Positions 1 through 64,000 of a stretch of DNA of 64,000 nucleotides are shown here, in pieces. Position 1 is the stretch's first letter. Each line of letters starts with the position of its first letter. The stretch covers positions 124,001-188,000 of the forward strand of contig NZ_LT635451.1 in the NCBI RefSeq assembly GCF_900120005.1. The letters run 5' to 3'. The DNA is from Holdemania sp. Marseille-P2844. Its GTDB lineage: Bacteria; Bacillota_I; Bacilli_A; Erysipelotrichales; Erysipelotrichaceae. Position numbers and translations under genes: made by a program. Below the pieces are notes generated by a model that ran no database searches, was not told the origin of the DNA, and was given only the letters and a program-made list of their open reading frames with translations.

Positions 1-1
1 T

Positions 2-610
2 TTACTGGACATCAAAGCGGTTTTCTTAAAGCCGAACGATCCGTTTACCTGGGCCAGCGGGATCAAAGCGCCGATCTACTGCGATAACCGCCTGACCTTA
101 TCTTATCCGGAGGTCCGCGATGATGTGGAGCACGCGATCGCCGAGATCATCAAAACGTACTATCCGCAATGCGAGGCAGTCATGGGCACCAGCACCGCCG
201 GCATCGCGCATGCTGCGCTGGTCGCTCAGATTCTGAACCTGCCGATGGGCTATGTCCGTTCCAGCGCCAAGGATCATGGCCGCACCAATCAGATTGAGGG
301 ACGCTGCGAGCCAGGAACGAAGGTCGTCGTCGTCGAAGATCTGATTTCCACCGGCGGCAGCTGCATCGACGTCGTCAACGTGCTGCGGGAAGCGGGCGCG
401 GAAGTGCTGGGCATTGCGTCGATCTTCACCTATGGCCTGCAGAAGGGGATCGACCGGCTGGCGGCCGCAAACGTGAAGAACGTATCGGCTTCCAACTATG
501 ACGCGCTGATTGAGGTCGCTGTGGAAACCGGCTATATCAGCGCTGATGATGTTAAAAAGCTTCAGGCGTTCCGGGCGAATCCGTCGGATTCCAGCTGGAT
601 GAGTCTGTAA
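2..610 (+). CDS. pyrE: orotate phosphoribosyltransferase, 5' end outside window
   Basis: Transfers phosphoribosyl from PRPP to orotate to make OMP in de novo pyrimidine synthesis. The frame is open from base 2, so the gene starts upstream of the window. The PRPP-binding signature [13 protein letters not shown] lies near 330-360, and the upstream part ([16 protein letters not shown]) matches the N-terminal region of PyrE. The GTG at 125 is internal and not a start. A terminator follows directly, so this is the last gene of its unit. Confidence 0.93.
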
Positions 611-627
611 CTTGAATTTTTGAATAA

Positions 628-664
628 AGAAAGGGCTGAATTGTAAAATCCGGCTCTTTTTTAT
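628..664 (+). terminator. intrinsic terminator after pyrE
   Basis: A stem of AAAGGGCTG with CGGCTCTTT (two G-T wobbles), loop about 15 nt, followed by a T run. It lies 20-50 nt after the pyrE stop. Confidence 0.7.
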
Positions 665-746
665 TAAAAAAATACAATTATAACCGGATATTTATATCAA
701 TTTATGTTATTCATCAATTATAACCATAAAACTAAGAGAATTTTCT

Positions 747-977
747 GTGAAAAGAGAATGGAATGAGATTCTCCTGAAGCAGGAGAATAAGCTGTATATC
801 CAGTTCGCCCAAGAGATTGGATCCGCAGAAACAGAAAATGTGAAGCTGGAAAATTATTGGATATTCGGGATAATTATCCCGAACTATGTATTACGAACCG
901 ATATTTTCTCAGGCGGTAATGTGGAGAAAATTAAGGCGATGCCCATTGTGGATTTTCTGTTGAGCCATGAATTTTAA
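747..977 (+). CDS. small hypothetical protein, 76 aa
   Basis: I do not recognise this protein. It has a GTG start with only a weak purine-rich sequence upstream. It is AT-richer than pyrE and has no clear motif or membrane segment. It ends just before a strong bidirectional terminator, which supports a short transcribed gene, but a decayed fragment of a longer gene is equally possible. Confidence 0.35.
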   Translation: MKREWNEILLKQENKLYIQFAQEIGSAETENVKLENYWIFGIIIPNYVLRTDIFSGGNVEKIKAMPIVDFLLSHEF

Positions 978-1003
978 AAATTATATTTTAAAGAACAGAC
1001 ATA

Positions 1004-1066
1004 AAAAAGCTGATGATTCACTCCAGGAAAGAAGCTTCATTCCTGTGTGAATCATCAGCTTTTCTT
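1004..1066. terminator. bidirectional terminator between the 747-977 ORF and the family 3 hydrolase
   Basis: Long perfect inverted repeat: AAAAGCTGATGATTCAC and its complement GTGAATCATCAGCTTTT, with an inner CAGGAA/TTCCTG stem. It has A and T runs on both sides, so it can serve both converging genes. Confidence 0.85.
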
Positions 1067-1069
1067 ATT

Positions 1070-2845
1070 TTAGCTCTCAGGGATTTCCACGGGCAATTTG
1101 CCTTCAGGAAGCAAGGTTCCATTGAGTACGGAGATGACCGACTGCACCGCGGCAGGGGTATAGCCATACGTACAAAGCACGGTCGGAGCATCTTTTAGAT
1201 ATTGCAGATCATACGGACTGCCCGCGCAGATGACGACAATCGGCTTTTCAGTTTCAAGCAGCTGATCCAGTAATTTTTTCTGGTTTGGAGAATCCGCCAT
1301 ATTGTAGACCAATAAAACAAGGGTGTCGTAACCGGAGGCCCGCTGCAGGATATCGTCGATTTCCGATTGTGTCGGATCCTGATGAACATTCACGGCCTTG
1401 CCAAATAAGGAATCCGCGGCCACTTCGCCGAAGCTCTTTTTATCGAATTCCAGCGGATAGACGCAAGGAAAGGAAATAAACAAGGTGCTGTCTGTCGGCA
1501 GCGGCAGCGCGGAAATCTCATCGCGGATCAACGTCATGCTTTGGTCTGTCGTATCCTGAACGAGCACCTGATGCGATTCCAGATCAATATCGTAAGGTGC
1601 ATGATTGGATTCGCCGTTGTCCTCAAACAAGCCATAATCATTCTTAATCCGCAGAATGGAAAGAACCGCGTCGTCCAGTCGCTCGGTGCTGATGGTTCCC
1701 TGATTGACAGCTTCAATCAGGGCCTCGATCACCGGTGTTTGAACATCTTCGCTGTCCGGCTGCAGGACTTTGCCATCGCCCAGAATCACCATGTCCACGC
1801 CGGCCTGAATTGCCTGAACTGCCGCTTCTGCCATCCCGTAATGCGCTTCAATGGCATCCATCTGCAGGCTGTCGCTGATGACGATTCCGTTGTAGCCCAA
1901 CTCATTTTTCAACAAATCGGTGATGATCGTTTTGGATAAAGTTGCGGGAATCTTTTCTTTTTCAATTTTAGGGAACAGGATATGCGAGGTCATAATCGCG
2001 CTGACGCCGCTGCGAATCGCCGTTTCAAACGGAATCAATTCCGTTTCTTTCAGCTGATCCAGCGTCTTATTGACAGTGGGCAGGGCGAAATGCGAATCCT
2101 CGCTTGTATCTCCATGCCCTGGGAAATGCTTCGCTACGCTGACCACGCCGCCTTCCTGCAAGCCTTTAATCCAGATCGAGGCAAAGCTGGCGACAGCTTT
2201 CGGATCATCGCCATACGAACGCAGATTGATCACCGGGTTGTCCGGATTGGAGTTGACGTCGAGCACCGGCGCGAAGTTCATATTGAAGCCCATGCCGGAA
2301 AGCTCATCTGCCATCGACCACGCCAGCGAATACAGATTCTCCTGCCGGCCGGCCGCGATCGCCATCGGGGATGGGAAAATTGTGACGCCTTCGCGGACCC
2401 GGTTGACCATGCCGCCTTCCTGATCGATTCCAATGAACGCCGGAATCTGAGTTGCGCCGCGGATGGTGTTCTGGAGCTGTCCGGTCAGCGTCGTCGCCTG
2501 CCCGGCGTTTTCGATATTTTTCGCATACACGATGACGTTGCCGATCTTATTGGTTCTGAGCCAGGCCTCAGTTTTCGTATCGACTTCCGTCGTTTCAAAA
2601 GAAACGATGACCAGTTGACCCACTTTCTCCTGAACTTCCATTTTTGCGACAAGCTCTTTTAACTGCTGTTCATTGAGCTTTTCAGAAACGGCATTGTCAG
2701 AAGGCGTTGGGCTGGGTAAAATTTCCGGAGAGGGAACAGGTTCCGGGCGGCTGCAGCTGGCAAGCATCAAAAGAGATAAAAGCATCGCTGACCACCGCCG
2801 GCCGTGAACAGATGAAGAAGCAGGAAAAGCAGGGGAACGGCTCAT
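1070..2845 (-). CDS. glycoside hydrolase family 3 lipoprotein (beta-N-acetylhexosaminidase, NagZ-like)
   Basis: Surface-anchored GH3 enzyme of 591 aa, likely removing N-acetylglucosamine from muropeptides or other glycans. Residues 1-32 hold an Arg-rich start, a hydrophobic stretch and the lipobox LASC, then a Pro/Ser-rich linker. The GH3 domain shows GIDQEGGMVNRV, the NagZ loop KHFPGHGDTSEDSH (catalytic Asp-His dyad) and the nucleophile region ISDSLQMDAI. A C-terminal alpha/beta sandwich follows. The start overlaps the stop of the upstream HAD gene (ATGA), so the two are co-translated. Confidence 0.9.
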   Translation of the reverse strand: MSRSPAFPASSSVHGRRWSAMLLSLLMLASCSRPEPVPSPEILPSPTPSDNAVSEKLNEQQLKELVAKMEVQEKVGQLVIVSFETTEVDTKTEAWLRTNKIGNVIVYAKNIENAGQATTLTGQLQNTIRGATQIPAFIGIDQEGGMVNRVREGVTIFPSPMAIAAGRQENLYSLAWSMADELSGMGFNMNFAPVLDVNSNPDNPVINLRSYGDDPKAVASFASIWIKGLQEGGVVSVAKHFPGHGDTSEDSHFALPTVNKTLDQLKETELIPFETAIRSGVSAIMTSHILFPKIEKEKIPATLSKTIITDLLKNELGYNGIVISDSLQMDAIEAHYGMAEAAVQAIQAGVDMVILGDGKVLQPDSEDVQTPVIEALIEAVNQGTISTERLDDAVLSILRIKNDYGLFEDNGESNHAPYDIDLESHQVLVQDTTDQSMTLIRDEISALPLPTDSTLFISFPCVYPLEFDKKSFGEVAADSLFGKAVNVHQDPTQSEIDDILQRASGYDTLVLLVYNMADSPNQKKLLDQLLETEKPIVVICAGSPYDLQYLKDAPTVLCTYGYTPAAVQSVISVLNGTLLPEGKLPVEIPES

Positions 2846-3501
2846 CGTGCCTGCTCCTTTAAATAATCAATTACTTCAAGCAGATCATTGCGGCTTTCCT
2901 GGATTGCTTCCTTCATTTCTTCATCCGGTTTTACAAAGTCATAGATCCAGACGCTTTTCATCCCTGCCCGCTTTGCGGCGATGATGCCGAACTTGGAATC
3001 TTCCAGCACGACGCATTTTTCCGGGGCGGCGCCGGCTTTCCGCGCAGCGGTTAAAAAGATTTCCGGATCCGGTTTGCCATGGGTCACTTCATCGCCGCAC
3101 ACGACGCTGTCGAAGTGATAAGGCTTGCCGATACTGCCTAAAAGCGTGTCGACATATTCGCGGTGACTGGACGAAGCGACGCATTTCTTGATGCCTGCCT
3201 CGTCTAAATAGTCGAGCAATTCAGTCAATCCTTTTTTATTCAGGCTGCCTTTGTTTTCACACATGCCAAAGATCTTTTTTAACCGGCCTTCGCTGATTTC
3301 CGGAAGATGCGGTTTTAGATCCTGATGGTTCTCCATGGCTTTTAAGAATAATTTGTGTCCGCAGCCGATGATCTGATAGAAAAACTCATCGTCTAACGTA
3401 ATTCCATATTTTCCAGCGATTTCCCGCCAGTTTTCATTAGCGACCTTTTCGGTATCGAACATCAGGCCGTCACAGTCAAAAATTACACATTCTATACTCA
3501 T
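2842..3501 (-). CDS. HAD-superfamily phosphatase (beta-phosphoglucomutase-like)
   Basis: HAD phosphohydrolase of about 219 aa, substrate unknown. Motif I is DCDGLMFDTE (nucleophile and acid Asp), motif II is ASSS, the Lys is in HGKPDPEIF, and motif IV is LEDSKFGI. The small cap between motifs I and II is the PGM subfamily type. I chose ATG 3501 because AGGTGG lies 5 nt before it; the upstream GTG overlaps that site. It lies 54 nt after sigK on the same strand and overlaps the next gene by 4 nt. Confidence 0.87.
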   Translation of the reverse strand: MSIECVIFDCDGLMFDTEKVANENWREIAGKYGITLDDEFFYQIIGCGHKLFLKAMENHQDLKPHLPEISEGRLKKIFGMCENKGSLNKKGLTELLDYLDEAGIKKCVASSSHREYVDTLLGSIGKPYHFDSVVCGDEVTHGKPDPEIFLTAARKAGAAPEKCVVLEDSKFGIIAAKRAGMKSVWIYDFVKPDEEMKEAIQESRNDLLEVIDYLKEQAR

Positions 3502-3554
3502 TTTATCCACCTCGAATCTCTCAAGATGATTATAATGGTTTTCAAAACAAATGG

Positions 3555-3933
3555 CTACTTCTTTTCCTGATTCTCCTTCATAAATGCCCGCAGAAGCTTC
3601 ATGAAAGCCCGCTTTTCAATCCGCGAGACGTAGGATCTGGAAATGTGTTCCTGTCTGGCAATATCCCGCTGCGTCATTTCCTGATGCCCTTCCAGCCCAT
3701 AGCGGCGGACAAGGATGCTGTGCTCCCGTTCATCCAATAAACCCATGAACTGAGCGAGCTTGCGTTTGTTTTCCTCAAGCATCAATTTGTCGATGGGGTC
3801 AGGCTGGTCCGGGGCGGGAATCACGTCGATCAAGGTCAGCTCGCTGCCATCTTTATCCTGACCAATCGCATCATCTAAAGAACGCGTCTGGAAAGCATGC
3901 TTGTTGTTGCGTAAGTGCATCAGAATTTCATTT
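3555..3933 (-). CDS. sigK: RNA polymerase sigma-K factor, 3' part (split gene)
   Basis: Encodes sigma region 3-4 of the late mother-cell sporulation sigma factor. The frame at the break reads NEILMHLR, which continues the conserved CIENEILMHLR of SigK. It then shows IGQDKDGSELTLIDV and the region 4.2 helix-turn-helix MTQRDIARQEHISRSYVSRIEKRA. There is no start codon with a ribosome site in this fragment. The 5' part is at 24937-25267. Joining the two parts at the shared AAATG (on the minus strand) keeps the frame and gives about 234 codons, close to the usual SigK length. Confidence 0.9.
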
Positions 3934-5757
3934 GCTATCCTCCCCCCAATGCGTTTTTAAAGCACTGAGGGGATTAGTTTTTCCCAGGCGGTCATCCTCC
4001 ATATCGTCAGTATCATAATCGACATCAGAGAAGTTCACCAATTCCTCTGTTTCGTCATCATCCTCAGTATTACCGGATGCTACAGCAGCAATTTCCGGAT
4101 ACTCGATTTCATCATCCTTTACACCAAACAGAATCACATGGGCGTTGACACCATCCCATACCACCTTACGCACAATGGTACGAATGGCAGCACGTTTCTG
4201 TTCAACTGTCATTTCATCAATGCCATCCTTGAAGATGGTCAGCAACTGACGAAGCAAATCAAATTCAATGTCGCTGAGAGCGTGCTGTGAAGTCAGTCCC
4301 TCCAGTTCCTGAATACGCTGTTCAAGGGACTGGTATTCTCCATTCAACTGCTCAATTCGTTTGGTTACATGAGCCTTGGCAGGGCTGTCACCCATATCTA
4401 CGAGGGAGTCTACCAGAGAGTTGATTTTCTTCTCTGTATCTGCCTTTTCTTTTCGCATATCATCCAATCGCTGTTCATAGTCCATACGATTGCCGGTATA
4501 GAATCTGCGGCTTTGCTCCAACTGTGCAATGAAAGTGTCTTTGTCCTCTGCAAGCATTTTAATCTGCTCAACCACAGCCATATCCAAAGTGTTGCCGTTG
4601 GCATTTTTGCTGTTGCACACAGATCTCTGACTGCGTTCCTTCATTTTGCAAACATAGGTATAAATTACCTTGCCGTCCGCAGTTTTGCGCTTGCTCATCT
4701 TCGGGTACATACGCTCACCGCAGCTACAGAACAACAATCCAGTCAAAAGTGCTTCGTTACTGCGAGGTTTTCTGAAAGACTTCGACTTATTGCGTTCCAG
4801 AGATTCTTGAATCTGCACCCACACTTTACCCGGAATCAGACCCGGATGTTTGCCGACAGATACAATCCACTCGCTTGCAGGCAGGTACTTGGTGGCTCTG
4901 CCTTTTTCCTGATCGGTACGGTTGTAAGCCATAATACCATGCTGGTTATCGAAAGCATCTTTTTCTGAGAACAAGTCTGTATCGTTCTGAACGAAGTAAT
5001 TATAGGCATCTTCATCCGCAATCATATAAACCGGATTTTGCAAAATAGCTTTGATTGAGAAACGAGTAAAGTAGTTATTGTTTTTTGTCTTGATACCCTG
5101 TTTGATCAAGGCAGCTTCTGTCAAAGTCAGAGAATCTGTTTCTATATATAAATCATAAATCATTCTAACAATATCAGCTTCATCCGGAATCAGTTTCAGC
5201 TTGCAGGCTTTCTTGGATTTACCATCAATGGTAATGCTCTTAACTGCTTCTGACGCATAGCCGGTAGGTGTCGTACCTCCAAGCCAGCGTCCGGTCTTTG
5301 CCAGTTCGTGCATATTATCACGAATACGTTCTGCGATGGTTTCACGTTCCAATTGAGAAAAAACCGATGCAATATACATCATAGCTCGTCCCATAGGAGT
5401 GCTTGTATCGAACTGCTCTTTAATAGAAACAAAAGAAATATCCAGACGAGCCAGTTCTTCAATCAAAGTAGAAAAGTCGCTGATATTTCGACTGATACGG
5501 TCAAGACGATAAACAATAATTGCCTTGAACTTACGCTTCTTGGCAGCGTCCATCATCTTCTTAAAATCCGGACGATTCAAATTACCGCCAGAAAATCCTT
5601 CGTCTTCATATACAACAACTTTATCAACAGCGGCATCACCATAATGCACACGAATATATTCCTTACAAAGTTCGACCTGATTGCCGATACTTTCGCCTTT
5701 GCCCGTGAACTTAGACTTACGGGAATAGATAGCAATCATTTCTTCATTTTTCCGCAT
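3928..5757 (-). CDS. large serine recombinase of the sigK element
   Basis: Catalyses integration and probably excision of the element through Ser-phosphodiester intermediates. The N-terminal resolvase domain starts IAIYSRKS (the catalytic Ser in YSRKS) and shows YEDEGFSGGNLNRPDF, VYRLDRISRN and SQLERETIAERI. A recombinase domain (about residues 165-290), a zinc ribbon (CSCGERMYP...C...C) and a coiled-coil tail follow. I prefer the ATG at 5757, 8 nt after GGAGG; the ATG at 5763 is too close. The stop codon is supplied by the attachment core plus host DNA, so in the excised circle the frame stays open into the HTH gene at the other end. Confidence 0.93.
   Translation of the reverse strand: MRKNEEMIAIYSRKSKFTGKGESIGNQVELCKEYIRVHYGDAAVDKVVVYEDEGFSGGNLNRPDFKKMMDAAKKRKFKAIIVYRLDRISRNISDFSTLIEELARLDISFVSIKEQFDTSTPMGRAMMYIASVFSQLERETIAERIRDNMHELAKTGRWLGGTTPTGYASEAVKSITIDGKSKKACKLKLIPDEADIVRMIYDLYIETDSLTLTEAALIKQGIKTKNNNYFTRFSIKAILQNPVYMIADEDAYNYFVQNDTDLFSEKDAFDNQHGIMAYNRTDQEKGRATKYLPASEWIVSVGKHPGLIPGKVWVQIQESLERNKSKSFRKPRSNEALLTGLLFCSCGERMYPKMSKRKTADGKVIYTYVCKMKERSQRSVCNSKNANGNTLDMAVVEQIKMLAEDKDTFIAQLEQSRRFYTGNRMDYEQRLDDMRKEKADTEKKINSLVDSLVDMGDSPAKAHVTKRIEQLNGEYQSLEQRIQELEGLTSQHALSDIEFDLLRQLLTIFKDGIDEMTVEQKRAAIRTIVRKVVWDGVNAHVILFGVKDDEIEYPEIAAVASGNTEDDDETEELVNFSDVDYDTDDMEDDRLGKTNPLSALKTHWGEDSK
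3929..3942. other. left attachment junction of the sigK element (core CATTT plus element arm)
   Basis: Plus strand: host sequence, then the 5-bp core CATTT (3929-3933), then the element arm GCTATCCTC (3934-3942). The same core occurs at 24937-24941, preceded by GAGGATAGC. The core lies inside the conserved SigK codons for E-N-E. The recombinase stop codon (TGA, 3928-3930) is formed by core plus host DNA. Confidence 0.85.
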
Positions 5758-5799
5758 TTTCATATCCTCCTTATCTTGATATGTGATGTGTCTTGTGGT

Positions 5800-5828
5800 A
5801 TTATAACATAGCGTAGCAATAAAGTAAA
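5800..5828 (-). promoter_or_regulatory. promoter of the serine recombinase
   Basis: On the minus strand: -35 TTTACT (5823-5828), 17-bp spacer, -10 TATAAT (5800-5805), then about 40 nt to the recombinase start. It sits in the short gap shared with the divergent tnpV gene. Confidence 0.55.
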
Positions 5829-5846
5829 CAGATTGGAGGGTTTTCT

Positions 5847-6218
5847 ATGAAATCATTTTTCGAAGAAATGGGCGGAACTTATACATTGGGGGCAGACGGA
5901 ATGTATTATCCGGATCTTGCACTTCCAGAGGAAGAACCTCATTACGGCAAGTATGGCCGAATGCGTCTGCGTCATCTGAAAGAGAATCATAAGGTATTAT
6001 ACACTACGCTTTTGCTGGACGGAGAACTGGTCAAACATCTGAATGAGGTAGATGATTCCGCTAATCAGAGAATGGAGCTGCTGACCCTGCAAATGCAGGA
6101 GCGACAGGGCGTAAACGAAGCATTAAAGGCTCGTGACCAGACGGCGTGGGTCGGTGCTATGAATAATATCCGTAATGCGGTAGAGGAAATTGTGTTAAGT
6201 GAATTGATATATTGCTGA
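5847..6218 (+). CDS. tnpV: TnpV-like transposon protein
   Basis: 123-aa acidic protein like TnpV of Tn4451-type elements; its role is not known. Recognisable segments are GGTY...DGMYYPDLALPEE, YGRMRLRHLKENHKVLYT and the C-terminal helix region RDQTAWVGAMNNIRNAVEEIVLSELIY. GGAGG lies 8-9 nt before the ATG. It is divergent from the recombinase and followed by a strong terminator. Confidence 0.8.
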   Translation: MKSFFEEMGGTYTLGADGMYYPDLALPEEEPHYGKYGRMRLRHLKENHKVLYTTLLLDGELVKHLNEVDDSANQRMELLTLQMQERQGVNEALKARDQTAWVGAMNNIRNAVEEIVLSELIYC

Positions 6219-6226
6219 TAAAAGAT

Positions 6227-6270
6227 GCCACGGCGGTTACTCCATTACGAAGCAACCGCCGTGGCTTTCT
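6227..6270 (+). terminator. terminator after tnpV
   Basis: Perfect 12-bp stem GCCACGGCGGTT (6227-6238) and AACCGCCGTGGC (6254-6265), then TTTCTTAATTTT. It resembles the hairpin at 9793-9841 in sequence, including the loop start ACTCCATTA. Confidence 0.8.
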
Positions 6271-6299
6271 TAATTTTCTATGAATTATATCTTCATATC

Positions 6300-6352
6300 T
6301 TGACTTTCTCGATATTCGAGTTATAATAAAATCAAAGAACTCGATATTCGAG
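6300..6352 (+). promoter_or_regulatory. padR promoter with two palindromic operators
   Basis: -35 TTGACT (6300-6305), 16-bp spacer, -10 TATAAT (6322-6327). Two identical 13-bp palindromes CTCGATATTCGAG lie at 6308-6320 (inside the spacer) and 6340-6352 (after the start site), 32 bp apart. This is the expected layout for autorepression by the PadR protein encoded next. Confidence 0.8.
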
Positions 6353-6368
6353 ATGAGGAGGTGTGACG

Positions 6369-6692
6369 ATGCCAAGACCGAAATTTCAAACGCTAACAGA
6401 GCAGATGTTTTATATTTTGCTCAGTCTGAAAGAAGAATGTTATGGCATTGATATTTTTGATAAAATATCCGCTATGACCGATGACCAAGTTACTGTCGGT
6501 TCGGGAACAATGTACAACTTGTTGGAACAGTTTCTGGATGCAGGTATGATTCGAGAAGTTAAGGTAGAAGGTCGTCGCCGCAGCTACATCTTGACCGATA
6601 AAGGTAGAGAGATGTTAGAGGCTGAAACTCAAAAATTACGTAAGCGTGTTGCTGATTACGATGCTCTCTTTGGAAAGGAGGAAAGCAAATGA
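6369..6692 (+). CDS. PadR-family transcriptional repressor
   Basis: Winged-helix regulator of 107 aa. It shows the PadR pattern EQMFYILLSLKEECYGIDIFDKIS...VGSGTMYNLLEQFLDAGMIRE...GRRRSYILTDKGREML with a C-terminal helix. ATG 6369 follows AGGAGGTG by a good spacing. Its stop overlaps the start of the DUF2812 gene (ATGA), the usual pairing for this regulator type, which senses membrane or drug stress in related systems. Twin operators upstream suggest autoregulation. Confidence 0.9.
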   Translation: MPRPKFQTLTEQMFYILLSLKEECYGIDIFDKISAMTDDQVTVGSGTMYNLLEQFLDAGMIREVKVEGRRRSYILTDKGREMLEAETQKLRKRVADYDALFGKEESK

Positions 6693-8089
6693 AGAATACC
6701 AAACACCAATTAAGTTTCTTTTCTTTTTATGATTTCCCTACTATTGAAAAGCATTTGTCTGAAATGGCTTTAGAAGGTTGGATGCTGAAAAGTGCAGAGG
6801 GAACTGTATGGAAATATGAGCGTATCGAACCGAAGCAACTGCATTTTGCTGTAACATATTTCCCAAAAGCAACGGCATTAGATCCGGAGCCATCCGATGA
6901 ATTAAAAATGCTTTGGGATTTTTGCGAACATACTGGTTGGAAGCTGGCTGTGCAAGCAGCTCAAATCCAGATTTTTTACAATGAATCTGAAAACCCTCGT
7001 CCGATTGAAACTGATCCAGTTGCTCAAATCGAGAATATTCACAGAGCTGCCAAGAAATCTATTCTTGTTAATTTCTGGTTAGGTTTACTTCTTGGTATTA
7101 TGAATCTGGGACTTTTTGCTTATCAGCTTTTTACCTATCCTGTTGACACACTCGCAAATGCAAGCAGACTTTGTTCAGGCTGTATGTGGTCACTCTACCT
7201 TATTTCTACAACAGCGGAACCCATTGCGTATTTCCGGTGGCACAAGAAAGCTCAGAGAATTGCACTTGAAGAAGATCGTCTGCTTCTTCCTAAAGACACT
7301 CGTTTTATCAAAAATACTCTGTTTATTCTACTGATGACTGTACTGGTGTGTATGCTTCTGTCCCTTCCTGGTGCAGGCGCTGTACAAGGCATAGTATTTG
7401 GCGTATTGTATATGACTGCGTTGATTGTCATTGTTCGCACTGTTATGCGTTATCTCAAACGCAGAAAAGTATCAGCAAAAATCAATTTTACCGTCACAAT
7501 GCTGGTCAGCATAGCTATGTCTGTTGCACTGGTCGGTGTATTGACATTTGCTATTATTAAAGGCACAGAACAGGGATTCTTCACAGATAGTAACGCTGCT
7601 GGAACCTATGAACATGACGGAATGGTTTGGGAGTATTATGACGATGAACTTCCGCTTACAATCGAAGACTTGACCGGTGAGCAATATGAAAGTTATTCTT
7701 ATCATTGTACAGAGGACAAGACAATCTTTTTGACAAAAACCGAATGTAGACAAAACCCTCGCTATGATGCAGATAACTTCAAAGAACTTCCAGATATTGA
7801 ATATACAATCATTACGGCAAATATTCCGGGGATATTCACTACAATTAAAAATGCCGTCATCAATGAACGTCAGGACGAAATTCACGGAGATTATATTTTC
7901 ACAGATCATTATGAAGCTATAGATGCTACACCTTGGGGTGCTGATGAAGCCTATCAGCTCCATTGGAGCGATTCGGTACTTAATAAATATCTATTAGTTT
8001 GGGATGAACGAATTGCAGAAATTACCTTCTATAGTTGGGAACCTACTCCGGAGCAGATGGCTGTTGTGGCAAATAAACTGACAAAATGA
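6689..8089 (+). CDS. DUF2812 membrane protein paired with PadR
   Basis: 466-aa protein. The N-terminal DUF2812 module (FFSFYDFPTIEKHLSEMALEGWML) spans about residues 8-110. Several hydrophobic segments follow (about 128-150, 158-175, 205-250, 265-290), then a soluble C-terminal domain. The function of DUF2812 proteins is not established; the tight coupling to PadR suggests a membrane stress or signalling role. Confidence 0.85.
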   Translation: MKNTKHQLSFFSFYDFPTIEKHLSEMALEGWMLKSAEGTVWKYERIEPKQLHFAVTYFPKATALDPEPSDELKMLWDFCEHTGWKLAVQAAQIQIFYNESENPRPIETDPVAQIENIHRAAKKSILVNFWLGLLLGIMNLGLFAYQLFTYPVDTLANASRLCSGCMWSLYLISTTAEPIAYFRWHKKAQRIALEEDRLLLPKDTRFIKNTLFILLMTVLVCMLLSLPGAGAVQGIVFGVLYMTALIVIVRTVMRYLKRRKVSAKINFTVTMLVSIAMSVALVGVLTFAIIKGTEQGFFTDSNAAGTYEHDGMVWEYYDDELPLTIEDLTGEQYESYSYHCTEDKTIFLTKTECRQNPRYDADNFKELPDIEYTIITANIPGIFTTIKNAVINERQDEIHGDYIFTDHYEAIDATPWGADEAYQLHWSDSVLNKYLLVWDERIAEITFYSWEPTPEQMAVVANKLTK

Positions 8090-8213
8090 TATTGATAATC
8101 CCCAAAACAGCACCGCTCCCCCAATGCACCTTAAAAGTGCGTGATAGTTGGTGGTAGCAACCGGTGGTTTTTGCTACGATATAGGCATAGTAAACCACGA
8201 AAGGAGACGCATT

Positions 8214-8564
8214 ATGAAAACAACATTATTTATGGCTTTGATTACGCTGCCACTCTTTTTCTTAACTATTGGAGGAATTATTTATCTCTTTGTTTTGCTT
8301 TGCAAAGCATTAAAAAAATACATCTCATCCTCCGACTCTCGTAAGGAATCCGCAATCATCAAAAAATCTTTGGGAGAAGTTTTGAAAAATTATCGCACCA
8401 AGAACAAAATGACACAAGAATTTGTTGCTGAAGCTGTTGGCGTCAGCAGACAATCCGTATCGAAGTGGGAGCAGGGAATCTCTGATCCCAGCACTTCCAA
8501 CCTTTTTGCTCTGGCAAAACTGTTCGGTGTCTCCGTTGAGGAACTGCTGAAAGAAGTTGAATAA
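8214..8564 (+). CDS. membrane-anchored XRE-type HTH protein
   Basis: 116 aa. One N-terminal transmembrane helix (about residues 4-29) is followed by a Cro/CI-type helix-turn-helix (LKNYRTKNKMTQEFVAEAVGVSRQSVSKWEQG). ATG 8214 has AAAGGAG 5-8 nt upstream; longer upstream frames lack a ribosome site. A DNA-binding domain tethered to the membrane points to a regulator responding to an envelope signal. Target unknown. Confidence 0.75.
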   Translation: MKTTLFMALITLPLFFLTIGGIIYLFVLLCKALKKYISSSDSRKESAIIKKSLGEVLKNYRTKNKMTQEFVAEAVGVSRQSVSKWEQGISDPSTSNLFALAKLFGVSVEELLKEVE

Positions 8565-8606
8565 GAAATACGAATCATCAATCTCACATAAAGGGTGGTG
8601 CATGGA

Positions 8607-9032
8607 ATGATAAAACGGAACCTTTGGGATTTTGAAGTGGAGATAAACGAATCTGCTACAAAAGAATGGTATTTAACAAGTGAGCCATGGGGCTGTGAAT
8701 GTGGTGATTGCCGCAATTTCTTAGAATTGTGCAAGCGAAACGAGCTTCCCGAAGCTGTTCATGCCATTCTAAGAGAACTGAATATTGCACCGGAGAAAGC
8801 TACCTATGTATGTGAGATCATGCCCAAGGATAACGATCACTTATATCAATTCAGCTATCGTCTTGCCGGTCGTATTCTGAATGAAGATACCGCAAAGAGT
8901 ACAGTTGCTGATTGGGGTGAAGTACGGTGCTGCCACGAACCTTACCCTTACGGAGCACCGGACTTTCCGACATCCCACTTTGATTTGGAGTTTTGGGTAA
9001 AGCTTCCGTGGGTGTTAGACGAGAAACAATAG
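8607..9032 (+). CDS. hypothetical protein with CxCxxC motif
   Basis: 141-aa soluble protein that I cannot assign. A Cys cluster (GCECGDC) at about residues 31-37 might bind metal. ATG 8607 is preferred, with AAGGGTGG 7-8 nt upstream. It is followed after 13 nt by another hypothetical gene with the same orientation, so the two likely form an operon. Confidence 0.65.
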   Translation: MIKRNLWDFEVEINESATKEWYLTSEPWGCECGDCRNFLELCKRNELPEAVHAILRELNIAPEKATYVCEIMPKDNDHLYQFSYRLAGRILNEDTAKSTVADWGEVRCCHEPYPYGAPDFPTSHFDLEFWVKLPWVLDEKQ

Positions 9033-9045
9033 ATTGGAGGGAGCC

Positions 9046-9786
9046 ATGACAAGAACCATATTTGATAAAATTAACCCGCCCTACAATCTGCACGATATGA
9101 ATGTGATTGCATTTGAAGTAGACGGAAATACCATTACAATGAGAACACAGTCCGGTATGATAAAAACCGCCAATCTGTCATCTCAGGTTGAGGGCTATGT
9201 AGAATTTCACGACGTAGACTTCGACTTTTGCTATGTTTACATTTACAATGGATTCTATGGAAATGTAGGAACATTCTCAGGCGAAAAGATGTTCCTGAAA
9301 GACTTTATAGACAGCTTTGAAAACGCAGGTTTCTCAATCATGGACGAAAACTACGGCTACAACCGTGTCTGCTACACCGGTTTCCTTTCAAAAGGTGGAA
9401 CAATGGGTGAATGTACTATTGAAATCTATCATAACGGAGATATGGTTTTCGTTGATGAAACCGAATATACCGGTACGAAAGAAGTCATTCTCAGCCATGA
9501 CAGTGAAGCAATGATCTACTTGGTTCCTGCGGAAGTTGCTGCCGATCTTGATAAATACTGTTGGGACTTTGCCGCTAATTGGGTCTGGCATGGTCCTGAG
9601 AATGGTAAGTTTTTGAAGCACTTTAGTGATAATCAACTTGGTGCAGTTTTCGGCGCACCTGATTTCATTGATTATCTGAACAAGTGGGTGTTTCCTGATT
9701 GTGAATCCAAGTTCATCAGGGAGCTTAGCTGTTTCGGGAATGAGATACCTGAGGAATACCGGAATCTTCCGAGCTACAATTTCTAA
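9046..9786 (+). CDS. hypothetical protein, 246 aa
   Basis: Unrecognised soluble protein with many aromatic residues and beta-rich repeats in the first two thirds. The end is helical, with Trp-rich segments (YCWDFAANWVWHGPENGKF). ATG 9046 follows TTGGAGGG closely. It is probably co-transcribed with the 8607-9032 gene and ends at the hairpin at 9793. Cargo function unknown. Confidence 0.65.
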   Translation: MTRTIFDKINPPYNLHDMNVIAFEVDGNTITMRTQSGMIKTANLSSQVEGYVEFHDVDFDFCYVYIYNGFYGNVGTFSGEKMFLKDFIDSFENAGFSIMDENYGYNRVCYTGFLSKGGTMGECTIEIYHNGDMVFVDETEYTGTKEVILSHDSEAMIYLVPAEVAADLDKYCWDFAANWVWHGPENGKFLKHFSDNQLGAVFGAPDFIDYLNKWVFPDCESKFIRELSCFGNEIPEEYRNLPSYNF

Positions 9787-9792
9787 AAGAAA

Positions 9793-9841
9793 GCCACGAC
9801 TGCTACTCCATTATAGAGCAACAGCCGTGGTTTTCTTATCG
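9793..9841 (+). terminator. terminator between the 9046 gene and mobA
   Basis: Stem GCCACGACTG with CAGCCGTGG (one mismatch), followed by TTTTCTT. It is a relative of the hairpin at 6227-6265. It overlaps the stop of the converging mobA gene. Confidence 0.7.
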
Positions 9842-11539
9842 TTCGTATTCTTTCTTATTCTGCTTCTTCGATTGTGGCACTACCTGTTCCGGTGTCTTCA
9901 ACTGTTCATTGATAGAACGCTTTTTCTTATGAATCGGCTGCTCCTTCAATTCGGCATCAATCTGCCGGTTGGCTTCATCGAAGGTATCAGAACTGTATTT
10001 ATCTCTGTATTTCTCATACAATTTCCGAATCATACCGACCATGCCTTCAGGACGGAGGGCTTCACGTTTCTGCATGACAGCACCCTTATTTTCCGGTGCA
10101 ATACCATCTCGGATTTCAAGGAACTCTGCTTTATTAGCTTCTTTCTGCCCGGACAATAGGGTGTGCTGTTGCACTAAGGTATCCAGCGTCGTGTCCATAT
10201 CTTTTAATGCCTGCTTCTTAGCAGCAACACCATTATCCTGGCAATTCAATCGAGCCAGCAACTGTGCCTTCCGGAATTTCAGTTCTTCAATATCCTCCGT
10301 CAAAGTGGCTATCTGTTCGCCCAGCTTACCTGCACGGATGAAGTGAATACCGCAGTTTTTCTGCTCTGCAATCAGTTCTTTTTTCTCAGCAGTTTTGGCT
10401 TTGATTTCAGATTTTACATTTTTGTATTCAGCCAGTATATCGGCCAGAAGATTTTTCTGGAAAACTACCGCTTCCTGCTGAGAAATATTCATGATCAACT
10501 GATATTGAATCAGAACCATGTGGTCACGCAGAGTTTCCAATGCAGAAGCGATGGCCGGAATATTTTCTTTGACAGCTTTCATCAGCTTCTGTACTTGTTT
10601 TTTCAATTCACGCAGGAGCTTATTATCTGCTTTGATCTGACGGTTCAGTTCACAACGGCCAGAAACAATTCCCATGGATTCCAGTTTTCTTGCATGGTAT
10701 CCTTCGTGGACGGTCGGCTGTTCGCTCAATCCTCTGGCGGCATGACTGCGACAGTCTACACGATCGGCAATACCATGACGTGCCTGTTCTTCATTGATAA
10801 TCGTTTCCCAACTCTTACGCCACGCAAATATCTGTTCCTCGCTGTTCCAACGCTCTGTAAGAGGGTTCTGTCTCCCATAGCGGGTACTTTTGGGTGTCTT
10901 TGATGTTCTGATACATCCCTCAATTTTCTCGGCTTCAGACGGGGTTAAATACTCCTTTTTCTCCCCGAACTGATACATATATTGTTTCTCCCAGCCCTGT
11001 GTCTTGGAGACTTTGAACTCATCAGCGGTAAATCCACGTTCTTCGCTGCCACGCTTACAAAGATATTCTTTCTGTGTCTTTGCCTGCCACTTGCCATGCT
11101 CATCCAAGGGACGCATGGTGAAAAGAATATGGCTATGGGGATTATGCCCCGGAGGGTACGGATCATGGATGTTCACATCCGCACACATTCCAAGGTCAAT
11201 ACCTTGCTCATGAACAAAACGCTCCAACATATTTTTCCAGTCATCCAAGGACAGTTCCGATGGCAGAGCAACCACAAACTCTCTTGCCAGTCGGCTGTCC
11301 TTTGTTTTTTCTACGGATTCGACTGCTTCCCAGAGCAGCTGCCTGTCTTTCCATTCTGCCGGTGCATACTGCGGAAGAAAGACTTCGCTATACAAACATC
11401 CCTGTTTTCTGGTGTAGTCATGGGTAAGTCCGTCATAATCATTGTAGAGTCGGGAGCAGGATGCATAAGCGGCAGCTGCTATTACGGAACGTCCTGCACC
11501 ACGGCTCACAACTTTTGCTTCCAAATGGAAATAGTTCAC
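9836..11539 (-). CDS. mobA: MobA/MobL-family relaxase
   Basis: Nicks oriT and pilots the element in conjugative mobilization. The relaxase domain (residues 1-230) shows YFHLEAKVVSRG near the start, the conserved AAAYASCSRLYND segment, EFVVALPSEL and the metal-binding histidine motif HNPHSHILFTMRPLD. A long coiled-coil C-terminal half follows. The true start is the GTG at 11539 directly after AAGGAGG; the 10 codons upstream lack a ribosome site. The oriT lies about 300 bp upstream of its start, as in MobQ plasmids. No coupling protein or mating-pair genes are seen. Confidence 0.92.
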   Translation of the reverse strand: MNYFHLEAKVVSRGAGRSVIAAAAYASCSRLYNDYDGLTHDYTRKQGCLYSEVFLPQYAPAEWKDRQLLWEAVESVEKTKDSRLAREFVVALPSELSLDDWKNMLERFVHEQGIDLGMCADVNIHDPYPPGHNPHSHILFTMRPLDEHGKWQAKTQKEYLCKRGSEERGFTADEFKVSKTQGWEKQYMYQFGEKKEYLTPSEAEKIEGCIRTSKTPKSTRYGRQNPLTERWNSEEQIFAWRKSWETIINEEQARHGIADRVDCRSHAARGLSEQPTVHEGYHARKLESMGIVSGRCELNRQIKADNKLLRELKKQVQKLMKAVKENIPAIASALETLRDHMVLIQYQLIMNISQQEAVVFQKNLLADILAEYKNVKSEIKAKTAEKKELIAEQKNCGIHFIRAGKLGEQIATLTEDIEELKFRKAQLLARLNCQDNGVAAKKQALKDMDTTLDTLVQQHTLLSGQKEANKAEFLEIRDGIAPENKGAVMQKREALRPEGMVGMIRKLYEKYRDKYSSDTFDEANRQIDAELKEQPIHKKKRSINEQLKTPEQVVPQSKKQNKKEYER

Positions 11540-11675
11540 TATTTTCCTCCTTCCTGTGCCACAGCACAATTTTTGATTCTTTTTCTGAAAAAGAAAATAG
11601 GTGCGGTAAATGCTGCACCTATCTCTGCGATAAAACTGCCGGTGGCAGATTTTCGCAGGCAGTTAGCGCAAGGTA

Positions 11676-11692
11676 GGGTACAATTTGTACCC
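11676..11692. repeat. inverted repeat in the mob leader region
   Basis: GGGTACAA and TTGTACCC separated by one base, between mobA and oriT. Possible binding site for a mobilization regulator or an oriT accessory element. Confidence 0.5.
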
Positions 11693-11828
11693 CGGCTGAC
11701 AAACGCATCAGCGGTTGTACTTGCGGAAACTGCGTGGACAATGACAGCAATTTGAAAAAGCGTGGCATTGTACATAAGGCTCCAATGGAGCCGCAAAGCC
11801 TCGCAGAGCGCACGACCCCGAAGGGGAT

Positions 11829-11867
11829 ACCACCGCCCATTTTATGGGTGGTGAGTAAGTGCGCCCT
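11829..11867 (+). other. oriT: oriT: hairpin plus nic site, MobQ type
   Basis: A 10-bp inverted repeat CACCGCCCAT (11831-11840) and ATGGGTGGTG (11844-11853, one mismatch) is followed 2 nt later by TAAGTGCGCCCT (11856-11867). This core matches the known IncQ/MobQ nic region (stem-loop just 5' of a (T)AAGTGCGCCCT sequence). It sits between the relaxase gene and the next gene, the expected place. The surrounding 11540-11894 stretch has no gene and holds further short hairpins (GGCTCC/GGAGCC, CCCC/GGGG). Confidence 0.85.
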
Positions 11868-11894
11868 TCGGGATAGCAGCAAAGCTGCCAAGGC

Positions 11895-12131
11895 TTATGC
11901 CTTCAATCGTTCTTCCGTATTCAATCGTCTTTTCAGCTCCAGCTTCACATCATCAAGCTCCATGGTCTGAACTTCCGGGAACACGCTCTCCAATACGGCT
12001 CCCATCTGGATCAATCGTCTGGTTCTTGCCTTACGCTCTTTTTGACGGTCACGGGCTTCAGCAGCTTCCAATCTGTGCTGTGCCTGCAATAATTTCTTTT
12101 CATCTTCGGTCATAGGTCTGTTATTTGCCAT
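11895..12131 (-). CDS. DUF3847-type small protein
   Basis: 78-aa charged helical protein (MTEDEKKLLQAQHRLEAAEARDRQKERKARTRRLIQMGAVLE) of the type commonly found beside relaxases and RepA in Firmicute elements; probably a mobilization accessory protein. ATG 12131 follows AAAGGAG. It ends next to oriT. Confidence 0.75.
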   Translation of the reverse strand: MANNRPMTEDEKKLLQAQHRLEAAEARDRQKERKARTRRLIQMGAVLESVFPEVQTMELDDVKLELKRRLNTEERLKA

Positions 12132-12259
12132 AAATTCTCCTTTCTGGTATCGGGTTGGTACTGTAATCCGGTGTAGATGGTGCAGATACAATTCGCTTTG
12201 CAATTTTAAGGTTATCTGTGTACTGATAGGCGAATTGTTCAGCACCATCGGCTGTGAAA

Positions 12260-13102
12260 TTAAGTACCGGAATTTAATATTTTTCGTGCTTCCTGCATAT
12301 TGGCAGCTGCGTTCAGTTCTCGGATATTCTGATTATTGATTTTCAGAGGAACACAACGCTCCAATACTCGGTCATAAATTCTGGCTCTTGCCAGATCTTT
12401 CGGATGTTTCAGCTCATCCAAGGTCAGATTGGTGGTTACAATCAGCGGCTTTTTGCTTCGGTATCGGCTGTCAATCACATTGAATACCTGTTCCAGAGCA
12501 AATTCTGAACTTCGTTCAATTCCCAGATCATCAATAATCAGCAGACTGTATTTGTTAAAGCTGTCAATGAACTGGTTTCTGTCATCGGAATACATTCCGG
12601 TCAGCGTATTCAGGATTCTGGAAAAGTTGGTCATCAAAACCGGAATTCCTTTGTCCAAAAGGGCATTTGCAATGCATCCGGCGAAAAAGGATTTGCCGGT
12701 TCCCACATCGCCCCAGAGGAGCAATCCCAACGAGTTGGCTTTCATTTCCTCCCAATGTGCCACATAATCATGGGCTTTCTGCATTTCCGGATTATAGCCT
12801 TTATCATTAGCAAAGTTGTAATCTCGCAGGGATTTGTCCTGCAATCCATTGGCTCTCAATCGGGATACTTGTATTAGATGTTCCTGATGCTGGCGCTCCG
12901 CTTCTTGTTTGTCATATTCCTCCTGTTGACAACGGCAGCGAACTGTGGGGAGAAATACTCGTTCCTTCAGTTCAATTCGGTGCTGTCTGGGAGTATGGCA
13001 TTTGGAACAATAGATCAGCCCGTCAGCTTCGTTCAGATATTCGTCCGCTGCAAGCTCTCTTGGCTGAAACAGATCGTCCACGGCGTTGCTAATTGGTTTC
13101 AT
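12260..13102 (-). CDS. DnaC/IstB-like AAA+ replication protein
   Basis: 280-aa helicase-loader type ATPase for element replication. A zinc-finger-like N-terminus (CSKCHTPRQHR...CRCQ) is followed by Walker A GDVGTGKSFFA, Walker B LLIIDDLG and sensor IVTTNLTLDEL. Its start overlaps the stop of the RepA gene by 4 nt, indicating translational coupling of initiator and loader. Confidence 0.87.
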   Translation of the reverse strand: MKPISNAVDDLFQPRELAADEYLNEADGLIYCSKCHTPRQHRIELKERVFLPTVRCRCQQEEYDKQEAERQHQEHLIQVSRLRANGLQDKSLRDYNFANDKGYNPEMQKAHDYVAHWEEMKANSLGLLLWGDVGTGKSFFAGCIANALLDKGIPVLMTNFSRILNTLTGMYSDDRNQFIDSFNKYSLLIIDDLGIERSSEFALEQVFNVIDSRYRSKKPLIVTTNLTLDELKHPKDLARARIYDRVLERCVPLKINNQNIRELNAAANMQEARKILNSGT

Positions 13103-13818
13103 AGGCTTTCATCCTCCTTACATTCATAGGTTCGTTTGACAGGAGCAGGATGGTCACGCAACACCCAGCTTCGTATGGTAGCAGCATGGTTGGAATATTG
13201 CTTACCACTGGATGCCATGTAGCTGGATAGCTTTTCAATGTATTCCTGATAGTGGGGAACTACCTTTTGCAAGGAAATCAGTTCTTCCACGCTCAAGAAA
13301 ACATTTTGATAAGAGCCATAGGCGGTACGTTCATCCTTACTCTCTGTATTTGTTCTTTTCATATTGTTCTTCTCTTTATTACTACTGGACAGTTTTCTTT
13401 CTGTCACAGAGACAGTTTTCGTTCCATCTGTAGGACAGGAATCTGTCTGCCTAACAGAAAGATTTCTGTCCGTCTGAGCCAGTGCTTCCAATGGATATTT
13501 GATATAGATCCTGTTTGGAAACCCTGCGCCCTGACGTCTGCGGACAATCAGATTTTCTTTTTCCAGAGCAGATAGTGCAGTCTTGATGGACATTTCGCTC
13601 TTATGCATGGTTTCTGCCAGACTCTTGATAGGAAAGAAAATGAACACATGACCTTGTTCATCTGACCATCCATCGTTTTTCTGTGACAGCCTTGCTCGGT
13701 CGAGCAAAACCGTGTAGAGAATTTTTGCGGTTTCACTCAGTCCATCTTTGTCCAGTAGAAATCTTGGAAATGCCATATACGGCGGTATCGGACTATCCTG
13801 TGTCAGAAATTGTGTCAT
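13099..13818 (-). CDS. repA: replication initiator RepA N-terminal family
   Basis: 239 aa. The N-terminal RepA_N domain has the typical IPPYMAFPRFLLD...LSETAKILYTVLLDRARLS followed by a winged-helix region (KSLAETMHKSEMSIKTALSALEKENLIVRRR). The middle is low-complexity and the C-terminal part small. ATG 13818 follows GGGAGGTG. Together with the DnaC-like protein it suggests that the excised circle can replicate, which may support its maintenance after excision. Confidence 0.85.
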   Translation of the reverse strand: MTQFLTQDSPIPPYMAFPRFLLDKDGLSETAKILYTVLLDRARLSQKNDGWSDEQGHVFIFFPIKSLAETMHKSEMSIKTALSALEKENLIVRRRQGAGFPNRIYIKYPLEALAQTDRNLSVRQTDSCPTDGTKTVSVTERKLSSSNKEKNNMKRTNTESKDERTAYGSYQNVFLSVEELISLQKVVPHYQEYIEKLSSYMASSGKQYSNHAATIRSWVLRDHPAPVKRTYECKEDESL

Positions 13819-13857
13819 GTGTTCACCTCCCATCTATGAGATCAGCTCGGAGAAAAC

Positions 13858-14229
13858 TTATTCTCCAAGGAAGTCCCAATCCAGTTCTGCATCTGGTTCC
13901 TGCTGTGTGACCGGAGTTGTTGTAACCGGCATTTGCGACAGTCCCGCCATACAGCCTGCAAGAAATATGGGAAGTGTTTTCTCCATGGCACTTTCTACAG
14001 CGAAAACAATCTGATTTACAAATCGTTCCTCACGTTCTCTGGTTTCAAAGTAAGGATCATCCTGACTGCGATAATAGCGGTCAAAATATTCCACCAGAGC
14101 CACGGCAATTACATTGCTGTAGGACTTGAAATGCTGTTTGTCCATGGCCTGAAGATATTGCCATGCTCGCTTCTGTGTGTCCTTTTCCAGATTGAAGCGA
14201 AGGTTTGTGCTGCGGATATTCTCGCTCAT
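13858..14229 (-). CDS. ParR-like centromere-binding protein
   Basis: 123-aa protein with an N-terminal segment NLRFNLEKDTQKRAWQYLQ...YSNVIAVALVEYFDRYY typical of ParR-like adaptors, followed by a helix and an acidic tail. It is directly downstream of the ParM gene (4-nt gap). Expected to bind iterons and link them to ParM filaments. Family call is from context plus the N-terminal pattern. Confidence 0.65.
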   Translation of the reverse strand: MSENIRSTNLRFNLEKDTQKRAWQYLQAMDKQHFKSYSNVIAVALVEYFDRYYRSQDDPYFETREREERFVNQIVFAVESAMEKTLPIFLAGCMAGLSQMPVTTTPVTQQEPDAELDWDFLGE

Positions 14230-14232
14230 GGG

Positions 14233-15150
14233 TTACTCCTTCCTGCGAAGGCTGGCAAAGGCGAGATATTCATACCCTTTGGCTGTCGCACAAATATCAT
14301 CCAGAATGGTCACTCGGCTTTCATCATACTGTCCAAAGTGTTTGACCAGACAACCGCCACCACCAACGATATACAGTCGCATCAAATCCGGATTGTATTC
14401 ATAGCGGCGAAGTGTGGCGAAAATATCAGCTACATATCGCCTTGCTACGGAAGTGATACAGTCCAGATACGACTTGCTGATGTCAGCAGTACCGAAGCGA
14501 AGCACCTGTTCAATGGTGGATTCTTCGATTTTTACCCCGAAGCTGTCCAGTACCGCATTCTTAGCGGCAATCATACACTGATTGACACCAAACTTTTCTG
14601 TCCAGCAGCGGCTTTCCATTGCCTTTTTATTGTTGATATACAGAATGTTCATCGTGCCATTTCCAATGTCTGCCAGAAGATTCGTTCCTTTGAAATCCCC
14701 CAAACGACCGACAATGGCAGGGTATCCCTGTGGAAACAGGTTACATCCGACAAAACGGATGTGATAGTCCTTGCTGTTAAATCGGAAGTTCACTTCCTTG
14801 TTGCGGAGCAGGTAGTTTCGGAAGTCTTCACGCTGCTTGCGAATCCAGGTCAGCGGCAGGCCGGCAGCCAGATGAACATCTGCTTCACGGATGCCATATA
14901 CGTTCAGCTCTCTGGCAACTGCCATAAGGGTCAGAATGTAATAGTCCTCGTCCATGGCCTTGTCAGCGATAAATTCCTTGTGACCTTCCCCAATGCGGTA
15001 ATAGATACCGCCATACTCCAGAATGTTGCCGGAGAAGATTGGTTCTGTTTCATAAGCGGTCACCCCGGTAGAAGTAACTGTGTTCGCAGTTTTAATGTTG
15101 CCGTAACCATGATCGACGGCGATAATTTTGATGTTATTCAGTTCTCTCAT
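14233..15150 (-). CDS. parM: ParM-like actin-type ATPase (plasmid segregation)
   Basis: 305-aa actin-fold ATPase. Phosphate-1 motif is AVDHGYGNIKTA, the conserved phosphate-2 region is LLADIGNGTMNILYI, and the adenosine motif is LYIVGGGGCLVKHF. ATG 15150 is 9 nt after AAGGAGGT; the longer frame lacks a ribosome site. It drives segregation of the replicating circle with the ParR-like partner. A long hairpin and three 11-bp iterons lie upstream, the usual position of a centromere and operator. Confidence 0.88.
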   Translation of the reverse strand: MRELNNIKIIAVDHGYGNIKTANTVTSTGVTAYETEPIFSGNILEYGGIYYRIGEGHKEFIADKAMDEDYYILTLMAVARELNVYGIREADVHLAAGLPLTWIRKQREDFRNYLLRNKEVNFRFNSKDYHIRFVGCNLFPQGYPAIVGRLGDFKGTNLLADIGNGTMNILYINNKKAMESRCWTEKFGVNQCMIAAKNAVLDSFGVKIEESTIEQVLRFGTADISKSYLDCITSVARRYVADIFATLRRYEYNPDLMRLYIVGGGGCLVKHFGQYDESRVTILDDICATAKGYEYLAFASLRRKE

Positions 15151-15192
15151 TTGCTCTGTACCTCCTTGCGCTTGTTTGTGTTCATAAAAAAT

Positions 15193-15282
15193 GCCCCCTT
15201 TCAGTAGATTTGCTTTGAAGTAGCACCGGATTTTCTGATTTGGTGCTGTTTTCATTGCAATTTCATTCTACTGAAAGAGGGC
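15193..15282. repeat. long interrupted hairpin upstream of parM
   Basis: Outer 15-bp arms GCCCCCTTTCAGTAG (15193-15207) and CTACTGAAAGAGGGC (15268-15282), one mismatch. An inner stem AGCACC (15222-15227)/GGTGCT (15242-15247) is nested inside. Could be part of the partition site, an origin hairpin or a regulatory leader; the sequence does not decide. Confidence 0.6.
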
Positions 15283-15291
15283 ATAAAACAC

Positions 15292-15320
15292 ATTGAGCGT
15301 GGATTGAGCGGAAATTGAGC
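15292..15320. repeat. three 11-bp iterons, copy 1
   Basis: ATTGAGC(G) starts at 15292, 15303 and 15314, exactly one helical turn apart. The same three-unit block occurs inverted at 23882-23909. Candidate ParR (parC) or RepA binding sites. Confidence 0.75.
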
Positions 15321-15327
15321 AAAAAAG

Positions 15328-15359
15328 AAAAGCAGCCACACACCGTAGTGCATGACTGC
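15328..15359. repeat. 32-bp repeat flanking the glycosyltransferase cassette, left copy
   Basis: Starts AAAAGCAGCC and ends GACTGC; matches 16867-16898 at 30 of 32 positions in direct orientation. Each copy can form a weak GCAGCC/GACTGC stem. Confidence 0.8.
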
Positions 15360-15379
15360 AATTAAAATTTTGTACAATA

Positions 15380-16555
15380 TTATTTCCTGCAAACTTGTTC
15401 GATTTTATCAGCTGCCCCTTTGGAACCTGAACAGTGTTTAAAGCTACAAGAGATTTTCATGGCATTTTCTTTGTATGAGCCCACTAACAGAAGTTTATTT
15501 ATGGCATTTTGAATGGAAATTCTGTCAGTTTTCTTTAGTTTAATTCCTGCTCCAAGTTGATGCACACGTTCAGCAACACCTCCCTGTTCAGCGGTCTGTG
15601 GAAGCATAAGTAAAGGAACTCCAAAATAAAGGCTCTCATTTACGCTATTCATTCCACAGTGCGACAGAAATATATCTGCCACTTGAAGCACCGCAATTTG
15701 ATCAACGTGTTCATATACAGAGATATTTTCTGGCAATTTTCCGAATTCTTTGATGGATACCAAATTACCAACAGATATAATTACCTGATATTCCGTATCT
15801 GCAAGGGTGGTAATACAAGTTTTATATAAAGGCATCATATCATTATTTACGGTGCCCATAGAAATATAGATCAGTTTTTCTTTGGTTTTTACAATCTTAT
15901 CAGTAGCAGGGCGGATAGATGGACCAACAAAAACGTATTTGTCTGAGAATGTATCTGCACAAGGCTGAAAATCAGAAGAAGTGTATACAATCGTGTGTGT
16001 ATTATCATCGTTCTGGATAATATCAAGTACACTTTTAATCGGATACCCTTTGTCCTGCAGGCGCTTTATATTTTTCGTGATTTTGGGCATAGAAATTAAC
16101 ATTCGTACTAATTCACCAATACCTTGCTTCATGATTTTTGCAGAATATTGATTGAATGCGAAAGTTGTAGTAGAAGAAACAAAAGGTATTCCTAATTTTA
16201 TAGCAATTGCTTTTCCCCATACCGCCATTGAATCAGCAACAATGCAGTCCGGCTTCAGCCGTTTCATATCTTCGCACACTTTATCATCAAGAGCTAAGGT
16301 TGTGTCTACTAAAATTTTCGTCGAAAATGCCAGGTCTTTACCAACACGTACGGAATCTTTAGGTGTGAGCTTTTGCTCCATATCATAATCATCACAAGAA
16401 ACGAAAGTAGCTCCTGCGGATTCTATTTTTTCACGCATGATATTATAAGAATAGTACCATACCTGATGCCCACGAGAAACCAATTCACGTACAACGCCAA
16501 GAGTAGGGTTTGTATGACCATGCGCCGGAATACAAAAGAAAACTATTTTACTCAT
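15380..16555 (-). CDS. MGT-family glycosyltransferase (macrolide/UGT type, GT1)
   Basis: 391-aa GT-B enzyme. The N-terminal acceptor domain begins SKIVFFCIPAHGHTNPTLGVVREL with the His of the HGH motif. The C-terminal donor-binding domain has the signature HCGMNSVNESLYFGVPLLMLPQTAEQ, typical of UDP-sugar transferases of the macrolide (OleD/YjiC) group. The real acceptor cannot be read from sequence. It is preceded 15 nt upstream by an AbrB-like gene and flanked by 32-bp direct repeats, so it looks like a discrete cargo cassette. Confidence 0.85.
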   Translation of the reverse strand: MSKIVFFCIPAHGHTNPTLGVVRELVSRGHQVWYYSYNIMREKIESAGATFVSCDDYDMEQKLTPKDSVRVGKDLAFSTKILVDTTLALDDKVCEDMKRLKPDCIVADSMAVWGKAIAIKLGIPFVSSTTTFAFNQYSAKIMKQGIGELVRMLISMPKITKNIKRLQDKGYPIKSVLDIIQNDDNTHTIVYTSSDFQPCADTFSDKYVFVGPSIRPATDKIVKTKEKLIYISMGTVNNDMMPLYKTCITTLADTEYQVIISVGNLVSIKEFGKLPENISVYEHVDQIAVLQVADIFLSHCGMNSVNESLYFGVPLLMLPQTAEQGGVAERVHQLGAGIKLKKTDRISIQNAINKLLLVGSYKENAMKISCSFKHCSGSKGAADKIEQVCRK

Positions 16556-16570
16556 GTATCACACCATCCT

Positions 16571-16780
16571 TTATTCATCTATTTCCGAAAAAATCTTTTG
16601 GATATATTCCATTTGCATTTCTTTTGGCAGGATTGCAATTCCTCTTTTCTCATCTCCAAGAACCAGAATTTTATTCCCTGGCTGAAGATCAAAGAGTTCT
16701 CTTGCTTCTTTAGGAATTACAAACTGTCCTTTTTCGCCAATCTTTACCATCCAAGCATATTTTCCATTTTTAAAGTCCAT
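16571..16780 (-). CDS. SpoVT/AbrB-domain regulator, small
   Basis: 69-aa swapped-hairpin DNA-binding protein (WMVKIGEKGQFVIPKEARELFDLQPGNKILVLGDE). ATG 16780 is 7 nt after GGAGG; a TTG two codons upstream is too close. In an operon with the glycosyltransferase, so it likely regulates that cassette; it resembles AbrB-type transition regulators or antitoxins, but no toxin is adjacent. Confidence 0.85.
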   Translation of the reverse strand: MDFKNGKYAWMVKIGEKGQFVIPKEARELFDLQPGNKILVLGDEKRGIAILPKEMQMEYIQKIFSEIDE

Positions 16781-16866
16781 ATCCAATCCTCCAAAGTATG
16801 ATTATTCATACAAATCATACCATTTTTAATAGTGATTTTCAAGAGTATATAATACTTGCAGATGAA

Positions 16867-16898
16867 AAAAGCAGCCATACACCGTAGTGCAAGACTGC
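16867..16898. repeat. 32-bp repeat flanking the glycosyltransferase cassette, right copy
   Basis: Direct copy of 15328-15359 (two mismatches) upstream of the AbrB-like gene. The two copies delimit a segment of about 1.5 kb. Confidence 0.8.
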
Positions 16899-16943
16899 CT
16901 TGTTTAACCATATTAAATTGTCCGCTGAAAACTGAAATTTTCA

Positions 16944-16949
16944 GTTCCT
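16944..16949. repeat. target-site duplication of the IS21-family element (left)
   Basis: GTTCCT directly before the left end; identical copy at 19797-19802. Confidence 0.75.
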
Positions 16950-17109
16950 TGTAAATACCGACCACATAGAGCACTCTGCACGGTCATTTAGAGCAGACCT
17001 TCCGCTGATTTAGAGCATCCTTTCCGCTCTGTTGAGCACTCCGTTTTATATATCCTATAATAAAACCGGCACACGATTGTGTGACTATTATTATAGGAGG
17101 TCGATAACC

Positions 17110-18672
17110 ATGGTTGATTATCGAGAAATTTTGAGGCTAAAAAGCCTCGGCTACAATCAAACTGATATCGCTGCCAGTGTCCACAGCTCACGCAATACGA
17201 TTCAAGAAGTTCTTAGTATTGCCAGTGCTTTACAGATTCAATGGCCACTTGATGACGATGTCACAAACCGCGTACTGGAATCTATTCTTTATCCGGACAG
17301 ACACAAAAAGGATGAAGAACGTTTGATTCCTGACTATCCCCGCATTCACAGGGAACTAGCAAAGAAAGGGGTAACGCTTTCTCTTCTCTGGACAGAATAC
17401 TGTATAGAGGCAAGGAATGCAGGTAAAACGCCGTACATGAGTACCCAGTTCAATGATAACTATCATAAATGGGCACGTGTTTCCAAAGCCACTATGCGTA
17501 TTCAGCATAAACCCGGTGATACAATGGAGGTCGATTGGGCAGGAGCTACCATTGATATTTATGATTCGGTAACCGGCGAAGTTACACCGGCATATCTGTT
17601 TGTTGCTGTATTATCATGCAGCTGCTATGTGTATGCTGAAATCTGTATTAACATGAAATCCGATACGTTTATTAACTGCCATGTACATGCTTATGAATAC
17701 TTTGGCGGTGTAACCCGTCTGTTAATACCGGATAATCTAAAAGCCGGGATTACAAGAAATACCCGGTACGAAACCGTAATTCCTCGTGCTTACAAGGAAA
17801 TGGCAGAGCATTATAACACTGCTATTGTTCCTGCAAGGGTAAAGCATCCGGATGATAAGCCTAATGCCGAAGGCTCTGTTAAGTTTGCAACCACCTGGAT
17901 TCTGGCGGCACTTCGTAACTACCATTTCTTTTCTATTGAAGAAGCAAGAATGGCTGTTTCTGAAAAGCTCGAAGAGCTGAATAACCGTTCATTTACAAAA
18001 CGGGCAGGAAACCGCCGTATTGCCTTTGAGAATGAAGAAAAGGAATTTATGCAGCCGCTCCCTTTGTGCCCTTACGAACCGGCAGTCTGGTCCACTGCTA
18101 AGGTTCAGAACGATTATCTCATATCGGACGGAATCAATAAATACTCAGTTCCATTTGATTTAATCGGTGAACATGTGGACATTCGCTGTACCGGCACAAC
18201 TGTAGAAGTATTTTTCCATGGATGTCGTGTTGCTTCTCATGTAAGAAGAAACGTGGCACAGAGGAATCCTATCTCTATCAAAGAACACATGCCGCCGGAA
18301 CACCAGAAATATCTTACTTATAATCCGGAGGAGTTTAAAACATGGGCAGAATGTATTGGCGAATTCACATCAAGGGTTGTTAATTACTTCCTTTATTCCG
18401 GCAAAGAACCAGAACAGGGTTATAAATACTGTGTCAGTCTGATGAAGATGGCTGACCGTTACGGACAAAACCGTATCGAAAAGGCTTGTGAGAGACTGTT
18501 ATCCTTTACATCACAGCCTTCTTTGAGAAGCATTGCAACCATTCTGAAAAATGGACAGGATAAACTTCCATTAGAAAAGACAGTGGAGGAACATCCTGTT
18601 TCAGAAAAACGTAGCAAAGGAATTACCAGAGGTGCATCTGCCTACAGAAATGGAGGTGATGCAACATGTTAA
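17110..18672 (+). CDS. istA: IS21-family transposase IstA
   Basis: 520-aa DDE transposase. N-terminal HTH ([28 protein letters not shown]), then the catalytic core with first Asp in [11 protein letters not shown], second Asp in [11 protein letters not shown], and the Glu in [19 protein letters not shown]-terminal beta domain follows. ATG 17110 is placed 8 nt after AGGAGG. The istB start overlaps its end. Confidence 0.93.
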
Positions 18673-19457
18673 ATAATTCTACGCTTGAAACGTTAAAAGC
18701 TATGCACTGCAGCGCAATGGCATCAGAACTGGAAAACCAGCTGAGTGACACCAAAACATATGGAACACTTGCCTTTGAAGAACGTGTTGCTCTCTTGGTG
18801 GATGCTGAGTGGAACAGGCGTCAACAAAATAAGCTTCAAAAGCTGATAAAACTGGCAACCTTTTCTCAGCCAACAGCATGTATTGAAAACATAGAGTACT
18901 TACCTGACCGGAAACTGGATAAAGCGCAGTTACTACGGTTTGCTACCTGTCAGTATATCAGCGAGAATCACCATATCATTCTGAAAGGTGCCAGTGGTTC
19001 CGGTAAGACATATCTTGCCTGTGCACTGGGCAACGCAGCCTGCCGGAAATATAAAACTGTACGCTATATCAGAATGCCCGAGTTGTTGGACGAACTCAAT
19101 CTTGCAAAAGCAGATGGTTCGTTCCGTAAAATAATTAAAGCTTATCAAAAGGTAGACCTTCTGATTATTGATGAGTGGCTGATTCGTAAACTTACACCGC
19201 AGGAAACTTACAACCTGTTAGAAATCATTGAATCTCGTGTGAACAGTTCCAAGGGTTCCATGATCTTCTGTACACAGTATAACAATGAGGAATGGTATGG
19301 TCGTATTGATCCGGAATTCGATGAAGGAAGTCCGATATCGGAAGCCATCATGGATCGTATTACGAATAACGCTTATGATATCCTCATTGAAGGAAAAACA
19401 TCTATGAGAAAGCGTCATGGCTTACAGGCTTCTCAGGAAGGAGCTAACCATGATTGA
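18666..19457 (+). CDS. istB: IS21-family helper ATPase IstB
   Basis: 263-aa AAA+ protein that assists IstA target selection. Walker [16 protein letters not shown], Walker [10 protein letters not shown], and sensor [14 protein letters not shown]. Overlaps istA by 7 nt, the usual coupling. Confidence 0.93.
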
Positions 19458-19653
19458 TAATAATTATTGCGCTTTCAGTAAAGACCATAAATGTATTCAA
19501 TGGATGGACTATGAATTGACCCGCTATGAATTAGCAGAGGCCAATGAATTATGCCATGGAAACTGGATTGAAATCCAGCACCTACGGGAGTACATTGATA
19601 TATTAAAAGCAACTCTTACAGAGCACGGAATAGAGATTCCGGCGGAATACTAA
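19450..19653 (+). CDS. third small ORF of the IS21-family element
   Basis: 67-aa protein ([34 protein letters not shown]...) starting inside the istB end with AGGAGCT upstream. It lies within the IS, before the right inverted repeat. Function unknown; such extra ORFs occur in some IS21 relatives. Confidence 0.65.
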
Positions 19654-19818
19654 ACCTATCATTGCACTCGTCTCCGGAAAGGTATGCACTGCTTTTCCGG
19701 AACGGAGTGCTCAACAGAGCGGAAAGGATGCTCTGAAAAGGCGGAAAGTCTGCTCTAAACCTCCGTGCAGAGTGCTCTATGCGGTCGGAATATACAGTTC
19801 CTTGCAAATTTGAATTGG

Positions 19819-20010
19819 TTATTCTTCATCTTTGTTGTTATTTTCTTTAGACTTTTTAGAATATACTGAACCTAAGCAAAGAAATGTTGAACCAAGGCAC
19901 AACCACACAACAGCTATGGAATTATGGTCTCCACCCACAAAGTTTAGAATTGCAGCTAAGTAAAACAATACTGCTGATACATAGAACAGCGTAGATTTAT
20001 TTTTTCTCAT
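19819..20010 (-). CDS. small two-helix membrane protein
   Basis: 63 aa with two predicted transmembrane helices (about residues 8-24 and 31-50) and a Lys/Glu/Asn-rich tail. GAGGTG lies a few nt before ATG. It sits downstream of an HTH-membrane gene and may work with it. I cannot name a family. Confidence 0.55.
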   Translation of the reverse strand: MRKNKSTLFYVSAVLFYLAAILNFVGGDHNSIAVVWLCLGSTFLCLGSVYSKKSKENNNKDEE

Positions 20011-20057
20011 TTTTACACCTCGTCAAATTCATATTCGTTACTCAATATTGCTGAAAT

Positions 20058-20522
20058 TTATCTTCCTGCCAATGACTTTCCAACAACATAAATACCACCC
20101 AACATTTCTACAATTGATAATCCTAATAGTACACCAGAAACGAAATCTTTAATATTTGAACCTCCAAACGCATACGAAAGAGCCTGTAATGCAATGCCCA
20201 TTACAATTAGCATAACTCCATATAGCATATTTTTTTGTTTTTCTAACTCTTGTGTTCGTCTAAGTAAATCTATAATCTGTCCATCATCATATGTACGAAC
20301 ACTTTTTTCTTCGGATATTTCACCATCCATCAGTTCTGCCACCGTAACCTCAAGTTCTTCACACAAGCTTTTTACAATGGAATAGTCTGGCATACACTTA
20401 CCAGTTTCCCACTTTGAAATGGTCTTATTGGAAACTCCAAGCTTCTCTGCTAATTGTTCTTGCGTTAAATTTTTCTGTTTCCTCTTTAATGCTATAAACT
20501 TCCCTGTAACTAATTGGTTCAT
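20058..20522 (-). CDS. XRE-type HTH protein with C-terminal membrane helices
   Basis: 154 aa. The N-terminal helix-turn-helix LKRKQKNLTQEQLAEKLGVSNKTISKWETGKCMPD is followed by a coiled linker and two membrane helices (about 104-122 and 127-148). ATG 20522 is 7 nt after GGAGG; the ATG two codons earlier is too close. Probable membrane-linked regulator of the neighbouring cargo. Confidence 0.8.
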   Translation of the reverse strand: MNQLVTGKFIALKRKQKNLTQEQLAEKLGVSNKTISKWETGKCMPDYSIVKSLCEELEVTVAELMDGEISEEKSVRTYDDGQIIDLLRRTQELEKQKNMLYGVMLIVMGIALQALSYAFGGSNIKDFVSGVLLGLSIVEMLGGIYVVGKSLAGR

Positions 20523-20696
20523 ATGCATTCCTCCAATCATTTGATGATATAAAGGTACTTCTTTCATTGTTTAAATAAAATCCCTTGTTGGTAGAATATA
20601 GTTGGAATCCATATAAAACTCAACAGAAATTTCAAATTCATCTCTCAGTTAAACTCACCGGCTTACTGAAATTTTACGTTCTCTACAGATTTAGAT

Positions 20697-21509
20697 TTAA
20701 ATCGAATCCACACCAGTTTGTTTAACAAACTGCTCTATCTCAGAATTAACTTGTTCTGCATTATCCCCATTAGAAAAATGAGAAGCGTTTTCAATGATAT
20801 GTAACGGATATCCTGTTGTATCTGCCCATGCAATACAATATCGTTTGACTTTTCCAGTTTTATCTTTGTCACCAAGCAAAATCAATACTGGGCATGTCAA
20901 ATGTAAATCCCTGTTTTCCTGTGCAAACTTTCCATAAGCGATGTCCATTTGTTCTATAATTTGTTTCTTTGATAATGGTGCTAATATTTCTATCATTTTA
21001 TTATAAGAATAGTCTGTTACAGATATGGATTTTGCCATACTCTTACGAAGCATCTTATCTGTAAACCAGTTTGCCATTGGCTTAACTTTAGAAAGCCACC
21101 ACAAATCAGATTTTGAATAGTATGCTGTTCCAAATGGTGTTGTATCAACAGCTATGAAGCATTGCACCTTTTTGGGATATAAATGTGCAAACATTTGTGA
21201 AGGATATCCTCCCATTGACATTCCTACCAAACAAACTTTTTCAATGTGTTCCTGTTCTAATATTTGATGTAAATCTCTTGCAGTATTTTCATAAGAAAAA
21301 TCATTATAAGGCACAGATAAACCATGCATAGGAACATCCCACGCAATTACTATATATTCATTCTTGAAATATTCGATTTGCTTTTCGAACATTGTATGAT
21401 TCGCTGTTAAGCCATGGCTAAAAACAATTGTCCCCTTAGGTATGTCTTTGGTTCTTGAAATCCAATAATGTACTTCTCCTCCAACTCCTTTAATGGTTCT
21501 ATGTTCCAT
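20697..21509 (-). CDS. alpha/beta-hydrolase
   Basis: 270-aa hydrolase: oxyanion segment VFSHGLTANHTMF, nucleophile elbow GMSMGGYPS (Ser), acid in LILLGDKDKTGK and His in IENASHFSNGDN. No signal peptide. ATG 21509 follows CAGGAGG. Substrate unknown; it lies just downstream of the STAND gene on the same strand (41-nt gap), so both may be one unit. Confidence 0.85.
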   Translation of the reverse strand: MEHRTIKGVGGEVHYWISRTKDIPKGTIVFSHGLTANHTMFEKQIEYFKNEYIVIAWDVPMHGLSVPYNDFSYENTARDLHQILEQEHIEKVCLVGMSMGGYPSQMFAHLYPKKVQCFIAVDTTPFGTAYYSKSDLWWLSKVKPMANWFTDKMLRKSMAKSISVTDYSYNKMIEILAPLSKKQIIEQMDIAYGKFAQENRDLHLTCPVLILLGDKDKTGKVKRYCIAWADTTGYPLHIIENASHFSNGDNAEQVNSEIEQFVKQTGVDSI

Positions 21510-21550
21510 AATACATCCTCCTGACACTATGTAAGCTTCAAATTTTCGCT

Positions 21551-23857
21551 CTACTCAAGCATTTCCTTTCCAAGATATAATCCTGCCTGTGCATACGTCC
21601 CAAGCAGTTCCTGTTTCTTTGCTTCAATCATATCCGGTTCAAACTCAAATACCATTTCATAGATTTCCATAGCTTTCTGGAAATGAGAAGTAGCCTGTTG
21701 GATTTCTCCCATAGTCAGGCAGATACCGCCCATAGCTTCTTGTACACTGGCATAATCCAGACCCGTATCAGAATTATATTCTCGGATTACACGGCACAGC
21801 TTTCGTAACGCAGATAGACCAACATCCGGCTGTCCCATATCTGTCAGTAATACAGCATAGTTTGTAATCTGCACAATGCTGTCATGGTAATAAGCCAGAC
21901 CATATTCATCCATAATTCTGATTGCCTGTTCCATGTTCTCTTTAGCAAGTTCCAGTTTACTATTTACTCGATACATTCCACCAAGATTAGCATAGAGATT
22001 GGAAACCAAAAGGGCATTATCCGGTGTGACTTCTGAAATCATAGCAATGGCATCTTTCTGCATCTTGATTGCTTTATCCGGTTTCTTCTCATAAGCTGCT
22101 CGATAGCTGAGCAGTAATGCTCGATCAGACGCAGATCCGGCAGCCACATCTTTCAGCAATGCAGACAGCGTATCAATAACCTGTTCCATGCCCGGATAAT
22201 AATGATAATTCTCCATATACGGAAACACATCTTCCAAGAATCGGAGATATGCCGGCATATCATCATTTTCAATCTGCACTATCACAGATTCGATAGTCTG
22301 GAATAACTGCTTATGATAGGAAACTTCTTCTCCGTGACGCAGGCAGATCTGCTGTAAGCTGTCAAGTAATGCATGGCATTTCTGCACGGACGGTTTTGTT
22401 TCTTCTATGGCTACTTCCTGTATCATCGGATGAAGGGCGATCATGCGACCTTCCAGTGCTTTTATGAAGCCTTTTTCTATGAGGTCGTTGACAGTATTCA
22501 TATCACGCAGCTTCAGCCAGTTTGCAAACAGTCTGTTCTGAACACCAGTCATCGGAGCCAGCGCAAGATTTCTCATAACATCGGTTTCTGCTTCTGAAAG
22601 CTGATACAGAGAAAATAAGGTGTGGATATGGTCATAATAGGTAGCCTTGCAACTTTTCCCATCCTTGGAAATGCCGATGGTGTCGGTAGCATCCAGGGCG
22701 GCTTTTTCCTCTTTCAGCTTCTTTAACAGGAGTAACGGCTCCATAATTCCGCTTTCCAACAAGCAAGCCGACATTTCTACCGCCAAAGTATGACTGTGTA
22801 CCGTTTGGATGATTTGTTCCAAAATTGGACGGTTCTTTTCAGCATCAGAATAGAAACAGCCCATTAAATTAACCAATGCTTCTGTATCAGAGATTTCTTC
22901 CAGATTCATGGAAGTATAGTTGTTAAAGCTGCTTCGTGTAGTGAACAGAATACGGCAGCGATATTTCATCACAACCGACAGCAAACCATCCTGCGTTGCT
23001 GTAGTATTGAAGTTATCAATGATAAATAAAGTATCCTCTTTCAATGTGCGCAGGAAACGGTTATGTTTGCGGAAACGTTCTTCGCTGTCATCATCCGGCA
23101 GATCATCCGCAAAATCCATATCAGAAATATCTTGTTTCAAATCACCGGTGTAGGAAAGAAATAGAATATTTGTGTATTCTTTGCTATGAGCCTTGGCATA
23201 GGCTTTTGCCAACTCACTTTTACCAATACCGGCGATACCTTGCAGAAATACCTTTCCATGTTTACACAACAGCTGATGTAAAGTTTCAAGTTCATTGTCT
23301 CGTCCGCAGAAATGACGGCATGGCTTTGGTGTTCCGCCATCGTAGATAAAATCTTTCACAACCGGAGAAAGATTTCCAGCTGACAACAGATTCTTTGTAT
23401 TTGCATCTCTCTTTACGAAGTTACGCTCCATGCCAAAACACAACGCAGAAGTTAGAAAAAACGCTTCGTCCATTTCACTTTCACAAGGATAGTTCTGAAG
23501 GAGCTGTTCCTTGGTTTTATCCGAGATAGTTGTATCCTGTACCAGAATGTTATAGACTTCCTGCACTGCCATAGCACTGTCATACATTATCGACAGTACA
23601 TTTCTGTGCATATCAGCAGCGAGCCTATTTCGATTATGGAGATCCATATAGTATCCGGTGATGCGAGGACTGATTTTTGCCTGACCGTTAAACCAACGGC
23701 AGACTAATCCATTATCAAAAGTAAAATCCAAGGACTTTTCATCACTTAGGAAGCTGACAAACAAATCGTACATCAAATCCAGTTGATTCATATTATGTGC
23801 ATCACTGATATATTTACGAATAATGGTGATGACTGAACTGAAATCTAAATATTCCAT
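21551..23857 (-). CDS. STAND-type NTPase with TPR-like C-terminus
   Basis: 768 aa. Residues 1-170 are an unassigned helical domain. Then comes a STAND core: CRHFCGRDNELETL (about 180-193), Walker A GIAGIGKSE (207-215), Walker B TLFIIDNF (276-283), sensor RILFTTR (302-308), and a winged-helix region. The C-terminal third (about 570-768) reads as TPR repeats (LYANLGGMYRVNSKLELAKENMEQAIRIMDEY...). STAND/TPR proteins act as regulators or as anti-phage sensors; which one applies here is not decided by the sequence. Inverted 11-bp iterons lie 24 bp upstream of its start. Confidence 0.82.
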   Translation of the reverse strand: MEYLDFSSVITIIRKYISDAHNMNQLDLMYDLFVSFLSDEKSLDFTFDNGLVCRWFNGQAKISPRITGYYMDLHNRNRLAADMHRNVLSIMYDSAMAVQEVYNILVQDTTISDKTKEQLLQNYPCESEMDEAFFLTSALCFGMERNFVKRDANTKNLLSAGNLSPVVKDFIYDGGTPKPCRHFCGRDNELETLHQLLCKHGKVFLQGIAGIGKSELAKAYAKAHSKEYTNILFLSYTGDLKQDISDMDFADDLPDDDSEERFRKHNRFLRTLKEDTLFIIDNFNTTATQDGLLSVVMKYRCRILFTTRSSFNNYTSMNLEEISDTEALVNLMGCFYSDAEKNRPILEQIIQTVHSHTLAVEMSACLLESGIMEPLLLLKKLKEEKAALDATDTIGISKDGKSCKATYYDHIHTLFSLYQLSEAETDVMRNLALAPMTGVQNRLFANWLKLRDMNTVNDLIEKGFIKALEGRMIALHPMIQEVAIEETKPSVQKCHALLDSLQQICLRHGEEVSYHKQLFQTIESVIVQIENDDMPAYLRFLEDVFPYMENYHYYPGMEQVIDTLSALLKDVAAGSASDRALLLSYRAAYEKKPDKAIKMQKDAIAMISEVTPDNALLVSNLYANLGGMYRVNSKLELAKENMEQAIRIMDEYGLAYYHDSIVQITNYAVLLTDMGQPDVGLSALRKLCRVIREYNSDTGLDYASVQEAMGGICLTMGEIQQATSHFQKAMEIYEMVFEFEPDMIEAKKQELLGTYAQAGLYLGKEMLE

Positions 23858-23881
23858 AGACAGCCCTCCTTCCCCAAAATA

Positions 23882-23909
23882 GTCAATTTGCGCTCAATTC
23901 ACGCTCAAT
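23882..23909. repeat. three 11-bp iterons, inverted copy 2
   Basis: CGCTCAAT at 23891-23898 and 23902-23909 and a shorter GTCAAT at 23882-23887, in 11-bp steps. It is the reverse complement of the block at 15292-15320. Upstream of the STAND gene. Confidence 0.75.
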
Positions 23910-24071
23910 GAATCTTTGACAGATTCTTGATAAGATGATACCACGAAAGAAGTTCCGTAGTTCTTCAACAATATTATAGCAGAAAACGCCATTTTTTGAA
24001 GTGGCAAAACAGGCGTAACAACGTGGGAATAGCGGACAACTTCTCTCTCATAGACTGAAATACCGAGGGAG

Positions 24072-24296
24072 GTGCGTGGTATCGCAAGAAAGAGTGTTCC
24101 AATCAATGTAATTGTCCATTATCCGAAAACCATAGAAGGTCAGCGTGAATTGGCAGAGCGTGTTGCTGGTGTCCACGCAGATATGGTCAATCAGCATATC
24201 AAAAAACTGAATTGCCCTTCCGACCAGAAGGTACTGCTCCTGGATGCGGTGATCAAATCCGCATCCATAGAGAAAGCAGGTGAACAAACTCCTTAA
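24072..24296 (+). CDS. small hypothetical protein of the element
   Basis: Up to 74 aa (VPINVIVHYPKTIEGQRELAERVAGVHADMVNQHIKKLNC). GAGGGAGG lies immediately upstream, but the exact start is unclear (GTG 24072 overlaps it). The short alpha/beta look and conserved HYPKT..G..ELA..VA pattern suggest a real protein. Unknown function. Confidence 0.6.
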   Translation: MRGIARKSVPINVIVHYPKTIEGQRELAERVAGVHADMVNQHIKKLNCPSDQKVLLLDAVIKSASIEKAGEQTP

Positions 24297-24317
24297 AGTT
24301 TGAACACCTGCTTTTTT
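24283..24317. terminator. bidirectional terminator
   Basis: Stem AAAGCAGGTG with CACCTGCTTT, inner AAACT/AGTTT pairing, T run on the plus side and A run on the other. Shared by two converging genes. Confidence 0.8.
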
Positions 24318-24914
24318 CTATACCTTTATGATGTCTTTGAAATATTTCTCCCAAGAATCTTTGAACATTCGCTTCTCATCATTTTCCCAGCATCGTAACG
24401 TTCCCGGATCAAGATGTATCAACCGGGCAAACGGCTTTTTCTTTAAGCCAAGGCTCTCACGATATTCTCGTATCATTTTCCCTTGCCCTTTATATAAGAA
24501 GCGATTGTAATCGTCCAGTAAATCATCTACCGGAACCTGATAGAGTGCTGCCAGCTTGTCCACGATTTCTTTTGGATAGTAATCTACATATCCAACTTCA
24601 AAATCTATGTAATGCCCTCTGGATATTCCAATCAGGTCTGCGACCTCTTTCTGCATCAGCCCCATGTGGTGACGGCACCAGCGGAGCCTGTCCTGCACAT
24701 TCGGTATATCTTCATAATTCTGATACTGTTGATTAAACAACTGAGCTTCCAGAAGTCTGCGAGGGGCTATCAGTCGGAAACTATGGATATACATCGGTGC
24801 ATACCTCACATAGCCCTCCGAAGTGGAGCAGAGTATGTAAATATTCTCGGAAACCTGTGCCAGAATACGCCATTTTGGTGCTTTTCTGCTCTGAGGGGAT
24901 TGATTCGGAACCAT
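24318..24914 (-). CDS. HTH regulator at the right end of the element
   Basis: Up to 198 aa with two XRE-like helix-turn-helix units: RLRWCRHHMGLMQKEVADLIGISRGHYIDFE and IREYRESLGLKKKPFARLIHLDPGTLRCWE. The ATG at 24914 has no ribosome site; ATG 24794 follows GAGGT and may be the start used when integrated. The frame is open upstream to the attachment core, and in the circular form it joins the recombinase frame without a stop. Candidate excision or transfer regulator. Confidence 0.75.
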   Translation of the reverse strand: MVPNQSPQSRKAPKWRILAQVSENIYILCSTSEGYVRYAPMYIHSFRLIAPRRLLEAQLFNQQYQNYEDIPNVQDRLRWCRHHMGLMQKEVADLIGISRGHYIDFEVGYVDYYPKEIVDKLAALYQVPVDDLLDDYNRFLYKGQGKMIREYRESLGLKKKPFARLIHLDPGTLRCWENDEKRMFKDSWEKYFKDIIKV

Positions 24915-24928
24915 AAACGCATCTGCGA

Positions 24929-24941
24929 GAGGATAGCATTT
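24929..24941. other. right attachment junction of the sigK element
   Basis: Element arm GAGGATAGC (24929-24937) overlapping the core CATTT (24937-24941), then host TCGATACAGCG, which encodes the SigK R-C-I-E segment on the minus strand. Pairs with the left junction to form a symmetric circle joint. Confidence 0.85.
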
Positions 24942-25267
24942 TCGATACAGCGGGAAACATAAGTTGCCAGCTTATGTCCTTTATCGACCTTGAACGTGTC
25001 GATGCCTTTGATCAAACCGATCGTACCGATGCTGATGAGATCTTCGGTTTGTTCGCGGCGGATATCGAATTTCTTTACGATGTGCGCGACTAAACGAAGA
25101 TTGTGTTCGATTAAATCAGCCCGCGCTTCGACGTCGCCTTTGGCCATGCGCTGCAATGCGTCTTGTTCTTCTTCCGCTGTCAAAGGCTGCGGGAAGGAGG
25201 TTGTCCGGATGGAACCGATAAAGCAGCTGAAGAAAATCTGTAGCATTTGAAAAAGTTGTGTCCACAT
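24937..25267 (-). CDS. sigK: RNA polymerase sigma-K factor, 5' part (split gene)
   Basis: Encodes a hydrophobic pro-sequence (MWTQLFQMLQIFFSCFIGS) followed by SFPQPLTAEEE, IEHNLRLVAHIVKKF, TEDLISIGTIGLIKGIDTF and KLATYVSRCIEN, the SigK region 2 signature. ATG 25267 follows AGAAGGTGA; a TTG six codons upstream has no better site. In the integrated state the frame runs into element DNA and stops at 24806, giving a protein lacking regions 3-4. The pro-sequence suggests activation by proteolysis, as for Bacillus pro-SigK. Confidence 0.9.
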
Positions 25268-25283
25268 AGTTATCACCTTCTTC

Positions 25284-25291
25284 AACGTATG
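25284..25291 (-). promoter_or_regulatory. candidate SigE-type -10 element of sigK
   Basis: CATACGTT on the minus strand fits the SigE -10 consensus CATACA-T, 16 nt before the chosen start. The -35 match is weak. Expected biology (SigE transcribes sigK in the mother cell) supports it, but the motif is short. Confidence 0.35.
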
Positions 25292-25629
25292 TTCGATCCT
25301 GCGATTTTAGTCGTAATTTGATGAATTTTCTTAATGCGGCACTCTCGATTAAAAGTTCACTTTCTTCCCAATTTGAAGTCAGCAGTCTTCTAGAATTGGA
25401 TTAAATCCTCGATCCGCTATGAAAATTTTCGATCTTTCCTCAGCAATCGTTTAAAATCAAGACCTTGATTTGTTAACGGCATTGTGTTCTTAAACTTCTA
25501 TAATTCTTACATTTTGCTCTGTATTGATAAATTTGTGATATGATTTCATTGATAGAATTCCCAAATATTACCATTTTTCAATATAATCTATGATAGAATA
25601 TAACCGGAATTTTTGGAGGGGGAACGAAC
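25292..25629. other. non-coding gap upstream of sigK and the TPR regulator
   Basis: AT-rich divergent promoter region. Contains a small hairpin AAATCAA-GACC-TTGATTT (25454-25471) and a TATAAT at 25582-25587 in front of the regulator without a good -35. No coding frame. Confidence 0.5.
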
Positions 25630-26940
25630 ATGTTTGCGAATAACAAAATGCGAGAAAACAGTGGACGTCTAATCAAGATCTATCGTGAACGAATGCATCA
25701 GGGATCTAAAGATAAACGTTTCAGCTGCAACGAATTTATTTTAGCGACCAGGGAACATCCTTTTTATGAAGTTGTTGAGGGTGAACCGGTTTGTTCCCGA
25801 GCTACATTAAATCGTTTAGAGCGGGGACAGATCATCAAAGATGATGAGTTATACGTCTTCTTCATTGAGAAACTGGGGTTTAAGGTCGATGACTTTCCGG
25901 GGGTGATGTCACAGGTTGAATTAATTAGTGCTGAATTATTTGAAGCTGTAGAACTGTATGATATTAGGAAAATAAAGGAAATTGATAATAAAATAGAAAC
26001 TCTATTCACTAAAGCTAAATCATATTTCTATTATAGTGATATTTATGAAGCATTTAAAATTATTATACAATACTATTTGTTTGCTGAATATCCTAATAGT
26101 GTGACTGCAGAAAGAATGTATTATACGAGTTTTTTATTAAGCTCAAAAATAGATGAAATACTTAAAAATATATTATTTGATTATTTTTTCTTTAGAGAAA
26201 TGAATATGTCTTACTCTGAGAAAATATCAGAACAATTAATTAGTTATAAAAATGGTTCACAAATTTCAACAATTTATATAGTTTTCTGGCTTATTTATAA
26301 AGAAAGGTTATTAGATGCCTTGCGCTATACTGAACTGGGAATCATTTATTTTACGCAATTAAATAGCATATATTATTTAGGTATTTTATATTATACGAAG
26401 GCATTGGCTTTGCATACAGGCAATAAAGATAATGTAAAAAATTACTTTGATCGATCTATAGAATATTTATCAAAATGTGGAGGTCGATTAGCTGAAAAAA
26501 AGCTCAAAGAAAATTATTTTAACGTAGGTTATCATTATTATTATGATAAGGATTATCTATTAGCCAAGGAATACTTTGAAAAGTTCTTAAGTTATAAGCC
26601 TAAGTTTACAGCTCATATTTTACATGTTTTAGAATGTTTTGAAGAATTAAATTTACCAACAGATACAGCGTTATTCAAGCAGATTCATTTAGAGGATCCC
26701 AATGATAATAGTACTTGTAAAATTTTTTATGAGTATTTTTCAATGAAAATTAATAATGCTTCTGCTAAAGAATTACAAAATTTTATCATGACGGATATTC
26801 ATAGATTATTGATAAATCAATATCGTTCAGAAAGCATTTTAAGCTATTTTAAGTCTGAATTATCAAAATTAGTAAAAATAACGAAAAAATATAAAGATAT
26901 TGATAGTTTCAATGATTTTACTTCGCATAAAATTGCTTGA
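25630..26940 (+). CDS. HTH-TPR regulator, RRNPP-like (Rgg/PlcR type)
   Basis: 436 aa. The N-terminal 90 residues form an XRE-like DNA-binding domain with an insertion (IKIYRERMHQGSKDKRFSCNEFILATREH...CSRATLNRLERGQIIKDDELYVFFIEKLGF). The remaining 340 residues are helical, aromatic-rich and TPR-like (NYFNVGYHYYYDKDYLLAKEYFEKFLSYKP). RRNPP regulators are cytoplasmic and bind re-imported peptides through such repeats. The next gene encodes a small secreted peptide. Much more AT-rich than neighbours, suggesting acquisition. Strong ribosome site TTGGAGGGGG. Confidence 0.65.
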   Translation: MFANNKMRENSGRLIKIYRERMHQGSKDKRFSCNEFILATREHPFYEVVEGEPVCSRATLNRLERGQIIKDDELYVFFIEKLGFKVDDFPGVMSQVELISAELFEAVELYDIRKIKEIDNKIETLFTKAKSYFYYSDIYEAFKIIIQYYLFAEYPNSVTAERMYYTSFLLSSKIDEILKNILFDYFFFREMNMSYSEKISEQLISYKNGSQISTIYIVFWLIYKERLLDALRYTELGIIYFTQLNSIYYLGILYYTKALALHTGNKDNVKNYFDRSIEYLSKCGGRLAEKKLKENYFNVGYHYYYDKDYLLAKEYFEKFLSYKPKFTAHILHVLECFEELNLPTDTALFKQIHLEDPNDNSTCKIFYEYFSMKINNASAKELQNFIMTDIHRLLINQYRSESILSYFKSELSKLVKITKKYKDIDSFNDFTSHKIA

Positions 26941-26980
26941 TATGTAAAGATTTCATGATTCAAATATTCTGACTTTTGAA

Positions 26981-27021
26981 ATGTAACAAAAACATATTAA
27001 ATGCGATTTTCATTATATAAT
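26981..27021 (+). promoter_or_regulatory. candidate regulated promoter of the peptide gene
   Basis: -10 TATAAT at 27016-27021 with no good -35 at the expected place. The inverted repeat ATGT-N7-ACAT (26981-26995) sits over and just upstream of the -35 position, as an activator site would. Confidence 0.45.
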
Positions 27022-27043
27022 AAGACCGTTGAAAGGAGGAAAT

Positions 27044-27205
27044 ATGAAGAAAGTATTGTTAAGCGCATTAGCTTTAGTAGCGTTATGCGTATTGTGTACA
27101 CCAGTGAGTGCTGAAGAAACAGACCCAGAAGGTTGCTCTGTTGAACATCCAGAATTGTGCATTGAACCAGCGGGTTGCACAGCACCAGATTGCATGTTTG
27201 GTTAA
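27044..27205 (+). CDS. small secreted Cys-rich peptide precursor, candidate signal peptide of the TPR regulator
   Basis: 53 aa, very strong ribosome site GAAAGGAGG. The N-terminus MKKVLLSALALVALCVLCTP is a classic signal peptide, cleavage likely after VSA (residue 23). The predicted mature part is about 30 residues, acidic, with Cys at 31, 39, 45 and 50, ending APDCMFG. It lies 103 bp after the regulator on the same strand. It could be a pheromone precursor like PapR; a small bacteriocin or another secreted peptide is an alternative. Confidence 0.7.
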   Translation: MKKVLLSALALVALCVLCTPVSAEETDPEGCSVEHPELCIEPAGCTAPDCMFG

Positions 27206-27218
27206 TCTATAGATTAAC
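27201..27218. repeat. perfect 18-bp palindrome at the peptide-gene stop
   Basis: GTTAATCTATAGATTAAC overlaps the TAA stop; no T run follows, so it is not a typical terminator. Possible mRNA-stabilising hairpin or protein site. Confidence 0.5.
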
Positions 27219-27458
27219 TGAATTGCATAAAATCAACAACAATGTTTATTATGGCGAAGTAATGGGGGCTTCATTCTACGGGAAAACGAGTGAACGAAAC
27301 AAGGTAGAAGAACTAAGTTGCAGAAACATAATAAACCGGACCGCTACAGTGAGAATAAAAACATAATCGATATTTATTTGATGTCTTGCTTGTAGAAAAA
27401 TGATAAAAATTGGTGAGTGATCGGTCTATTTATAGGTGCAAAACCGGTCGCAGGCAGT

Positions 27459-27502
27459 GATGGAGAATCTGATAGGGAGTCGGATTCTCCATCGTTTTTT
27501 TG
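27459..27502 (+). terminator. terminator downstream of the peptide locus
   Basis: Stem GATGGAGAATC with GATTCTCCATC, 13-nt loop, then GTTTTTTT. The stretch between the palindrome and this hairpin (27219-27458) holds no supported gene. Confidence 0.85.
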
Positions 27503-27554
27503 TGTTTCGACAAAATTTTGAAGCGCGGACTGTTATATTGATCGGGGTGAGAAG

Positions 27555-27899
27555 ATGATTAGAGGATATATGATCCGCGATGAGTTTATTTCTGTTATGA
27601 AAAACAGTACGTCGGTTCTTGGCTGGATGGAAAATCGTGATGAATATCAAGCTCAGCTTGACGCGATCCTGATCTCGCCGGATGTCATTTTTCAGCAGCT
27701 GAAGACACGCTTTCAATATCGTGATGATATGTTTCTGGTACCGGATAAAATAACTTATTATAACTCGCTGACACAGCGGACGAGCACGCTCGAAAAAGAA
27801 CAATGGCATCTGGTTCTCTCAGATAAGGCGGAATACCCGTTTCTGTATGAATTGAAACAGCTGCGGGGGACATTGGTTCTGACGGAAATAGACTTGTAA
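27555..27899 (+). CDS. hypothetical protein, 114 aa
   Basis: Soluble helical protein I cannot assign (ISVMKNSTSVLGWMENRDEYQAQLDAILISPDVIFQQLKTRF...). ATG has GGGGTGAGAAG upstream. Codon use is like the host genes. It is followed by yneF after 57 nt. Confidence 0.65.
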   Translation: MIRGYMIRDEFISVMKNSTSVLGWMENRDEYQAQLDAILISPDVIFQQLKTRFQYRDDMFLVPDKITYYNSLTQRTSTLEKEQWHLVLSDKAEYPFLYELKQLRGTLVLTEIDL

Positions 27900-27956
27900 A
27901 ATAGATTGAAAAACGATACAATAAATACGATAATCACAGAGATAGGTGGTGTAATA

Positions 27957-28172
27957 ATGGGAAACGCATTCTTGAGTTCAATCGGATTTCTGATTTTGGG
28001 ACTGGTTATCGGTGGTGGATTAGGTTTCTTCTTCACGCGCCGTTATTTTGAAAAGCAGTTGAAGGAACATCCTCCAGTCAATGAGAAGATGATTCGCGCC
28101 ATGTTCCTGCAGATGGGACGGAAGCCGTCCGAAGCTCAGATCCGGGCTATCATGAAGTCCATGGGACAGTAA
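27957..28172 (+). CDS. yneF: YneF-family (UPF0154) membrane protein
   Basis: 71 aa, one N-terminal transmembrane helix with Gly-rich exit (LGLVIGGGLGFFFTRRYFEKQL), then NPPVNE-like and the conserved RAMFLQMGRKPSEAQIRAIMKSM. Widely conserved in Bacillota, function unknown. ATG 27957 follows ATAGGTGG. Confidence 0.9.
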   Translation: MGNAFLSSIGFLILGLVIGGGLGFFFTRRYFEKQLKEHPPVNEKMIRAMFLQMGRKPSEAQIRAIMKSMGQ

Positions 28173-28201
28173 CTCAACATTGGGAAGAAGGAAATAAAAA
28201 G

Positions 28202-28245
28202 CTGATAAGCAGGGGACAGGATCGCCGGACTTATCAGTTTTTTTA
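28202..28245 (+). terminator. terminator after yneF
   Basis: CTGATAAG (28202-28209) and CTTATCAG (28230-28237), then TTTTTTTATTT. Confidence 0.85.
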
Positions 28246-28327
28246 TTTGACTCAGGTGACGGGAACATGACTAAACTGTAAGGCTGCAAGCAGGATCTGC
28301 GTGGTATAATGCGGACAGGTGATAAAG

Positions 28328-29041
28328 ATGAAATGGATAAAGCGTTTCGTGCTTGTTCTGCTCACGCTGCTTGTGATCGGCGGGGGATGGCTGACGGCTT
28401 CAGGCTATCAGCGATATAAAGAAGCGATCGCCGAAATGCCGCTGGCGGATAAGATCGAAGAAGTGAAACAACGCGAAGATTATATGCCGCTGGATCAGAT
28501 CAGTCCGGATTTTGTGAATGCGGTCGTCGCGGTGGAGGATCGGCGGTTTTATACCCGACAGGGAATTGATGTAATTTCTCTGGGCCGGGCATTGCTGACA
28601 AATCTGATCTCCGGCGAGCTCAAGGAAGGCGGCAGCACGATTCCTCAGCAGCTGGCGAAAAACCTGTATTTTACGCATAAACCGTCCTTGACGCGGAAAA
28701 TCGCAGAAGTGTTTTTTCTCTATGATCTGGAAGCGGCCTACTCCAAAGATGAGATTCTTTCTTTTTATGTCAACGTCATCTATTACGGCGACGGGCATTA
28801 CGGCATTGCTCAGGCCAGCCGCGGATATTTCAACAAGGAACCTTCCGAGCTGACGTTGGCGGAAGCGACCTTACTGGCAGGATTGCCGCAGTCACCAAGC
28901 CGCTATCAGCTCAGTTCCGGCAAAGATCTGGCGCTGCATCGTCAGCAGCAGGTTTTGGAAGCGATGCAGGCGGTCGGCTTGATCGACGCGGCGCAAAGTC
29001 AGGCTGCTTTGGAATGGTCATCCAACTATTTGGGTATGTGA
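28328..29041 (+). CDS. mtgA: monofunctional biosynthetic peptidoglycan transglycosylase (GT51)
   Basis: 237-aa membrane-anchored glycosyltransferase that polymerises lipid II glycan chains. N-terminal transmembrane helix (6-26), then motif 1 VAVEDRRFYTRQGID with the catalytic Glu, motif 2 GGSTIPQQLAKNLYF, motif 3 RKIAEVFFLYDLEAAYSKDEIL, and motif 4 YYGDGHYGIAQASRGYF. No transpeptidase domain. ATG 28328 follows AGGTGA. Confidence 0.93.
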   Translation: MKWIKRFVLVLLTLLVIGGGWLTASGYQRYKEAIAEMPLADKIEEVKQREDYMPLDQISPDFVNAVVAVEDRRFYTRQGIDVISLGRALLTNLISGELKEGGSTIPQQLAKNLYFTHKPSLTRKIAEVFFLYDLEAAYSKDEILSFYVNVIYYGDGHYGIAQASRGYFNKEPSELTLAEATLLAGLPQSPSRYQLSSGKDLALHRQQQVLEAMQAVGLIDAAQSQAALEWSSNYLGM

Positions 29042-29147
29042 TTGAATAATTTATTACACCTTTCTTAAATTGACATGAAGCATTCCTTAATCCTCTATCT
29101 ATTTAAAGCCGGGATCGGTATAATCAAGATAGTAGGAGGTTCTGTCT

Positions 29148-29561
29148 ATGAAAAGGTCAATTTTGCCTTTCTTGTTTTTCTGCGTATTTCTGTTGAGCGC
29201 AGGATGCGGCAGCCAGCCTGAAAACGCGGCGACGGCCTCGGAGTATTCCGTAAAATCACAGGCCGAAATCAGCGTCAGCAACGATGGATTTCCAATTTCG
29301 ATCAGCAATCTGCTGGATCGGTTTAAGACCTATGATTTTTATGAAACGTTAAATCTGGAAACGGTCAGCGCCGAGCAGATCGGCTCGCTCGCGGAGTCAG
29401 ATGCGACTTTATATATTGTTGAAGGATCCGCAGAGGTTCGTGAAGAAAAAGTGCTGGACACCGATTATCATATCTATTATTACGATCAGCTGATGATCAT
29501 TTATAATGGTGCGAACGATGTGATTCTCCAGGCGTTGAATGAACAGCTCAACGGCGAATGA
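29148..29561 (+). CDS. small lipoprotein
   Basis: 137 aa. Signal peptide MKRSILPFLFFCVFLLSAGC with lipobox LSAGC (Cys 20), then an acidic domain of about 100 residues with no recognised family. AGGAGG lies 7 nt before ATG; a TATAAT is at 29119-29124. Likely surface-exposed. Confidence 0.75.
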   Translation: MKRSILPFLFFCVFLLSAGCGSQPENAATASEYSVKSQAEISVSNDGFPISISNLLDRFKTYDFYETLNLETVSAEQIGSLAESDATLYIVEGSAEVREEKVLDTDYHIYYYDQLMIIYNGANDVILQALNEQLNGE

Positions 29562-29590
29562 CAGGCATTGAATCGACGATAAAATAAAAA

Positions 29591-29619
29591 CTCGCTTTCA
29601 GATGAAAACGAGCTTTTTT
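29591..29619. terminator. bidirectional terminator between the lipoprotein gene and plsY
   Basis: CTCGCTTTC-AGAT-GAAAACGAG stem-loop with A run before and CTTTTTT after; lies between converging genes. Confidence 0.8.
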
Positions 29620-29634
29620 CAGATTGATCGTCAG

Positions 29635-30240
29635 TTACATCCAGGAGATTTTCTTTTCCTCATGGCTGCGGATGCGTTCGATATTCGCTTTGTGACGGTA
29701 GGTGACAAATGCCCAGAGAATCCAGATGGAAGCGGTGATCATGAGATTGGACTGGGTCAGCGTCGTGATCAGCGCCGCGCTGGCGATGCCGATGATGGAG
29801 GACAGCGATACCATCTTCCAGATCTTCAAGGTGATCATGAAGATCACAAACGGGATCACAAACATCTGGATCGGTTCATGGGTGACGAACAGGCCGGTGG
29901 CCAACAGATAGCCAAACGTTGTCGCGACCGCCTTGCCGCCCTTGAAATTGGCGAAGATCGGGAAGCAATGCCCCGCGCAGCAGCACATGCCGGCGTAGAC
30001 CGCAGCCTCCGGAACAAACAAGACGCACAGGCCAACAACGAAGAAGGCTTTCAAACCATCCAGCACAATCACGGTGACGCCGGCCTTTTTTCCCAGCACG
30101 CGGCCGGCGTTGGTGCCGCCCAGATTGCCGGAGCCAAAATTACGAACGTCGGTTTTATAGAAGACTTTGCCGATGACTAACGCCCAGGGGATCGATCCGA
30201 AAAGATAACCCAGGACCATCGCAAAAAGAATTTTAATCAT
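29635..30240 (-). CDS. plsY: acyl-phosphate:glycerol-3-phosphate acyltransferase PlsY
   Basis: 201-aa polytopic membrane enzyme making lysophosphatidic acid in phospholipid synthesis. Motif 1 YLFGSIPWALVIGK, glycine-rich motif NFGSGNLGGTNAGRVLG, and motif 3 GHCFPIFANFKGGKAVATTFG are all present. It is divergent from parE, a conserved Bacillota arrangement. Confidence 0.95.
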   Translation of the reverse strand: MIKILFAMVLGYLFGSIPWALVIGKVFYKTDVRNFGSGNLGGTNAGRVLGKKAGVTVIVLDGLKAFFVVGLCVLFVPEAAVYAGMCCCAGHCFPIFANFKGGKAVATTFGYLLATGLFVTHEPIQMFVIPFVIFMITLKIWKMVSLSSIIGIASAALITTLTQSNLMITASIWILWAFVTYRHKANIERIRSHEEKKISWM

Positions 30241-30435
30241 TTCCTCTTCACTCCTTCGCCCCTATTTTATCATAAAAACCGAGCGCGTAAACTTTTATTT
30301 TAAGCCGTTTTTGTGTATAATCTAATCTATGGCGGATTGGAATGAAGGCGGCGGGGAAAGGCTAAACTCAGGAAAATCAAGCTGAAACGGAAAGGAGAAA
30401 GAGTAGGATTTTTTCTTCTCTAATCGTAATAAAAG

Positions 30436-32358
30436 ATGGCAAAAACACAGAAATATGATGAGAATTCAATTCAGATCCTGGAAGGATTGGAAGCGGTCAG
30501 AAAACGTCCGGGGATGTATATCGGATCGACAGATTCGCGCGGCCTGCATCATCTGGTCTGGGAAACGGTCGACAATGCGATTGACGAAGCGCTCAACGGC
30601 TTCGGCAAGAAAATAACGATCACGCTGGAAAAGTGCGGCGCGGTCTGCGTTGAGGATGAGGGTCGCGGGATGCCGATCGGCATGCATGCCAGCGGTGTTC
30701 CGACGATTCAGGTTATTTTTACCGTCCTGCATGCGGGCGGCAAGTTTTCCTCCGAAGGAGGGTATAAGACCTCCGGCGGTCTGCACGGCGTCGGCGCCTC
30801 GGTCGTCAACGCTTTAAGTGAATGGGTTGAGGTGACGGTCTGTCAGGAAGGACAGATGGTTTCCATGCGTTTTGAGGATGGCGGCAAGAAGATCGGCAAG
30901 CTCGAAAAGCTTGGCAAAAGCACCAAAACCGGCAGTAAGATCCGGTTCATGCCGGACAAGCGGATCTTCTCGACGATCGAATTCAATGCCGGCTTGATCT
31001 GCGAGCGGGCACGGGAAAACGCGTTCTTATTGAAGAATATCACGATGGTCGTGAAGGACGAACGTTCCGGCAAGACGGAAACGTTCCATTACGAAGACGG
31101 CTTAAAGGCTTTTCTGGAGTATCTGCATGAGGATCGGACGGTGCTGCATGATCCGGTTGTGTTTACCGGAATGGCGAATGACATCGAGGTACAGTGCGCG
31201 TTCCAGTATACGGATGATTATCAGGAAAGCATGGTTTCCTTTGTCAACCTTGTCCGCACCAAGGATGGGGGCACGCATGAAATGGGTTTCCGATCGGCGT
31301 TCACCAAGGCGTTTAACGATTATGCGCGGAAGCTCGGTTTGTTAAAAGAGAAAGATAAAAACTTTGAAGGCAGCGACGTGCGCGAAGGTCTGACCTCGAT
31401 CGTGTCGGTGTCGATTCCGGAAAATCTGCTTCAGTTTGAAGGTCAGACCAAAGGCAAGCTGGGGACCGCGGAAGCGAAGAGTGCGGTCGAGAGCCTTGTC
31501 GGCGATAAGCTGAGCTTCTATCTGGAAGAAAACAAAGAGCTTTCGACGATGCTGATCAAGAAGATGCAGAAGGCGTCGCAGGCCCGGGAAGCGGCGCGGA
31601 AAGCGCGTGAAGAAGCGCGGAAGGGCAAGAAGGCCGGCAAAAGTGAAAAGGTGCTTTCCGGCAAGCTGGCGCCGGCTCAGTCCAAGGATGCGACCCGCAA
31701 AGAATTATTCTTAGTGGAAGGCGATTCCGCCGGTGGTTCCGCCAAGCAGGGCCGCGATTCCAAGTACCAGGCGATTCTGCCGCTGCGCGGTAAGGTGCTG
31801 AATACGGAAAAGGCGGGACTGGCAGAGATTGAAAAGAACGAAGAATTGAATACGATCGTCCATGCCCTGGGCGCGGGGATCGGTTCCGGCTTCGATTACT
31901 CCGACAGCAATTACAACAAAATCATCATCATGACCGATGCCGATACCGACGGCGCGCACATTCAGGTGCTGCTCTTGACGTTCTTTTACCGCTACATGCG
32001 GCAGTTGATCGAGCATGGCATGGTTTACATCGCCCTGCCGCCGTTATATAAGGTGACCAAGGGCAAGCAGCTGCGCTACGCCTACACTGATGAGGAGCTG
32101 GACGAGGTGAAGCAGCAGTGGGGCAAGGTCGAGATTCAGCGCTACAAAGGTTTGGGCGAAATGAACGCGTCCCAGCTGTGGGAAACGACAATGGACCCTG
32201 AAACCCGGACGCTGATTCAGGTTTCGATTGAAGACGCGGTGCAGGCGGAGCGCAATGTTTCCATTTTGATGGGCGACAAGGCCAATCTGCGCCGTACCTG
32301 GATTGAGCAGCACGTCGCGTTTACGTTGGAAGATACGTTTAAGGTGGAACAGAAATGA
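30436..32358 (+). CDS. parE: DNA topoisomerase IV subunit B
   Basis: 640-aa ATPase subunit. GHKL motifs VDNAIDEAL, DEGRGMPIG and GGLHGVGASVVNALS; Toprim motifs LVEGDSAGGSAKQGRD and MTDADTDGAHI; C-terminal RYKGLGEMNASQLWETTMDP. The start lacks an adjacent strong ribosome site; AAAGGAG is 40 nt upstream with a short hairpin between. Overlaps parC by 4 nt. Confidence 0.96.
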   Translation: MAKTQKYDENSIQILEGLEAVRKRPGMYIGSTDSRGLHHLVWETVDNAIDEALNGFGKKITITLEKCGAVCVEDEGRGMPIGMHASGVPTIQVIFTVLHAGGKFSSEGGYKTSGGLHGVGASVVNALSEWVEVTVCQEGQMVSMRFEDGGKKIGKLEKLGKSTKTGSKIRFMPDKRIFSTIEFNAGLICERARENAFLLKNITMVVKDERSGKTETFHYEDGLKAFLEYLHEDRTVLHDPVVFTGMANDIEVQCAFQYTDDYQESMVSFVNLVRTKDGGTHEMGFRSAFTKAFNDYARKLGLLKEKDKNFEGSDVREGLTSIVSVSIPENLLQFEGQTKGKLGTAEAKSAVESLVGDKLSFYLEENKELSTMLIKKMQKASQAREAARKAREEARKGKKAGKSEKVLSGKLAPAQSKDATRKELFLVEGDSAGGSAKQGRDSKYQAILPLRGKVLNTEKAGLAEIEKNEELNTIVHALGAGIGSGFDYSDSNYNKIIIMTDADTDGAHIQVLLLTFFYRYMRQLIEHGMVYIALPPLYKVTKGKQLRYAYTDEELDEVKQQWGKVEIQRYKGLGEMNASQLWETTMDPETRTLIQVSIEDAVQAERNVSILMGDKANLRRTWIEQHVAFTLEDTFKVEQK

Positions 32359-34904
32359 AGAAGAAAGAAAATACAGCGCCGGTCAAAGAACCCAGCCTGG
32401 TGATTTCTCCGTTAGAGGACATCATGGGCGAGCGGTTTGGCCGCTATTCCAAATATATTATTCAGGAACGCGCGCTGCCGGATGCCCGCGATGGGCTGAA
32501 GCCGGTTCAGCGGCGGATTCTGTACGCGATGTATCATGATGGCAACACGTTTGATCATCAGCACCGCAAATCGGCGAAAACCGTCGGTCTGGTCATCGGT
32601 AATTACCATCCTCACGGCGACAGCTCGGTTTACGACGCGATGGTGCGGATGTCGCAGGATTGGAAGATCCGCATGCCTTTGATCGATATGCATGGCAACA
32701 ATGGTTCGATCGACGACGACCCGGCGGCGGCGATGCGATATACCGAAGCACGGCTGGCGAAAATCGCCGGAACGATGCTGGAGGATATCGACAAGGACAC
32801 GGTCCTGTTCGCGCCGAACTTCGACGATACGGAGAATGAACCGACCGTCCTGCCGGCCCGCTTTCCGGTTCTGCTGGTCAACGGAGCGACGGGAATCGCG
32901 GCGGGTTACGCGACCAACATCCCGCCGCACAATCTGAGCGAAGTGATCGACGCGGCGATCTACCGGATGCAGCGGCCGAAGTGTTCGCTGGAGGAACTGA
33001 TGGAAATCCTGCCGGGACCGGACTTTCCGACCGGCGGTATCGTCATGGGCAAAAAAGGGATTGTCGATGCCTTCACCACCGGCAAGGGCCGGATTGTCAT
33101 CCGCGCCCGCACGGAGATCGTCACGGGCAAGACATGCAATCAGATTATTATCCGGGAAATTCCCTATGAAGTCGTCAAATCGTCGATGGTCCGCAAAATG
33201 GACGATATCCGGCTTTCCCGCGAAATTGAAGGGATTATGGATATCCGCGACGAAACGGACCGGACTGGTCTGCGGATTGTCATCGACGTCAAAAAGGATG
33301 CCGATCCCAATGTAATCCTGAATTATTTCTATAAAAACACAGATTTACAGATCTATTACAGCTACAACATGGTGTCGATCGTCAACAAGCGTCCGGTTCA
33401 GATGGGCTTGATCGGGATGTTGGACGCCTTCATCGCGCACCGTGAGGAGGTCGTGCTGCGCCGCAGCCGTTACCTTTATAATAAGATGGAGGAACGTTGC
33501 CACATCTTAGAGGGCTTGATGAAAGCCGTGTCGATCATGGACGAGGTGATCGCCGTCATCCGGCAGTCGAAGGATAAGGGCGACGCCAAGCGCAATCTGA
33601 CGGAATCGTTTGGTTTCAGTGAAACCCAGGCCGAAGCGATCGTCACCCTGCGGCTGTATCGTTTGACGTCGACCGATATCGTGGCGCTGCGGGAGGAATT
33701 TGCGCAGTTAGTCAACGAGATGGAAATGCTGAAAACGATTTTGGAAAGTGAGACTGTCTTAAAGAGCGTTCTGATCAAGGAACTGCGCGAGATCAAAAAG
33801 GAATATGCCGACCCGCGCCGCAGCGAGATTCAGGCGGAGGTTGAGGAAATCGTCATTGATAAGACCGCGATGATTCCTAACGAACGCGTCATGATCACCG
33901 CATCCCGCGATGGGTATGTCAAACGGGTATCGCTGCGTTCCTACGGGGCCAGCGACAACGCGATGACCGGCTTGAAGGAAGGCGACGTGCTCGTTGGACA
34001 GCTGGAAGTCGATACGCTTGACACGCTGTTGTTGTTCACAAGCAAGGGTAACTACGCGTATCTGCCGGTGTATCAGATCGACGAAGCGAAGTGGAAGGAC
34101 GTCGGCTCGCATATGAATAAATATGTCAGCATTGACGGCGACGATAAAATCATCAATGCGATTGTCGTCAAAAACTTCTCCAGCTACGCCTGGATTGTGA
34201 CCGTCAGCCGGCGCGGACAGGTCAAGAAAACGCCGATCAGTCAGTGGCAGGTGCAGCGCAACAACAAGATGATGACCGCGATGAATCTCAAGAAAGACGA
34301 TGAGATGATGCGGGCGTTCGTCGTGTATGCGCACGAGGATCTGATCATGATCAGCCGCAGCGGCTGGATCAGCCGGTATTCCTCGGATCTGGTACCGGCC
34401 AACGGCACCAAGTCGCAGGGCGTCAAGGCGCTGAATCTGGCGAAGGACGACACGCTGGCGGCGGCCTGCAGCTACAGCGACGAACGTCAGAGCCTGTGGG
34501 TATTGTCGGATAAGGGCAATATGAAACGGATCAAGATGAGCGACATCAACGTCACCGGGCGTCCGGTCAAAGGCGAAATCGTTGTGAAGCGGCTGAAGAC
34601 CAACCCTTATCATATCGCCTACTGCCAATGCGTGCAGCCGTATGACAGTCTGATGCTGATGGATCCGCAGCTGCAGATTCTTCAGGCGAAAGACGTGCCG
34701 ATGATGAGCCGGGAAGCCACCTTCTCCACACCGCTGGAACTGAAAAAGGACTGGGGTCTGATTAAGGGGATTGAGGAAGTGCGGATTGTCGATCATCCGG
34801 TCGGCGAGGACGAAATTCCGTTTGAAGACTATGATGAAGAATCGGAAGCGGATGAAAAAGTCCATTCCGATATTGAAATGATGAGTTTGTTTGAAGAAGA
34901 ATAA
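32355..34904 (+). CDS. parC: DNA topoisomerase IV subunit A
   Basis: 849-aa cleavage subunit. It shows the catalytic Tyr in AMRYTEARL and the quinolone-binding region HPHGDSSVYDAMVRMSQDWK, with Ser and Asp at the positions usually Ser and Glu or Asp. The C-terminal beta-pinwheel is well preserved, and the tail is acidic (residues about 820-849). Translationally coupled to parE and followed by a strong terminator. Confidence 0.96.
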   Translation: MKKKENTAPVKEPSLVISPLEDIMGERFGRYSKYIIQERALPDARDGLKPVQRRILYAMYHDGNTFDHQHRKSAKTVGLVIGNYHPHGDSSVYDAMVRMSQDWKIRMPLIDMHGNNGSIDDDPAAAMRYTEARLAKIAGTMLEDIDKDTVLFAPNFDDTENEPTVLPARFPVLLVNGATGIAAGYATNIPPHNLSEVIDAAIYRMQRPKCSLEELMEILPGPDFPTGGIVMGKKGIVDAFTTGKGRIVIRARTEIVTGKTCNQIIIREIPYEVVKSSMVRKMDDIRLSREIEGIMDIRDETDRTGLRIVIDVKKDADPNVILNYFYKNTDLQIYYSYNMVSIVNKRPVQMGLIGMLDAFIAHREEVVLRRSRYLYNKMEERCHILEGLMKAVSIMDEVIAVIRQSKDKGDAKRNLTESFGFSETQAEAIVTLRLYRLTSTDIVALREEFAQLVNEMEMLKTILESETVLKSVLIKELREIKKEYADPRRSEIQAEVEEIVIDKTAMIPNERVMITASRDGYVKRVSLRSYGASDNAMTGLKEGDVLVGQLEVDTLDTLLLFTSKGNYAYLPVYQIDEAKWKDVGSHMNKYVSIDGDDKIINAIVVKNFSSYAWIVTVSRRGQVKKTPISQWQVQRNNKMMTAMNLKKDDEMMRAFVVYAHEDLIMISRSGWISRYSSDLVPANGTKSQGVKALNLAKDDTLAAACSYSDERQSLWVLSDKGNMKRIKMSDINVTGRPVKGEIVVKRLKTNPYHIAYCQCVQPYDSLMLMDPQLQILQAKDVPMMSREATFSTPLELKKDWGLIKGIEEVRIVDHPVGEDEIPFEDYDEESEADEKVHSDIEMMSLFEEE

Positions 34905-34909
34905 GGAAG

Positions 34910-34936
34910 GCCCGGCGTAAGCCGGGCTTTTCTTTT
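34910..34936 (+). terminator. parC terminator
   Basis: GCCCGGC-GTAA-GCCGGGC then TTTTCTTTT. Between here and 35172 I see no gene. Confidence 0.9.
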
Positions 34937-35172
34937 ACGGGGCAGAAGCTTGTGGCTGGCAGTAAACGCCGGCAGACTTGAACAAACGTTCGTCGTCAAA
35001 GGATGATGAAATCAATTTCTTTCGTTTCATTTTTGCCAATCTATATCGTTTACTCTTTTCGGCTTGCAGTGTCGTGTTTTGATTTGAGCCTTTTTATTAT
35101 AAATTCTTGTTTGTTTTTCAGCCTTGTTCCCAATGAATAATAACGGATTAACTCAGGAAGGAAAGAAAAAGG

Positions 35173-35200
35173 TTGAAATTCCATCAGGAATGCCTATACT
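35173..35200 (+). promoter_or_regulatory. promoter of the candidate antitoxin RNA
   Basis: -35 TTGAAA (35173-35178), 16-bp spacer, -10 TATACT (35195-35200). No coding frame with a ribosome site starts downstream, but a terminator lies about 110 nt on. Confidence 0.65.
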
Positions 35201-35206
35201 AAAGGT

Positions 35207-35313
35207 GTAAGGTGTTGCTGAAAGGCGGCACCCGTCATGAGCTACCTTTTACGGTGGCGGCGGACAGATGAGCGCTGACTTTTCTTGGTCGATGGTGCAG
35301 CGCTTTTCTTTTT
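35207..35313 (+). ncRNA. candidate antisense RNA antitoxin
   Basis: Predicted transcript of about 107 nt from the promoter at 35173-35200 to a terminator AGCGCTG (35271-35277)/CAGCGCT (35298-35304) plus T run. A further internal hairpin pairs CACCCGT with ACGGTGG. It overlaps the last 72 nt of the opposite-strand small membrane peptide gene, as in type I toxin-antitoxin loci such as TxpA/RatA. Confidence 0.55.
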
Positions 35314-35421
35314 GGCCTCTATAATTTTTAAGCGGCATTCAATCACCTTGATCGAACATTCGATCAAGGGCAAACCAACTTTCAAAACTACATTGACAAA
35401 AAGTTCCAGGAAATGTTCCAT
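35242..35421 (-). CDS. candidate type I toxin, small hydrophobic basic peptide
   Basis: 59 aa. The N-terminal half is a hydrophobic helix (about residues 4-29, LELFVNVVLKVGLPLIECSI) and the C-terminal third is strongly basic (KKSQRSSVRRHRKR). AAGGAGG is 8 nt before ATG 35421. A perfect GACAGA/TCTGTC hairpin lies just upstream of the ribosome site in the leader, as in translation-controlled toxins. It matches no family I know by sequence; the type I toxin idea rests on size, shape and the antisense RNA. Confidence 0.6.
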   Translation of the reverse strand: MEHFLELFVNVVLKVGLPLIECSIKVIECRLKIIEAKKKSAAPSTKKSQRSSVRRHRKR

Positions 35422-35752
35422 AGAATTGCCCTCCTTGAATGACAGACGACAAAAATCTGTCGGTTTGAATCGAATTGAAAAGGTCAAAAGTCGATTCTGT
35501 CCGGACGGGCATCCGCGGTTCAACAAAACCCAACACTATTAATATTGCGGAAAAGTAAAAATAACCCCCTAAGAAAATGATGAAAAATATGTTCACAAAG
35601 TAAAAAAAGAGCGCTGAAGATACTTTTCGGAAATAAGCTGCGATGGGGATTCTATTATTCTGCATATAGGATGATTATGCAGGAAGAATCGATTGGAAAA
35701 CTGGTAATTGTTCAGGCTGATGATATAATAAACCTGAAAAAGGAGATCATTC
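35422..35752. other. non-coding gap between the toxin candidate and the epimerase
   Basis: Holds the toxin leader with the GACAGA/TCTGTC inverted repeat near 35443-35461. The rest is AT-rich without a supported gene. A TATAAT sits about 30 nt before the epimerase start, but no matching -35 is clear. Confidence 0.5.
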
Positions 35753-36709
35753 ATGCGAAAAGTATTGATTTTAGGCGGCAGTTATTTTATCGGCAGACGG
35801 ATTACAGAACAGTGTTTGGAAGATGGCTGGGAGGTTTCGTTATTAAACCGCGGTAGTCAGCCATGGACAGGCAGACCGGTAACGCAGCTGACCTGCGATC
35901 GGGAAGACGCGGCAGCGATGAAACAAACGTTAAAAGGCAGAACTTTCGACGCGGTGATCGACGTGTCCGGATTAAACCAGAAGCAGATTGAGATCTGCTG
36001 CGAAAGTCTGGATTGCTCCGTTAAACACTGGGTTTTCATCAGTTCCAGTGCGGTTTATGATGTAGACCGGTGTGCGCTGCCGATTTTAGAAACGCAACCG
36101 TTAGGGGAAAATCCATACTGGGGACAATATGGTACCGATAAAATCGCGGCGGAAAGCGCGCTGACGGCATTTTGCCAAAAGCAAAACATCGCGCTGTCGA
36201 TTTTGCGGCCGCCTTATATGTATGGGGAATATAATTATGTGCAGCGGGAAAGCTTCATTTTTGATCACCTGATGCGGAATCAGCCGATTTTGATCCCGGC
36301 GGCGGATAACCGCATTCAGTTCTGCTACACCGGCGATTTAGCCAAGATCGTCACTACTCTGTTAAGGTGTCCGGATCAGGGGATTGAGATTTACAATGTC
36401 GGCGATCAACAGGGCGTGAGCTTCAGCGAATGGATTCAACAATGTGCTGACGTCTGCGGCGCGCAGGCGAAGATCATTCCGGTTCATGATGCAAACTGGA
36501 ACGCCAGAGATTACTTCCCGTTCCGCGATTATGACAATGTACTGGATGTGACGAAGATTCATCAAATTGTGCCGGAAGATACCTCGTTTGAAACCGGCTT
36601 GACGCGGGCTTACCGCTGGTTTTGCGAACATCGCGGCGAGATTGTGTTTAAGCCCAAGCTGGCGGCCAATGAAAAACAGATTCTAAGCGAAATGGGAATA
36701 CAGGAATAA
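35753..36709 (+). CDS. NAD-dependent epimerase/dehydratase family protein
   Basis: 318-aa extended SDR. Rossmann motif LILGGSYFIGRRI, catalytic Ser region FISSSAVYD and YGTDKIAAE (Y-x3-K), substrate region RPPYMYGEYN. Acts on a nucleotide-sugar or similar substrate; the exact reaction is not readable. Single-gene unit with its own terminator. AAGGAG before ATG. Confidence 0.85.
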   Translation: MRKVLILGGSYFIGRRITEQCLEDGWEVSLLNRGSQPWTGRPVTQLTCDREDAAAMKQTLKGRTFDAVIDVSGLNQKQIEICCESLDCSVKHWVFISSSAVYDVDRCALPILETQPLGENPYWGQYGTDKIAAESALTAFCQKQNIALSILRPPYMYGEYNYVQRESFIFDHLMRNQPILIPAADNRIQFCYTGDLAKIVTTLLRCPDQGIEIYNVGDQQGVSFSEWIQQCADVCGAQAKIIPVHDANWNARDYFPFRDYDNVLDVTKIHQIVPEDTSFETGLTRAYRWFCEHRGEIVFKPKLAANEKQILSEMGIQE

Positions 36710-36715
36710 ACAGAG

Positions 36716-36740
36716 CGTCCGGCACAAGCCGGACGTTTTT
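36716..36740 (+). terminator. epimerase gene terminator
   Basis: CGTCCGGC-ACAA-GCCGGACG then TTTTTA. Confidence 0.9.
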
Positions 36741-36750
36741 ATGAATTCGC

Positions 36751-36801
36751 TTGACAGAATGAGATTACAACTGTAATATATAAATGTATTACAGTTGTAA
36801 T
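36751..36801 (+). promoter_or_regulatory. BlaI-type promoter with twin operators
   Basis: -35 TTGACA (36751-36756), 17-bp spacer, -10 TAATAT (36774-36779). Operators ATTACAACTGTAAT (36764-36777) and ATTACAGTTGTAAT (36788-36801) carry the BlaI/MecI core TACA-N2-TGTA. The first overlaps spacer and -10, the second the start region. Strong evidence for autorepression of blaI and the M56 gene. Confidence 0.9.
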
Positions 36802-36819
36802 CTGAATGGAGGGACGTTG

Positions 36820-37191
36820 ATGAACGCCGAAAAAATCACTGATGCCGAATTAGAGGTACTTAAAGTTCTGTGGCTGCGGGAACCCTTGACCGCGAATCAG
36901 ATTGTCGAGGAGGTTTCCAAACAAAAGGACTGGAATGCCAAGACGATTCGTACGTTAATCCATCGCTGCGAGGAAAAACAGGCGGTGACGGCCGACCGCA
37001 GCGCACGTGAAATTTTATACAGCCCAGCGATCAGCCGCCGGGATTATACGCGGCAGACACAGAAAAGTCTGGCTGATAAGCTGTTCAACGGTTCGATGAG
37101 CCGGATGATGCTGAACTTCATGGAAGAAGTCCAGCTGAGTGACGATGAGCTAGAAGAATTGAAGGAAATGATCCGCGATGCTGAAAAATAG
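36820..37191 (+). CDS. blaI: BlaI/MecI-family repressor
   Basis: 123-aa winged-helix repressor: ITDAELEVLKVLWLREPLTANQIVEEVSKQKDWNAKTIRTLIHRCEEKQAV, then a dimerisation tail. In this family repression is lifted when the partner M56 protease causes repressor cleavage. ATG 36820 follows GGAGGG; the earlier ATG lies within the operator. It overlaps the M56 gene by 14 nt. Confidence 0.93.
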   Translation: MNAEKITDAELEVLKVLWLREPLTANQIVEEVSKQKDWNAKTIRTLIHRCEEKQAVTADRSAREILYSPAISRRDYTRQTQKSLADKLFNGSMSRMMLNFMEEVQLSDDELEELKEMIRDAEK

Positions 37192-38902
37192 TCTGCGGCA
37201 GCTTCTGGAAGTCTCATTAATGATCAGTCCGCTGATTATCTTGATCTTCCTGCTGAGAAAAAAGAGTCTGCGTAGGCTTGGACCAACCGCCCGGCTGTTG
37301 TTGTGGGTTCCGCTGTTGATTCAGCTGGCAATTCCCGTTCAGCTGACGTCAAAGCACAGCCCGTATCAGAAATTGACGACAATCCCGTTGGCAGATTCAT
37401 TCGCGGAAACGGTAGAACAAATTGAAACTGCGCCGATAATCATCCATCCAGCCCAAGCTGCGCTCTCAATGCCGCCGGACAAGCCGATACCGCAAAATTG
37501 GACCTGGGGCGAGGGACTGGTGATGCTCTGGGTATTGGGAATGGTCGTCATGACGACTGTCAATGGGATCGCCCGTGTGAAATTGAAAAAACGGTTATGT
37601 CTGCAGCCTTGTTCTCCCGCGCTGGGTGAAGAAGCAGTGCGTCAGATGCGGATTAATCGCTGCCTGCAGATTCCTGTCCGGCAGAGCGCGAGCCTTCACA
37701 GCTGCGCGATTTATGGCAACTTGATGCCGCAGCTGGTCTTGGGCGCAGATTTTAAAGAACGAACAGAAGCGCAGCGGAGAGTGATGCTCGATCATGAATG
37801 CCTGCATGTGAAATACGGACATCCATGGTTTCTGGGATTCATTCAGCTGCTGGAGATCGTATACTGGTTTAATCCGTTAGTGCGCCTGATGATGAATCAG
37901 CTGCGGCTGGATCTGGAATACTTCATCGACGAAAAACTGCTGGAGGATAAACCGCAGGCAGACCGGATCGGTTACGCTCGCCTGTTGCTGGCGTTGAGCG
38001 CGGATCATGATGAGCGGGCGTTGCAGTGCCTCAATAGCAAGCGAACACAAAAACGATTTAAAGAAAGGATGGGATGGATTGTGAATAAAAAAAGAACGCC
38101 GTGGCTGCTTGCGGCCGGGATCGTCCTGATTTGCGCCGGGGTCAGCGTCAGCATGATGGTAAAACCGGATGCTCAGTCCGGCTGGGAAATGACGATGAAG
38201 CGGACGCTGATTCAAAACGAAGCGGCGCCGGTTGAATTGACGGACACCCATGAAATCAAGGTCTGGTGCGAAGGCTCGAAGAAAGCGCTGGAATCAATGG
38301 GCATGGAGGTGCCGGTCATCGTGCGGGTTAAGGAATGGGTTTCGCCGACTGGCGAAACGCTGACGCTGACCGATATGCAGCGGGGCGCAGAATCCCTGGC
38401 GCAGCTGGAATTCGGGGAAATCCCGGAATCCGTGACCTGCTTCATGCCAACAGATCGGATCTTTGTAAAACTGACTTCGGACCAGCTTCTTCAGCCGTAT
38501 CCGGTAGCGGGCGGCGCTGACGCCGTAGCCCGGATTCAGGCGATTTCGCCGGTTGAAAACCCTGAAATCACCTGCCGCTGGGGTTGTTATGCTGATCATC
38601 AGGCGCTGGATATCACCGATCCGGATAACAAGCAGGCGCCGATTCTGGCAACGGCGGCGGGAACGGTGAACACGACCGGGTTTAATTCGATCGACGGCAA
38701 TTACATCATTCTTGATCATGTCGACGGAATTCAGAGCTTTTACGGACACTTGGGCGAAATTCAGGTTGCGGAAGGGGACGCTGTCGCGCAGGGACAGACG
38801 ATCGGTATCATGGGAATGACCGGACGGGCAACCGGACCGCATGTACATTTCTATCTGATTCAGAATGAAACCGCGTTGGATCCGTCAAGTTTGTACCAGT
38901 AA
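37178..38902 (+). CDS. M56 (BlaR1-type) membrane protease fused to an M23 endopeptidase domain
   Basis: 574 aa. N-terminal membrane helices; the M56 zinc site HECLH (206-210) lies in a loop, with further helices near 215-235 and 307-330. Outside the membrane there is a linker of about 140 aa, then an M23 (LytM) domain: H474 and D478 (ADHQALDI), H524 (GHLGE) and the HxH pair H555/H557 (GPHVHF). Classical BlaR1 has a penicillin-binding sensor there instead. Coupled to the blaI gene, so it probably senses or remodels peptidoglycan and relieves BlaI repression. Confidence 0.88.
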   Translation: MLKNSLRQLLEVSLMISPLIILIFLLRKKSLRRLGPTARLLLWVPLLIQLAIPVQLTSKHSPYQKLTTIPLADSFAETVEQIETAPIIIHPAQAALSMPPDKPIPQNWTWGEGLVMLWVLGMVVMTTVNGIARVKLKKRLCLQPCSPALGEEAVRQMRINRCLQIPVRQSASLHSCAIYGNLMPQLVLGADFKERTEAQRRVMLDHECLHVKYGHPWFLGFIQLLEIVYWFNPLVRLMMNQLRLDLEYFIDEKLLEDKPQADRIGYARLLLALSADHDERALQCLNSKRTQKRFKERMGWIVNKKRTPWLLAAGIVLICAGVSVSMMVKPDAQSGWEMTMKRTLIQNEAAPVELTDTHEIKVWCEGSKKALESMGMEVPVIVRVKEWVSPTGETLTLTDMQRGAESLAQLEFGEIPESVTCFMPTDRIFVKLTSDQLLQPYPVAGGADAVARIQAISPVENPEITCRWGCYADHQALDITDPDNKQAPILATAAGTVNTTGFNSIDGNYIILDHVDGIQSFYGHLGEIQVAEGDAVAQGQTIGIMGMTGRATGPHVHFYLIQNETALDPSSLYQ

Positions 38903-38933
38903 AGAGGAAAATACATCGCTCTTCAAATCAAAA

Positions 38934-38956
38934 CCCGGAAAATTTCCGGGTTCTTT
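38934..38956 (+). terminator. terminator after the M56-M23 gene
   Basis: CCCGGAAA-A-TTTCCGGG then TTCTTTTG. Confidence 0.85.
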
Positions 38957-39014
38957 TGTTGCTTAGAAAACGGTTTCACGGTATACTTCACCTAGAGGTA
39001 AGAGGAGGAATTTT

Positions 39015-39884
39015 ATGAGTACCCTGGATTATCATATCCATACGATCGTCAGCACCGACGCGGACTACACACCGGAGGAAATCATCCGCATGGCGCAGGA
39101 AAACGGCGTGAAGACGCTGGCGATTACCGATCACAACAACGTTGCCAGCGTCGCCGAGGCGGCGCGCTTGGGTGAAGCGGCAGGCATCCGCGTCATTCCG
39201 GGCATAGAGATTGACTGCGAATTTGAAGGCGTGGGCTTCCACATGACGGCTTATGGAATTGATATCACCGATCCGCGTTATGATGAATTGTTCCATTATT
39301 ATTACGATCAGTCTGTTGAAAACACCTGGAAAGCGAAGTATCAGTTCTGCGAAGCGATGGAACTGGATTTGCCGGACGAGCTGTTAAAGACCGTGGCCAA
39401 GGACAACATTCTTGTGCCCGAGGATATCGGCGCATACCTGTTAAGCCACAGGGAATACGATGGTTTACGCTGGCTGGATCCCTACCGCGAGGGCGGCAGC
39501 CGCAGCGATAATCCGAATGTGAACTTTTTCTGGGATTTCTTCTCCCAGGGTAAGCCGGGCTATACCGCAGGAAGCAAGAAGACGGCGGCGGAAATCATCG
39601 ACCTGATTCACGCTACCGGCGGGGAAGCCGTCGTCGCCCATCCAGGCGCCAATTTCAAAGGCAAGGATGAAATTCTGGAACGATTATTAGACAGCGGCGT
39701 GCAGGGCATGGAGGTTTACAGCAGCTATCACAATGAGGAACAGACCTGCCGTTACCGGCAGATGGCGCTGGATCATGGACTGTGGATGACCTGCGGCAGC
39801 GATTTCCACGGCCATCACAAACCGGCGATTCAGATCGGGCGCATCCCGTTTCTTATGGATGAAGCGGAAATTCACCGCTTTTAA
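39015..39884 (+). CDS. PHP-domain phosphoesterase
   Basis: 289-aa metal-dependent phosphoesterase of the TrpH/YciV type. Metal ligands are seen in DYHIHTIVSTD, ITDHNN, PGIEIDCE, VAHPGANF and CGSDFHGHH. Substrate unknown; relatives act on nucleoside 3',5'-bisphosphates or RNA ends. RBS AGAGGAGG. Confidence 0.87.
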   Translation: MSTLDYHIHTIVSTDADYTPEEIIRMAQENGVKTLAITDHNNVASVAEAARLGEAAGIRVIPGIEIDCEFEGVGFHMTAYGIDITDPRYDELFHYYYDQSVENTWKAKYQFCEAMELDLPDELLKTVAKDNILVPEDIGAYLLSHREYDGLRWLDPYREGGSRSDNPNVNFFWDFFSQGKPGYTAGSKKTAAEIIDLIHATGGEAVVAHPGANFKGKDEILERLLDSGVQGMEVYSSYHNEEQTCRYRQMALDHGLWMTCGSDFHGHHKPAIQIGRIPFLMDEAEIHRF

Positions 39885-39967
39885 GCCTGTTTTACAAATT
39901 TCTTCGTGATTTTTACAGTGTGCTTTGATATAATGATAAAGTCAATTTTGGAAGGTGGTTATTAACT

Positions 39968-40690
39968 ATGGGACGTGCACATGAGGTCCGTGCGGCGGCG
40001 ATGGCCAAAACAGCCGCAGCGAAGTCAAAATTATACTCCCGTTACGGCAAAGAACTGTTGATCGCAGCGAAAGCGGGCGTTCCGGATCCGGAGATGAATC
40101 TGGGCCTGAAACGGAAAATTGCCGAAGCGAAGGCGAATCAGGTACCTGCCGACGTCATTAAAAGAGCGATTGAAAAAGCGAAGGGCGGCACTGGCGAAAA
40201 CTACGATTCCTGCCGTTACGAAGGTTTCGGCCCGGGCGCGGCGACAATCATTATCGACTGTCTGACCGACAACACCAACCGCAGTGTCAGTGCGGTTAAG
40301 ACCTGCTTCAACAAGGCGCATTGCAAGATGGGTGTTGCGGGCTGCGTCTCGCACAGCTACGACAACGTCGGTCTGTTCAACTTCCCGTATGAAGATGAAG
40401 AAGGCATGCTGGATGCGCTGATCATGGCGGAAGTCAATGTCATCGACATTGAATGTGAAGACGGCACCATGACCGTGACGGTCGATCCGACGGATTTCCA
40501 CAAAGCGAAGGAAGCGATCGACGCCCTGATTCCGGAGGTTGAATATGACGCCTGCGAAATCACGATGCTGCCGCAGGAATATGTCAAGCTGGAGAGTGAA
40601 GAAGACAAGGAATCCTGGAATCGTCTGTTGACGATGCTGGACGATTGCGACGACGTACAGAAGGTTTATCATAACGTCGAAGCTGAATAA
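39968..40690 (+). CDS. YebC/PmpR (TACO1)-family protein
   Basis: 240-aa protein starting GRAHEVRAAAMAKTAAAKSKLYSRYGKEL and holding NQVPADVIKRAIEKAKG and EGFGPGAATIIIDCLTDN. Family members act as DNA-binding regulators or help translation of proline-rich stretches. This is the YeeN-like subgroup, judged by the altered N-terminus. RBS GAAGGTGG. Confidence 0.9.
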   Translation: MGRAHEVRAAAMAKTAAAKSKLYSRYGKELLIAAKAGVPDPEMNLGLKRKIAEAKANQVPADVIKRAIEKAKGGTGENYDSCRYEGFGPGAATIIIDCLTDNTNRSVSAVKTCFNKAHCKMGVAGCVSHSYDNVGLFNFPYEDEEGMLDALIMAEVNVIDIECEDGTMTVTVDPTDFHKAKEAIDALIPEVEYDACEITMLPQEYVKLESEEDKESWNRLLTMLDDCDDVQKVYHNVEAE

Positions 40691-40692
40691 GT

Positions 40693-40772
40693 AAAAAAAA
40701 CGGTAAATTTTGAAGCCCGTCTGACGTGTTGGATCAAACTGGGGATGGCTTCGATTGTACCGTTTTTTTTTT
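40693..40772. terminator. long bidirectional terminator
   Basis: AAAAAACGGTA pairs with TACCGTTTTTT across about 50 nt, with an inner TTGAAGCC/GGCTTCGA stem. Lies between converging yebC and the SDR gene. Confidence 0.75.
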
Positions 40773-40795
40773 GAAAACAGGAAGCTGCCAGCGGC

Positions 40796-41563
40796 TTAGA
40801 AAATCGTGCCGCCGCCGTCGGCGCGGATTGTCTGACCGGTGATATAGCCGGAGGCATCGCTGGCTAAGAAAACGAGAACCGGAGTTAAATCAGCATAGGC
40901 CGTGCCAATCCGACCGATAGCCGGAACCGTAAAGCCCAGGGTTTCTGGTTTACGCTGACCTTCCGGAAACGAATCAATGATCGCCTGCATTTTCGGAGTG
41001 ATCGCCGTCGGACTGATGCAGTTGATGTTAATCCCATCTTTGCCCCACTCGCGGGCCGCAACTTTTGACAGACCGCGGATCGCTTCTTTGACCGAAGCGT
41101 ACGCTGCGTAGCCTTCTGTACCGGTCAAGCCGGCCGGGGAAGCAAAGTTGATGATCTTGCCATGGGATTCTTTCAAATAAGGATAGCACAGCTGCATCAG
41201 CCGCCATGTCGCCAGATAGCCGCTTTTGAATACCGTCATCAGATCGGCTTCCGTCTGCTGCAAAAATGGAATGCCCGGTTTTGCGTCTACCGCGTTGTTG
41301 ATCAGAATATCGATTCGTCCAAAGCGGTCGGCGGTTTGCTTGACCAGATTTTCAAGCTGTGCCCGATCTGTAATGTCACAGACGACAGCCAGAACCTCCG
41401 CGCCTTTCTTACGGCAGATTTCAGCTGTTTCCTCAAGCTTGGACTGGGTTCTTGCGCAGATCGCCAAATTTGCGCCTTCTTCCGCGAAGCGAATGGCCGT
41501 TTCCCGTCCGATTCCTCCGCTGCAGCCGGTGATCAAAGCCACTTTCTCTTTTAAGACATTCAT
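40796..41563 (-). CDS. SDR-family oxidoreductase (FabG-like)
   Basis: 255-aa short-chain dehydrogenase. Cofactor motif TGCSGGIGRETA, NNAVD region, catalytic Ser in NFASPAG and YAAYASVKEA (Y-x3-K), C-terminal GQTIRADGGGTIF. Substrate not readable. AGGAGG before ATG; monocistronic and converging on yebC. Confidence 0.9.
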   Translation of the reverse strand: MNVLKEKVALITGCSGGIGRETAIRFAEEGANLAICARTQSKLEETAEICRKKGAEVLAVVCDITDRAQLENLVKQTADRFGRIDILINNAVDAKPGIPFLQQTEADLMTVFKSGYLATWRLMQLCYPYLKESHGKIINFASPAGLTGTEGYAAYASVKEAIRGLSKVAAREWGKDGININCISPTAITPKMQAIIDSFPEGQRKPETLGFTVPAIGRIGTAYADLTPVLVFLASDASGYITGQTIRADGGGTIF

Positions 41564-41745
41564 GAAGATTCCTCCTTTACTATAATCGTAAATCGTGATG
41601 ATGAAAGAAACAATGAAAATGTTAAATAGTTAAATAAATTCACAAAGTTGTTTGAAAAAAAGCCTGAAAATAATTGCGAATTCACAGAACGATACCCGCA
41701 AAGATCGATTTTTGATATAATGGAAAGCGAGGAAAGGAATGAATT

Positions 41746-42138
41746 ATGAAACGAATACTGACTTACGGAACCTATGATCTTCTGCATTGGGGACATATCC
41801 GTTTATTAAAGCGCGCGAAACAGCTGGGAGATTATCTGATCGTCGGACTGTCGACCGACGAGTTCAACGCGATCAAAGGAAAAAAAGCTTATCACAGCTA
41901 TGAAGAACGTAAGATGATGCTGGAGGCGATCCGCTATGTCGATCTGGTGATTCCGGAAAACGAATGGGGACAGAAGGCAAAGGATATCCAGGAATATCAC
42001 GCTGACGTGTTTGTTATGGGCGATGATTGGGAAGGGAAGTTCGACGAGCTGAAAGCATATTGCGAGGTTGTTTATCTGCCGCGCACCGAAGGAATCTCTA
42101 CGACTAAGATCAAGGAGGATCTTGAAAAGCTGAAATAA
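41746..42138 (+). CDS. tagD: glycerol-3-phosphate cytidylyltransferase TagD
   Basis: 130-aa enzyme making CDP-glycerol for teichoic acid. Nucleotidyltransferase motifs GTYDLLHWGHIRLLKRAK (HxGH), and RTEGISTTKIKEDL. Full length. Suggests glycerol-phosphate type polymers on the cell surface. Confidence 0.95.
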   Translation: MKRILTYGTYDLLHWGHIRLLKRAKQLGDYLIVGLSTDEFNAIKGKKAYHSYEERKMMLEAIRYVDLVIPENEWGQKAKDIQEYHADVFVMGDDWEGKFDELKAYCEVVYLPRTEGISTTKIKEDLEKLK

Positions 42139-42819
42139 GTTGAAATAAAAAAAGGCAGGAAGATTTATTGGTTTTTCCTCGAACTTGGGTAAAGATAAAA
42201 AGAATAGGTAGCACAAAGCCTGAAATCTTGCTTTGTACAGCCTCCTTTTTTGTATAGAAATTCTAAGCCTACCCTAAATTTAGTAAGAACCGGTTTATTG
42301 CTTTAATCCACTGTAAAAAAAGAGTGTATTTTTCTTATGTCCAAGCATTATAAACAGATAATCAGTATCTCTATATTCGAATGGAGACACGGACTTTTCT
42401 CTCTGTTGAAGATCAAGGATTGCTTTCTTGATAAGGGGAGGCTGTATTTATCACTTATAGCTTGAAAACTTATGTTCGCCGTTTTATGAATTTTATGCCC
42501 GGGAAGGATCAACCGATATGATTAAAATTTGCATTAGCCGCAGTCAAGCGGGACCCGGATCTATAAAAAATTCTTTAACAATAAAGTGTTGGCCCTGTTT
42601 TGTAATTGCATAGGACGGTATATCAATTTCGACGAAGATTGCGATAAAAAAAGTAGTGAAATGAGTGATCAGAAAGCGGCATTGAACGATTCTTACTCAG
42701 TTTTGATCGGCATCGAATTTCTGACGGCAAAAAGCTGGCGGCAGTAAGCTTAAAAATAGGTCTACTGTTGCCAGCTTTTTTTATGGTAATTTAATGAGGA
42801 TGATGTCATGATCCTTATT
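42139..42819. other. 680-bp gap with no supported gene
   Basis: The first 120 nt after tagD can fold into a large imperfect hairpin (AAAAAGG/CCTTTTT at 42149-42255 with inner AAGATTT/AAATCTT), possibly the tagD terminator. Between 42330 and 42720 there are only short broken frames (for example TYVRRFMNFMPGKDQP), which look like decayed coding DNA or chance. The strong terminator at 42729-42783 closes the gap. Confidence 0.5.
42729..42783. terminator. terminator upstream of the tmcAL 3' end
   Basis: AAAAAGCTGGC and GCCAGCTTTTT arms, with inner CAGTA/TACTG pairing. A and T runs on both sides suit either strand; serves tmcAL on the minus strand. Confidence 0.8.
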
Positions 42820-43932
42820 TTACAGGATGATCGGTCCGCCGATTTCTTTTTTTAACAATGCGATCCGGGCGGATTCCGCCATCATTGAGGCGTACAGCTG
42901 TGTCGAACGGTATTCCAGCCGGCGGTAAGGCTCGGGAACGGCCGCAAAACGGGAGGCGATGCGAACTTCCTGTTGACGCAGCTGTTTTAAATACTGTCTT
43001 CCGGTTTCGTTGAACGCCAGCGGACGCAGCGTATCCAGCGGCGGCAGGCTGCGGACCTCATCCCAATGAATCTGGCACAGCAGCTGCAGACAGGTGCGCT
43101 GAATCCGCGATCGGGTATAGCGTCGGTTCACGGCCGCAGCGATGAAGCTGTCCCAATTCGGCGAAATTTCTGCACAATGAGCCAGATGAACTTCAATCCC
43201 TTCGGAAAACAGGAAGTACGTTTGCAGCACGTGAACCGGCATCGTGATCAACATCGTTCTTAAATAAGGATAGAACTGCGCCAGACAGACCCGGGGACCG
43301 GTCTTCAGCGCGGAAGCCATCGGCGTCTGTTCATCGCAGAAGCATTCCTGTTCAGCGGCCAGCCGGATTGCCTTGGCGCTGGCCACCGGACCCTGCAGCG
43401 CTGTTTCATGATAGCCGACGGTACGCTGGATCGTATAGGGCGTGATCGGGCTGTCCTGCAGCTGCTTCAGATAGGCCACGCCCAGGATATCGTTGGGCAG
43501 CATCTCCCTGGCCCATAAACCATATGCCTTGGGGAAAGCCAGTCCGGCGGCCAACGACTCCTTCAGATGATCCGGATTGATCGGCATCGACGCGATTTCC
43601 TTCAGCTCCTGCAGGTTGTTGCTTTCCGAGCCGAAGACCAGGGAAGAAACCTGCGCCAGTTTTAATAATGTCACCGCGCCTTCGGCAAAATGCGAAGCGC
43701 TTTGCGTGACCCAGGGGTAGGGCAGCTCGATGATCAAATCGCAGCCCTGCGCCAGCGCCGCCGCCGCCCGTTTCCATTTGTCCAGAATTGCCGGCTCCCC
43801 GCGCTGGACGAAATTCCCCGACATCACCGCGATCAGCACGTCGCAGCCGGTGATCGCACGGGCTTGTTCTATATGATAAAGATGACCGTTATGAAACGGA
43901 TTGTATTCCACGATAATGCCGCAAGCTTTCAT
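42820..43932 (-). CDS. tmcAL: tRNA(Met) cytidine acetate ligase TmcAL (YlbM)
   Basis: 370-aa nucleotidyltransferase-fold enzyme that acetylates C34 of elongator tRNA-Met using acetate and ATP. IIVEYNPFHNGHLYHIEQAR (HxGH) and VMSGNFVQRGEPA near the N-terminus, FGSESNN in the middle. ATG 43932 is 6 nt after GGAGG. Typical neighbour of DUF177-rpmF in Bacillota, as here. Confidence 0.93.
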   Translation of the reverse strand: MKACGIIVEYNPFHNGHLYHIEQARAITGCDVLIAVMSGNFVQRGEPAILDKWKRAAAALAQGCDLIIELPYPWVTQSASHFAEGAVTLLKLAQVSSLVFGSESNNLQELKEIASMPINPDHLKESLAAGLAFPKAYGLWAREMLPNDILGVAYLKQLQDSPITPYTIQRTVGYHETALQGPVASAKAIRLAAEQECFCDEQTPMASALKTGPRVCLAQFYPYLRTMLITMPVHVLQTYFLFSEGIEVHLAHCAEISPNWDSFIAAAVNRRYTRSRIQRTCLQLLCQIHWDEVRSLPPLDTLRPLAFNETGRQYLKQLRQQEVRIASRFAAVPEPYRRLEYRSTQLYASMMAESARIALLKKEIGGPIIL

Positions 43933-44091
43933 AGACAACCTCCAGAACTTTCCAACCCTTCCTTATGGGAAGGCAGACAGCGGTGTTTTGCACTGTCGCC
44001 CCTTATGATATCATAAACATTCGTGAAATGCTCACAAACCGGAGAAACGCTATGCTATAATAAACTAGGAATCCGAGGTGAAACAAAAATA

Positions 44092-45027
44092 ATGGATGAA
44101 AAACAAAAAATAGCGACAACGATATACCGCCCTGATGGGCAGCCGCGGGCAATCTTCCAGATTTCGCACGGGATGGCGGAACACCGGCTGCGGTATGCGG
44201 AATTCGCACAGAATCTGGCTAAACTGGGCTTTGTGGTGGTGACCAGCGATCACCGCGGTCATGGCGGATCCGCTGCCAGTCCTGAGGAGCTGGGTTATTT
44301 CAACAAGCATAAGGGTTGGCAGAAATGCGTCAACGATCTGTATGAGCTGATGATTCAGGTGAAGCAGGAATATCCGGATGTGCCGGTAATCCTGTTCGGT
44401 CACAGCATGGGTTCGATCATGGCCCGCAGCTTTGTCAAACGCTACGACGCGCTGCTGAACGGACTGATCCTGTGCGGCGCGCCGAATTACAACCCGGCCG
44501 CCTCGGCCGGCCGGGTTATGGCCAAGACGATCATGGCGCTCAAGGGTGATCATTACCGCAGCAAGCTGCTCGATCAGCTGGTGCAGGGCTCCTTCAACAA
44601 GCAGATCCCCAATCCGCGCACGCCGTTAGACTGGCTGAGCAAGAACCCGGACAATGTCGACGCGTACATCGCCGATCCGCTGTGCGGATTCCGGTTTACC
44701 GCTTCGGCGTTTGACGATATGTTTTACGGGATTCAGGATATGCACGATCTGATGCGCTGGAATCTCAAGAACCCGAAGCTGCCGATTCTGTTTATCGCCG
44801 GCGGGGATGATCCGGTGACCGGCGGCCGCAAGGGACTGGAAAGCTCAGCGGCAACGCTGCGGGAAGCCGGCTATGATGACATCGAAATGCGGGTGTTCAA
44901 GAGTCTGCGTCATGAGCTGCTCAACGAAAAAGAAAAGGATCAGGTCGTTGCGGAGATCCTTGACTGGTCAGCCCGCAAGATCCCCGGCTGCGCCGATCTG
45001 CGGCAGGGAGAACAAGTCGGTCAGTAA
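44092..45027 (+). CDS. alpha/beta-hydrolase, lysophospholipase-like
   Basis: 311-aa serine hydrolase of the monoacylglycerol lipase type: QISHGMAEHRLRY, DHRGHGGS, nucleophile GHSMGSIMAR, acid in FIAGGDDPV, His in SLRHELLNE. No signal peptide. ATG 44092 with GAGGTG upstream. Divergent from tmcAL. Confidence 0.88.
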   Translation: MDEKQKIATTIYRPDGQPRAIFQISHGMAEHRLRYAEFAQNLAKLGFVVVTSDHRGHGGSAASPEELGYFNKHKGWQKCVNDLYELMIQVKQEYPDVPVILFGHSMGSIMARSFVKRYDALLNGLILCGAPNYNPAASAGRVMAKTIMALKGDHYRSKLLDQLVQGSFNKQIPNPRTPLDWLSKNPDNVDAYIADPLCGFRFTASAFDDMFYGIQDMHDLMRWNLKNPKLPILFIAGGDDPVTGGRKGLESSAATLREAGYDDIEMRVFKSLRHELLNEKEKDQVVAEILDWSARKIPGCADLRQGEQVGQ

Positions 45028-45171
45028 GCTGTAAATTTCTGCTTTCATTTCCGCTGTCCAACGTTTTCCAACCTGCGAAAAACCCCGGTGTTAAGCTTTA
45101 AAAGTTATCATTGACTTTAGCTGGGTTTTTACATATAATAAAGGCTGTTAACGAAATAGGGTGAACTGCGC

Positions 45172-45675
45172 GTGAAATGGTCTAAAACTGAACTGATCAA
45201 TCAAGGGAATCAAGAACTCACAATTAACGAGGCTGTGACGTTTGATCCGGAAAGTTTGGCGAGTGACCGCCTGCGGGATTTGAAAAACGTGACGGTGACC
45301 GGCAGCGGACATTACGATCCGTCGCGGCAGCGTTTCGAGGCAGATCTCAAGGTCACGGGTGATATGGTGGTTCCCTGCGCGGTGTCGTTGGAAGACGTCA
45401 TCGTGCCGTTTGAGACTTCTTCTCACGAAGTGTTCTCTTTCCTTCCGTGCGAGGAAGATGAGGTTCATGTTCTGAAGAAGGATGTACTTGAACTCTACCC
45501 GGTCGTCTTTCAGCTGATCCTGGCCGAAGTCCCGCTCAAGGTTGTTAAAAGCGGAATTTCCTATCCCAAGGGAGAAGGCTGGGAAGTCATCAGGGAAGAA
45601 GATTACAACCGGCAGAAGAAACAAGAAATTGACCCTCGTTTAGCGAAACTGAAAGAATTCAAGTTTGATGATTAG
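45172..45675 (+). CDS. DUF177/YceD-family protein
   Basis: 167-aa protein needed for 23S rRNA accumulation in relatives. Two-part beta domain with GHYDPSRQRFEADLKVTGDMVVPCAVSLE, acidic linker, then KKQEIDPRLAKLKEF at the end. GTG start. Linked directly to rpmF (13 nt), the conserved pairing. Confidence 0.9.
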   Translation: MKWSKTELINQGNQELTINEAVTFDPESLASDRLRDLKNVTVTGSGHYDPSRQRFEADLKVTGDMVVPCAVSLEDVIVPFETSSHEVFSFLPCEEDEVHVLKKDVLELYPVVFQLILAEVPLKVVKSGISYPKGEGWEVIREEDYNRQKKQEIDPRLAKLKEFKFDD

Positions 45676-45688
45676 GAGGTGCTGACAC

Positions 45689-45844
45689 ATGGCTGTACAA
45701 CAGAGAAGAAATTCGAAGACAAGAAAGGCAAAACGCAGAACGCATTTCAAGCTGACGGCTCCGACGCTGGTTAAATGCCCGGCTTGCGGAGAATACAAGC
45801 TGCCGCATCGCGTTTGCTCCTGCGGTTCCTACAACGGCAAATAA
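45689..45844 (+). CDS. rpmF: 50S ribosomal protein L32
   Basis: 51 aa, [20 protein letters not shown] start and the zinc-binding CPAC...CSCG pattern (Cys 30, 33, 43, 45), so the zinc-dependent form of L32. Ribosome site AGGAGGTG 9 nt before ATG. Confidence 0.95.
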
Positions 45845-45848
45845 AACA

Positions 45849-45890
45849 AAAAGAAGATATCGGAAAAGGTTTCCGGTGTCTTTTTTTATT
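45849..45890 (+). terminator. rpmF terminator
   Basis: Imperfect stem AAAAAGAAGATATCGGAAA with TTTCCGGTGTCTTTTTTT. Confidence 0.8.
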
Positions 45891-46042
45891 CTTGTAGATA
45901 AGTTGAAAATAATTCAATTAGATTAAGAAACAGGACTTGATTTATTCTGACACATTTCGACAAAAAGCCTGTGTTTAAGCCAAATGGTAAAAATTGGTTA
46001 ACAAATTATGACAACTTAATGACGTTTTATTAAAATAAATTC

Positions 46043-46105
46043 TTGGCATTTGCGGGGACGGTGTTATAATTGTGGTATGAAGTGGCATAAAGTGGTAGAT
46101 TGTGG
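46043..46105 (+). promoter_or_regulatory. dcw promoter with four MraZ boxes
   Basis: -35 TTGGCA (46043-46048), 16-bp spacer, -10 TATAAT (46065-46070). GTGG repeats start at 46072, 46082, 46092 and 46102, exactly 10 bp apart, just after the -10. This matches known MraZ operators with direct repeats in 10-bp steps, so MraZ likely controls its own cluster. Confidence 0.88.
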
Positions 46106-46115
46106 GTGATTGATC

Positions 46116-46547
46116 ATGTTCATGGGCGAATATCGGCACAACATTGACGCCAAGGGCAGAATGATCATTCCTGCCCGCTTTCGCGATGAGCTTGGCAATC
46201 GCTTCGTCGTGACCCGCGGTCTGGACGGCTGTCTGCGCACCTATACAATGGCGCAGTGGGACGCCGTGTTCGAACAGCTGAAACGGCTGCCTTCGACCAA
46301 GCGGGAAACCCGGATGTACATTCACATGCTGACGTCGAAAGCGTCGGAATGCGAACTGGACAGCCAGGGACGAATTCTGCTTCCCGCCGCTTTGATCACC
46401 GAGTCCGGAATTGAAAAAGAATGCGTCGTGGTCGGGGTTGCCGATCACGTGGAAATCTGGGCCAAGGAACGCTGGGACAACTACTATGACGAAGCCAGTG
46501 CTTCGTTTGAGGATGTTGCCGAACAGCTCACGGAGTTTCTTATATGA
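46116..46547 (+). CDS. mraZ: transcriptional regulator MraZ
   Basis: 143 aa, double SpoVT/AbrB-like fold. GEYRHNIDAKGRMIIPARFRDEL in the first half and ECELDSQGRILLPAALITESGIEKECVVVGVADHVEIWAKERW in the second. First gene of the cluster; ATG 46116 follows GTGGGTGA. Overlaps rsmH by 4 nt. Confidence 0.96.
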   Translation: MFMGEYRHNIDAKGRMIIPARFRDELGNRFVVTRGLDGCLRTYTMAQWDAVFEQLKRLPSTKRETRMYIHMLTSKASECELDSQGRILLPAALITESGIEKECVVVGVADHVEIWAKERWDNYYDEASASFEDVAEQLTEFLI

Positions 46548-47482
46548 CAAGACATTACAGTGTATTGCTTCAGGAGTCCATCGACGCCCTGAACTGCCAA
46601 TCTGACGGTATTTATGTTGACGGCACATTAGGCCGCGGCGGCCACAGTCTGGAAATTGCCCGCCGCTTGCAGACCGGTCATCTCTACGCGTTCGACCTTG
46701 ACGAACAGGCGCTGGCGGAATCCGCTCAGCGATTAGCCGAAGTCAGCGACCGCGTGACGCTGATCCGCGCCAATTTCGCGCAGATGCGCGAGGAGTTGAA
46801 CGCGCGGGGCGTGCTGAGCGTCGACGGTGTGGTCATGGATCTGGGCGTTTCCTCGCCGCAGTTTGACGACGGCGAACGGGGATTCAGCTACCGCTACGAC
46901 GCCCGTCTGGATATGCGCATGGATCAGAGTCAGCCGTGCTCGGCCTGGAATCTGGTCAACGAACTTGATGAAAAAGAACTGAGCGCGCTGCTGTGGAAAT
47001 ACGGCGAGGAAAGCTATTCCCGTCCGATCGCCCGGCAGATCGTGCGGGCCCGCGCCCTGCATCCGATCGACACGACTTTCGAGTTGGTCGACGTGATCAA
47101 AAAGGCGCTGCCGGCGAAAGTGCTCAATAAGAAGGGACATCCGGCCAAGCAGACGTTTCAGGCTTTGCGGATCGCCGTCAACGGCGAACTGGAATCGCTG
47201 GAAACCGGCCTGCGGGCGGCGATGTCGTTAGTCAAACCGGGCGGCCGGATCGCCGTCATCACCTTTCATTCGCTGGAGGATAGGATCGTGAAGGAAACCT
47301 TCCGTCAGGCGTCCAGCGTTGAAAAAATCGACCCGCGGATTCCCTTGCTGCCAAGTCAGATCCGGCAGCCGGACTTCCGTCTGGTCAGCCGCAAGCCGAT
47401 TTTGCCAGGCGAGGAGGAGCTTGCGGAAAACAATCGTTCACATTCCGCGAAATTACGCGTATTAGAAAGGATAGGGGATTAG
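46544..47482 (+). CDS. rsmH: 16S rRNA (cytosine-1402 N4) methyltransferase RsmH
   Basis: 312 aa. HYSVLLQESIDALN, VDGTLGRGGHS (SAM motif), DLGVSSPQFDDGERGFSYR, KGHPAKQTFQALRIAVN and FHSLEDRIVK are diagnostic. Coupled to mraZ. Confidence 0.97.
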   Translation: MTRHYSVLLQESIDALNCQSDGIYVDGTLGRGGHSLEIARRLQTGHLYAFDLDEQALAESAQRLAEVSDRVTLIRANFAQMREELNARGVLSVDGVVMDLGVSSPQFDDGERGFSYRYDARLDMRMDQSQPCSAWNLVNELDEKELSALLWKYGEESYSRPIARQIVRARALHPIDTTFELVDVIKKALPAKVLNKKGHPAKQTFQALRIAVNGELESLETGLRAAMSLVKPGGRIAVITFHSLEDRIVKETFRQASSVEKIDPRIPLLPSQIRQPDFRLVSRKPILPGEEELAENNRSHSAKLRVLERIGD

Positions 47483-47486
47483 AATC

Positions 47487-47789
47487 ATGGCTAAGTTAGT
47501 GAAAAAGAAGAAGAAGCTAAGGTTAGAAGGATTGGCTGCAGTGCTGCTTTTTTTCGCCTCAGTTTGTTATGTTTCTTCTTCATTATTCTTAAGAACTTAC
47601 AATAACTCATTGAGCGCGCGTCAGCAGAGCGTATCCCGCGACATCGCGGCACTGCAGACTGAGAACGACGCGTTAAAGATTGAAGTCCAGAGCTTGAGCA
47701 CGCGCGACCGCGTCACCGGCATTGCGGCCGAGGACGGCATGACACAAAATCAGGGGAATATTGTGACAATCGCCAAAACTGGAGAGTAA
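47487..47789 (+). CDS. ftsL: FtsL-like cell division protein
   Basis: 100-aa bitopic protein: Lys-rich cytoplasmic start, one transmembrane helix (about 13-34), then a coiled coil (SLSARQQSVSRDIAALQTENDALKIEVQ). Position between rsmH and a PBP gene supports FtsL. Acts in the divisome with FtsB/DivIC. Confidence 0.85.
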   Translation: MAKLVKKKKKLRLEGLAAVLLFFASVCYVSSSLFLRTYNNSLSARQQSVSRDIAALQTENDALKIEVQSLSTRDRVTGIAAEDGMTQNQGNIVTIAKTGE

Positions 47790-47794
47790 TTCTC

Positions 47795-49978
47795 ATGCGG
47801 CAAAGCAATCGCATGATCCTGCTGATCCTGGCGACGATTCTGTTGATCAGCACTTTGGTCACGGCGAATGTTTTTTTAGTGGCCGTCGTGAAGGTCCACG
47901 CCCGCAGCGGAACGGATCTGACCGATTATGTTTCCGCCAGCAACGTGCACAGGACGGTTCAGCAGGCCCGAAGGGGATATATTTTAGACCGCAACGGAAC
48001 GATCATCGCGCAGGACAACGTGACCTACAACATCATCGCTATTCTGGATAAAAACCGCCAGAGCCGCAAGGGCGAGATCGCTTATGTCGACGATCCGCTG
48101 GCCACGGCGCGTGCGCTGGCGCCGATTTTAGGCATGGAGGAATCGACGCTTTACGGCTATCTGACCAAGAACGCCAAACAGGTGGAGCTTGGCAGCAAAG
48201 GGCGCAATCTGCCGCGGGAAACCAAGGAAGCGATCGAAGCGCTGGATCTCAACGGGATTGAATTTGTGCAAACGACAAAGCGGTCCTATCCGTTAGGCAC
48301 GTTTGCTTCCTATCTGATCGGCTTCGCGCAGGCGGACGACGACGGGGAAGTCAGCGGCCGGATGGGCATCGAACAATATATGAATGCCGCGCTGAGCGGC
48401 GAGGATGGTTATAAACGCTATCAGGCGGATAAAAACGGCAACATTCTGCCGGGCATGAAGATGGAAGAAAAGAGCGCCGTCAATGGCAACGACGTGATTT
48501 TAACGCTGGATCAGGGGATTCAGGAAGCGTTGGAAACGGCGTTCATGCAGACGCAGGCCGAGTTTAACCCGGAAAAGGTGTGGGGTTCGGTCATGGAAGT
48601 CGAAACCGGCAAGATCCTGGCATGGGGCCAGTCGCCGTCGTTTGATCCGAACACGATGAATATTGATGATTACGTCAATTATGTATCGCAGATGCCTTAT
48701 GAACCGGGCTCGACGATGAAGGTTTTCACCTATGCCGCAGCGATCGACAGCGGAGCGTATGACGGCAGCGTGCTGGTGGACAGCTCGAAGTTCTGTTACG
48801 CGGCGGCCAACCGGAAGCCGTACCGCGTTTCCCAGGGTGATTCCCGCAAGATCGGCTGCATCGGCAACGCCTCGGGCAAAAGCTGGGGCATGATCCCTTA
48901 CGATCTGGGCTTAGTCTATTCGTCCAACGTCGTGACTGCGAGCATCATTACGAATTTAATTGAACCGTCGGTCTATGAGGAGTATCTCGACCGCTTCGGT
49001 TTTTTCAAGCTGGTCGATACCGACGGTATTGCGGAAAGCACCGGCGTGAAGAATTTCACCTGGCCGGCGGACAAGCTGGCGCTGACCTACGGGCAGGGCT
49101 CGACCGTCACGATGCTGCAGATGATCCAGGCCTATTCCGCGATTTTCAACGACGGCACGATGGTCAAGCCGTACGTCATCGACCAGGTGCGTTCCTCCTA
49201 TGACGATCAGAATGTGCTGTATCAGGGCCAGACGCAGGTTGTCGGCAATCCGATCAGCGTCGAAACCTCCAGGCAGGTCCAGCAGCTGATGTACGACACA
49301 GCCAACCGCGAGGACGGCACCGCCCGGTTCTATCAGATTCCGGAAACGACGATCATCGCCAAAACCGGAACCACCCAGCTGGCGGCGGTCGGCGGGGGCG
49401 GCTACAGCACTGGCAAGACGATCGTTTCGCTGATGGCGGCGATGCCGGCGGAGGATCCGAAGGTCCTGGTGTATTATGCCTTCCAGGCCGATTATGATAA
49501 GAACGCGCACGTCAAATCCGACGCGATCAAATCGGTGCTGCGCAAGGTTGCGATGACCTACAATTTTGCCGGGCAGCAGGACGTCAGCGAGCCGAGCACG
49601 CCGTCGGCGGAAATCGTACCGATTCATGAATCCACGATGCCGTCGCTGATCAATCACACGTTAACCTACGCGCAGAACAAGCTGGCCGACAGCGAATGCG
49701 ATGTGATCGTCTTGGGCGGAGGCGAGGAGATCATCGACCAGTTCCCGCAGGCCGGCGAGATGGTGGTGACGCGCCAGAAGGTTTTCCTGCTGACGGACAC
49801 CTATCAGATCACGATGCCCGATATGAACAGCTGGACGCGCAAGGAGGTCAGCGGTTTCTGGAAGGCCAGCGGTCTGCCGGTCAAGATCGAAGGCTACGGC
49901 AAGGTCGTTTCCCAGAATATTCCGCCGGGGACATTGGTCAACAAGCAGACGGCGATCGAGGTCGTGCTGCAGGAATAG
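47795..49978 (+). CDS. class B penicillin-binding protein with PASTA domains (FtsI/PBP2-like)
   Basis: 727 aa, single N-terminal membrane helix (7-31), dimerisation domain, then transpeptidase with STMK (306-309), SSN (376-378) and KTGT (523-526). Two PASTA-like repeats at the end (about 610-727). Septal peptidoglycan cross-linking is the likely role from its position directly after ftsL. Confidence 0.93.
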   Translation: MRQSNRMILLILATILLISTLVTANVFLVAVVKVHARSGTDLTDYVSASNVHRTVQQARRGYILDRNGTIIAQDNVTYNIIAILDKNRQSRKGEIAYVDDPLATARALAPILGMEESTLYGYLTKNAKQVELGSKGRNLPRETKEAIEALDLNGIEFVQTTKRSYPLGTFASYLIGFAQADDDGEVSGRMGIEQYMNAALSGEDGYKRYQADKNGNILPGMKMEEKSAVNGNDVILTLDQGIQEALETAFMQTQAEFNPEKVWGSVMEVETGKILAWGQSPSFDPNTMNIDDYVNYVSQMPYEPGSTMKVFTYAAAIDSGAYDGSVLVDSSKFCYAAANRKPYRVSQGDSRKIGCIGNASGKSWGMIPYDLGLVYSSNVVTASIITNLIEPSVYEEYLDRFGFFKLVDTDGIAESTGVKNFTWPADKLALTYGQGSTVTMLQMIQAYSAIFNDGTMVKPYVIDQVRSSYDDQNVLYQGQTQVVGNPISVETSRQVQQLMYDTANREDGTARFYQIPETTIIAKTGTTQLAAVGGGGYSTGKTIVSLMAAMPAEDPKVLVYYAFQADYDKNAHVKSDAIKSVLRKVAMTYNFAGQQDVSEPSTPSAEIVPIHESTMPSLINHTLTYAQNKLADSECDVIVLGGGEEIIDQFPQAGEMVVTRQKVFLLTDTYQITMPDMNSWTRKEVSGFWKASGLPVKIEGYGKVVSQNIPPGTLVNKQTAIEVVLQE

Positions 49979-50000
49979 ATGTTTCATCCTTTACAAACAA

Positions 50001-50033
50001 AGAAAGATCCGCATGAGCGCGGGTCTTTTTTCA
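50001..50033 (+). terminator. terminator between the two PBP genes
   Basis: AGATCCGC-ATGA-GCGCGGGTCT with a TTTTTT run. Possibly attenuates rather than fully ends transcription, since the cluster continues. Confidence 0.65.
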
Positions 50034-50056
50034 TAGGATGAAACAGAGGTGATCGG

Positions 50057-51973
50057 ATGCTGAGCACACGGATAAAAAAACGCATCAACAAAATCGTGAT
50101 CGGCGGCACGGTCATTTTTGCCTTGATCATCGGCAAGCTGGCTTACGTTCAGATTCTGGATCGGGAAACGCTGTTTTCCAAAGCGCAGGATTTATGGGAG
50201 CGGGATTTCCCAGTATCCGGACTGCGCGGGAATGTTCTGGACATCAATGGCGAAGTGCTGGCGACAGATATTCCTTCGACGTCGGTCATGGTTGTTCCGG
50301 CCCAGATCACCGATCCCGACAGCACCGCCCAGCAGCTGGCGGACATTCTGGAAACGGAAAAAGAGAACATCTACAAGCAGATCACCCGCAAGGTTTCGAC
50401 TCAGCGGATCGTCCCTTACGGCCGGCTGATTTCCAACGAACAGGCCAAGGCGATCGACCATCTGGATCTGACCGGCGTGTATCTGGTGCAGGACTCGCTG
50501 CGCTATTATCCCAACGGCGCCTACCTGGCGCAGGTGCTCGGCTTTACCGGCGTGGACAATCAGGGGCTGGCCGGACTGGAGCTGCAATATGAGGAAATTT
50601 TAAAAGCGAATAAGGGAAGTATGAAAATTCCATTCGACGCGAAGGGCCATCCGGTGAAAATCTATTCCGAGCGCTATGAAGCGCCGGGCCAGGGAATGGA
50701 CGTCATGCTGACAATCGACACGCGGATTCAAAGTATTCTGGAGCGCGAGCTGAACAACGCGATGGAACGCTATAACCCGGATTCTGCCTGGGGACTGGCG
50801 ATGAACCCCAACACCGGCGAAATTCTGGCGATGGTGTCGAAGCCGGACTTTGATCCCAATCATTACCAGGACTACGACGAATCCGTCTACAACCGCAACC
50901 TGCCGGTCTGGATGAGCTATGAACCGGGTTCGACGTTTAAAACGGTGACGTTTTCCGCGGGGCTGGAGGAAGGACTGTTCGATATGGAACACGACGGTTA
51001 TTACGACCGCGGTTATGAAATCGTCGAAGGCGCGCGCTTAAAGTCGTGGAAAGCCGGCGGTCATGGTCAGCAGACCTACATGCAATGCCTGCAGAATTCG
51101 TCCAATCCCTGCTTTGTGCACATCGCCCAGATGCTGGGCGGCGATAATCTGAGTAAATATCTTGATGCCTTCGGCTTCGGTCAGAAAACCGGCGTCGATC
51201 TGCCGGGCGAGGCCAAGGGCATCCTGTTCAATGCCGACGACTGGGGCTTGCTGGAACAGTCAACAACGGGTTTCGGCCAGGGCATTTCCGTCACGGCGAT
51301 CCAGCTGGTCACGGCCTTCTGCGCAATCGTCAACGGCGGGACGCTGTACCAGCCGTATATCACCAAGGCGATCCTGCATCCGACGACCAAGGATCCGATC
51401 GTCGAGGTGAAGCCCAACGCCGTGCGCCAGGTCATCAGCGAGGATACCAGCTTCAAGATGCGCTATGCGCTGGAAAGCGTCGTGGCGTTAGGCGGAGCGA
51501 AGGGGGCGTATATCGACGGCTACAAGATCGGCGGCAAGACCGGTACAGCCCAGAAGGCGAAGGACGGCGCGTATCTGAGCGGCGAGTACATTCTGTCGAC
51601 GATCGCCGCGGCTCCAATCGACGATCCGCAGATCGTCGTGTATATCGCGCTGGATGCGCCAAAGTCCAACATTCAGTACGGCGGCACCGTCGTTTCCCCG
51701 ATCGTGCGCAACGTGCTGGAAGATGTGCTGACACTCTATGAGGTCAGGCGAACCGACGATCAGATGGCGAAGATCAAGCTGTGGACCGATCCGGTGACCA
51801 TCGAGGTCGGCGATTATATCGGCAAGGAATACAAAAAGGTAAAAAACGAAAATCTGAAGCTGGTCAAGATCGGCGAGGGCGACGTCGTCGTTGACCAGCT
51901 GCCGAGTCCGGGGGTGAAAATTGATGAACAAGGAACAGTCTGGCTCTACTGCCCGGCGGCGTCGGCTGAATGA
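50057..51973 (+). CDS. second class B PBP, SpoVD-like, with PASTA domain
   Basis: 638 aa, N-terminal membrane helix (13-32), transpeptidase motifs STFK (292-295), SSN (348-350), KTGT (494-497), one C-terminal PASTA unit (about 578-635). In Bacillus the pbpB-spoVD pair has the same order, where SpoVD makes spore cortex; here it could have the same role. Overlaps murE by 50 nt. Confidence 0.92.
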   Translation: MLSTRIKKRINKIVIGGTVIFALIIGKLAYVQILDRETLFSKAQDLWERDFPVSGLRGNVLDINGEVLATDIPSTSVMVVPAQITDPDSTAQQLADILETEKENIYKQITRKVSTQRIVPYGRLISNEQAKAIDHLDLTGVYLVQDSLRYYPNGAYLAQVLGFTGVDNQGLAGLELQYEEILKANKGSMKIPFDAKGHPVKIYSERYEAPGQGMDVMLTIDTRIQSILERELNNAMERYNPDSAWGLAMNPNTGEILAMVSKPDFDPNHYQDYDESVYNRNLPVWMSYEPGSTFKTVTFSAGLEEGLFDMEHDGYYDRGYEIVEGARLKSWKAGGHGQQTYMQCLQNSSNPCFVHIAQMLGGDNLSKYLDAFGFGQKTGVDLPGEAKGILFNADDWGLLEQSTTGFGQGISVTAIQLVTAFCAIVNGGTLYQPYITKAILHPTTKDPIVEVKPNAVRQVISEDTSFKMRYALESVVALGGAKGAYIDGYKIGGKTGTAQKAKDGAYLSGEYILSTIAAAPIDDPQIVVYIALDAPKSNIQYGGTVVSPIVRNVLEDVLTLYEVRRTDDQMAKIKLWTDPVTIEVGDYIGKEYKKVKNENLKLVKIGEGDVVVDQLPSPGVKIDEQGTVWLYCPAASAE

Positions 51974-53363
51974 GCTGCTGCGGGTGATTGGCATTGAAAC
52001 GGAAGACGCGACGGAGCTGACCGCACTCAGCGACCGGGCGCAGGAAATCGGCCGGGACGGGTTGTTTGTCGCGCTGCGGGGCGACCGCGCGGATGGACGG
52101 CAATGGGCTGACGCGGTGCGCTCGCGCGGCGGGTACGTGCTCAGCGATCAGCCGGGGGAACGGACGATCGTGCATCCCGATCCGCGTGCAGTCTATCCGC
52201 TGCTGCTGCAGGCGTATTACGATTATCCGGCGCTGAAGCTGACGATGATCGGCGTGACCGGCACCAATGGCAAAAGCACGGTTACCCAGCTGCTTTACGA
52301 CATGTTAAACGGCGCCGGGCGGCGCTGTTGTCTGATCGGCACCGGGCGGATTGTGATCGGCGATGAAATTCGCTTCAGTCCGAATACGACGCCCGATCCG
52401 CTGACGTTAACGCGCTTGCTGGACGAAGCGGTGAGACGGGGGATTGATACCGTGATCATGGAGGTCAGCTCCCAGGCGCTGGCGATGCACCGGGTCGACG
52501 GGCTGTTGTTCGATCTGGCGGTGCTGACAAATCTGAAACAGGATCATTTGGATTATCACAAGACATTAAAAGCGTATCAGCGGGCGAAATTCATGTTGTT
52601 TGAGAAATTGAAAGAGAAAGGGACGGCGATTTTGAATCAGGACGACCCGGTGACGCAGCGCTGGCTGGGACAGCTGCACCGGCCGGTGTTTACCTATGGC
52701 CGGGACAGCGTCAATTTCCGGATTCATCCGGTCGCGGAAACGCTGGATTCGATCACGTTTGATCTCAACGGCCACCGCGTCGAAGCGCCGCTGGCCGGAA
52801 TCTTTAATGAAGGGAATCTGGCAGCCGCACTGGCCTGCGGGTTCGCGCTGGATATCCCCTGGGCGGCGATGCTGGAGTTCGCGCGTCATGCGGCGTTACC
52901 GGAAGGCCGGATGGAAATCGTATGCCAGCAGCCGGTGCTGGCCGTCGTCGACTACGCGCACACCGCCAGCGCACTGGAAGCGATGCTGAAGCACTGGCGT
53001 AAGGTGGCGGATGGGCGGCATACCCGTTTAAGCGTGGTGTTTGGCTGCGGCGGGGATCGGGAGGCGGATAAACGCCCGCTGATGGGCCGGATCGCCTGCA
53101 CCTATGCCGATCAGGTTGTGTTATGCGACGACAATCCGCGCACCGAGGATCCAGATCGAATTCTGGCGCAGATTGCCGCGGGCTGCGACGGCTCTGAGAA
53201 AATCATCCGCGACCGGGCGGAAGCAATAAAATTTGTACTCGACGGCGCGCAAACTGATGATATAATAGTAGTCGCTGGAAAAGGCGGGGAGACTTCCCTG
53301 ATCCAGAACACGGCAAAGACTTGCCCCAGCGACCGCACGTTGATCGAGCGGTACTTCGGGTAA
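51924..53363 (+). CDS. murE: UDP-MurNAc-tripeptide synthetase MurE
   Basis: 479-aa ligase adding the third amino acid. ATP motif GVTGTNGKST, EVSSQALAMHRV, GIFNEGNLAAALA, DYAHTASALE. The specificity motif DDNPR (402-406) is the meso-diaminopimelate type. ATG 51924 begins inside the PBP gene after GGGGGTGAAAA. Confidence 0.94.
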   Translation: MNKEQSGSTARRRRLNELLRVIGIETEDATELTALSDRAQEIGRDGLFVALRGDRADGRQWADAVRSRGGYVLSDQPGERTIVHPDPRAVYPLLLQAYYDYPALKLTMIGVTGTNGKSTVTQLLYDMLNGAGRRCCLIGTGRIVIGDEIRFSPNTTPDPLTLTRLLDEAVRRGIDTVIMEVSSQALAMHRVDGLLFDLAVLTNLKQDHLDYHKTLKAYQRAKFMLFEKLKEKGTAILNQDDPVTQRWLGQLHRPVFTYGRDSVNFRIHPVAETLDSITFDLNGHRVEAPLAGIFNEGNLAAALACGFALDIPWAAMLEFARHAALPEGRMEIVCQQPVLAVVDYAHTASALEAMLKHWRKVADGRHTRLSVVFGCGGDREADKRPLMGRIACTYADQVVLCDDNPRTEDPDRILAQIAAGCDGSEKIIRDRAEAIKFVLDGAQTDDIIVVAGKGGETSLIQNTAKTCPSDRTLIERYFG

Positions 53364-53380
53364 GCGGGGAGGACAGAAAC

Positions 53381-54343
53381 ATGTTTCTAACACTGGTCAG
53401 TGCTTTTGGAATCAGCCTGGTCGTCGTGCTTGCGACGATGCCGCTGCTGATCTCCTATCTACATAAAATCAACTACAACCAGACCGTCAGCGAATATTCG
53501 TTAGAAGAATACAAACAAAAACAGAAGACGCCGACGATGGGCGGCATCGTGTTCGTGCTGACGCCCTTAGCCGTAACGCTGCTTCTGCAGCCGGAGGCGA
53601 TCCGCGACCTGCAGGCGATGATCGTGATGCTGGCGTATGTCGGCTACGGTCTGATCGGCTTTCTGGACGATTATATCATCGTGATCCGGCAGAACAACGA
53701 AGGCCTTAAGCCGCAGTACAAATTCTTTTTACAGCTGGTCTTAGCGGTGTTGTTCTTCTTCATGTACCGCCAGAACGCGTCGACGGATGTGATCCTGCCG
53801 TTTCTTGAATGGGTGATTCCGTTAGGCGGGCTGTATATGCTTTTGGTGTTCTTTATGTTCACCGGCGCGTCCAACGCCGTCAATCTGACCGATGGCATGG
53901 ATGGGCTGGCAGGGGGATGCAGCTTTTTGGCCTTCGCGCCGTTTGTGATGTTCGCTCTGCAGCAGGACAAGCTGGCGATCGCGACGTTCATCATGGCGGT
54001 GATGGGTTCGCTGCTGGGCTTTTTGAAATACAATTCGCATCCGGCGAAGATCTTCATGGGCGATACCGGCTCGCTGGCTTTGGGCGGGGCGCTGGCTGCG
54101 GTCGGGATGATTCTGAAGCAGGAGATCGCCGTAGTGGTGATCGGCGGAGTGTTCGTCTGGGAAACGCTGTGCGTCATCATCCAGATCTCGTCGGTGAAGC
54201 TGCGCGGCAAACGCGTGTTCCGCTACACACCGATTCATTACAGCTTTGTTTTAGGCGGCATGCGCGAGACGCAGGTCGTTGTGATGTTCTGGATTTTACA
54301 GCTGGTCTGCACAGTGGCCGGCTTTCTGATTGGAGTGTTGTAA
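53381..54343 (+). CDS. mraY: phospho-MurNAc-pentapeptide transferase MraY
   Basis: 320-aa ten-helix membrane enzyme making lipid I. KQKTPTMGGIVF, LIGFLDDY (Asp pair), TDGMDGLAGG, FMGDTGSLALGG. ATG 53381 follows GGGAGG; the longer upstream frame overlaps murE without a site. Confidence 0.96.
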   Translation: MFLTLVSAFGISLVVVLATMPLLISYLHKINYNQTVSEYSLEEYKQKQKTPTMGGIVFVLTPLAVTLLLQPEAIRDLQAMIVMLAYVGYGLIGFLDDYIIVIRQNNEGLKPQYKFFLQLVLAVLFFFMYRQNASTDVILPFLEWVIPLGGLYMLLVFFMFTGASNAVNLTDGMDGLAGGCSFLAFAPFVMFALQQDKLAIATFIMAVMGSLLGFLKYNSHPAKIFMGDTGSLALGGALAAVGMILKQEIAVVVIGGVFVWETLCVIIQISSVKLRGKRVFRYTPIHYSFVLGGMRETQVVVMFWILQLVCTVAGFLIGVL

Positions 54344-54344
54344 T

Positions 54345-55673
54345 ATGAAGGTTTTAATCATCGGCGCGGCCCGCAGCGGGACGCAGGCGGCGTATTTGCT
54401 GGCAAGTCATCATCATGCGGTCACGATCACCGATATGAAGCAGATCGACGCAAAACGCGAACTGGAAGAAGCCGGAGTTCAGGTGTTGGATCACGGACAT
54501 TCGGAATTTTTGAAAATGGAAAACTGGGATCTGATCGTCAAGAATCCGGGAATTCCTTATCATGCGCCGTTCGTGCAGTATTTCGTGGAGAAAAAGGCGC
54601 GGATTGTCAATGAAATCGAGGTCGCTTCGTGGTTTACCGATCAGTTTACCTATGCCGCCATTACCGGTACTAATGGTAAGACCACGACGACGACGCTGCT
54701 GGGCGAACTGCTGAAACGCAAGCGTCCCAATGCCCGGACAGCGGGCAATATCGGCGTGCCGTTATCGGAAATTGTGCGCCAACAAGGTGATCAGAAGACG
54801 GACGTGGCGCTGGAGGTCGCTGCCTTTCAGCTGGTCGCGATGGAAAAGTTCCATCCAGCGGTGTCGGTCTGCATGAATCTGACGCCGGATCATCTGGATT
54901 ATTTCGGTTCGCTGGACGCCTATTACGACGCCAAGATGCTCGTCTGGAAAAATCAGACCGGCGACGACTGGTTTTTAGTCAATCTTGACGATCCGGAAAT
55001 CGTCAAACGCTGCGTGGATCTGCCGTGCCGCAGGGTGACGTTTTCGCTGGATAAGCCGGCCGACGTCTGCGTAAAGCAGGATCAGGTCTGGCTGTTTGAT
55101 CAGCCGCTGTTTGCGCTGAGTGATCTGCATCTGCCGGGCCGGCATAACTTGCAGAATGCGATGGCGGCGGCCGCGATGGCGGTGAAGATGGGCGTGGACG
55201 CGGATCAGATCCGCGAAGGCATCCGCACGTTCAAGGGCGTCGAGCACCGGATCGAATTTGTGGCGGAAATCAATGGCGCGCGGTATTACAACGATTCCAA
55301 GGGGACCAACGTCGACGCGACGACGGTCGCCCTGAAGGCTTTTGACAAACCGGTGATTCTGCTTGCCGGGGGGTATGATAAAAAGACCGGCTTCGAGGGT
55401 CTGAAGCCGGTTCTGGACCGGATCGCGACGATGATCGTGTATGGCGAAACCCGCGATCAGCTCAAGGCGCTGCGGCCGGATGCGATCGTCGTGGAAACGA
55501 TGGCGGAGGCTGTTGATCAGGCCTGTCAGCTGGCGAAGAAGGGCGATATTGTGCTGTTGTCGCCAGTCTGCGCCAGCTGGGATCAGTTTACCGACTATGA
55601 ACAGCGCGGCCGCCAGTTCAAGGAACAGGTGTTGGCGCTGACCGGGCAGGCTGATGAAAAAAACGGTCTGTAA
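54345..55673 (+). CDS. murD: UDP-MurNAc-alanine--D-glutamate ligase MurD
   Basis: 442 aa. AITGTNGKTTTTTL, TAGNIGVPL, MNLTPDHLDYFGSLDAYYDAK and YYNDSKGTN are characteristic. ATG 54345 is 1 nt after the mraY stop with TTGGAGTG upstream. The usual next genes (ftsW, murG, murC) are not in this window; an ISL3 element follows instead. Confidence 0.95.
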   Translation: MKVLIIGAARSGTQAAYLLASHHHAVTITDMKQIDAKRELEEAGVQVLDHGHSEFLKMENWDLIVKNPGIPYHAPFVQYFVEKKARIVNEIEVASWFTDQFTYAAITGTNGKTTTTTLLGELLKRKRPNARTAGNIGVPLSEIVRQQGDQKTDVALEVAAFQLVAMEKFHPAVSVCMNLTPDHLDYFGSLDAYYDAKMLVWKNQTGDDWFLVNLDDPEIVKRCVDLPCRRVTFSLDKPADVCVKQDQVWLFDQPLFALSDLHLPGRHNLQNAMAAAAMAVKMGVDADQIREGIRTFKGVEHRIEFVAEINGARYYNDSKGTNVDATTVALKAFDKPVILLAGGYDKKTGFEGLKPVLDRIATMIVYGETRDQLKALRPDAIVVETMAEAVDQACQLAKKGDIVLLSPVCASWDQFTDYEQRGRQFKEQVLALTGQADEKNGL

Positions 55674-55773
55674 CGCCGGTATTGTGCTTTAACCTTGAGC
55701 GATCCGAGATCATTGGCGTATCCGGTCACGACAGGTCATGCAGCGGATGTTCTTGAAGAAGACCTGATTTTCA

Positions 55774-57265
55774 GGTTCTATAAATTTTGGTGTTGGTAGA
55801 AACCAACGCCTTTTTTTCTTGAGCATAAAAAAAAGAGACATAGGTAAGAATTTCCGTTACAATAAAATCACCACAAATTACAGAAAGGAAATCTCACTAT
55901 GTCCATTACTCATTCTATCGTATCTGTTCTCAATTTAAAAGATCCTCATCTTCATTTCTCTGAGGATTGTGTCTCTTCTCAGTCGATTCGTGGTGTTGAC
56001 TCCCTTGTCTTTTCCGGCTCGCTTTCTTATGACCCTCCCTCTTCCTGTCCTCTCTGCGGGTCCTCCAACCCCGGCTCGGCTATCATCAAACATGGTACGA
56101 AATCCTCCCTCATCACCCTGCCTTCCGTTTCCCGCCGCCCCGCTTATCTCCGCCTCAAAAAACAACGCTTCCTTTGTAAACATTGCGGCCATACTTTTAC
56201 GGCTTCGACTTCCATCGTTCTCCCTCATTGTTTCATTTCCAATAACACTCGTCTCTCCATTGCCCTCGACGCCAAGATGAAGACTTCTGAAAAAGATATC
56301 GCTTTCCGTCACTCTGTTTCTCATGCTACGGTGAATTCCCTTCTTCAACAGCTCTATCAGGATTTTAAAGTCCAGCGGAATTTTCTTCCCCCTCATCTCT
56401 GTTTTGACGAGTTTCGCTCTGTCAAAGGGGTTGATGCTTCAATGTCTTTTCTCTTTCTTAACGCGGAATCCGGTCAGATCCTCAATATCCTTCCTGATCG
56501 CAGAATGCCCGCTCTCATCCGCTATTTCATGAGCTATTCCAGGAAAGCCCGCGAAGCCGTTAAAACCGTTTGTATGGATATGTATTCCCCTTACTTCTCT
56601 GTCGTTCACCACTGTTTCCCTCACGCCAAGATCATTCTTGACCGCTTCCACATCGTTCAGCTGCTCAGCCGCGCTCTCAATAAGACCCGCGTCAATTTCA
56701 TGAATCAGAGTAAGCCTCATTACAATAAGCTCAAACGCTATTGGAAACTCCTTCTTAAATTTGAAGATGACCTGAATGATCAGGACTTCAAAAAATGGGT
56801 TTGCTTTCCATCTCTGATGCGCGAAATTGACATTGTCCACTTCTTAGTTGAACTGGATCCCGAGCTCAAGGCGACTTATGAGCTCTATCAGAGTCTCCTT
56901 ACCGCGCTCAACCGGAAAGATCCTGACGCCTTCCTCCAAGCTTGTCTGAATCCTGATCCTTTGATCTCCAAGCCCATGAATACCGCCATTCAGTCCTTAG
57001 TGGAACGGAAAGAGGCAGTGATCAACGCCTTGACTTACTCATTTTCCAATGGCATGATTGAAGGTACGAATAATCTGATTAAGGTCATCAAGCGTCTGGC
57101 TTTCGGTTATCGTTCTTTCATTCAATTTAAGACCCGCATTTTACTTATTTCTAACACCTTAGTTCCCTGCCGTTTTCTCAATTAAAAATGAGTCCCATTT
57201 CTGGAACTCATCTGCGTCTTTCTTGTTTCGGTTTTTCTCTCACCAACACTATTTTTGAAAGAGCC
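55774..57265 (+). mobile_element. ISL3-family insertion sequence
   Basis: 1492 bp. Imperfect terminal inverted repeats: left GGTTCTATAAATTTTGGTG and right complement GGCTCTTTCAAAAATAGTG, both leading into TTGGT. Perfect 8-bp target duplication GATTTTCA at 55766-55773 and 57266-57273, the size typical for ISL3. Intact transposase inside. Confidence 0.92.
55899..57185 (+). CDS. ISL3-family transposase
   Basis: 428-aa DDE transposase. Zinc-finger N-terminus (CPLCGSSNP...CKHCGHTF), HTH region, HLCFDEFRSVKG with the first Asp, VCMDMYSPYFSV with the second, and SNGMIEGTNNLIKVIKRLAFGYRSF near the end with the Glu. C+T-rich codon use unlike its neighbours marks it as recently acquired. Confidence 0.95.
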   Translation: MSITHSIVSVLNLKDPHLHFSEDCVSSQSIRGVDSLVFSGSLSYDPPSSCPLCGSSNPGSAIIKHGTKSSLITLPSVSRRPAYLRLKKQRFLCKHCGHTFTASTSIVLPHCFISNNTRLSIALDAKMKTSEKDIAFRHSVSHATVNSLLQQLYQDFKVQRNFLPPHLCFDEFRSVKGVDASMSFLFLNAESGQILNILPDRRMPALIRYFMSYSRKAREAVKTVCMDMYSPYFSVVHHCFPHAKIILDRFHIVQLLSRALNKTRVNFMNQSKPHYNKLKRYWKLLLKFEDDLNDQDFKKWVCFPSLMREIDIVHFLVELDPELKATYELYQSLLTALNRKDPDAFLQACLNPDPLISKPMNTAIQSLVERKEAVINALTYSFSNGMIEGTNNLIKVIKRLAFGYRSFIQFKTRILLISNTLVPCRFLN

Positions 57266-57299
57266 GATTTTCATACTTGAAACAGCTGCGATAAAATAA

Positions 57300-57395
57300 A
57301 AAAGATCCGCCGTCGAGCACTTGATCGCGAATATCCCAGGGCAGCTGCCCGGATTCGTTGATCGTTGGCTTCAACGGCGGATTTTTGGGTTGCGC
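57300..57395. terminator. large structured terminator
   Basis: Arms ATCCGCCGT (57304-57312) and ACGGCGGAT enclose a nested GATC..CGAAT/ATTCG..GATC stem and the GGGCAGCTGCCC palindrome, then TTTTTGGG. A and T runs on the outside allow function on both strands; it follows the Spo0A-type gene on the minus strand. Confidence 0.65.
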
Positions 57396-57419
57396 ATAAA
57401 CCGGCACGTCTGAACCTGT

Positions 57420-57866
57420 TCAGCGGTTCAGATAATCGCAGACGGCCCAGAGGAACTCGGCGTTGGATGGTCGGCCCTGATCCGGATTGACGGAATACCC
57501 GAAAATCTCACTGATCAGGGAAGCATTGCCGCGCAGCCATGTTCGTTCAATGGTGCAGCGGATGTTTTTCTCAACCCGGTCTTTGGTGCTGTTAAACTTT
57601 TCGGCAATGATCGGATATAATCCGCGGTCCAGGTTCTTGAGCAGGTGCGGCTGTTCCGCGAGCGTGATCATCGCGAATTCCAAGAACCGGTAACCGGAAA
57701 GACTGCTGGGCATGCCCAATTCGTGAAGCAGCTGAGCCGAACGGCTTAACTGCGGCCTCCTGTGATTTTCAGGCGCCCGAAATAATTCACGGACGCAATA
57801 AAAAAGTCTGTGATGAAGCACAGCGTTTTCACTAATTGTATTCATGCTGAAAAAGTCATAACTCAT
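57420..57866 (-). CDS. stand-alone Spo0A C-terminal DNA-binding domain protein
   Basis: 148 aa. Residues about 45-148 match the Spo0A effector domain: LLHELGMPSSLSGYRFLEFAMITLAEQPHLL, LYPIIAEKFNSTKDRVEKNIRCTIERTW (recognition helix) and IFGYSVNPDQGRPSNAEFLWAVCDYL. The usual phosphoacceptor receiver domain is missing; the first 45 residues are a short unrelated segment. GAGGGTG is 8 nt before ATG. It may bind 0A-like boxes without phosphorylation control. Confidence 0.85.
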   Translation of the reverse strand: MSYDFFSMNTISENAVLHHRLFYCVRELFRAPENHRRPQLSRSAQLLHELGMPSSLSGYRFLEFAMITLAEQPHLLKNLDRGLYPIIAEKFNSTKDRVEKNIRCTIERTWLRGNASLISEIFGYSVNPDQGRPSNAEFLWAVCDYLNR

Positions 57867-58073
57867 ATCCCTGGCACCCTCTTTTCTCCTGATTTGTTTG
57901 GAATCAGAATAAAAACAGAGGTCTGGCTTGCAGAAATGATAAAAAACGGTGCCATTTCAGATTACACTCTTTTTGTGACCTTGTCAAAGGTTTAACCGGA
58001 AATTTGGGAAAAGAATATTTGTAATTTCCCTGACTTTCAGATAAGATAAGACTGTGAAAAAGAGGGATGAATC

Positions 58074-59291
58074 ATGAAACAACAACGTCAGTTTCCGACG
58101 GTGACCGTGACGAAAAAAGCGCAGCGCAGCCTGCAAAGCGGTCATCCGTGGGTTTACGGCGGCGAAGTCGTCGAAGTCAAAGAAACGGCGGACGGGCAGC
58201 TGTGCGATGTCGTCAATGAAAAGGGAACTTATCTGGGAACCGGGTTTTATAATGAACAGTCGCTGATCCGCGTGCGGATTGTTTCGCAGAATGCCAACGA
58301 CGGATTTGACGAGGCGTTCTGGCGCCGCCGGATCGGGTACAGTCTGGATTACCGCCGGATCGTCATGGGCGAGGATTTCGGCTGCTGCCGGCTGATTTTT
58401 GGGGAAGCCGATCACTTCCCGGGCTGGACGGTCGATCGGTTTGGTTCGGTGCTGGTCAGCCAGATCATGTCGCTGGGGATCGAACGGATCAAGGATCAGC
58501 TGTTTGCCCTGTTGTGGGAAGAAATGGAAAAACGCGGTCAAACAGTCGCGGGAATTTACGAGCGCAACGATATTGCGCTGCGCAAAAAGGAAGGACTGAG
58601 GGAAGGTACGGGCTGGGCCGCCGGCTTCCCGCATCCTGAAAGCACGACGACGCAGATCGTGGAAAACGGAATCCGCTATGAGGTTGATTTTGGCGAGGGG
58701 CAGAAGACGGGATTTTTCCTCGATCAGAAATACAACCGTCAGGCAGCGGCCCGGCTGGCGAAGGGAAGATCGGTGCTGGACTGCTGCACGCATACCGGAT
58801 CATTTGCGCTCAATGCGGCGAAGGCTGGGGCGGCGCGGGTGATCGCCGCCGATATTTCCGCCAGCGCATTAGCCAGCGCCAGAGACAATGCGCGGCTTAA
58901 CGGATTGGAAGAGAAGCTGGAGTTTGTGCAGGCCGACGTGTTCGATCTGTTAGCGGATCCGAAGTGGAAAGCGCAGGGCATTGATTATGTCATTCTCGAT
59001 CCGCCGGCGTTTACCAAATCCCGCAAAACGATCCGCAGCGCCTATCAGGGCTATTGCCAGATCAACACGCTGGCGATGAAGCTTTTGCCGCGGGGCGGAT
59101 TGTTCGCAACGGCGTCATGTTCGCATTTTATGGAAGACGCAATGTTTGAAACGATGCTGCAGGAAGCCGCGCGGAACGCAAAGGTCGAGCTGCGGCAAAT
59201 CGAGGTCCGTCATCAGGCCCCGGATCATCCCATTTTAATAACCGTGCCGGAAACCCGGTATCTTAAATTTTATTTATTCCAGATTGTGTGA
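58074..59291 (+). CDS. class I SAM-dependent rRNA methyltransferase (RlmI-like)
   Basis: 405 aa. N-terminal PUA domain (KKAQRSLQSGHPWVYGGEVVEV), a middle EEHUD-like domain, then the Rossmann fold with LDCCTHTGSFALNAAKAGA, AADISASALASARDNARLNGL and catalytic DPPAFTKSR. Methylates a cytosine in 23S rRNA in RlmI; exact site not certain here. Confidence 0.92.
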   Translation: MKQQRQFPTVTVTKKAQRSLQSGHPWVYGGEVVEVKETADGQLCDVVNEKGTYLGTGFYNEQSLIRVRIVSQNANDGFDEAFWRRRIGYSLDYRRIVMGEDFGCCRLIFGEADHFPGWTVDRFGSVLVSQIMSLGIERIKDQLFALLWEEMEKRGQTVAGIYERNDIALRKKEGLREGTGWAAGFPHPESTTTQIVENGIRYEVDFGEGQKTGFFLDQKYNRQAAARLAKGRSVLDCCTHTGSFALNAAKAGAARVIAADISASALASARDNARLNGLEEKLEFVQADVFDLLADPKWKAQGIDYVILDPPAFTKSRKTIRSAYQGYCQINTLAMKLLPRGGLFATASCSHFMEDAMFETMLQEAARNAKVELRQIEVRHQAPDHPILITVPETRYLKFYLFQIV

Positions 59292-59309
59292 CGAAAGGAG
59301 AAGACAAAC

Positions 59310-59819
59310 ATGAAGGAAATTATGGACGCCAGTTCCATGAAGCGTTCGTTAGTACGCATGGCGCATGAAATCGTAGAAAAAAACAAGGGTGTGGAAGGAC
59401 TGGTGCTGGTCGGCATCAAGACCCGCGGCGAATTTCTGGCGGAACGTTTAAAAAAGATGATCGATCAGTTTGAGGAATGCGACATTCCCTGCGACAGCCT
59501 TGATATTTCTTCGTGGCGCGACGATATAGAACGCGGCGAGGTTCAGCCGCCGGCCTTGCGCGTGCCGGTGCAGGACAGAATCGTGATTCTGGTCGACGAC
59601 GTCTTGTATAAAGGCCGCACAGTGCGCGCAGCGATGGACGGCATCATGCACTTCGGCCGGCCGCGGGCGATTCATCTGGCGGTGTTGGTTGACCGCGGAC
59701 ACCGCGAGCTGCCGATCCGCGCCGATTATGTCGGCAAGAACGTGCCGACTTCACTCAATGAGGATGTGAAAGTGCTGGTCAGCGAAACGGATGATCAGGA
59801 CGGAGTCTATATCAGTTAG
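59310..59819 (+). CDS. pyrR: PyrR, pyrimidine regulator/uracil phosphoribosyltransferase
   Basis: 169 aa. Type I PRTase fold with the PRPP loop ILVDDVLYKGRTVRAAMDG, LVGIKTRGEFLAERL and AVLVDRGHRELPIRADYVGKNVPTS. It is not next to a pyr operon in this window and has no anti-antiterminator leader that I can identify. RBS AAAGGAG. Confidence 0.93.
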   Translation: MKEIMDASSMKRSLVRMAHEIVEKNKGVEGLVLVGIKTRGEFLAERLKKMIDQFEECDIPCDSLDISSWRDDIERGEVQPPALRVPVQDRIVILVDDVLYKGRTVRAAMDGIMHFGRPRAIHLAVLVDRGHRELPIRADYVGKNVPTSLNEDVKVLVSETDDQDGVYIS

Positions 59820-59848
59820 TCTGGTTCAGAAGGAAAAGAGGAAACGCA

Positions 59849-60886
59849 ATGAAGAAGATGAACGAACAAATTCTGGCGGACTATGCTCAACAACTGCTGA
59901 GCATCGACAGCCCGACCGGTTTTACTCAGCATGCGATCGACTGGATCGAAAAACAGGTGCAGGCGTTAGGCTACGCCTGTTATCGCAACGCCAAGGGCAA
60001 TCTGATCGTGGAAATCGAAGGACCGGCCGATCAGCCGGCTGTTGCGGTGAGCGCGCATACCGATACGCTGGGGCTGATGGTCCGATCAATTAAAAAGGAT
60101 GGCAAGCTGGCGTTTACCCGGCTGGGCGGGCCGTGCCTGCCGACGCTGGATGGCGAATATTGCCGCATCATCACACGCCAGGGAAAAGTCTATACCGGTA
60201 CGATTCTGTCGACGGCCCCGGCAGTGCATGTCTACAAGGAAGCTTCGAGCCAGGAACGCTCGGAGGAAACGATGGAAGTACGGATCGACGAGCTTGTCCG
60301 CAATGAAGAGGATGTGCGCAGATTGGGAATCCAGGCCGGGGATATCATCGCGATCGACCCGAAGACGACGATCACCCCGAGCGGCTTCATCAAATCCCGC
60401 TTTCTGGACGACAAGATTTCCGCCGCGATCTTTCTGACGCTGCTGAAAGCGCTCAAAGATGAAAACGTGACCACGCCGCAGAAAACCTATTTCCTGTTCT
60501 CCACCTATGAGGAAGTCGGCCACGGCGCTTCGTGGATTCCAGGTGATGTCCGGGAGCTGTTGGCGGTCGATATGGGCTGCGTCGGTACAGATCTGAGCTG
60601 TACTGAGACCGATGTGTCGATCTGCGCCAAAGATTCCGGCGGCCCGTATGATTATCAGATGACCAGCCGGCTGATCGAACTGGCGCAGGCGCACCAGCTG
60701 CCCTATGCCGTCGACATCTATCCGTTTTACGGCAGCGACTGCGGCGCGGCGCTCAAGGGCGGCAACGATATCCGCGGCGCTTTGATCGGCCCGGGCGTGC
60801 ATGCCAGCCACGGTATGGAACGGACGCACATGCAGGGCGTCAGCGCGGCTTACACGCTGCTGGCGGCCTACCTGCTTGAAAAATAA
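59849..60886 (+). CDS. M42-family metallopeptidase
   Basis: 345-aa dinuclear zinc aminopeptidase/endoglucanase-type peptidase. Metal and catalytic segments SAHTDTLGLMV, FLDDKISAAIFL, TYEEVGHGASW, VDMGCVG and GVHASHGMERTH. Soluble. RBS AAGAGGAAA. Confidence 0.9.
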   Translation: MKKMNEQILADYAQQLLSIDSPTGFTQHAIDWIEKQVQALGYACYRNAKGNLIVEIEGPADQPAVAVSAHTDTLGLMVRSIKKDGKLAFTRLGGPCLPTLDGEYCRIITRQGKVYTGTILSTAPAVHVYKEASSQERSEETMEVRIDELVRNEEDVRRLGIQAGDIIAIDPKTTITPSGFIKSRFLDDKISAAIFLTLLKALKDENVTTPQKTYFLFSTYEEVGHGASWIPGDVRELLAVDMGCVGTDLSCTETDVSICAKDSGGPYDYQMTSRLIELAQAHQLPYAVDIYPFYGSDCGAALKGGNDIRGALIGPGVHASHGMERTHMQGVSAAYTLLAAYLLEK

Positions 60887-60943
60887 GCGAAGGATGCTCT
60901 GAAAGAGACAAATCCCGTTTATTGGACAGGATTTTCAATATCG

Positions 60944-60998
60944 AAGCCCGCAGCTGAAGTGGAAGTTCGATCTTCCGGCGGCGGGTTTCTTTTTTTTG
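60944..60998 (+). terminator. terminator after the M42 gene
   Basis: AAGCCCGC (60944-60951) pairs with GCGGGTTT (60981-60988), inner GGAAG/CTTCC stem, then CTTTTTTTT. Confidence 0.85.
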
Positions 60999-61120
60999 CG
61001 CTGAGGATAGGGTGAAAAAATCAGGCCGGTCCGTTTCCCTTAATCAAGGGCAGAACTAAAGACGCATTTTCTGAAGAATTATGGTAAACTATTCGGTATA
61101 GAATTGAGGGGGAGTTATAA

Positions 61121-62524
61121 GTGGACGCAATATTGAACTTTTTCCGCTGGCAGGGAATGATCAAGCCGGCTCAGATCCGCGGCGAAATACCGAGCAACAA
61201 AGCGATTTACAAGCGCACCTATCAAATCGCCTGGCCCAGCGCCGTCGAGAGCGTGCTGATCGCGCTGATCGGAGCGGTCGATTTGATGATGGTCGGCAAC
61301 CTGGGCTCGGCGTCGATCGCGGCGGTCGGCATCACCAACCAGCCGAAGTTTCTTGTGCTGGCGACGATCCTGGCGCTCAACACCGGAGTTACCGTGCTCG
61401 TTTCCCGCCGCAAGGGGGCGGGAAAGCAGGAAGAAGCGAATACCTATCTGCGCCAGGCGCTGCTGCTGAGCGTCGGGTTTTCTTTTCTGCTTTCCTTCTG
61501 CGGCGCGCTGTTCGCTCCGCAGATTCTGGCGTTTGCCGGGGCGACGCCGGATTATCTGGGCCTGGCGGTGACCTATTTCCGGATCATCATGTTCGGTAAT
61601 TTCTTCTACTGCATCGGTCTGACGATCACCGCCGCCCAGCGCGGCGTCGGCAACACGCGGATTTCGATGGTGACCAACATCGCGGCCAATCTTGTCAACC
61701 TCGTGTTCAACGCACTTTTGATCAACGGTCTGTTTTTCTTCCCGCGCCTGGAGGTGGCGGGCGCGGCGATCGCGACGGCGATCGGCAATATCGTCTCGTT
61801 TCTGATCGCGGTGTATTCCGTCACGCATACCGAGGGCTTCTTAAAGCTGCATCGGCGGCAGTCGTGGAAGCCGGATATTCCGGCGATCCGCGATCTTTAT
61901 AACATCAGCTGGTCGGCCTTTGTTGAACAGATCTTTTTGCGGATCGGCTTTCTGATGTACGCCAAAGCGGTGGCCGGCCTGGGCACGGTCGCCTTCGCCG
62001 CCCATCAGATCGTCATGAACATCATGTCGATTTCGTTCTCCGTCGGCGACGGGCTGTCGATTGCCAATACCTCGCTGGTCGGGCAGAGCTTAGGCGCCAG
62101 CCGCTCGGATATGGCGATCATCTACGGCAAGGTTGCCCAGCGGATCGGCTTGATTCTGGCAATTCTTGTCTCCGGTTCGATCACGCTGTTCCGCGCCCAG
62201 CTGATGGCGCTGTTCACCAACGAGGCGGCGGTGATTCTGGCCGGGGAAACACCGTTGATCATTCTTTCGATCACCGTGCTGTTTCAGATCGTGCAGGTCA
62301 TCATCGTCGGATCGCTGCGCGGGGCCGGCGACGTCAAGTTTGTCGCGCTTCTGATGTTTGTCAGCGTCACGATCGTCCGGCCGGTTCTGACCTGGGTGCT
62401 GTGCTATCCGCTCAATCTGGGATTGCCGGGGGCGTGGCTGTCGGTGCTGCTCGATCAGTTCACGCGCTATATCGTCAGCTACTGGCGTTTCCGCGAAGCG
62501 AAGTGGACGCGCATTCAAGTGTAG
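61121..62524 (+). CDS. MATE-family efflux transporter
   Basis: 467-aa, 12 membrane helices. Typical repeats: AWPSAVESVLIALIGAVDLMMVGNLGSASIAAVGITNQP in the first half and NISWSAFVEQIFLRIGFLMY...GDGLSIANTSLVGQSLGA in the second. Exports drugs or metabolites in exchange for Na+ or H+. GTG start 7 nt after GAGGGGGAG. Confidence 0.92.
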   Translation: MDAILNFFRWQGMIKPAQIRGEIPSNKAIYKRTYQIAWPSAVESVLIALIGAVDLMMVGNLGSASIAAVGITNQPKFLVLATILALNTGVTVLVSRRKGAGKQEEANTYLRQALLLSVGFSFLLSFCGALFAPQILAFAGATPDYLGLAVTYFRIIMFGNFFYCIGLTITAAQRGVGNTRISMVTNIAANLVNLVFNALLINGLFFFPRLEVAGAAIATAIGNIVSFLIAVYSVTHTEGFLKLHRRQSWKPDIPAIRDLYNISWSAFVEQIFLRIGFLMYAKAVAGLGTVAFAAHQIVMNIMSISFSVGDGLSIANTSLVGQSLGASRSDMAIIYGKVAQRIGLILAILVSGSITLFRAQLMALFTNEAAVILAGETPLIILSITVLFQIVQVIIVGSLRGAGDVKFVALLMFVSVTIVRPVLTWVLCYPLNLGLPGAWLSVLLDQFTRYIVSYWRFREAKWTRIQV

Positions 62525-62607
62525 GCAACAGAAGGGGGAAATTCATTGATTTCCTCCTTTTTTGACGGCCGGTTTTCAGGCAAATTGTAAAGTTTAAATC
62601 ATCTGAT

Positions 62608-62621
62608 GGAAAGCGCTTGAA
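62608..62621. promoter_or_regulatory. possible CcpA (cre-like) site before nifJ
   Basis: GGAAAGCGCTTGAA differs at three positions from the palindromic cre TGAAAGCGCTTTCA. About 110 nt before the nifJ start. A TATAAT lies at 62694-62699, and GGTTT-N7-AAACC (62669-62685) is another possible operator. Confidence 0.35.
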
Positions 62622-62704
62622 AAAAATGGGTAAAAATCGGAAAGAAGCAGGAAGAAGTTGAAAATCGAGGTTTAAAAATCAAACCTTTTGTTTTATAATG
62701 GTAA

Positions 62705-64000
<1,296 letters not shown>

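Follow-up and report, generated by a model that had tools for sequence, protein, structure and literature searches.

Do the two genes that lie head to tail at positions 25,630 to 27,205 of a 64,000-nucleotide stretch of the Holdemania sp. Marseille-P2844 genome (hereafter the window) form a peptide-signalling pair, and if so, of what kind? The initial annotation had described a 436-aa HTH-TPR gene followed by a 53-codon gene and had likened the layout to that of PlcR-PapR. Both open reading frames were found on the + strand, at 25630..26940 and 27044..27205, separated by 103 nt. We consider that the regulator and the peptide probably constitute an RRNPP-like peptide-signalling pair, a reading carried by the conserved adjacency of the two genes, the RRNPP-like fold of the regulator and the recurrence of a cysteine-pair tail in peptides encoded beside its relatives.

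The larger gene encodes a putative pheromone receptor with a predicted N-terminal HTH (residues ~1-85) and a helical-repeat, TPR-like domain (residues 86-436). Pfam gave no HTH match for the window regulator alone and a TPR_2 match (E 0.02) below the cut-off; NCBIfam gave it no name, and none of the subfamily models (PlcR, Rgg, ComR, Rap, NprR, AimR) matched it. Its relatives likewise have only generic TPR or HTH matches in Pfam, TPR_2 being detected in 13 of 22 at E<=0.1 and an HTH in 3 of 22, and a profile built from these 22 retrieved TPR proteins, RapF being the hit among signalling proteins of bacteria. An AlphaFold (AF2) model of the regulator, based on an alignment of eight sequences, consists of helical repeats with a mean pLDDT of 84.8. 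The top PDB fold match of this model was ComR (E 6e-4), the sole match below 0.001; Rap phi3T with its pheromone, PlcR-PapR, Rgg2 and NprR were also among the top 50, with weak E-values and with eukaryotic TPR proteins intermixed, and identity in the fold matches was only 10-16%. Family profile and predicted fold together support the putative HTH and TPR domains, the model aligning in fold to ComR and PlcR in the case of the HTH. Among the Holdemania species, identity amounts to 85-96% in the HTH and to only 48-57% in the TPR part, as would be expected of a receptor whose DNA target is fixed while its ligand changes. Within the HTH, Cys55 (window 25792-25794) is the sole invariant column of the alignment, shared by 22/22 diverse regulators.

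The peptide gene (MKKVLLSALALVALCVLCTPVSAEETDPEGCSVEHPELCIEPAGCTAPDCMFG; 27044..27205, +) is retained in all four Holdemania species compared, namely the window genome (G000), H. filiformis DSM 12042 (G001), H. massiliensis AP2 (G002) and an uncultured Holdemania (G003). In each of them the peptide, 51-53 aa long and preceded by a strong ribosome site, begins 103-106 nt past the regulator stop codon; in the window the Shine-Dalgarno sequence is a perfect AAAGGAGG (27032..27039, +) just before the ATG. A putative Sec-type signal peptide (residues 1-23; 27044..27112, +), with a predicted cut after V/I-S-A, was recognised by eye from KK, a hydrophobic core and VSA or ISA at residues 21-23 in 4/4 species, and hydropathy, charge and the VSA site fitted the Sec type in all four. 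The spacing of the cysteines is C31-x7-C39-x5-C45-x4-C50. The ribosome site, the signal peptide and this spacing had all been proposed in the initial annotation; the ribosome site and the spacing are borne out here, the signal peptide fits by sequence, and the RRNPP-like layout is supported. No substitution occurs in the four-species alignment at the four mature cysteines, at S-A in the cleavage site or in the PDCM tail. Silent sites of the gene have diverged by 63-77%; the figure for replacement sites is 24-32% gene-wide and falls to 5-18% in core residues 44-52. Considering this difference and the nearly constant distance of the start from the regulator, the peptide is more than a chance open reading frame; it is under purifying selection, most markedly in its C-terminal core, GCx[SA]PDCM. 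Conservation is thus highest at the C-terminus of the propeptide, where the predicted pheromone core, C45-T-A-P-D-C50-M-F-G (27176..27202, +), sits and forms the most conserved part within the genus. The region of the first cysteine pair, C31...C39 (27134..27160, +), is possibly a degenerate copy of the core, the clearest case being G003, where GCLNPEDC lies beside GCTSPDC. Neither Pfam nor NCBIfam gave the peptide a name. Two other identities were rejected: a lipoprotein, as no lipobox was seen by eye ahead of any cysteine, and a type I toxin, as the mature part is hydrophilic and under selection.

Adjacent regulator-peptide pairs in relatives, which the initial annotation had proposed to look for, were found. 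A regulator profile search gave matches in 73/273 genomes and 35/60 genera of the Erysipelotrichaceae, more than 100 relatives in all. The surroundings of about 110 distinct regulators were scanned, on both sides and both strands, for short open reading frames that have a ribosome site and whose N-terminus resembles a signal peptide, cysteines being ignored. With a strict filter, a downstream secreted candidate was present beside only 23 of 92 usable regulators. Eleven of these 23 candidates, equivalent to eight independent cases since four are Holdemania orthologues, had C-x4-C in their last 14 residues, whereas in 5,000 shuffles of the mature parts the average was 1.4 and the count never exceeded 8. 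Open reading frames that have a ribosome site and end in a C-x3/4-C tail numbered 21 in regulator flanks and 0-4 in simulated flanks. The same filter applied to 149 control genes returned four candidates, two of them with C-x4-C, and both of these peptides are encoded immediately ahead of a regulator, in the gap that separates ileS or clpB from the receptor gene. The view that the cysteine content is atypical for such a pair is upheld and can be extended, as the last pair, C-x3/4-C, recurs across the family.

The tail usually takes the form C-x-x-P-[DEG]-C. In Holdemania it reads CTAPDC-MFG, CSSPDC-MFQ, CSSPDC-MWQ or CTSPDC-MFQ, and the window genome has at least three regulator-peptide pairs, two further ones (L010, G000:C15; L069, G000:C16) having the related tails ARCGYPECDFGSY and ARCSFPECGFGG, read as CGYPEC-DFGSY and CSFPEC-GFGG. 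Other C-x4-C tails are CDSPEC-LDID, CNKPGC-NEA, CSSPGC-WVIA, CPGPGC-DPS, CPQPLC-KQL, CYGSDC-VSLN, CFGLGC-KDH, CLFDEC-G and CILWEC, and shorter C-x3-C tails are CTPDC-WL, CSPEC-WGI, CWFNC-E, CGFFC-E and CIGIC-W. The peptide gene is downstream of the regulator in most cases, upstream in L019 (CDSPEC) and L031 (CNKPGC), divergent in L097 (CLFDEC) and convergent in L071 (CFGLGC). On the regulator tree, whose deep branches are weakly supported and where the label "none" means that the filter found nothing, the C-x4-C label was scattered yet clustered, with 9 changes against a shuffled mean of 13.7 and 0/500 shuffles as low. Sister regulators adjoin similar peptides (L010/L069, L064/L074 and L090/L093). 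Several regulators (L028, L032, L039 and L046) adjoin secreted peptides free of cysteine, so that cysteines are no general requirement of this receptor class. Extending the search to the order added just one genome from beyond the family, and it had no Cys peptide. The IMG/VR viral contigs (searched with regulator and peptide) and the plasmid and phage collections (searched with the regulator) contained no relative, and carriage of the pair by mobile elements was accordingly set aside as having left no sign. From these alignments and neighbourhoods, we infer an RRNPP-like receptor-propeptide family with a conserved cysteine pair in its pheromone.

How would such a pair operate? In our preferred reading, the 53-aa propeptide would leave the cell by Sec and be cut after VSA, and the remaining ~30 aa would be trimmed outside the cell to a C-terminal peptide of about C-T-A-P-D-C-M-F-G, whose two core cysteines, judging from their spacing, probably close a small disulfide loop. 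The peptide would then re-enter through one of the many Opp-type binding proteins of the genome, which has twelve SBP_bac_5 matches, and bind the TPR groove of the 436-aa regulator. The window genome also has one DsbA-family match. Elsewhere in this genome, eight Opp-type binding protein genes lie within 29 kb (G000:C17:385688-414498), a striking expansion, and could serve peptide import.

The bound regulator would activate the promoter of the peptide gene, giving a positive loop. Alignment and a hexamer scan place a perfect −10 box, TATAAT, at 27016..27021 (+). The same scan found no good −35 hexamer ahead of the peptide gene in the four Holdemania species, and their alignment contains a conserved box, TGTA(A/T)CAA (26982..26989, +), upstream of the −35 position as a candidate regulator site. 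This combination would fit a promoter dependent on an activator. The stop codon of the peptide gene is directly followed by a conserved structured RNA (27229..27445, +), which is 96/89/88% identical in three species where the peptide coding sequence is 66% identical, and which includes a 10-bp helix with compensatory changes. It is present as a single copy in each of the 4 Holdemania genomes and was absent from the 264 other family genomes searched; Rfam returned nothing above the gathering score. An intrinsic terminator follows (27459..27502, +), recognised from a hairpin with paired alignment columns and a T run. The peptide transcript appears to include the RNA, which may be its 3' part, ending at 27459-27502. 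A broader picture can be drawn, one we consider rather unlikely in its entirety: Erysipelotrichaceae would use disulfide-looped pheromones with the core C-x-x-P-[DEG]-C, sensed by TPR receptors in the cytoplasm, as signals of both density and redox state, and the Holdemania pheromone mRNA would also be a regulatory RNA, with a dual function like that of RNAIII.

Among the alternatives, the one that survives best, and to which we give somewhat less than an even chance, also takes the peptide as a signal. Its cysteines would be free thiols, bind a metal or become reduced on import, and the receptor would read a linear peptide; any loop would merely protect the peptide outside the cell, which makes this a variant of the signalling pair rather than an explanation exclusive of it. 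Holdemania live in an anaerobic habitat, no VKOR match was found in the window genome, and the cytosol is reducing, so that an imported disulfide would meet reduction there. Statements in two papers describe RRNPPA signals as linear (PMC10518010) and as "short, unmodified pheromones" (PMC12998947). Against a purely linear signal, the spacing of 3-4 residues within the pair, mostly with a proline, is kept across genera while other residues vary, a pattern that suits a loop.

A second alternative dispenses with signalling altogether: the secreted peptide would be an effector, for instance a small bacteriocin with disulfide bonds, of which the regulator controls only the production. Regulator and bacteriocin genes are common neighbours, and four cysteines in a mature part of 30 residues would suit a small secreted antimicrobial. 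However, no immunity or transport gene was found beside the pair, some mature parts are very short (that of L086, for instance, ends in ...QATCILWEC), and the regulator has a pheromone-receptor-like fold. In addition, the conserved part is the extreme C-terminus, which is the usual place of RRNPP signals (PMC10075063). We therefore regard an effector as improbable.

It is more improbable still that the two genes are paired by coincidence, the conserved secreted peptide happening to lie beside an orphan TPR regulator that senses something else. Regulators with no conserved peptide gene, which the initial annotation would have counted against a pair, do exist: beside the distant syntenic regulators of G037, G080 and G075, which lie by a UPF0154 gene, no recognisable peptide gene was found. 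These proteins are only 22-24% identical to the window regulator, and might be orphan listeners of the type described for RRNPPA systems (PMC9765709). A chance association is hard to reconcile with the presence of the same tail beside regulators at many loci and in four gene orders, with 11/23 candidates against the 1.4 expected.

The least probable alternative is that the locus controls sporulation timing through sigK, an idea which arose from the proximity of the two and which loses ground on two counts. Although sigK is the divergent neighbour of the regulator in three Holdemania species, in the fourth (G003) it is on another contig, and the regulator there is preceded by ileS at a distance of one gene; ileS also stands upstream in genus G055 (order ileS, peptide, regulator). 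In the window, a 21-kb element interrupts sigK. The statement that the pair sits next to sigK holds for codons 1 to ~109 (24917-25285, −), but the remainder of the gene is 21 kb away (3558-3950, −), the split falling between regions 2 and 4. If both parts are fused at the AAATG that they have in common, the product is a 234-aa SigK closely resembling the H. massiliensis protein; excision at this motif would restore SigK. The skin-like insert (about 3930-24940) has a large serine recombinase at one end (3931-5763), a MobA/MobL relaxase (9839-11569), a RepA_N initiator (13102-13833), a ParM-like gene, an IS21-type istA/istB pair (17032-19454, +) and a gene for a 768-aa AAA_16/TPR protein of NB-ARC-like layout (21551-23857, −). 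It shares with the skin element and other sigK intervening sequences the split sigK and the large serine recombinase at one end, and differs from skin in having the relaxase, RepA_N and ParM-like genes and not recognised phage genes; its character appears to be that of a mobilizable element, not of a prophage. In H. filiformis (L013, 1-1100), the interval separating the intact sigK from the regulator contains decayed, incomplete copies of the 5' end of sigK, which may be relics of an earlier rearrangement at this site.

Taken as a signalling system, the pair suggests a variant of cell-to-cell signalling in bacteria that is so far undescribed. We know of no earlier sign of a looped or thiol-bearing signal in the RRNPPA class; a pair as widespread as this one, with its conserved Cys-x3/4-Cys tail, would provide the first. 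The literature searched held no description of peptide quorum sensing in Erysipelotrichaceae, a gut family, and the main texts of the RRNPP surveys consulted mention no cysteine, disulfide or Erysipelotrichaceae; subscription papers lay mostly outside this scope, and an earlier description is possible. Since the TPR match of the window regulator falls below the Pfam cut-off, TPR-based screens may miss such receptors, and the recurring motif offers a way to find pairs that they would overlook.

Among known systems, ComR, the best fold match, and the other streptococcal systems of this type (ComR-ComS/XIP and Rgg-SHP) likewise combine a cytoplasmic receptor, with an HTH and a TPR-like domain, and an adjacent, very short peptide gene. 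They differ in that they have no conserved cysteine pair, in that no family model ties the window regulator to Rgg, and in that SHP-type propeptides lack a Sec signal and are exported by PptAB (PMC10075063). PlcR-PapR of the Bacillus cereus group has a receptor followed by a short Sec propeptide with a C-terminal signal, an arrangement predicted here as well, and PlcR is among the best fold matches; its receptor has ~285 residues (284 in 2qfc) instead of 436, and the PapR7 peptide is the cysteine-free ADLPFEF (PMC6568020). Rap-Phr, NprR-NprX and AimR-AimP join TPR receptors to Sec propeptides, as predicted for this pair, Rap phi3T and NprR being among the fold matches; Rap has no HTH, in contrast to the one predicted here, and the known signals of these three systems contain, to our knowledge, no cysteine pair. 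The candidates of RRNPP_detector resemble the pair in their receptors of 250-500 aa, their adjacent genes and their small Sec propeptides, the Sec route being predicted here, and the main text of that paper mentions neither cysteine nor Erysipelotrichaceae (PMC10075063). The window regulator lies within this length range, the propeptides (53 aa here, 34-76 aa in relatives) fall within the 10-100 aa of RRNPP(A) systems, the genes are neighbours, and a TPR-like superhelix is indicated by the AF2 repeats and by the RRNPP structures among the best fold matches. Where known pairs have a linear signal without a cysteine pair, the predicted core here conserves one. We therefore file the pair within the RRNPP(A) kind, as a variant outside any named subfamily.

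Follow-up and report, generated by a model that had tools for sequence, protein, structure and literature searches.

The closest described relatives of the locus analysed here are the BlaR1/MecR1-BlaI/MecI systems, which mediate β-lactam induction in Staphylococcus and Bacillus. An M56 zinc protease with four transmembrane segments carries a penicillin-binding (class D-like) domain at its extracellular C-terminus and is paired with a repressor that sits on TACA-N2-TGTA operators at the promoter. The Asn-Phe bond of S. aureus BlaI is the cleavage site of BlaR1, and the purified receptor cuts BlaI directly, with no further component (PMC9834060). For B. licheniformis, entry of muropeptides followed by their action as co-activators on BlaI has been proposed, with a reported affinity in the millimolar range. 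There is a precedent for peptidoglycan-linked induction of BlaI systems, namely the release of BlaI from its operator by a wall dipeptide (PMC3305447). Not all M56 proteases coupled to BlaI carry a β-lactam sensor: a BlaR1 homologue of M. tuberculosis has none and is described without an equivalent sensor domain (PMC9834060), and many M56-BlaI pairs are devoid of a penicillin sensor.

The second relevant family comprises the M23 (LytM/lysostaphin-type) wall peptidases. A review of this family counts the M23+M56 architecture among domain combinations with a share below 1% of the M23 hits and states that M56 has not been shown to take part in cleaving the wall; the passage concerned deals with the same domain pair as the one described below, without a signalling role, a BlaI link or a catalytic survey (PMC9662197). 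No functional study of M56-M23 fusions was found in the literature searched. The name 'M23/M56 family metallopeptidase' is in use in NCBI annotation.

Such a fusion is encoded in Holdemania sp. Marseille-P2844, within a stretch of 64,000 nucleotides that we call the window. Here a two-gene unit, whose features lie on the + strand, has an NAD-epimerase gene on one side (35753-36709) and a PHP-domain gene on the other (39015). Its first gene (36820..37191) encodes a BlaI/MecI-family repressor of 123 amino acids (PF03965, E 2.3e-32, 112.2 bits) with homology to the solved structure of MecI (1sd6, E 4.2e-23). Translation starts at ATG 36820; a start at 36784 was rejected, since GGAGGG (36808-36813) precedes ATG 36820 and the H. 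massiliensis orthologue starts at the equivalent place. Sequence alignment with MecI and BlaI shows that the repressor keeps the LNF motif with its Asn-Phe bond. Of the seven BlaI proteins that are paired with M56 in this genome, it is the only one to do so. The end of blaI overlaps the start of the fusion gene by 14 nt.

The single promoter of the unit (TTGACA-N17-TAATAT, 36751..36779) agrees with the consensus at 10 of 12 positions, in DNA where promoter-like sites are no more frequent than in shuffled sequence. It carries two perfect BlaI-type operators, neither assigned to a strand: operator 1 (ATTACAACTGTAAT, 36764..36777) overlaps the -10 box, and operator 2 (ATTACAGTTGTAAT, 36788..36801) lies 24 bp from it, centre to centre. 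The pair makes up a 20-nt inverted repeat with 95% complementarity. When up to one mismatch to ATTACANNTGTAAT is allowed, exactly these two sites occur in the window against 0.12 expected, so that the twin operators of the preliminary description stand. Conservation of promoter and operators extends to H. filiformis and H. massiliensis. On the 3' side, the unit is followed by a hairpin with a 9-pair stem (38932..38952) that resembles an intrinsic terminator, as do sites found in shuffled sequence.

Genome-wide, perfect operators that lie outside reading frames occur only at the unit's own promoter, and the main output should therefore be the unit itself. The best reading of these sites is that the unit autoregulates its own operon and that derepression would mainly yield more BlaI and more M56-M23 protein. 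A third perfect site (TTACANNTGTAA, C14:555366) falls within a phosphopentomutase-like reading frame, very close to its start, and was rejected as a regulon target; chance suffices to explain it, because a reversed control pattern also yields 2 sites. Sites with at most two mismatches number 110 per strand compared with 76 for the control, and the regulon may thus extend beyond the unit via near-match operators.

The second gene (37178..38902) encodes a protein of 574 amino acids. Its N-terminal half matches Peptidase_M56 (residues 9-298, 37202..38071; PF05569, 115.2 bits, cut-off 31) and contains the HECLH motif (residues 206-210, 37793..37807). Aligned with Priestia BlaR1 and six paralogues, the zinc site is complete (H206, E207, H210, E247), which confirms the protease core of the preliminary description, and the BlaR1-type residues D251, Y266 and R297 are retained as well. 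One position departs from this pattern. The second-shell aspartate, D210 in BlaR1, is His215 in all Holdemania A and B copies (the two gene types introduced below) and Asp in the other aligned M56 proteins. In BlaR1 this residue is nearly strictly conserved, and its exchange for alanine in B. licheniformis abolishes induction (PMC9834060); for the M56 family at large it is not known to be obligatory. Because of His215, protease activity cannot be assumed. Of the earlier proposal that the protein signals through the same proteolytic route as BlaR1, it is thus the capacity that stands, given by the M56 zinc site and the Asn-Phe bond of BlaI.

Four hydrophobic segments (residues 8-26, 38-58, 114-132 and 310-328, the last, TM4, at 38105..38161) suggest a membrane layout like that of BlaR1/MecR1, which would place the last ~245 residues outside the cell. 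This topology is drawn by analogy with MecR1 (PMC6925264), while domains, residues, operators, BlaI coupling and conservation can be read from the sequence itself. The full-length AlphaFold model is too poor (pLDDT 48) to support any receptor geometry. Modelled separately, the ectodomain reaches a pLDDT of 83.5. Between TM4 and the C-terminal domain it comprises a juxtamembrane region of ~125 amino acids (residues 331-455, 38168..38542), a feature that the preliminary description did not mention, for which no family match was found in Pfam and which is predicted to be strand-rich, mostly with confidence.

The C-terminal domain is a Peptidase_M23 (residues 474-569, 38597..38884; PF01551, 88.4 bits, cut-off 28.7). 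Its catalytic and metal-binding set in the motifs HxxxD, YxHL and HxH is complete (H474, D478, H524, H555, H557), as the preliminary description had claimed, and the modelled fold matches the solved M23 structures of LytM, lysostaphin, ShyA and EnvC with Z scores of 15-20. The nearest relatives are M23 proteins of ~502 amino acids (in the genome at C17:245702, L058), which show 47-50% identity and share the ITC-RWGCY-GHQAxDI signature and the full catalytic set. These proteins are free-standing, whereas the M23 domain of the window is joined to a receptor protease.

By its composition the system is not a β-lactam receptor. Pfam finds no penicillin-binding sensor domain in the fusion protein, the match to the NCBIfam BlaR1 model (NF000326) stops at residue 348 with 73 bits against an equivalog cut-off of 400, and the unit contains no β-lactamase or PBP gene. 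The absence of a transpeptidase domain supports the earlier view that this circuit differs from the β-lactam circuit. The same description had the M23 domain standing in place of the penicillin sensor, which is true of its position and does not extend to a replacement. The genome (3.7 Mb) encodes seven BlaI-M56 pairs (loci L026-L031) with differing ectodomains, and a transpeptidase or penicillin-binding domain was matched in none of the seven M56 proteins. Since, in addition, the ectodomains of the nearest M56 relatives are of other kinds, a sensor swap from an ancestral β-lactam receptor is not indicated. Among the paralogues, the C12 protein (L026:5158-7770) has a long repetitive ectodomain. 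Compared with the M. tuberculosis homologue, the Holdemania protein offers a defined and conserved M23 domain. Each component family is known, and their combination into an M56-M23-BlaI pair probably forms a so far unstudied circuit for sensing the cell wall.

A fusion created by sequencing error can be dismissed. In H. filiformis DSM 12042 and H. massiliensis AP2, blaI is followed by two tandem M56-M23 genes (A and B), while the window has a single such gene behind blaI; the same architecture is thus found in three species, and also as a tandem. A domain search of 78 different M56 ORFs from collected M56 loci, a biased sample, identified 14 fusions in Holdemania and five further genera (L011, L092, L095, L204, L216, L228, the Holdemania A and B copies and the C13 type, with the disrupted L211 counted). 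The C13 type is named after a protein of 911 amino acids in the genome studied here (C13:137257; L030:3464-6199, minus strand), whose degenerate M23 domain scores 26.9 bits, just under the Pfam cut-off, and has lost the His of HxxxD, the His of YxHL and the first His of HxH; its orthologues are L207 in H. massiliensis and the disrupted L211 in H. filiformis. A BlaI gene lies directly upstream, on the same strand, of the fusion gene or tandem in all 14 cases, and therefore the M23 domain travels with the signalling pair. In a quick M56 tree the fusions are spread over several positions, with at least three changes forced by well-supported branches and seven by parsimony. In the M23 tree, which has long branches, 12 of the 14 fused domains cluster, and L095 and L216 are found elsewhere. 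Given this scatter, sensor domains seem to have been shuffled among M56 receptors.

Comparing catalytic residues of fused and free-standing domains is informative on what the M23 fold might do in these proteins. None of the nine fusions that fall outside the Holdemania A/B lineage, L211 included, keeps the His of YxHL; N, Q, G or Y takes its place. Four of these nine (L011, L095, L216, L228) keep all zinc ligands, and at least one ligand is lost in L204, L092 and the three C13-type copies. Among 42 free-standing M23 domains, some found by similarity to intact M23 and others by profile search of six genomes, 41 keep the His and one has lost it. Fisher's test gives p 3e-5 for this difference, a value that exaggerates the evidence because it ignores kinship: the fused domains are not independent, as their clustering in the M23 tree shows. 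Loss of catalysis with retention of the fold favours binding or sensing, rather than cutting, as the general role of M23 in M56 fusions. The Holdemania B copy, with its full catalytic set and top M23 score, is an exception and may also cut the wall.

On this basis, and with middling confidence, we read the protein as a BlaR1-type receptor protease that uses an extracellular M23 (LytM) fold as its sensor and autoregulates its own operon. Wall material or muropeptides, the putative ligands, would occupy the M23 groove. Occupancy would be signalled to the M56 zinc protease by way of the juxtamembrane region and then TM4, if signalling runs in this direction, and M56 would then cleave the unit's BlaI at Asn-Phe. 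Derepression of the twin-operator promoter would raise the amounts of BlaI and M56-M23, and the product would be an autoregulated membrane-anchored wall sensor that possibly cuts the wall as well, should its M23 domain be active. More tentatively, one may think of a class of BlaI-coupled receptor proteases with a LytM/M23 peptidoglycan sensor that would be catalytically disabled, and serve for binding, in most genera; in this class, Holdemania B would combine sensor and active peptidase and control its own synthesis. If M23 is the sensor, BlaR1-type proteolytic signalling would be a general module of wall surveillance and not specific to antibiotics. As both the fold and the substrate class of the outer domain are known, ligand, activity and signalling lend themselves to direct tests.

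What weakens the sensor reading is that the M23 domain of the window keeps its full catalytic set, for which a pure sensor has no need. The M23 domain could instead be the effector of an autoregulated membrane-anchored wall hydrolase, with the M56 half answering another cue, such as one from the juxtamembrane region or membrane or turgor stress, and dosing the enzyme by cutting BlaI. Several observations fit this possible, if rather unlikely, arrangement. All three B copies of Holdemania keep the whole catalytic set, and in a profile search this M23 domain scores best in the genome (92.7 bits). It is also the part of the protein under the strongest constraint, a finding that speaks for the sensor reading as well, the dN/dS between the window and H. 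filiformis B being 0.080 for M23, 0.148 for M56 and 0.234 for the linker. Since perfect non-coding operators occur only at its own promoter, the fusion itself would be the main product of derepression. However, an effector role leaves unexplained why fused M23 domains in five other genera are degraded, yet still coupled to BlaI.

These degraded domains also bear on an indirect mode of sensing, in which wall cutting by M23, or general turnover, would release muropeptides that enter the cell and co-activate BlaI, with M56 only trimming the peptide or finishing off BlaI. Catalytically dead domains are unable to release such fragments, purified S. aureus BlaR1 cuts BlaI alone (PMC9834060), and the reported affinity is millimolar, so that we regard this route as improbable.

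Sliding DNA identity shows that the first ~40 codons of the window gene (37178..37309) derive from copy A: they match H. filiformis A with 90% amino acid identity, and the remainder matches B with 86%. The switch is sharp and falls somewhere from about 37287 to 37309, within sequence common to both copies. The window gene is therefore most likely the product of an in-frame crossover that deleted A and joined B to the blaI-coupled start. In H. massiliensis, A and B (L025) are nearly identical around codons 37-52, the tract of the switch in the window, and this suggests a spot of recombination or gene conversion. Copy A of H. filiformis (L024:8597-10324) has an internal TAA just before HExxH, so that the type strain seems to have a pseudogene here; in H. 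massiliensis A the first His of HxH is replaced by Ser. Copy B, by comparison, has kept its reading frame, its M23 catalytic residues and its operators in all three species. That the unit is a decaying relic without a present role, as the broken or lost A copies and the absence of the unit from the fourth, smaller genome of the genus might suggest, is very improbable because the dN/dS of copy B is 0.158 after the crossover point, and lower still in M23. Full-length relatives were not found among viral contigs and plasmids.

The surroundings of related genes vary. Directly upstream of blaI, H. filiformis has two genes of another type (L024:6774-8097), at the position of the epimerase gene in the window; the second product appears TOPRIM/RloB-like by eye. 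In L095 (G082), the M56-M23 fusion is located directly behind blaI and an mreB/mbl-like gene. In the genome of the window, a free-standing M23 domain that has lost its catalytic residues (L031:8333-8980) is likewise found beside an mreB/mbl-like gene, a position that recalls that of spoIIQ.
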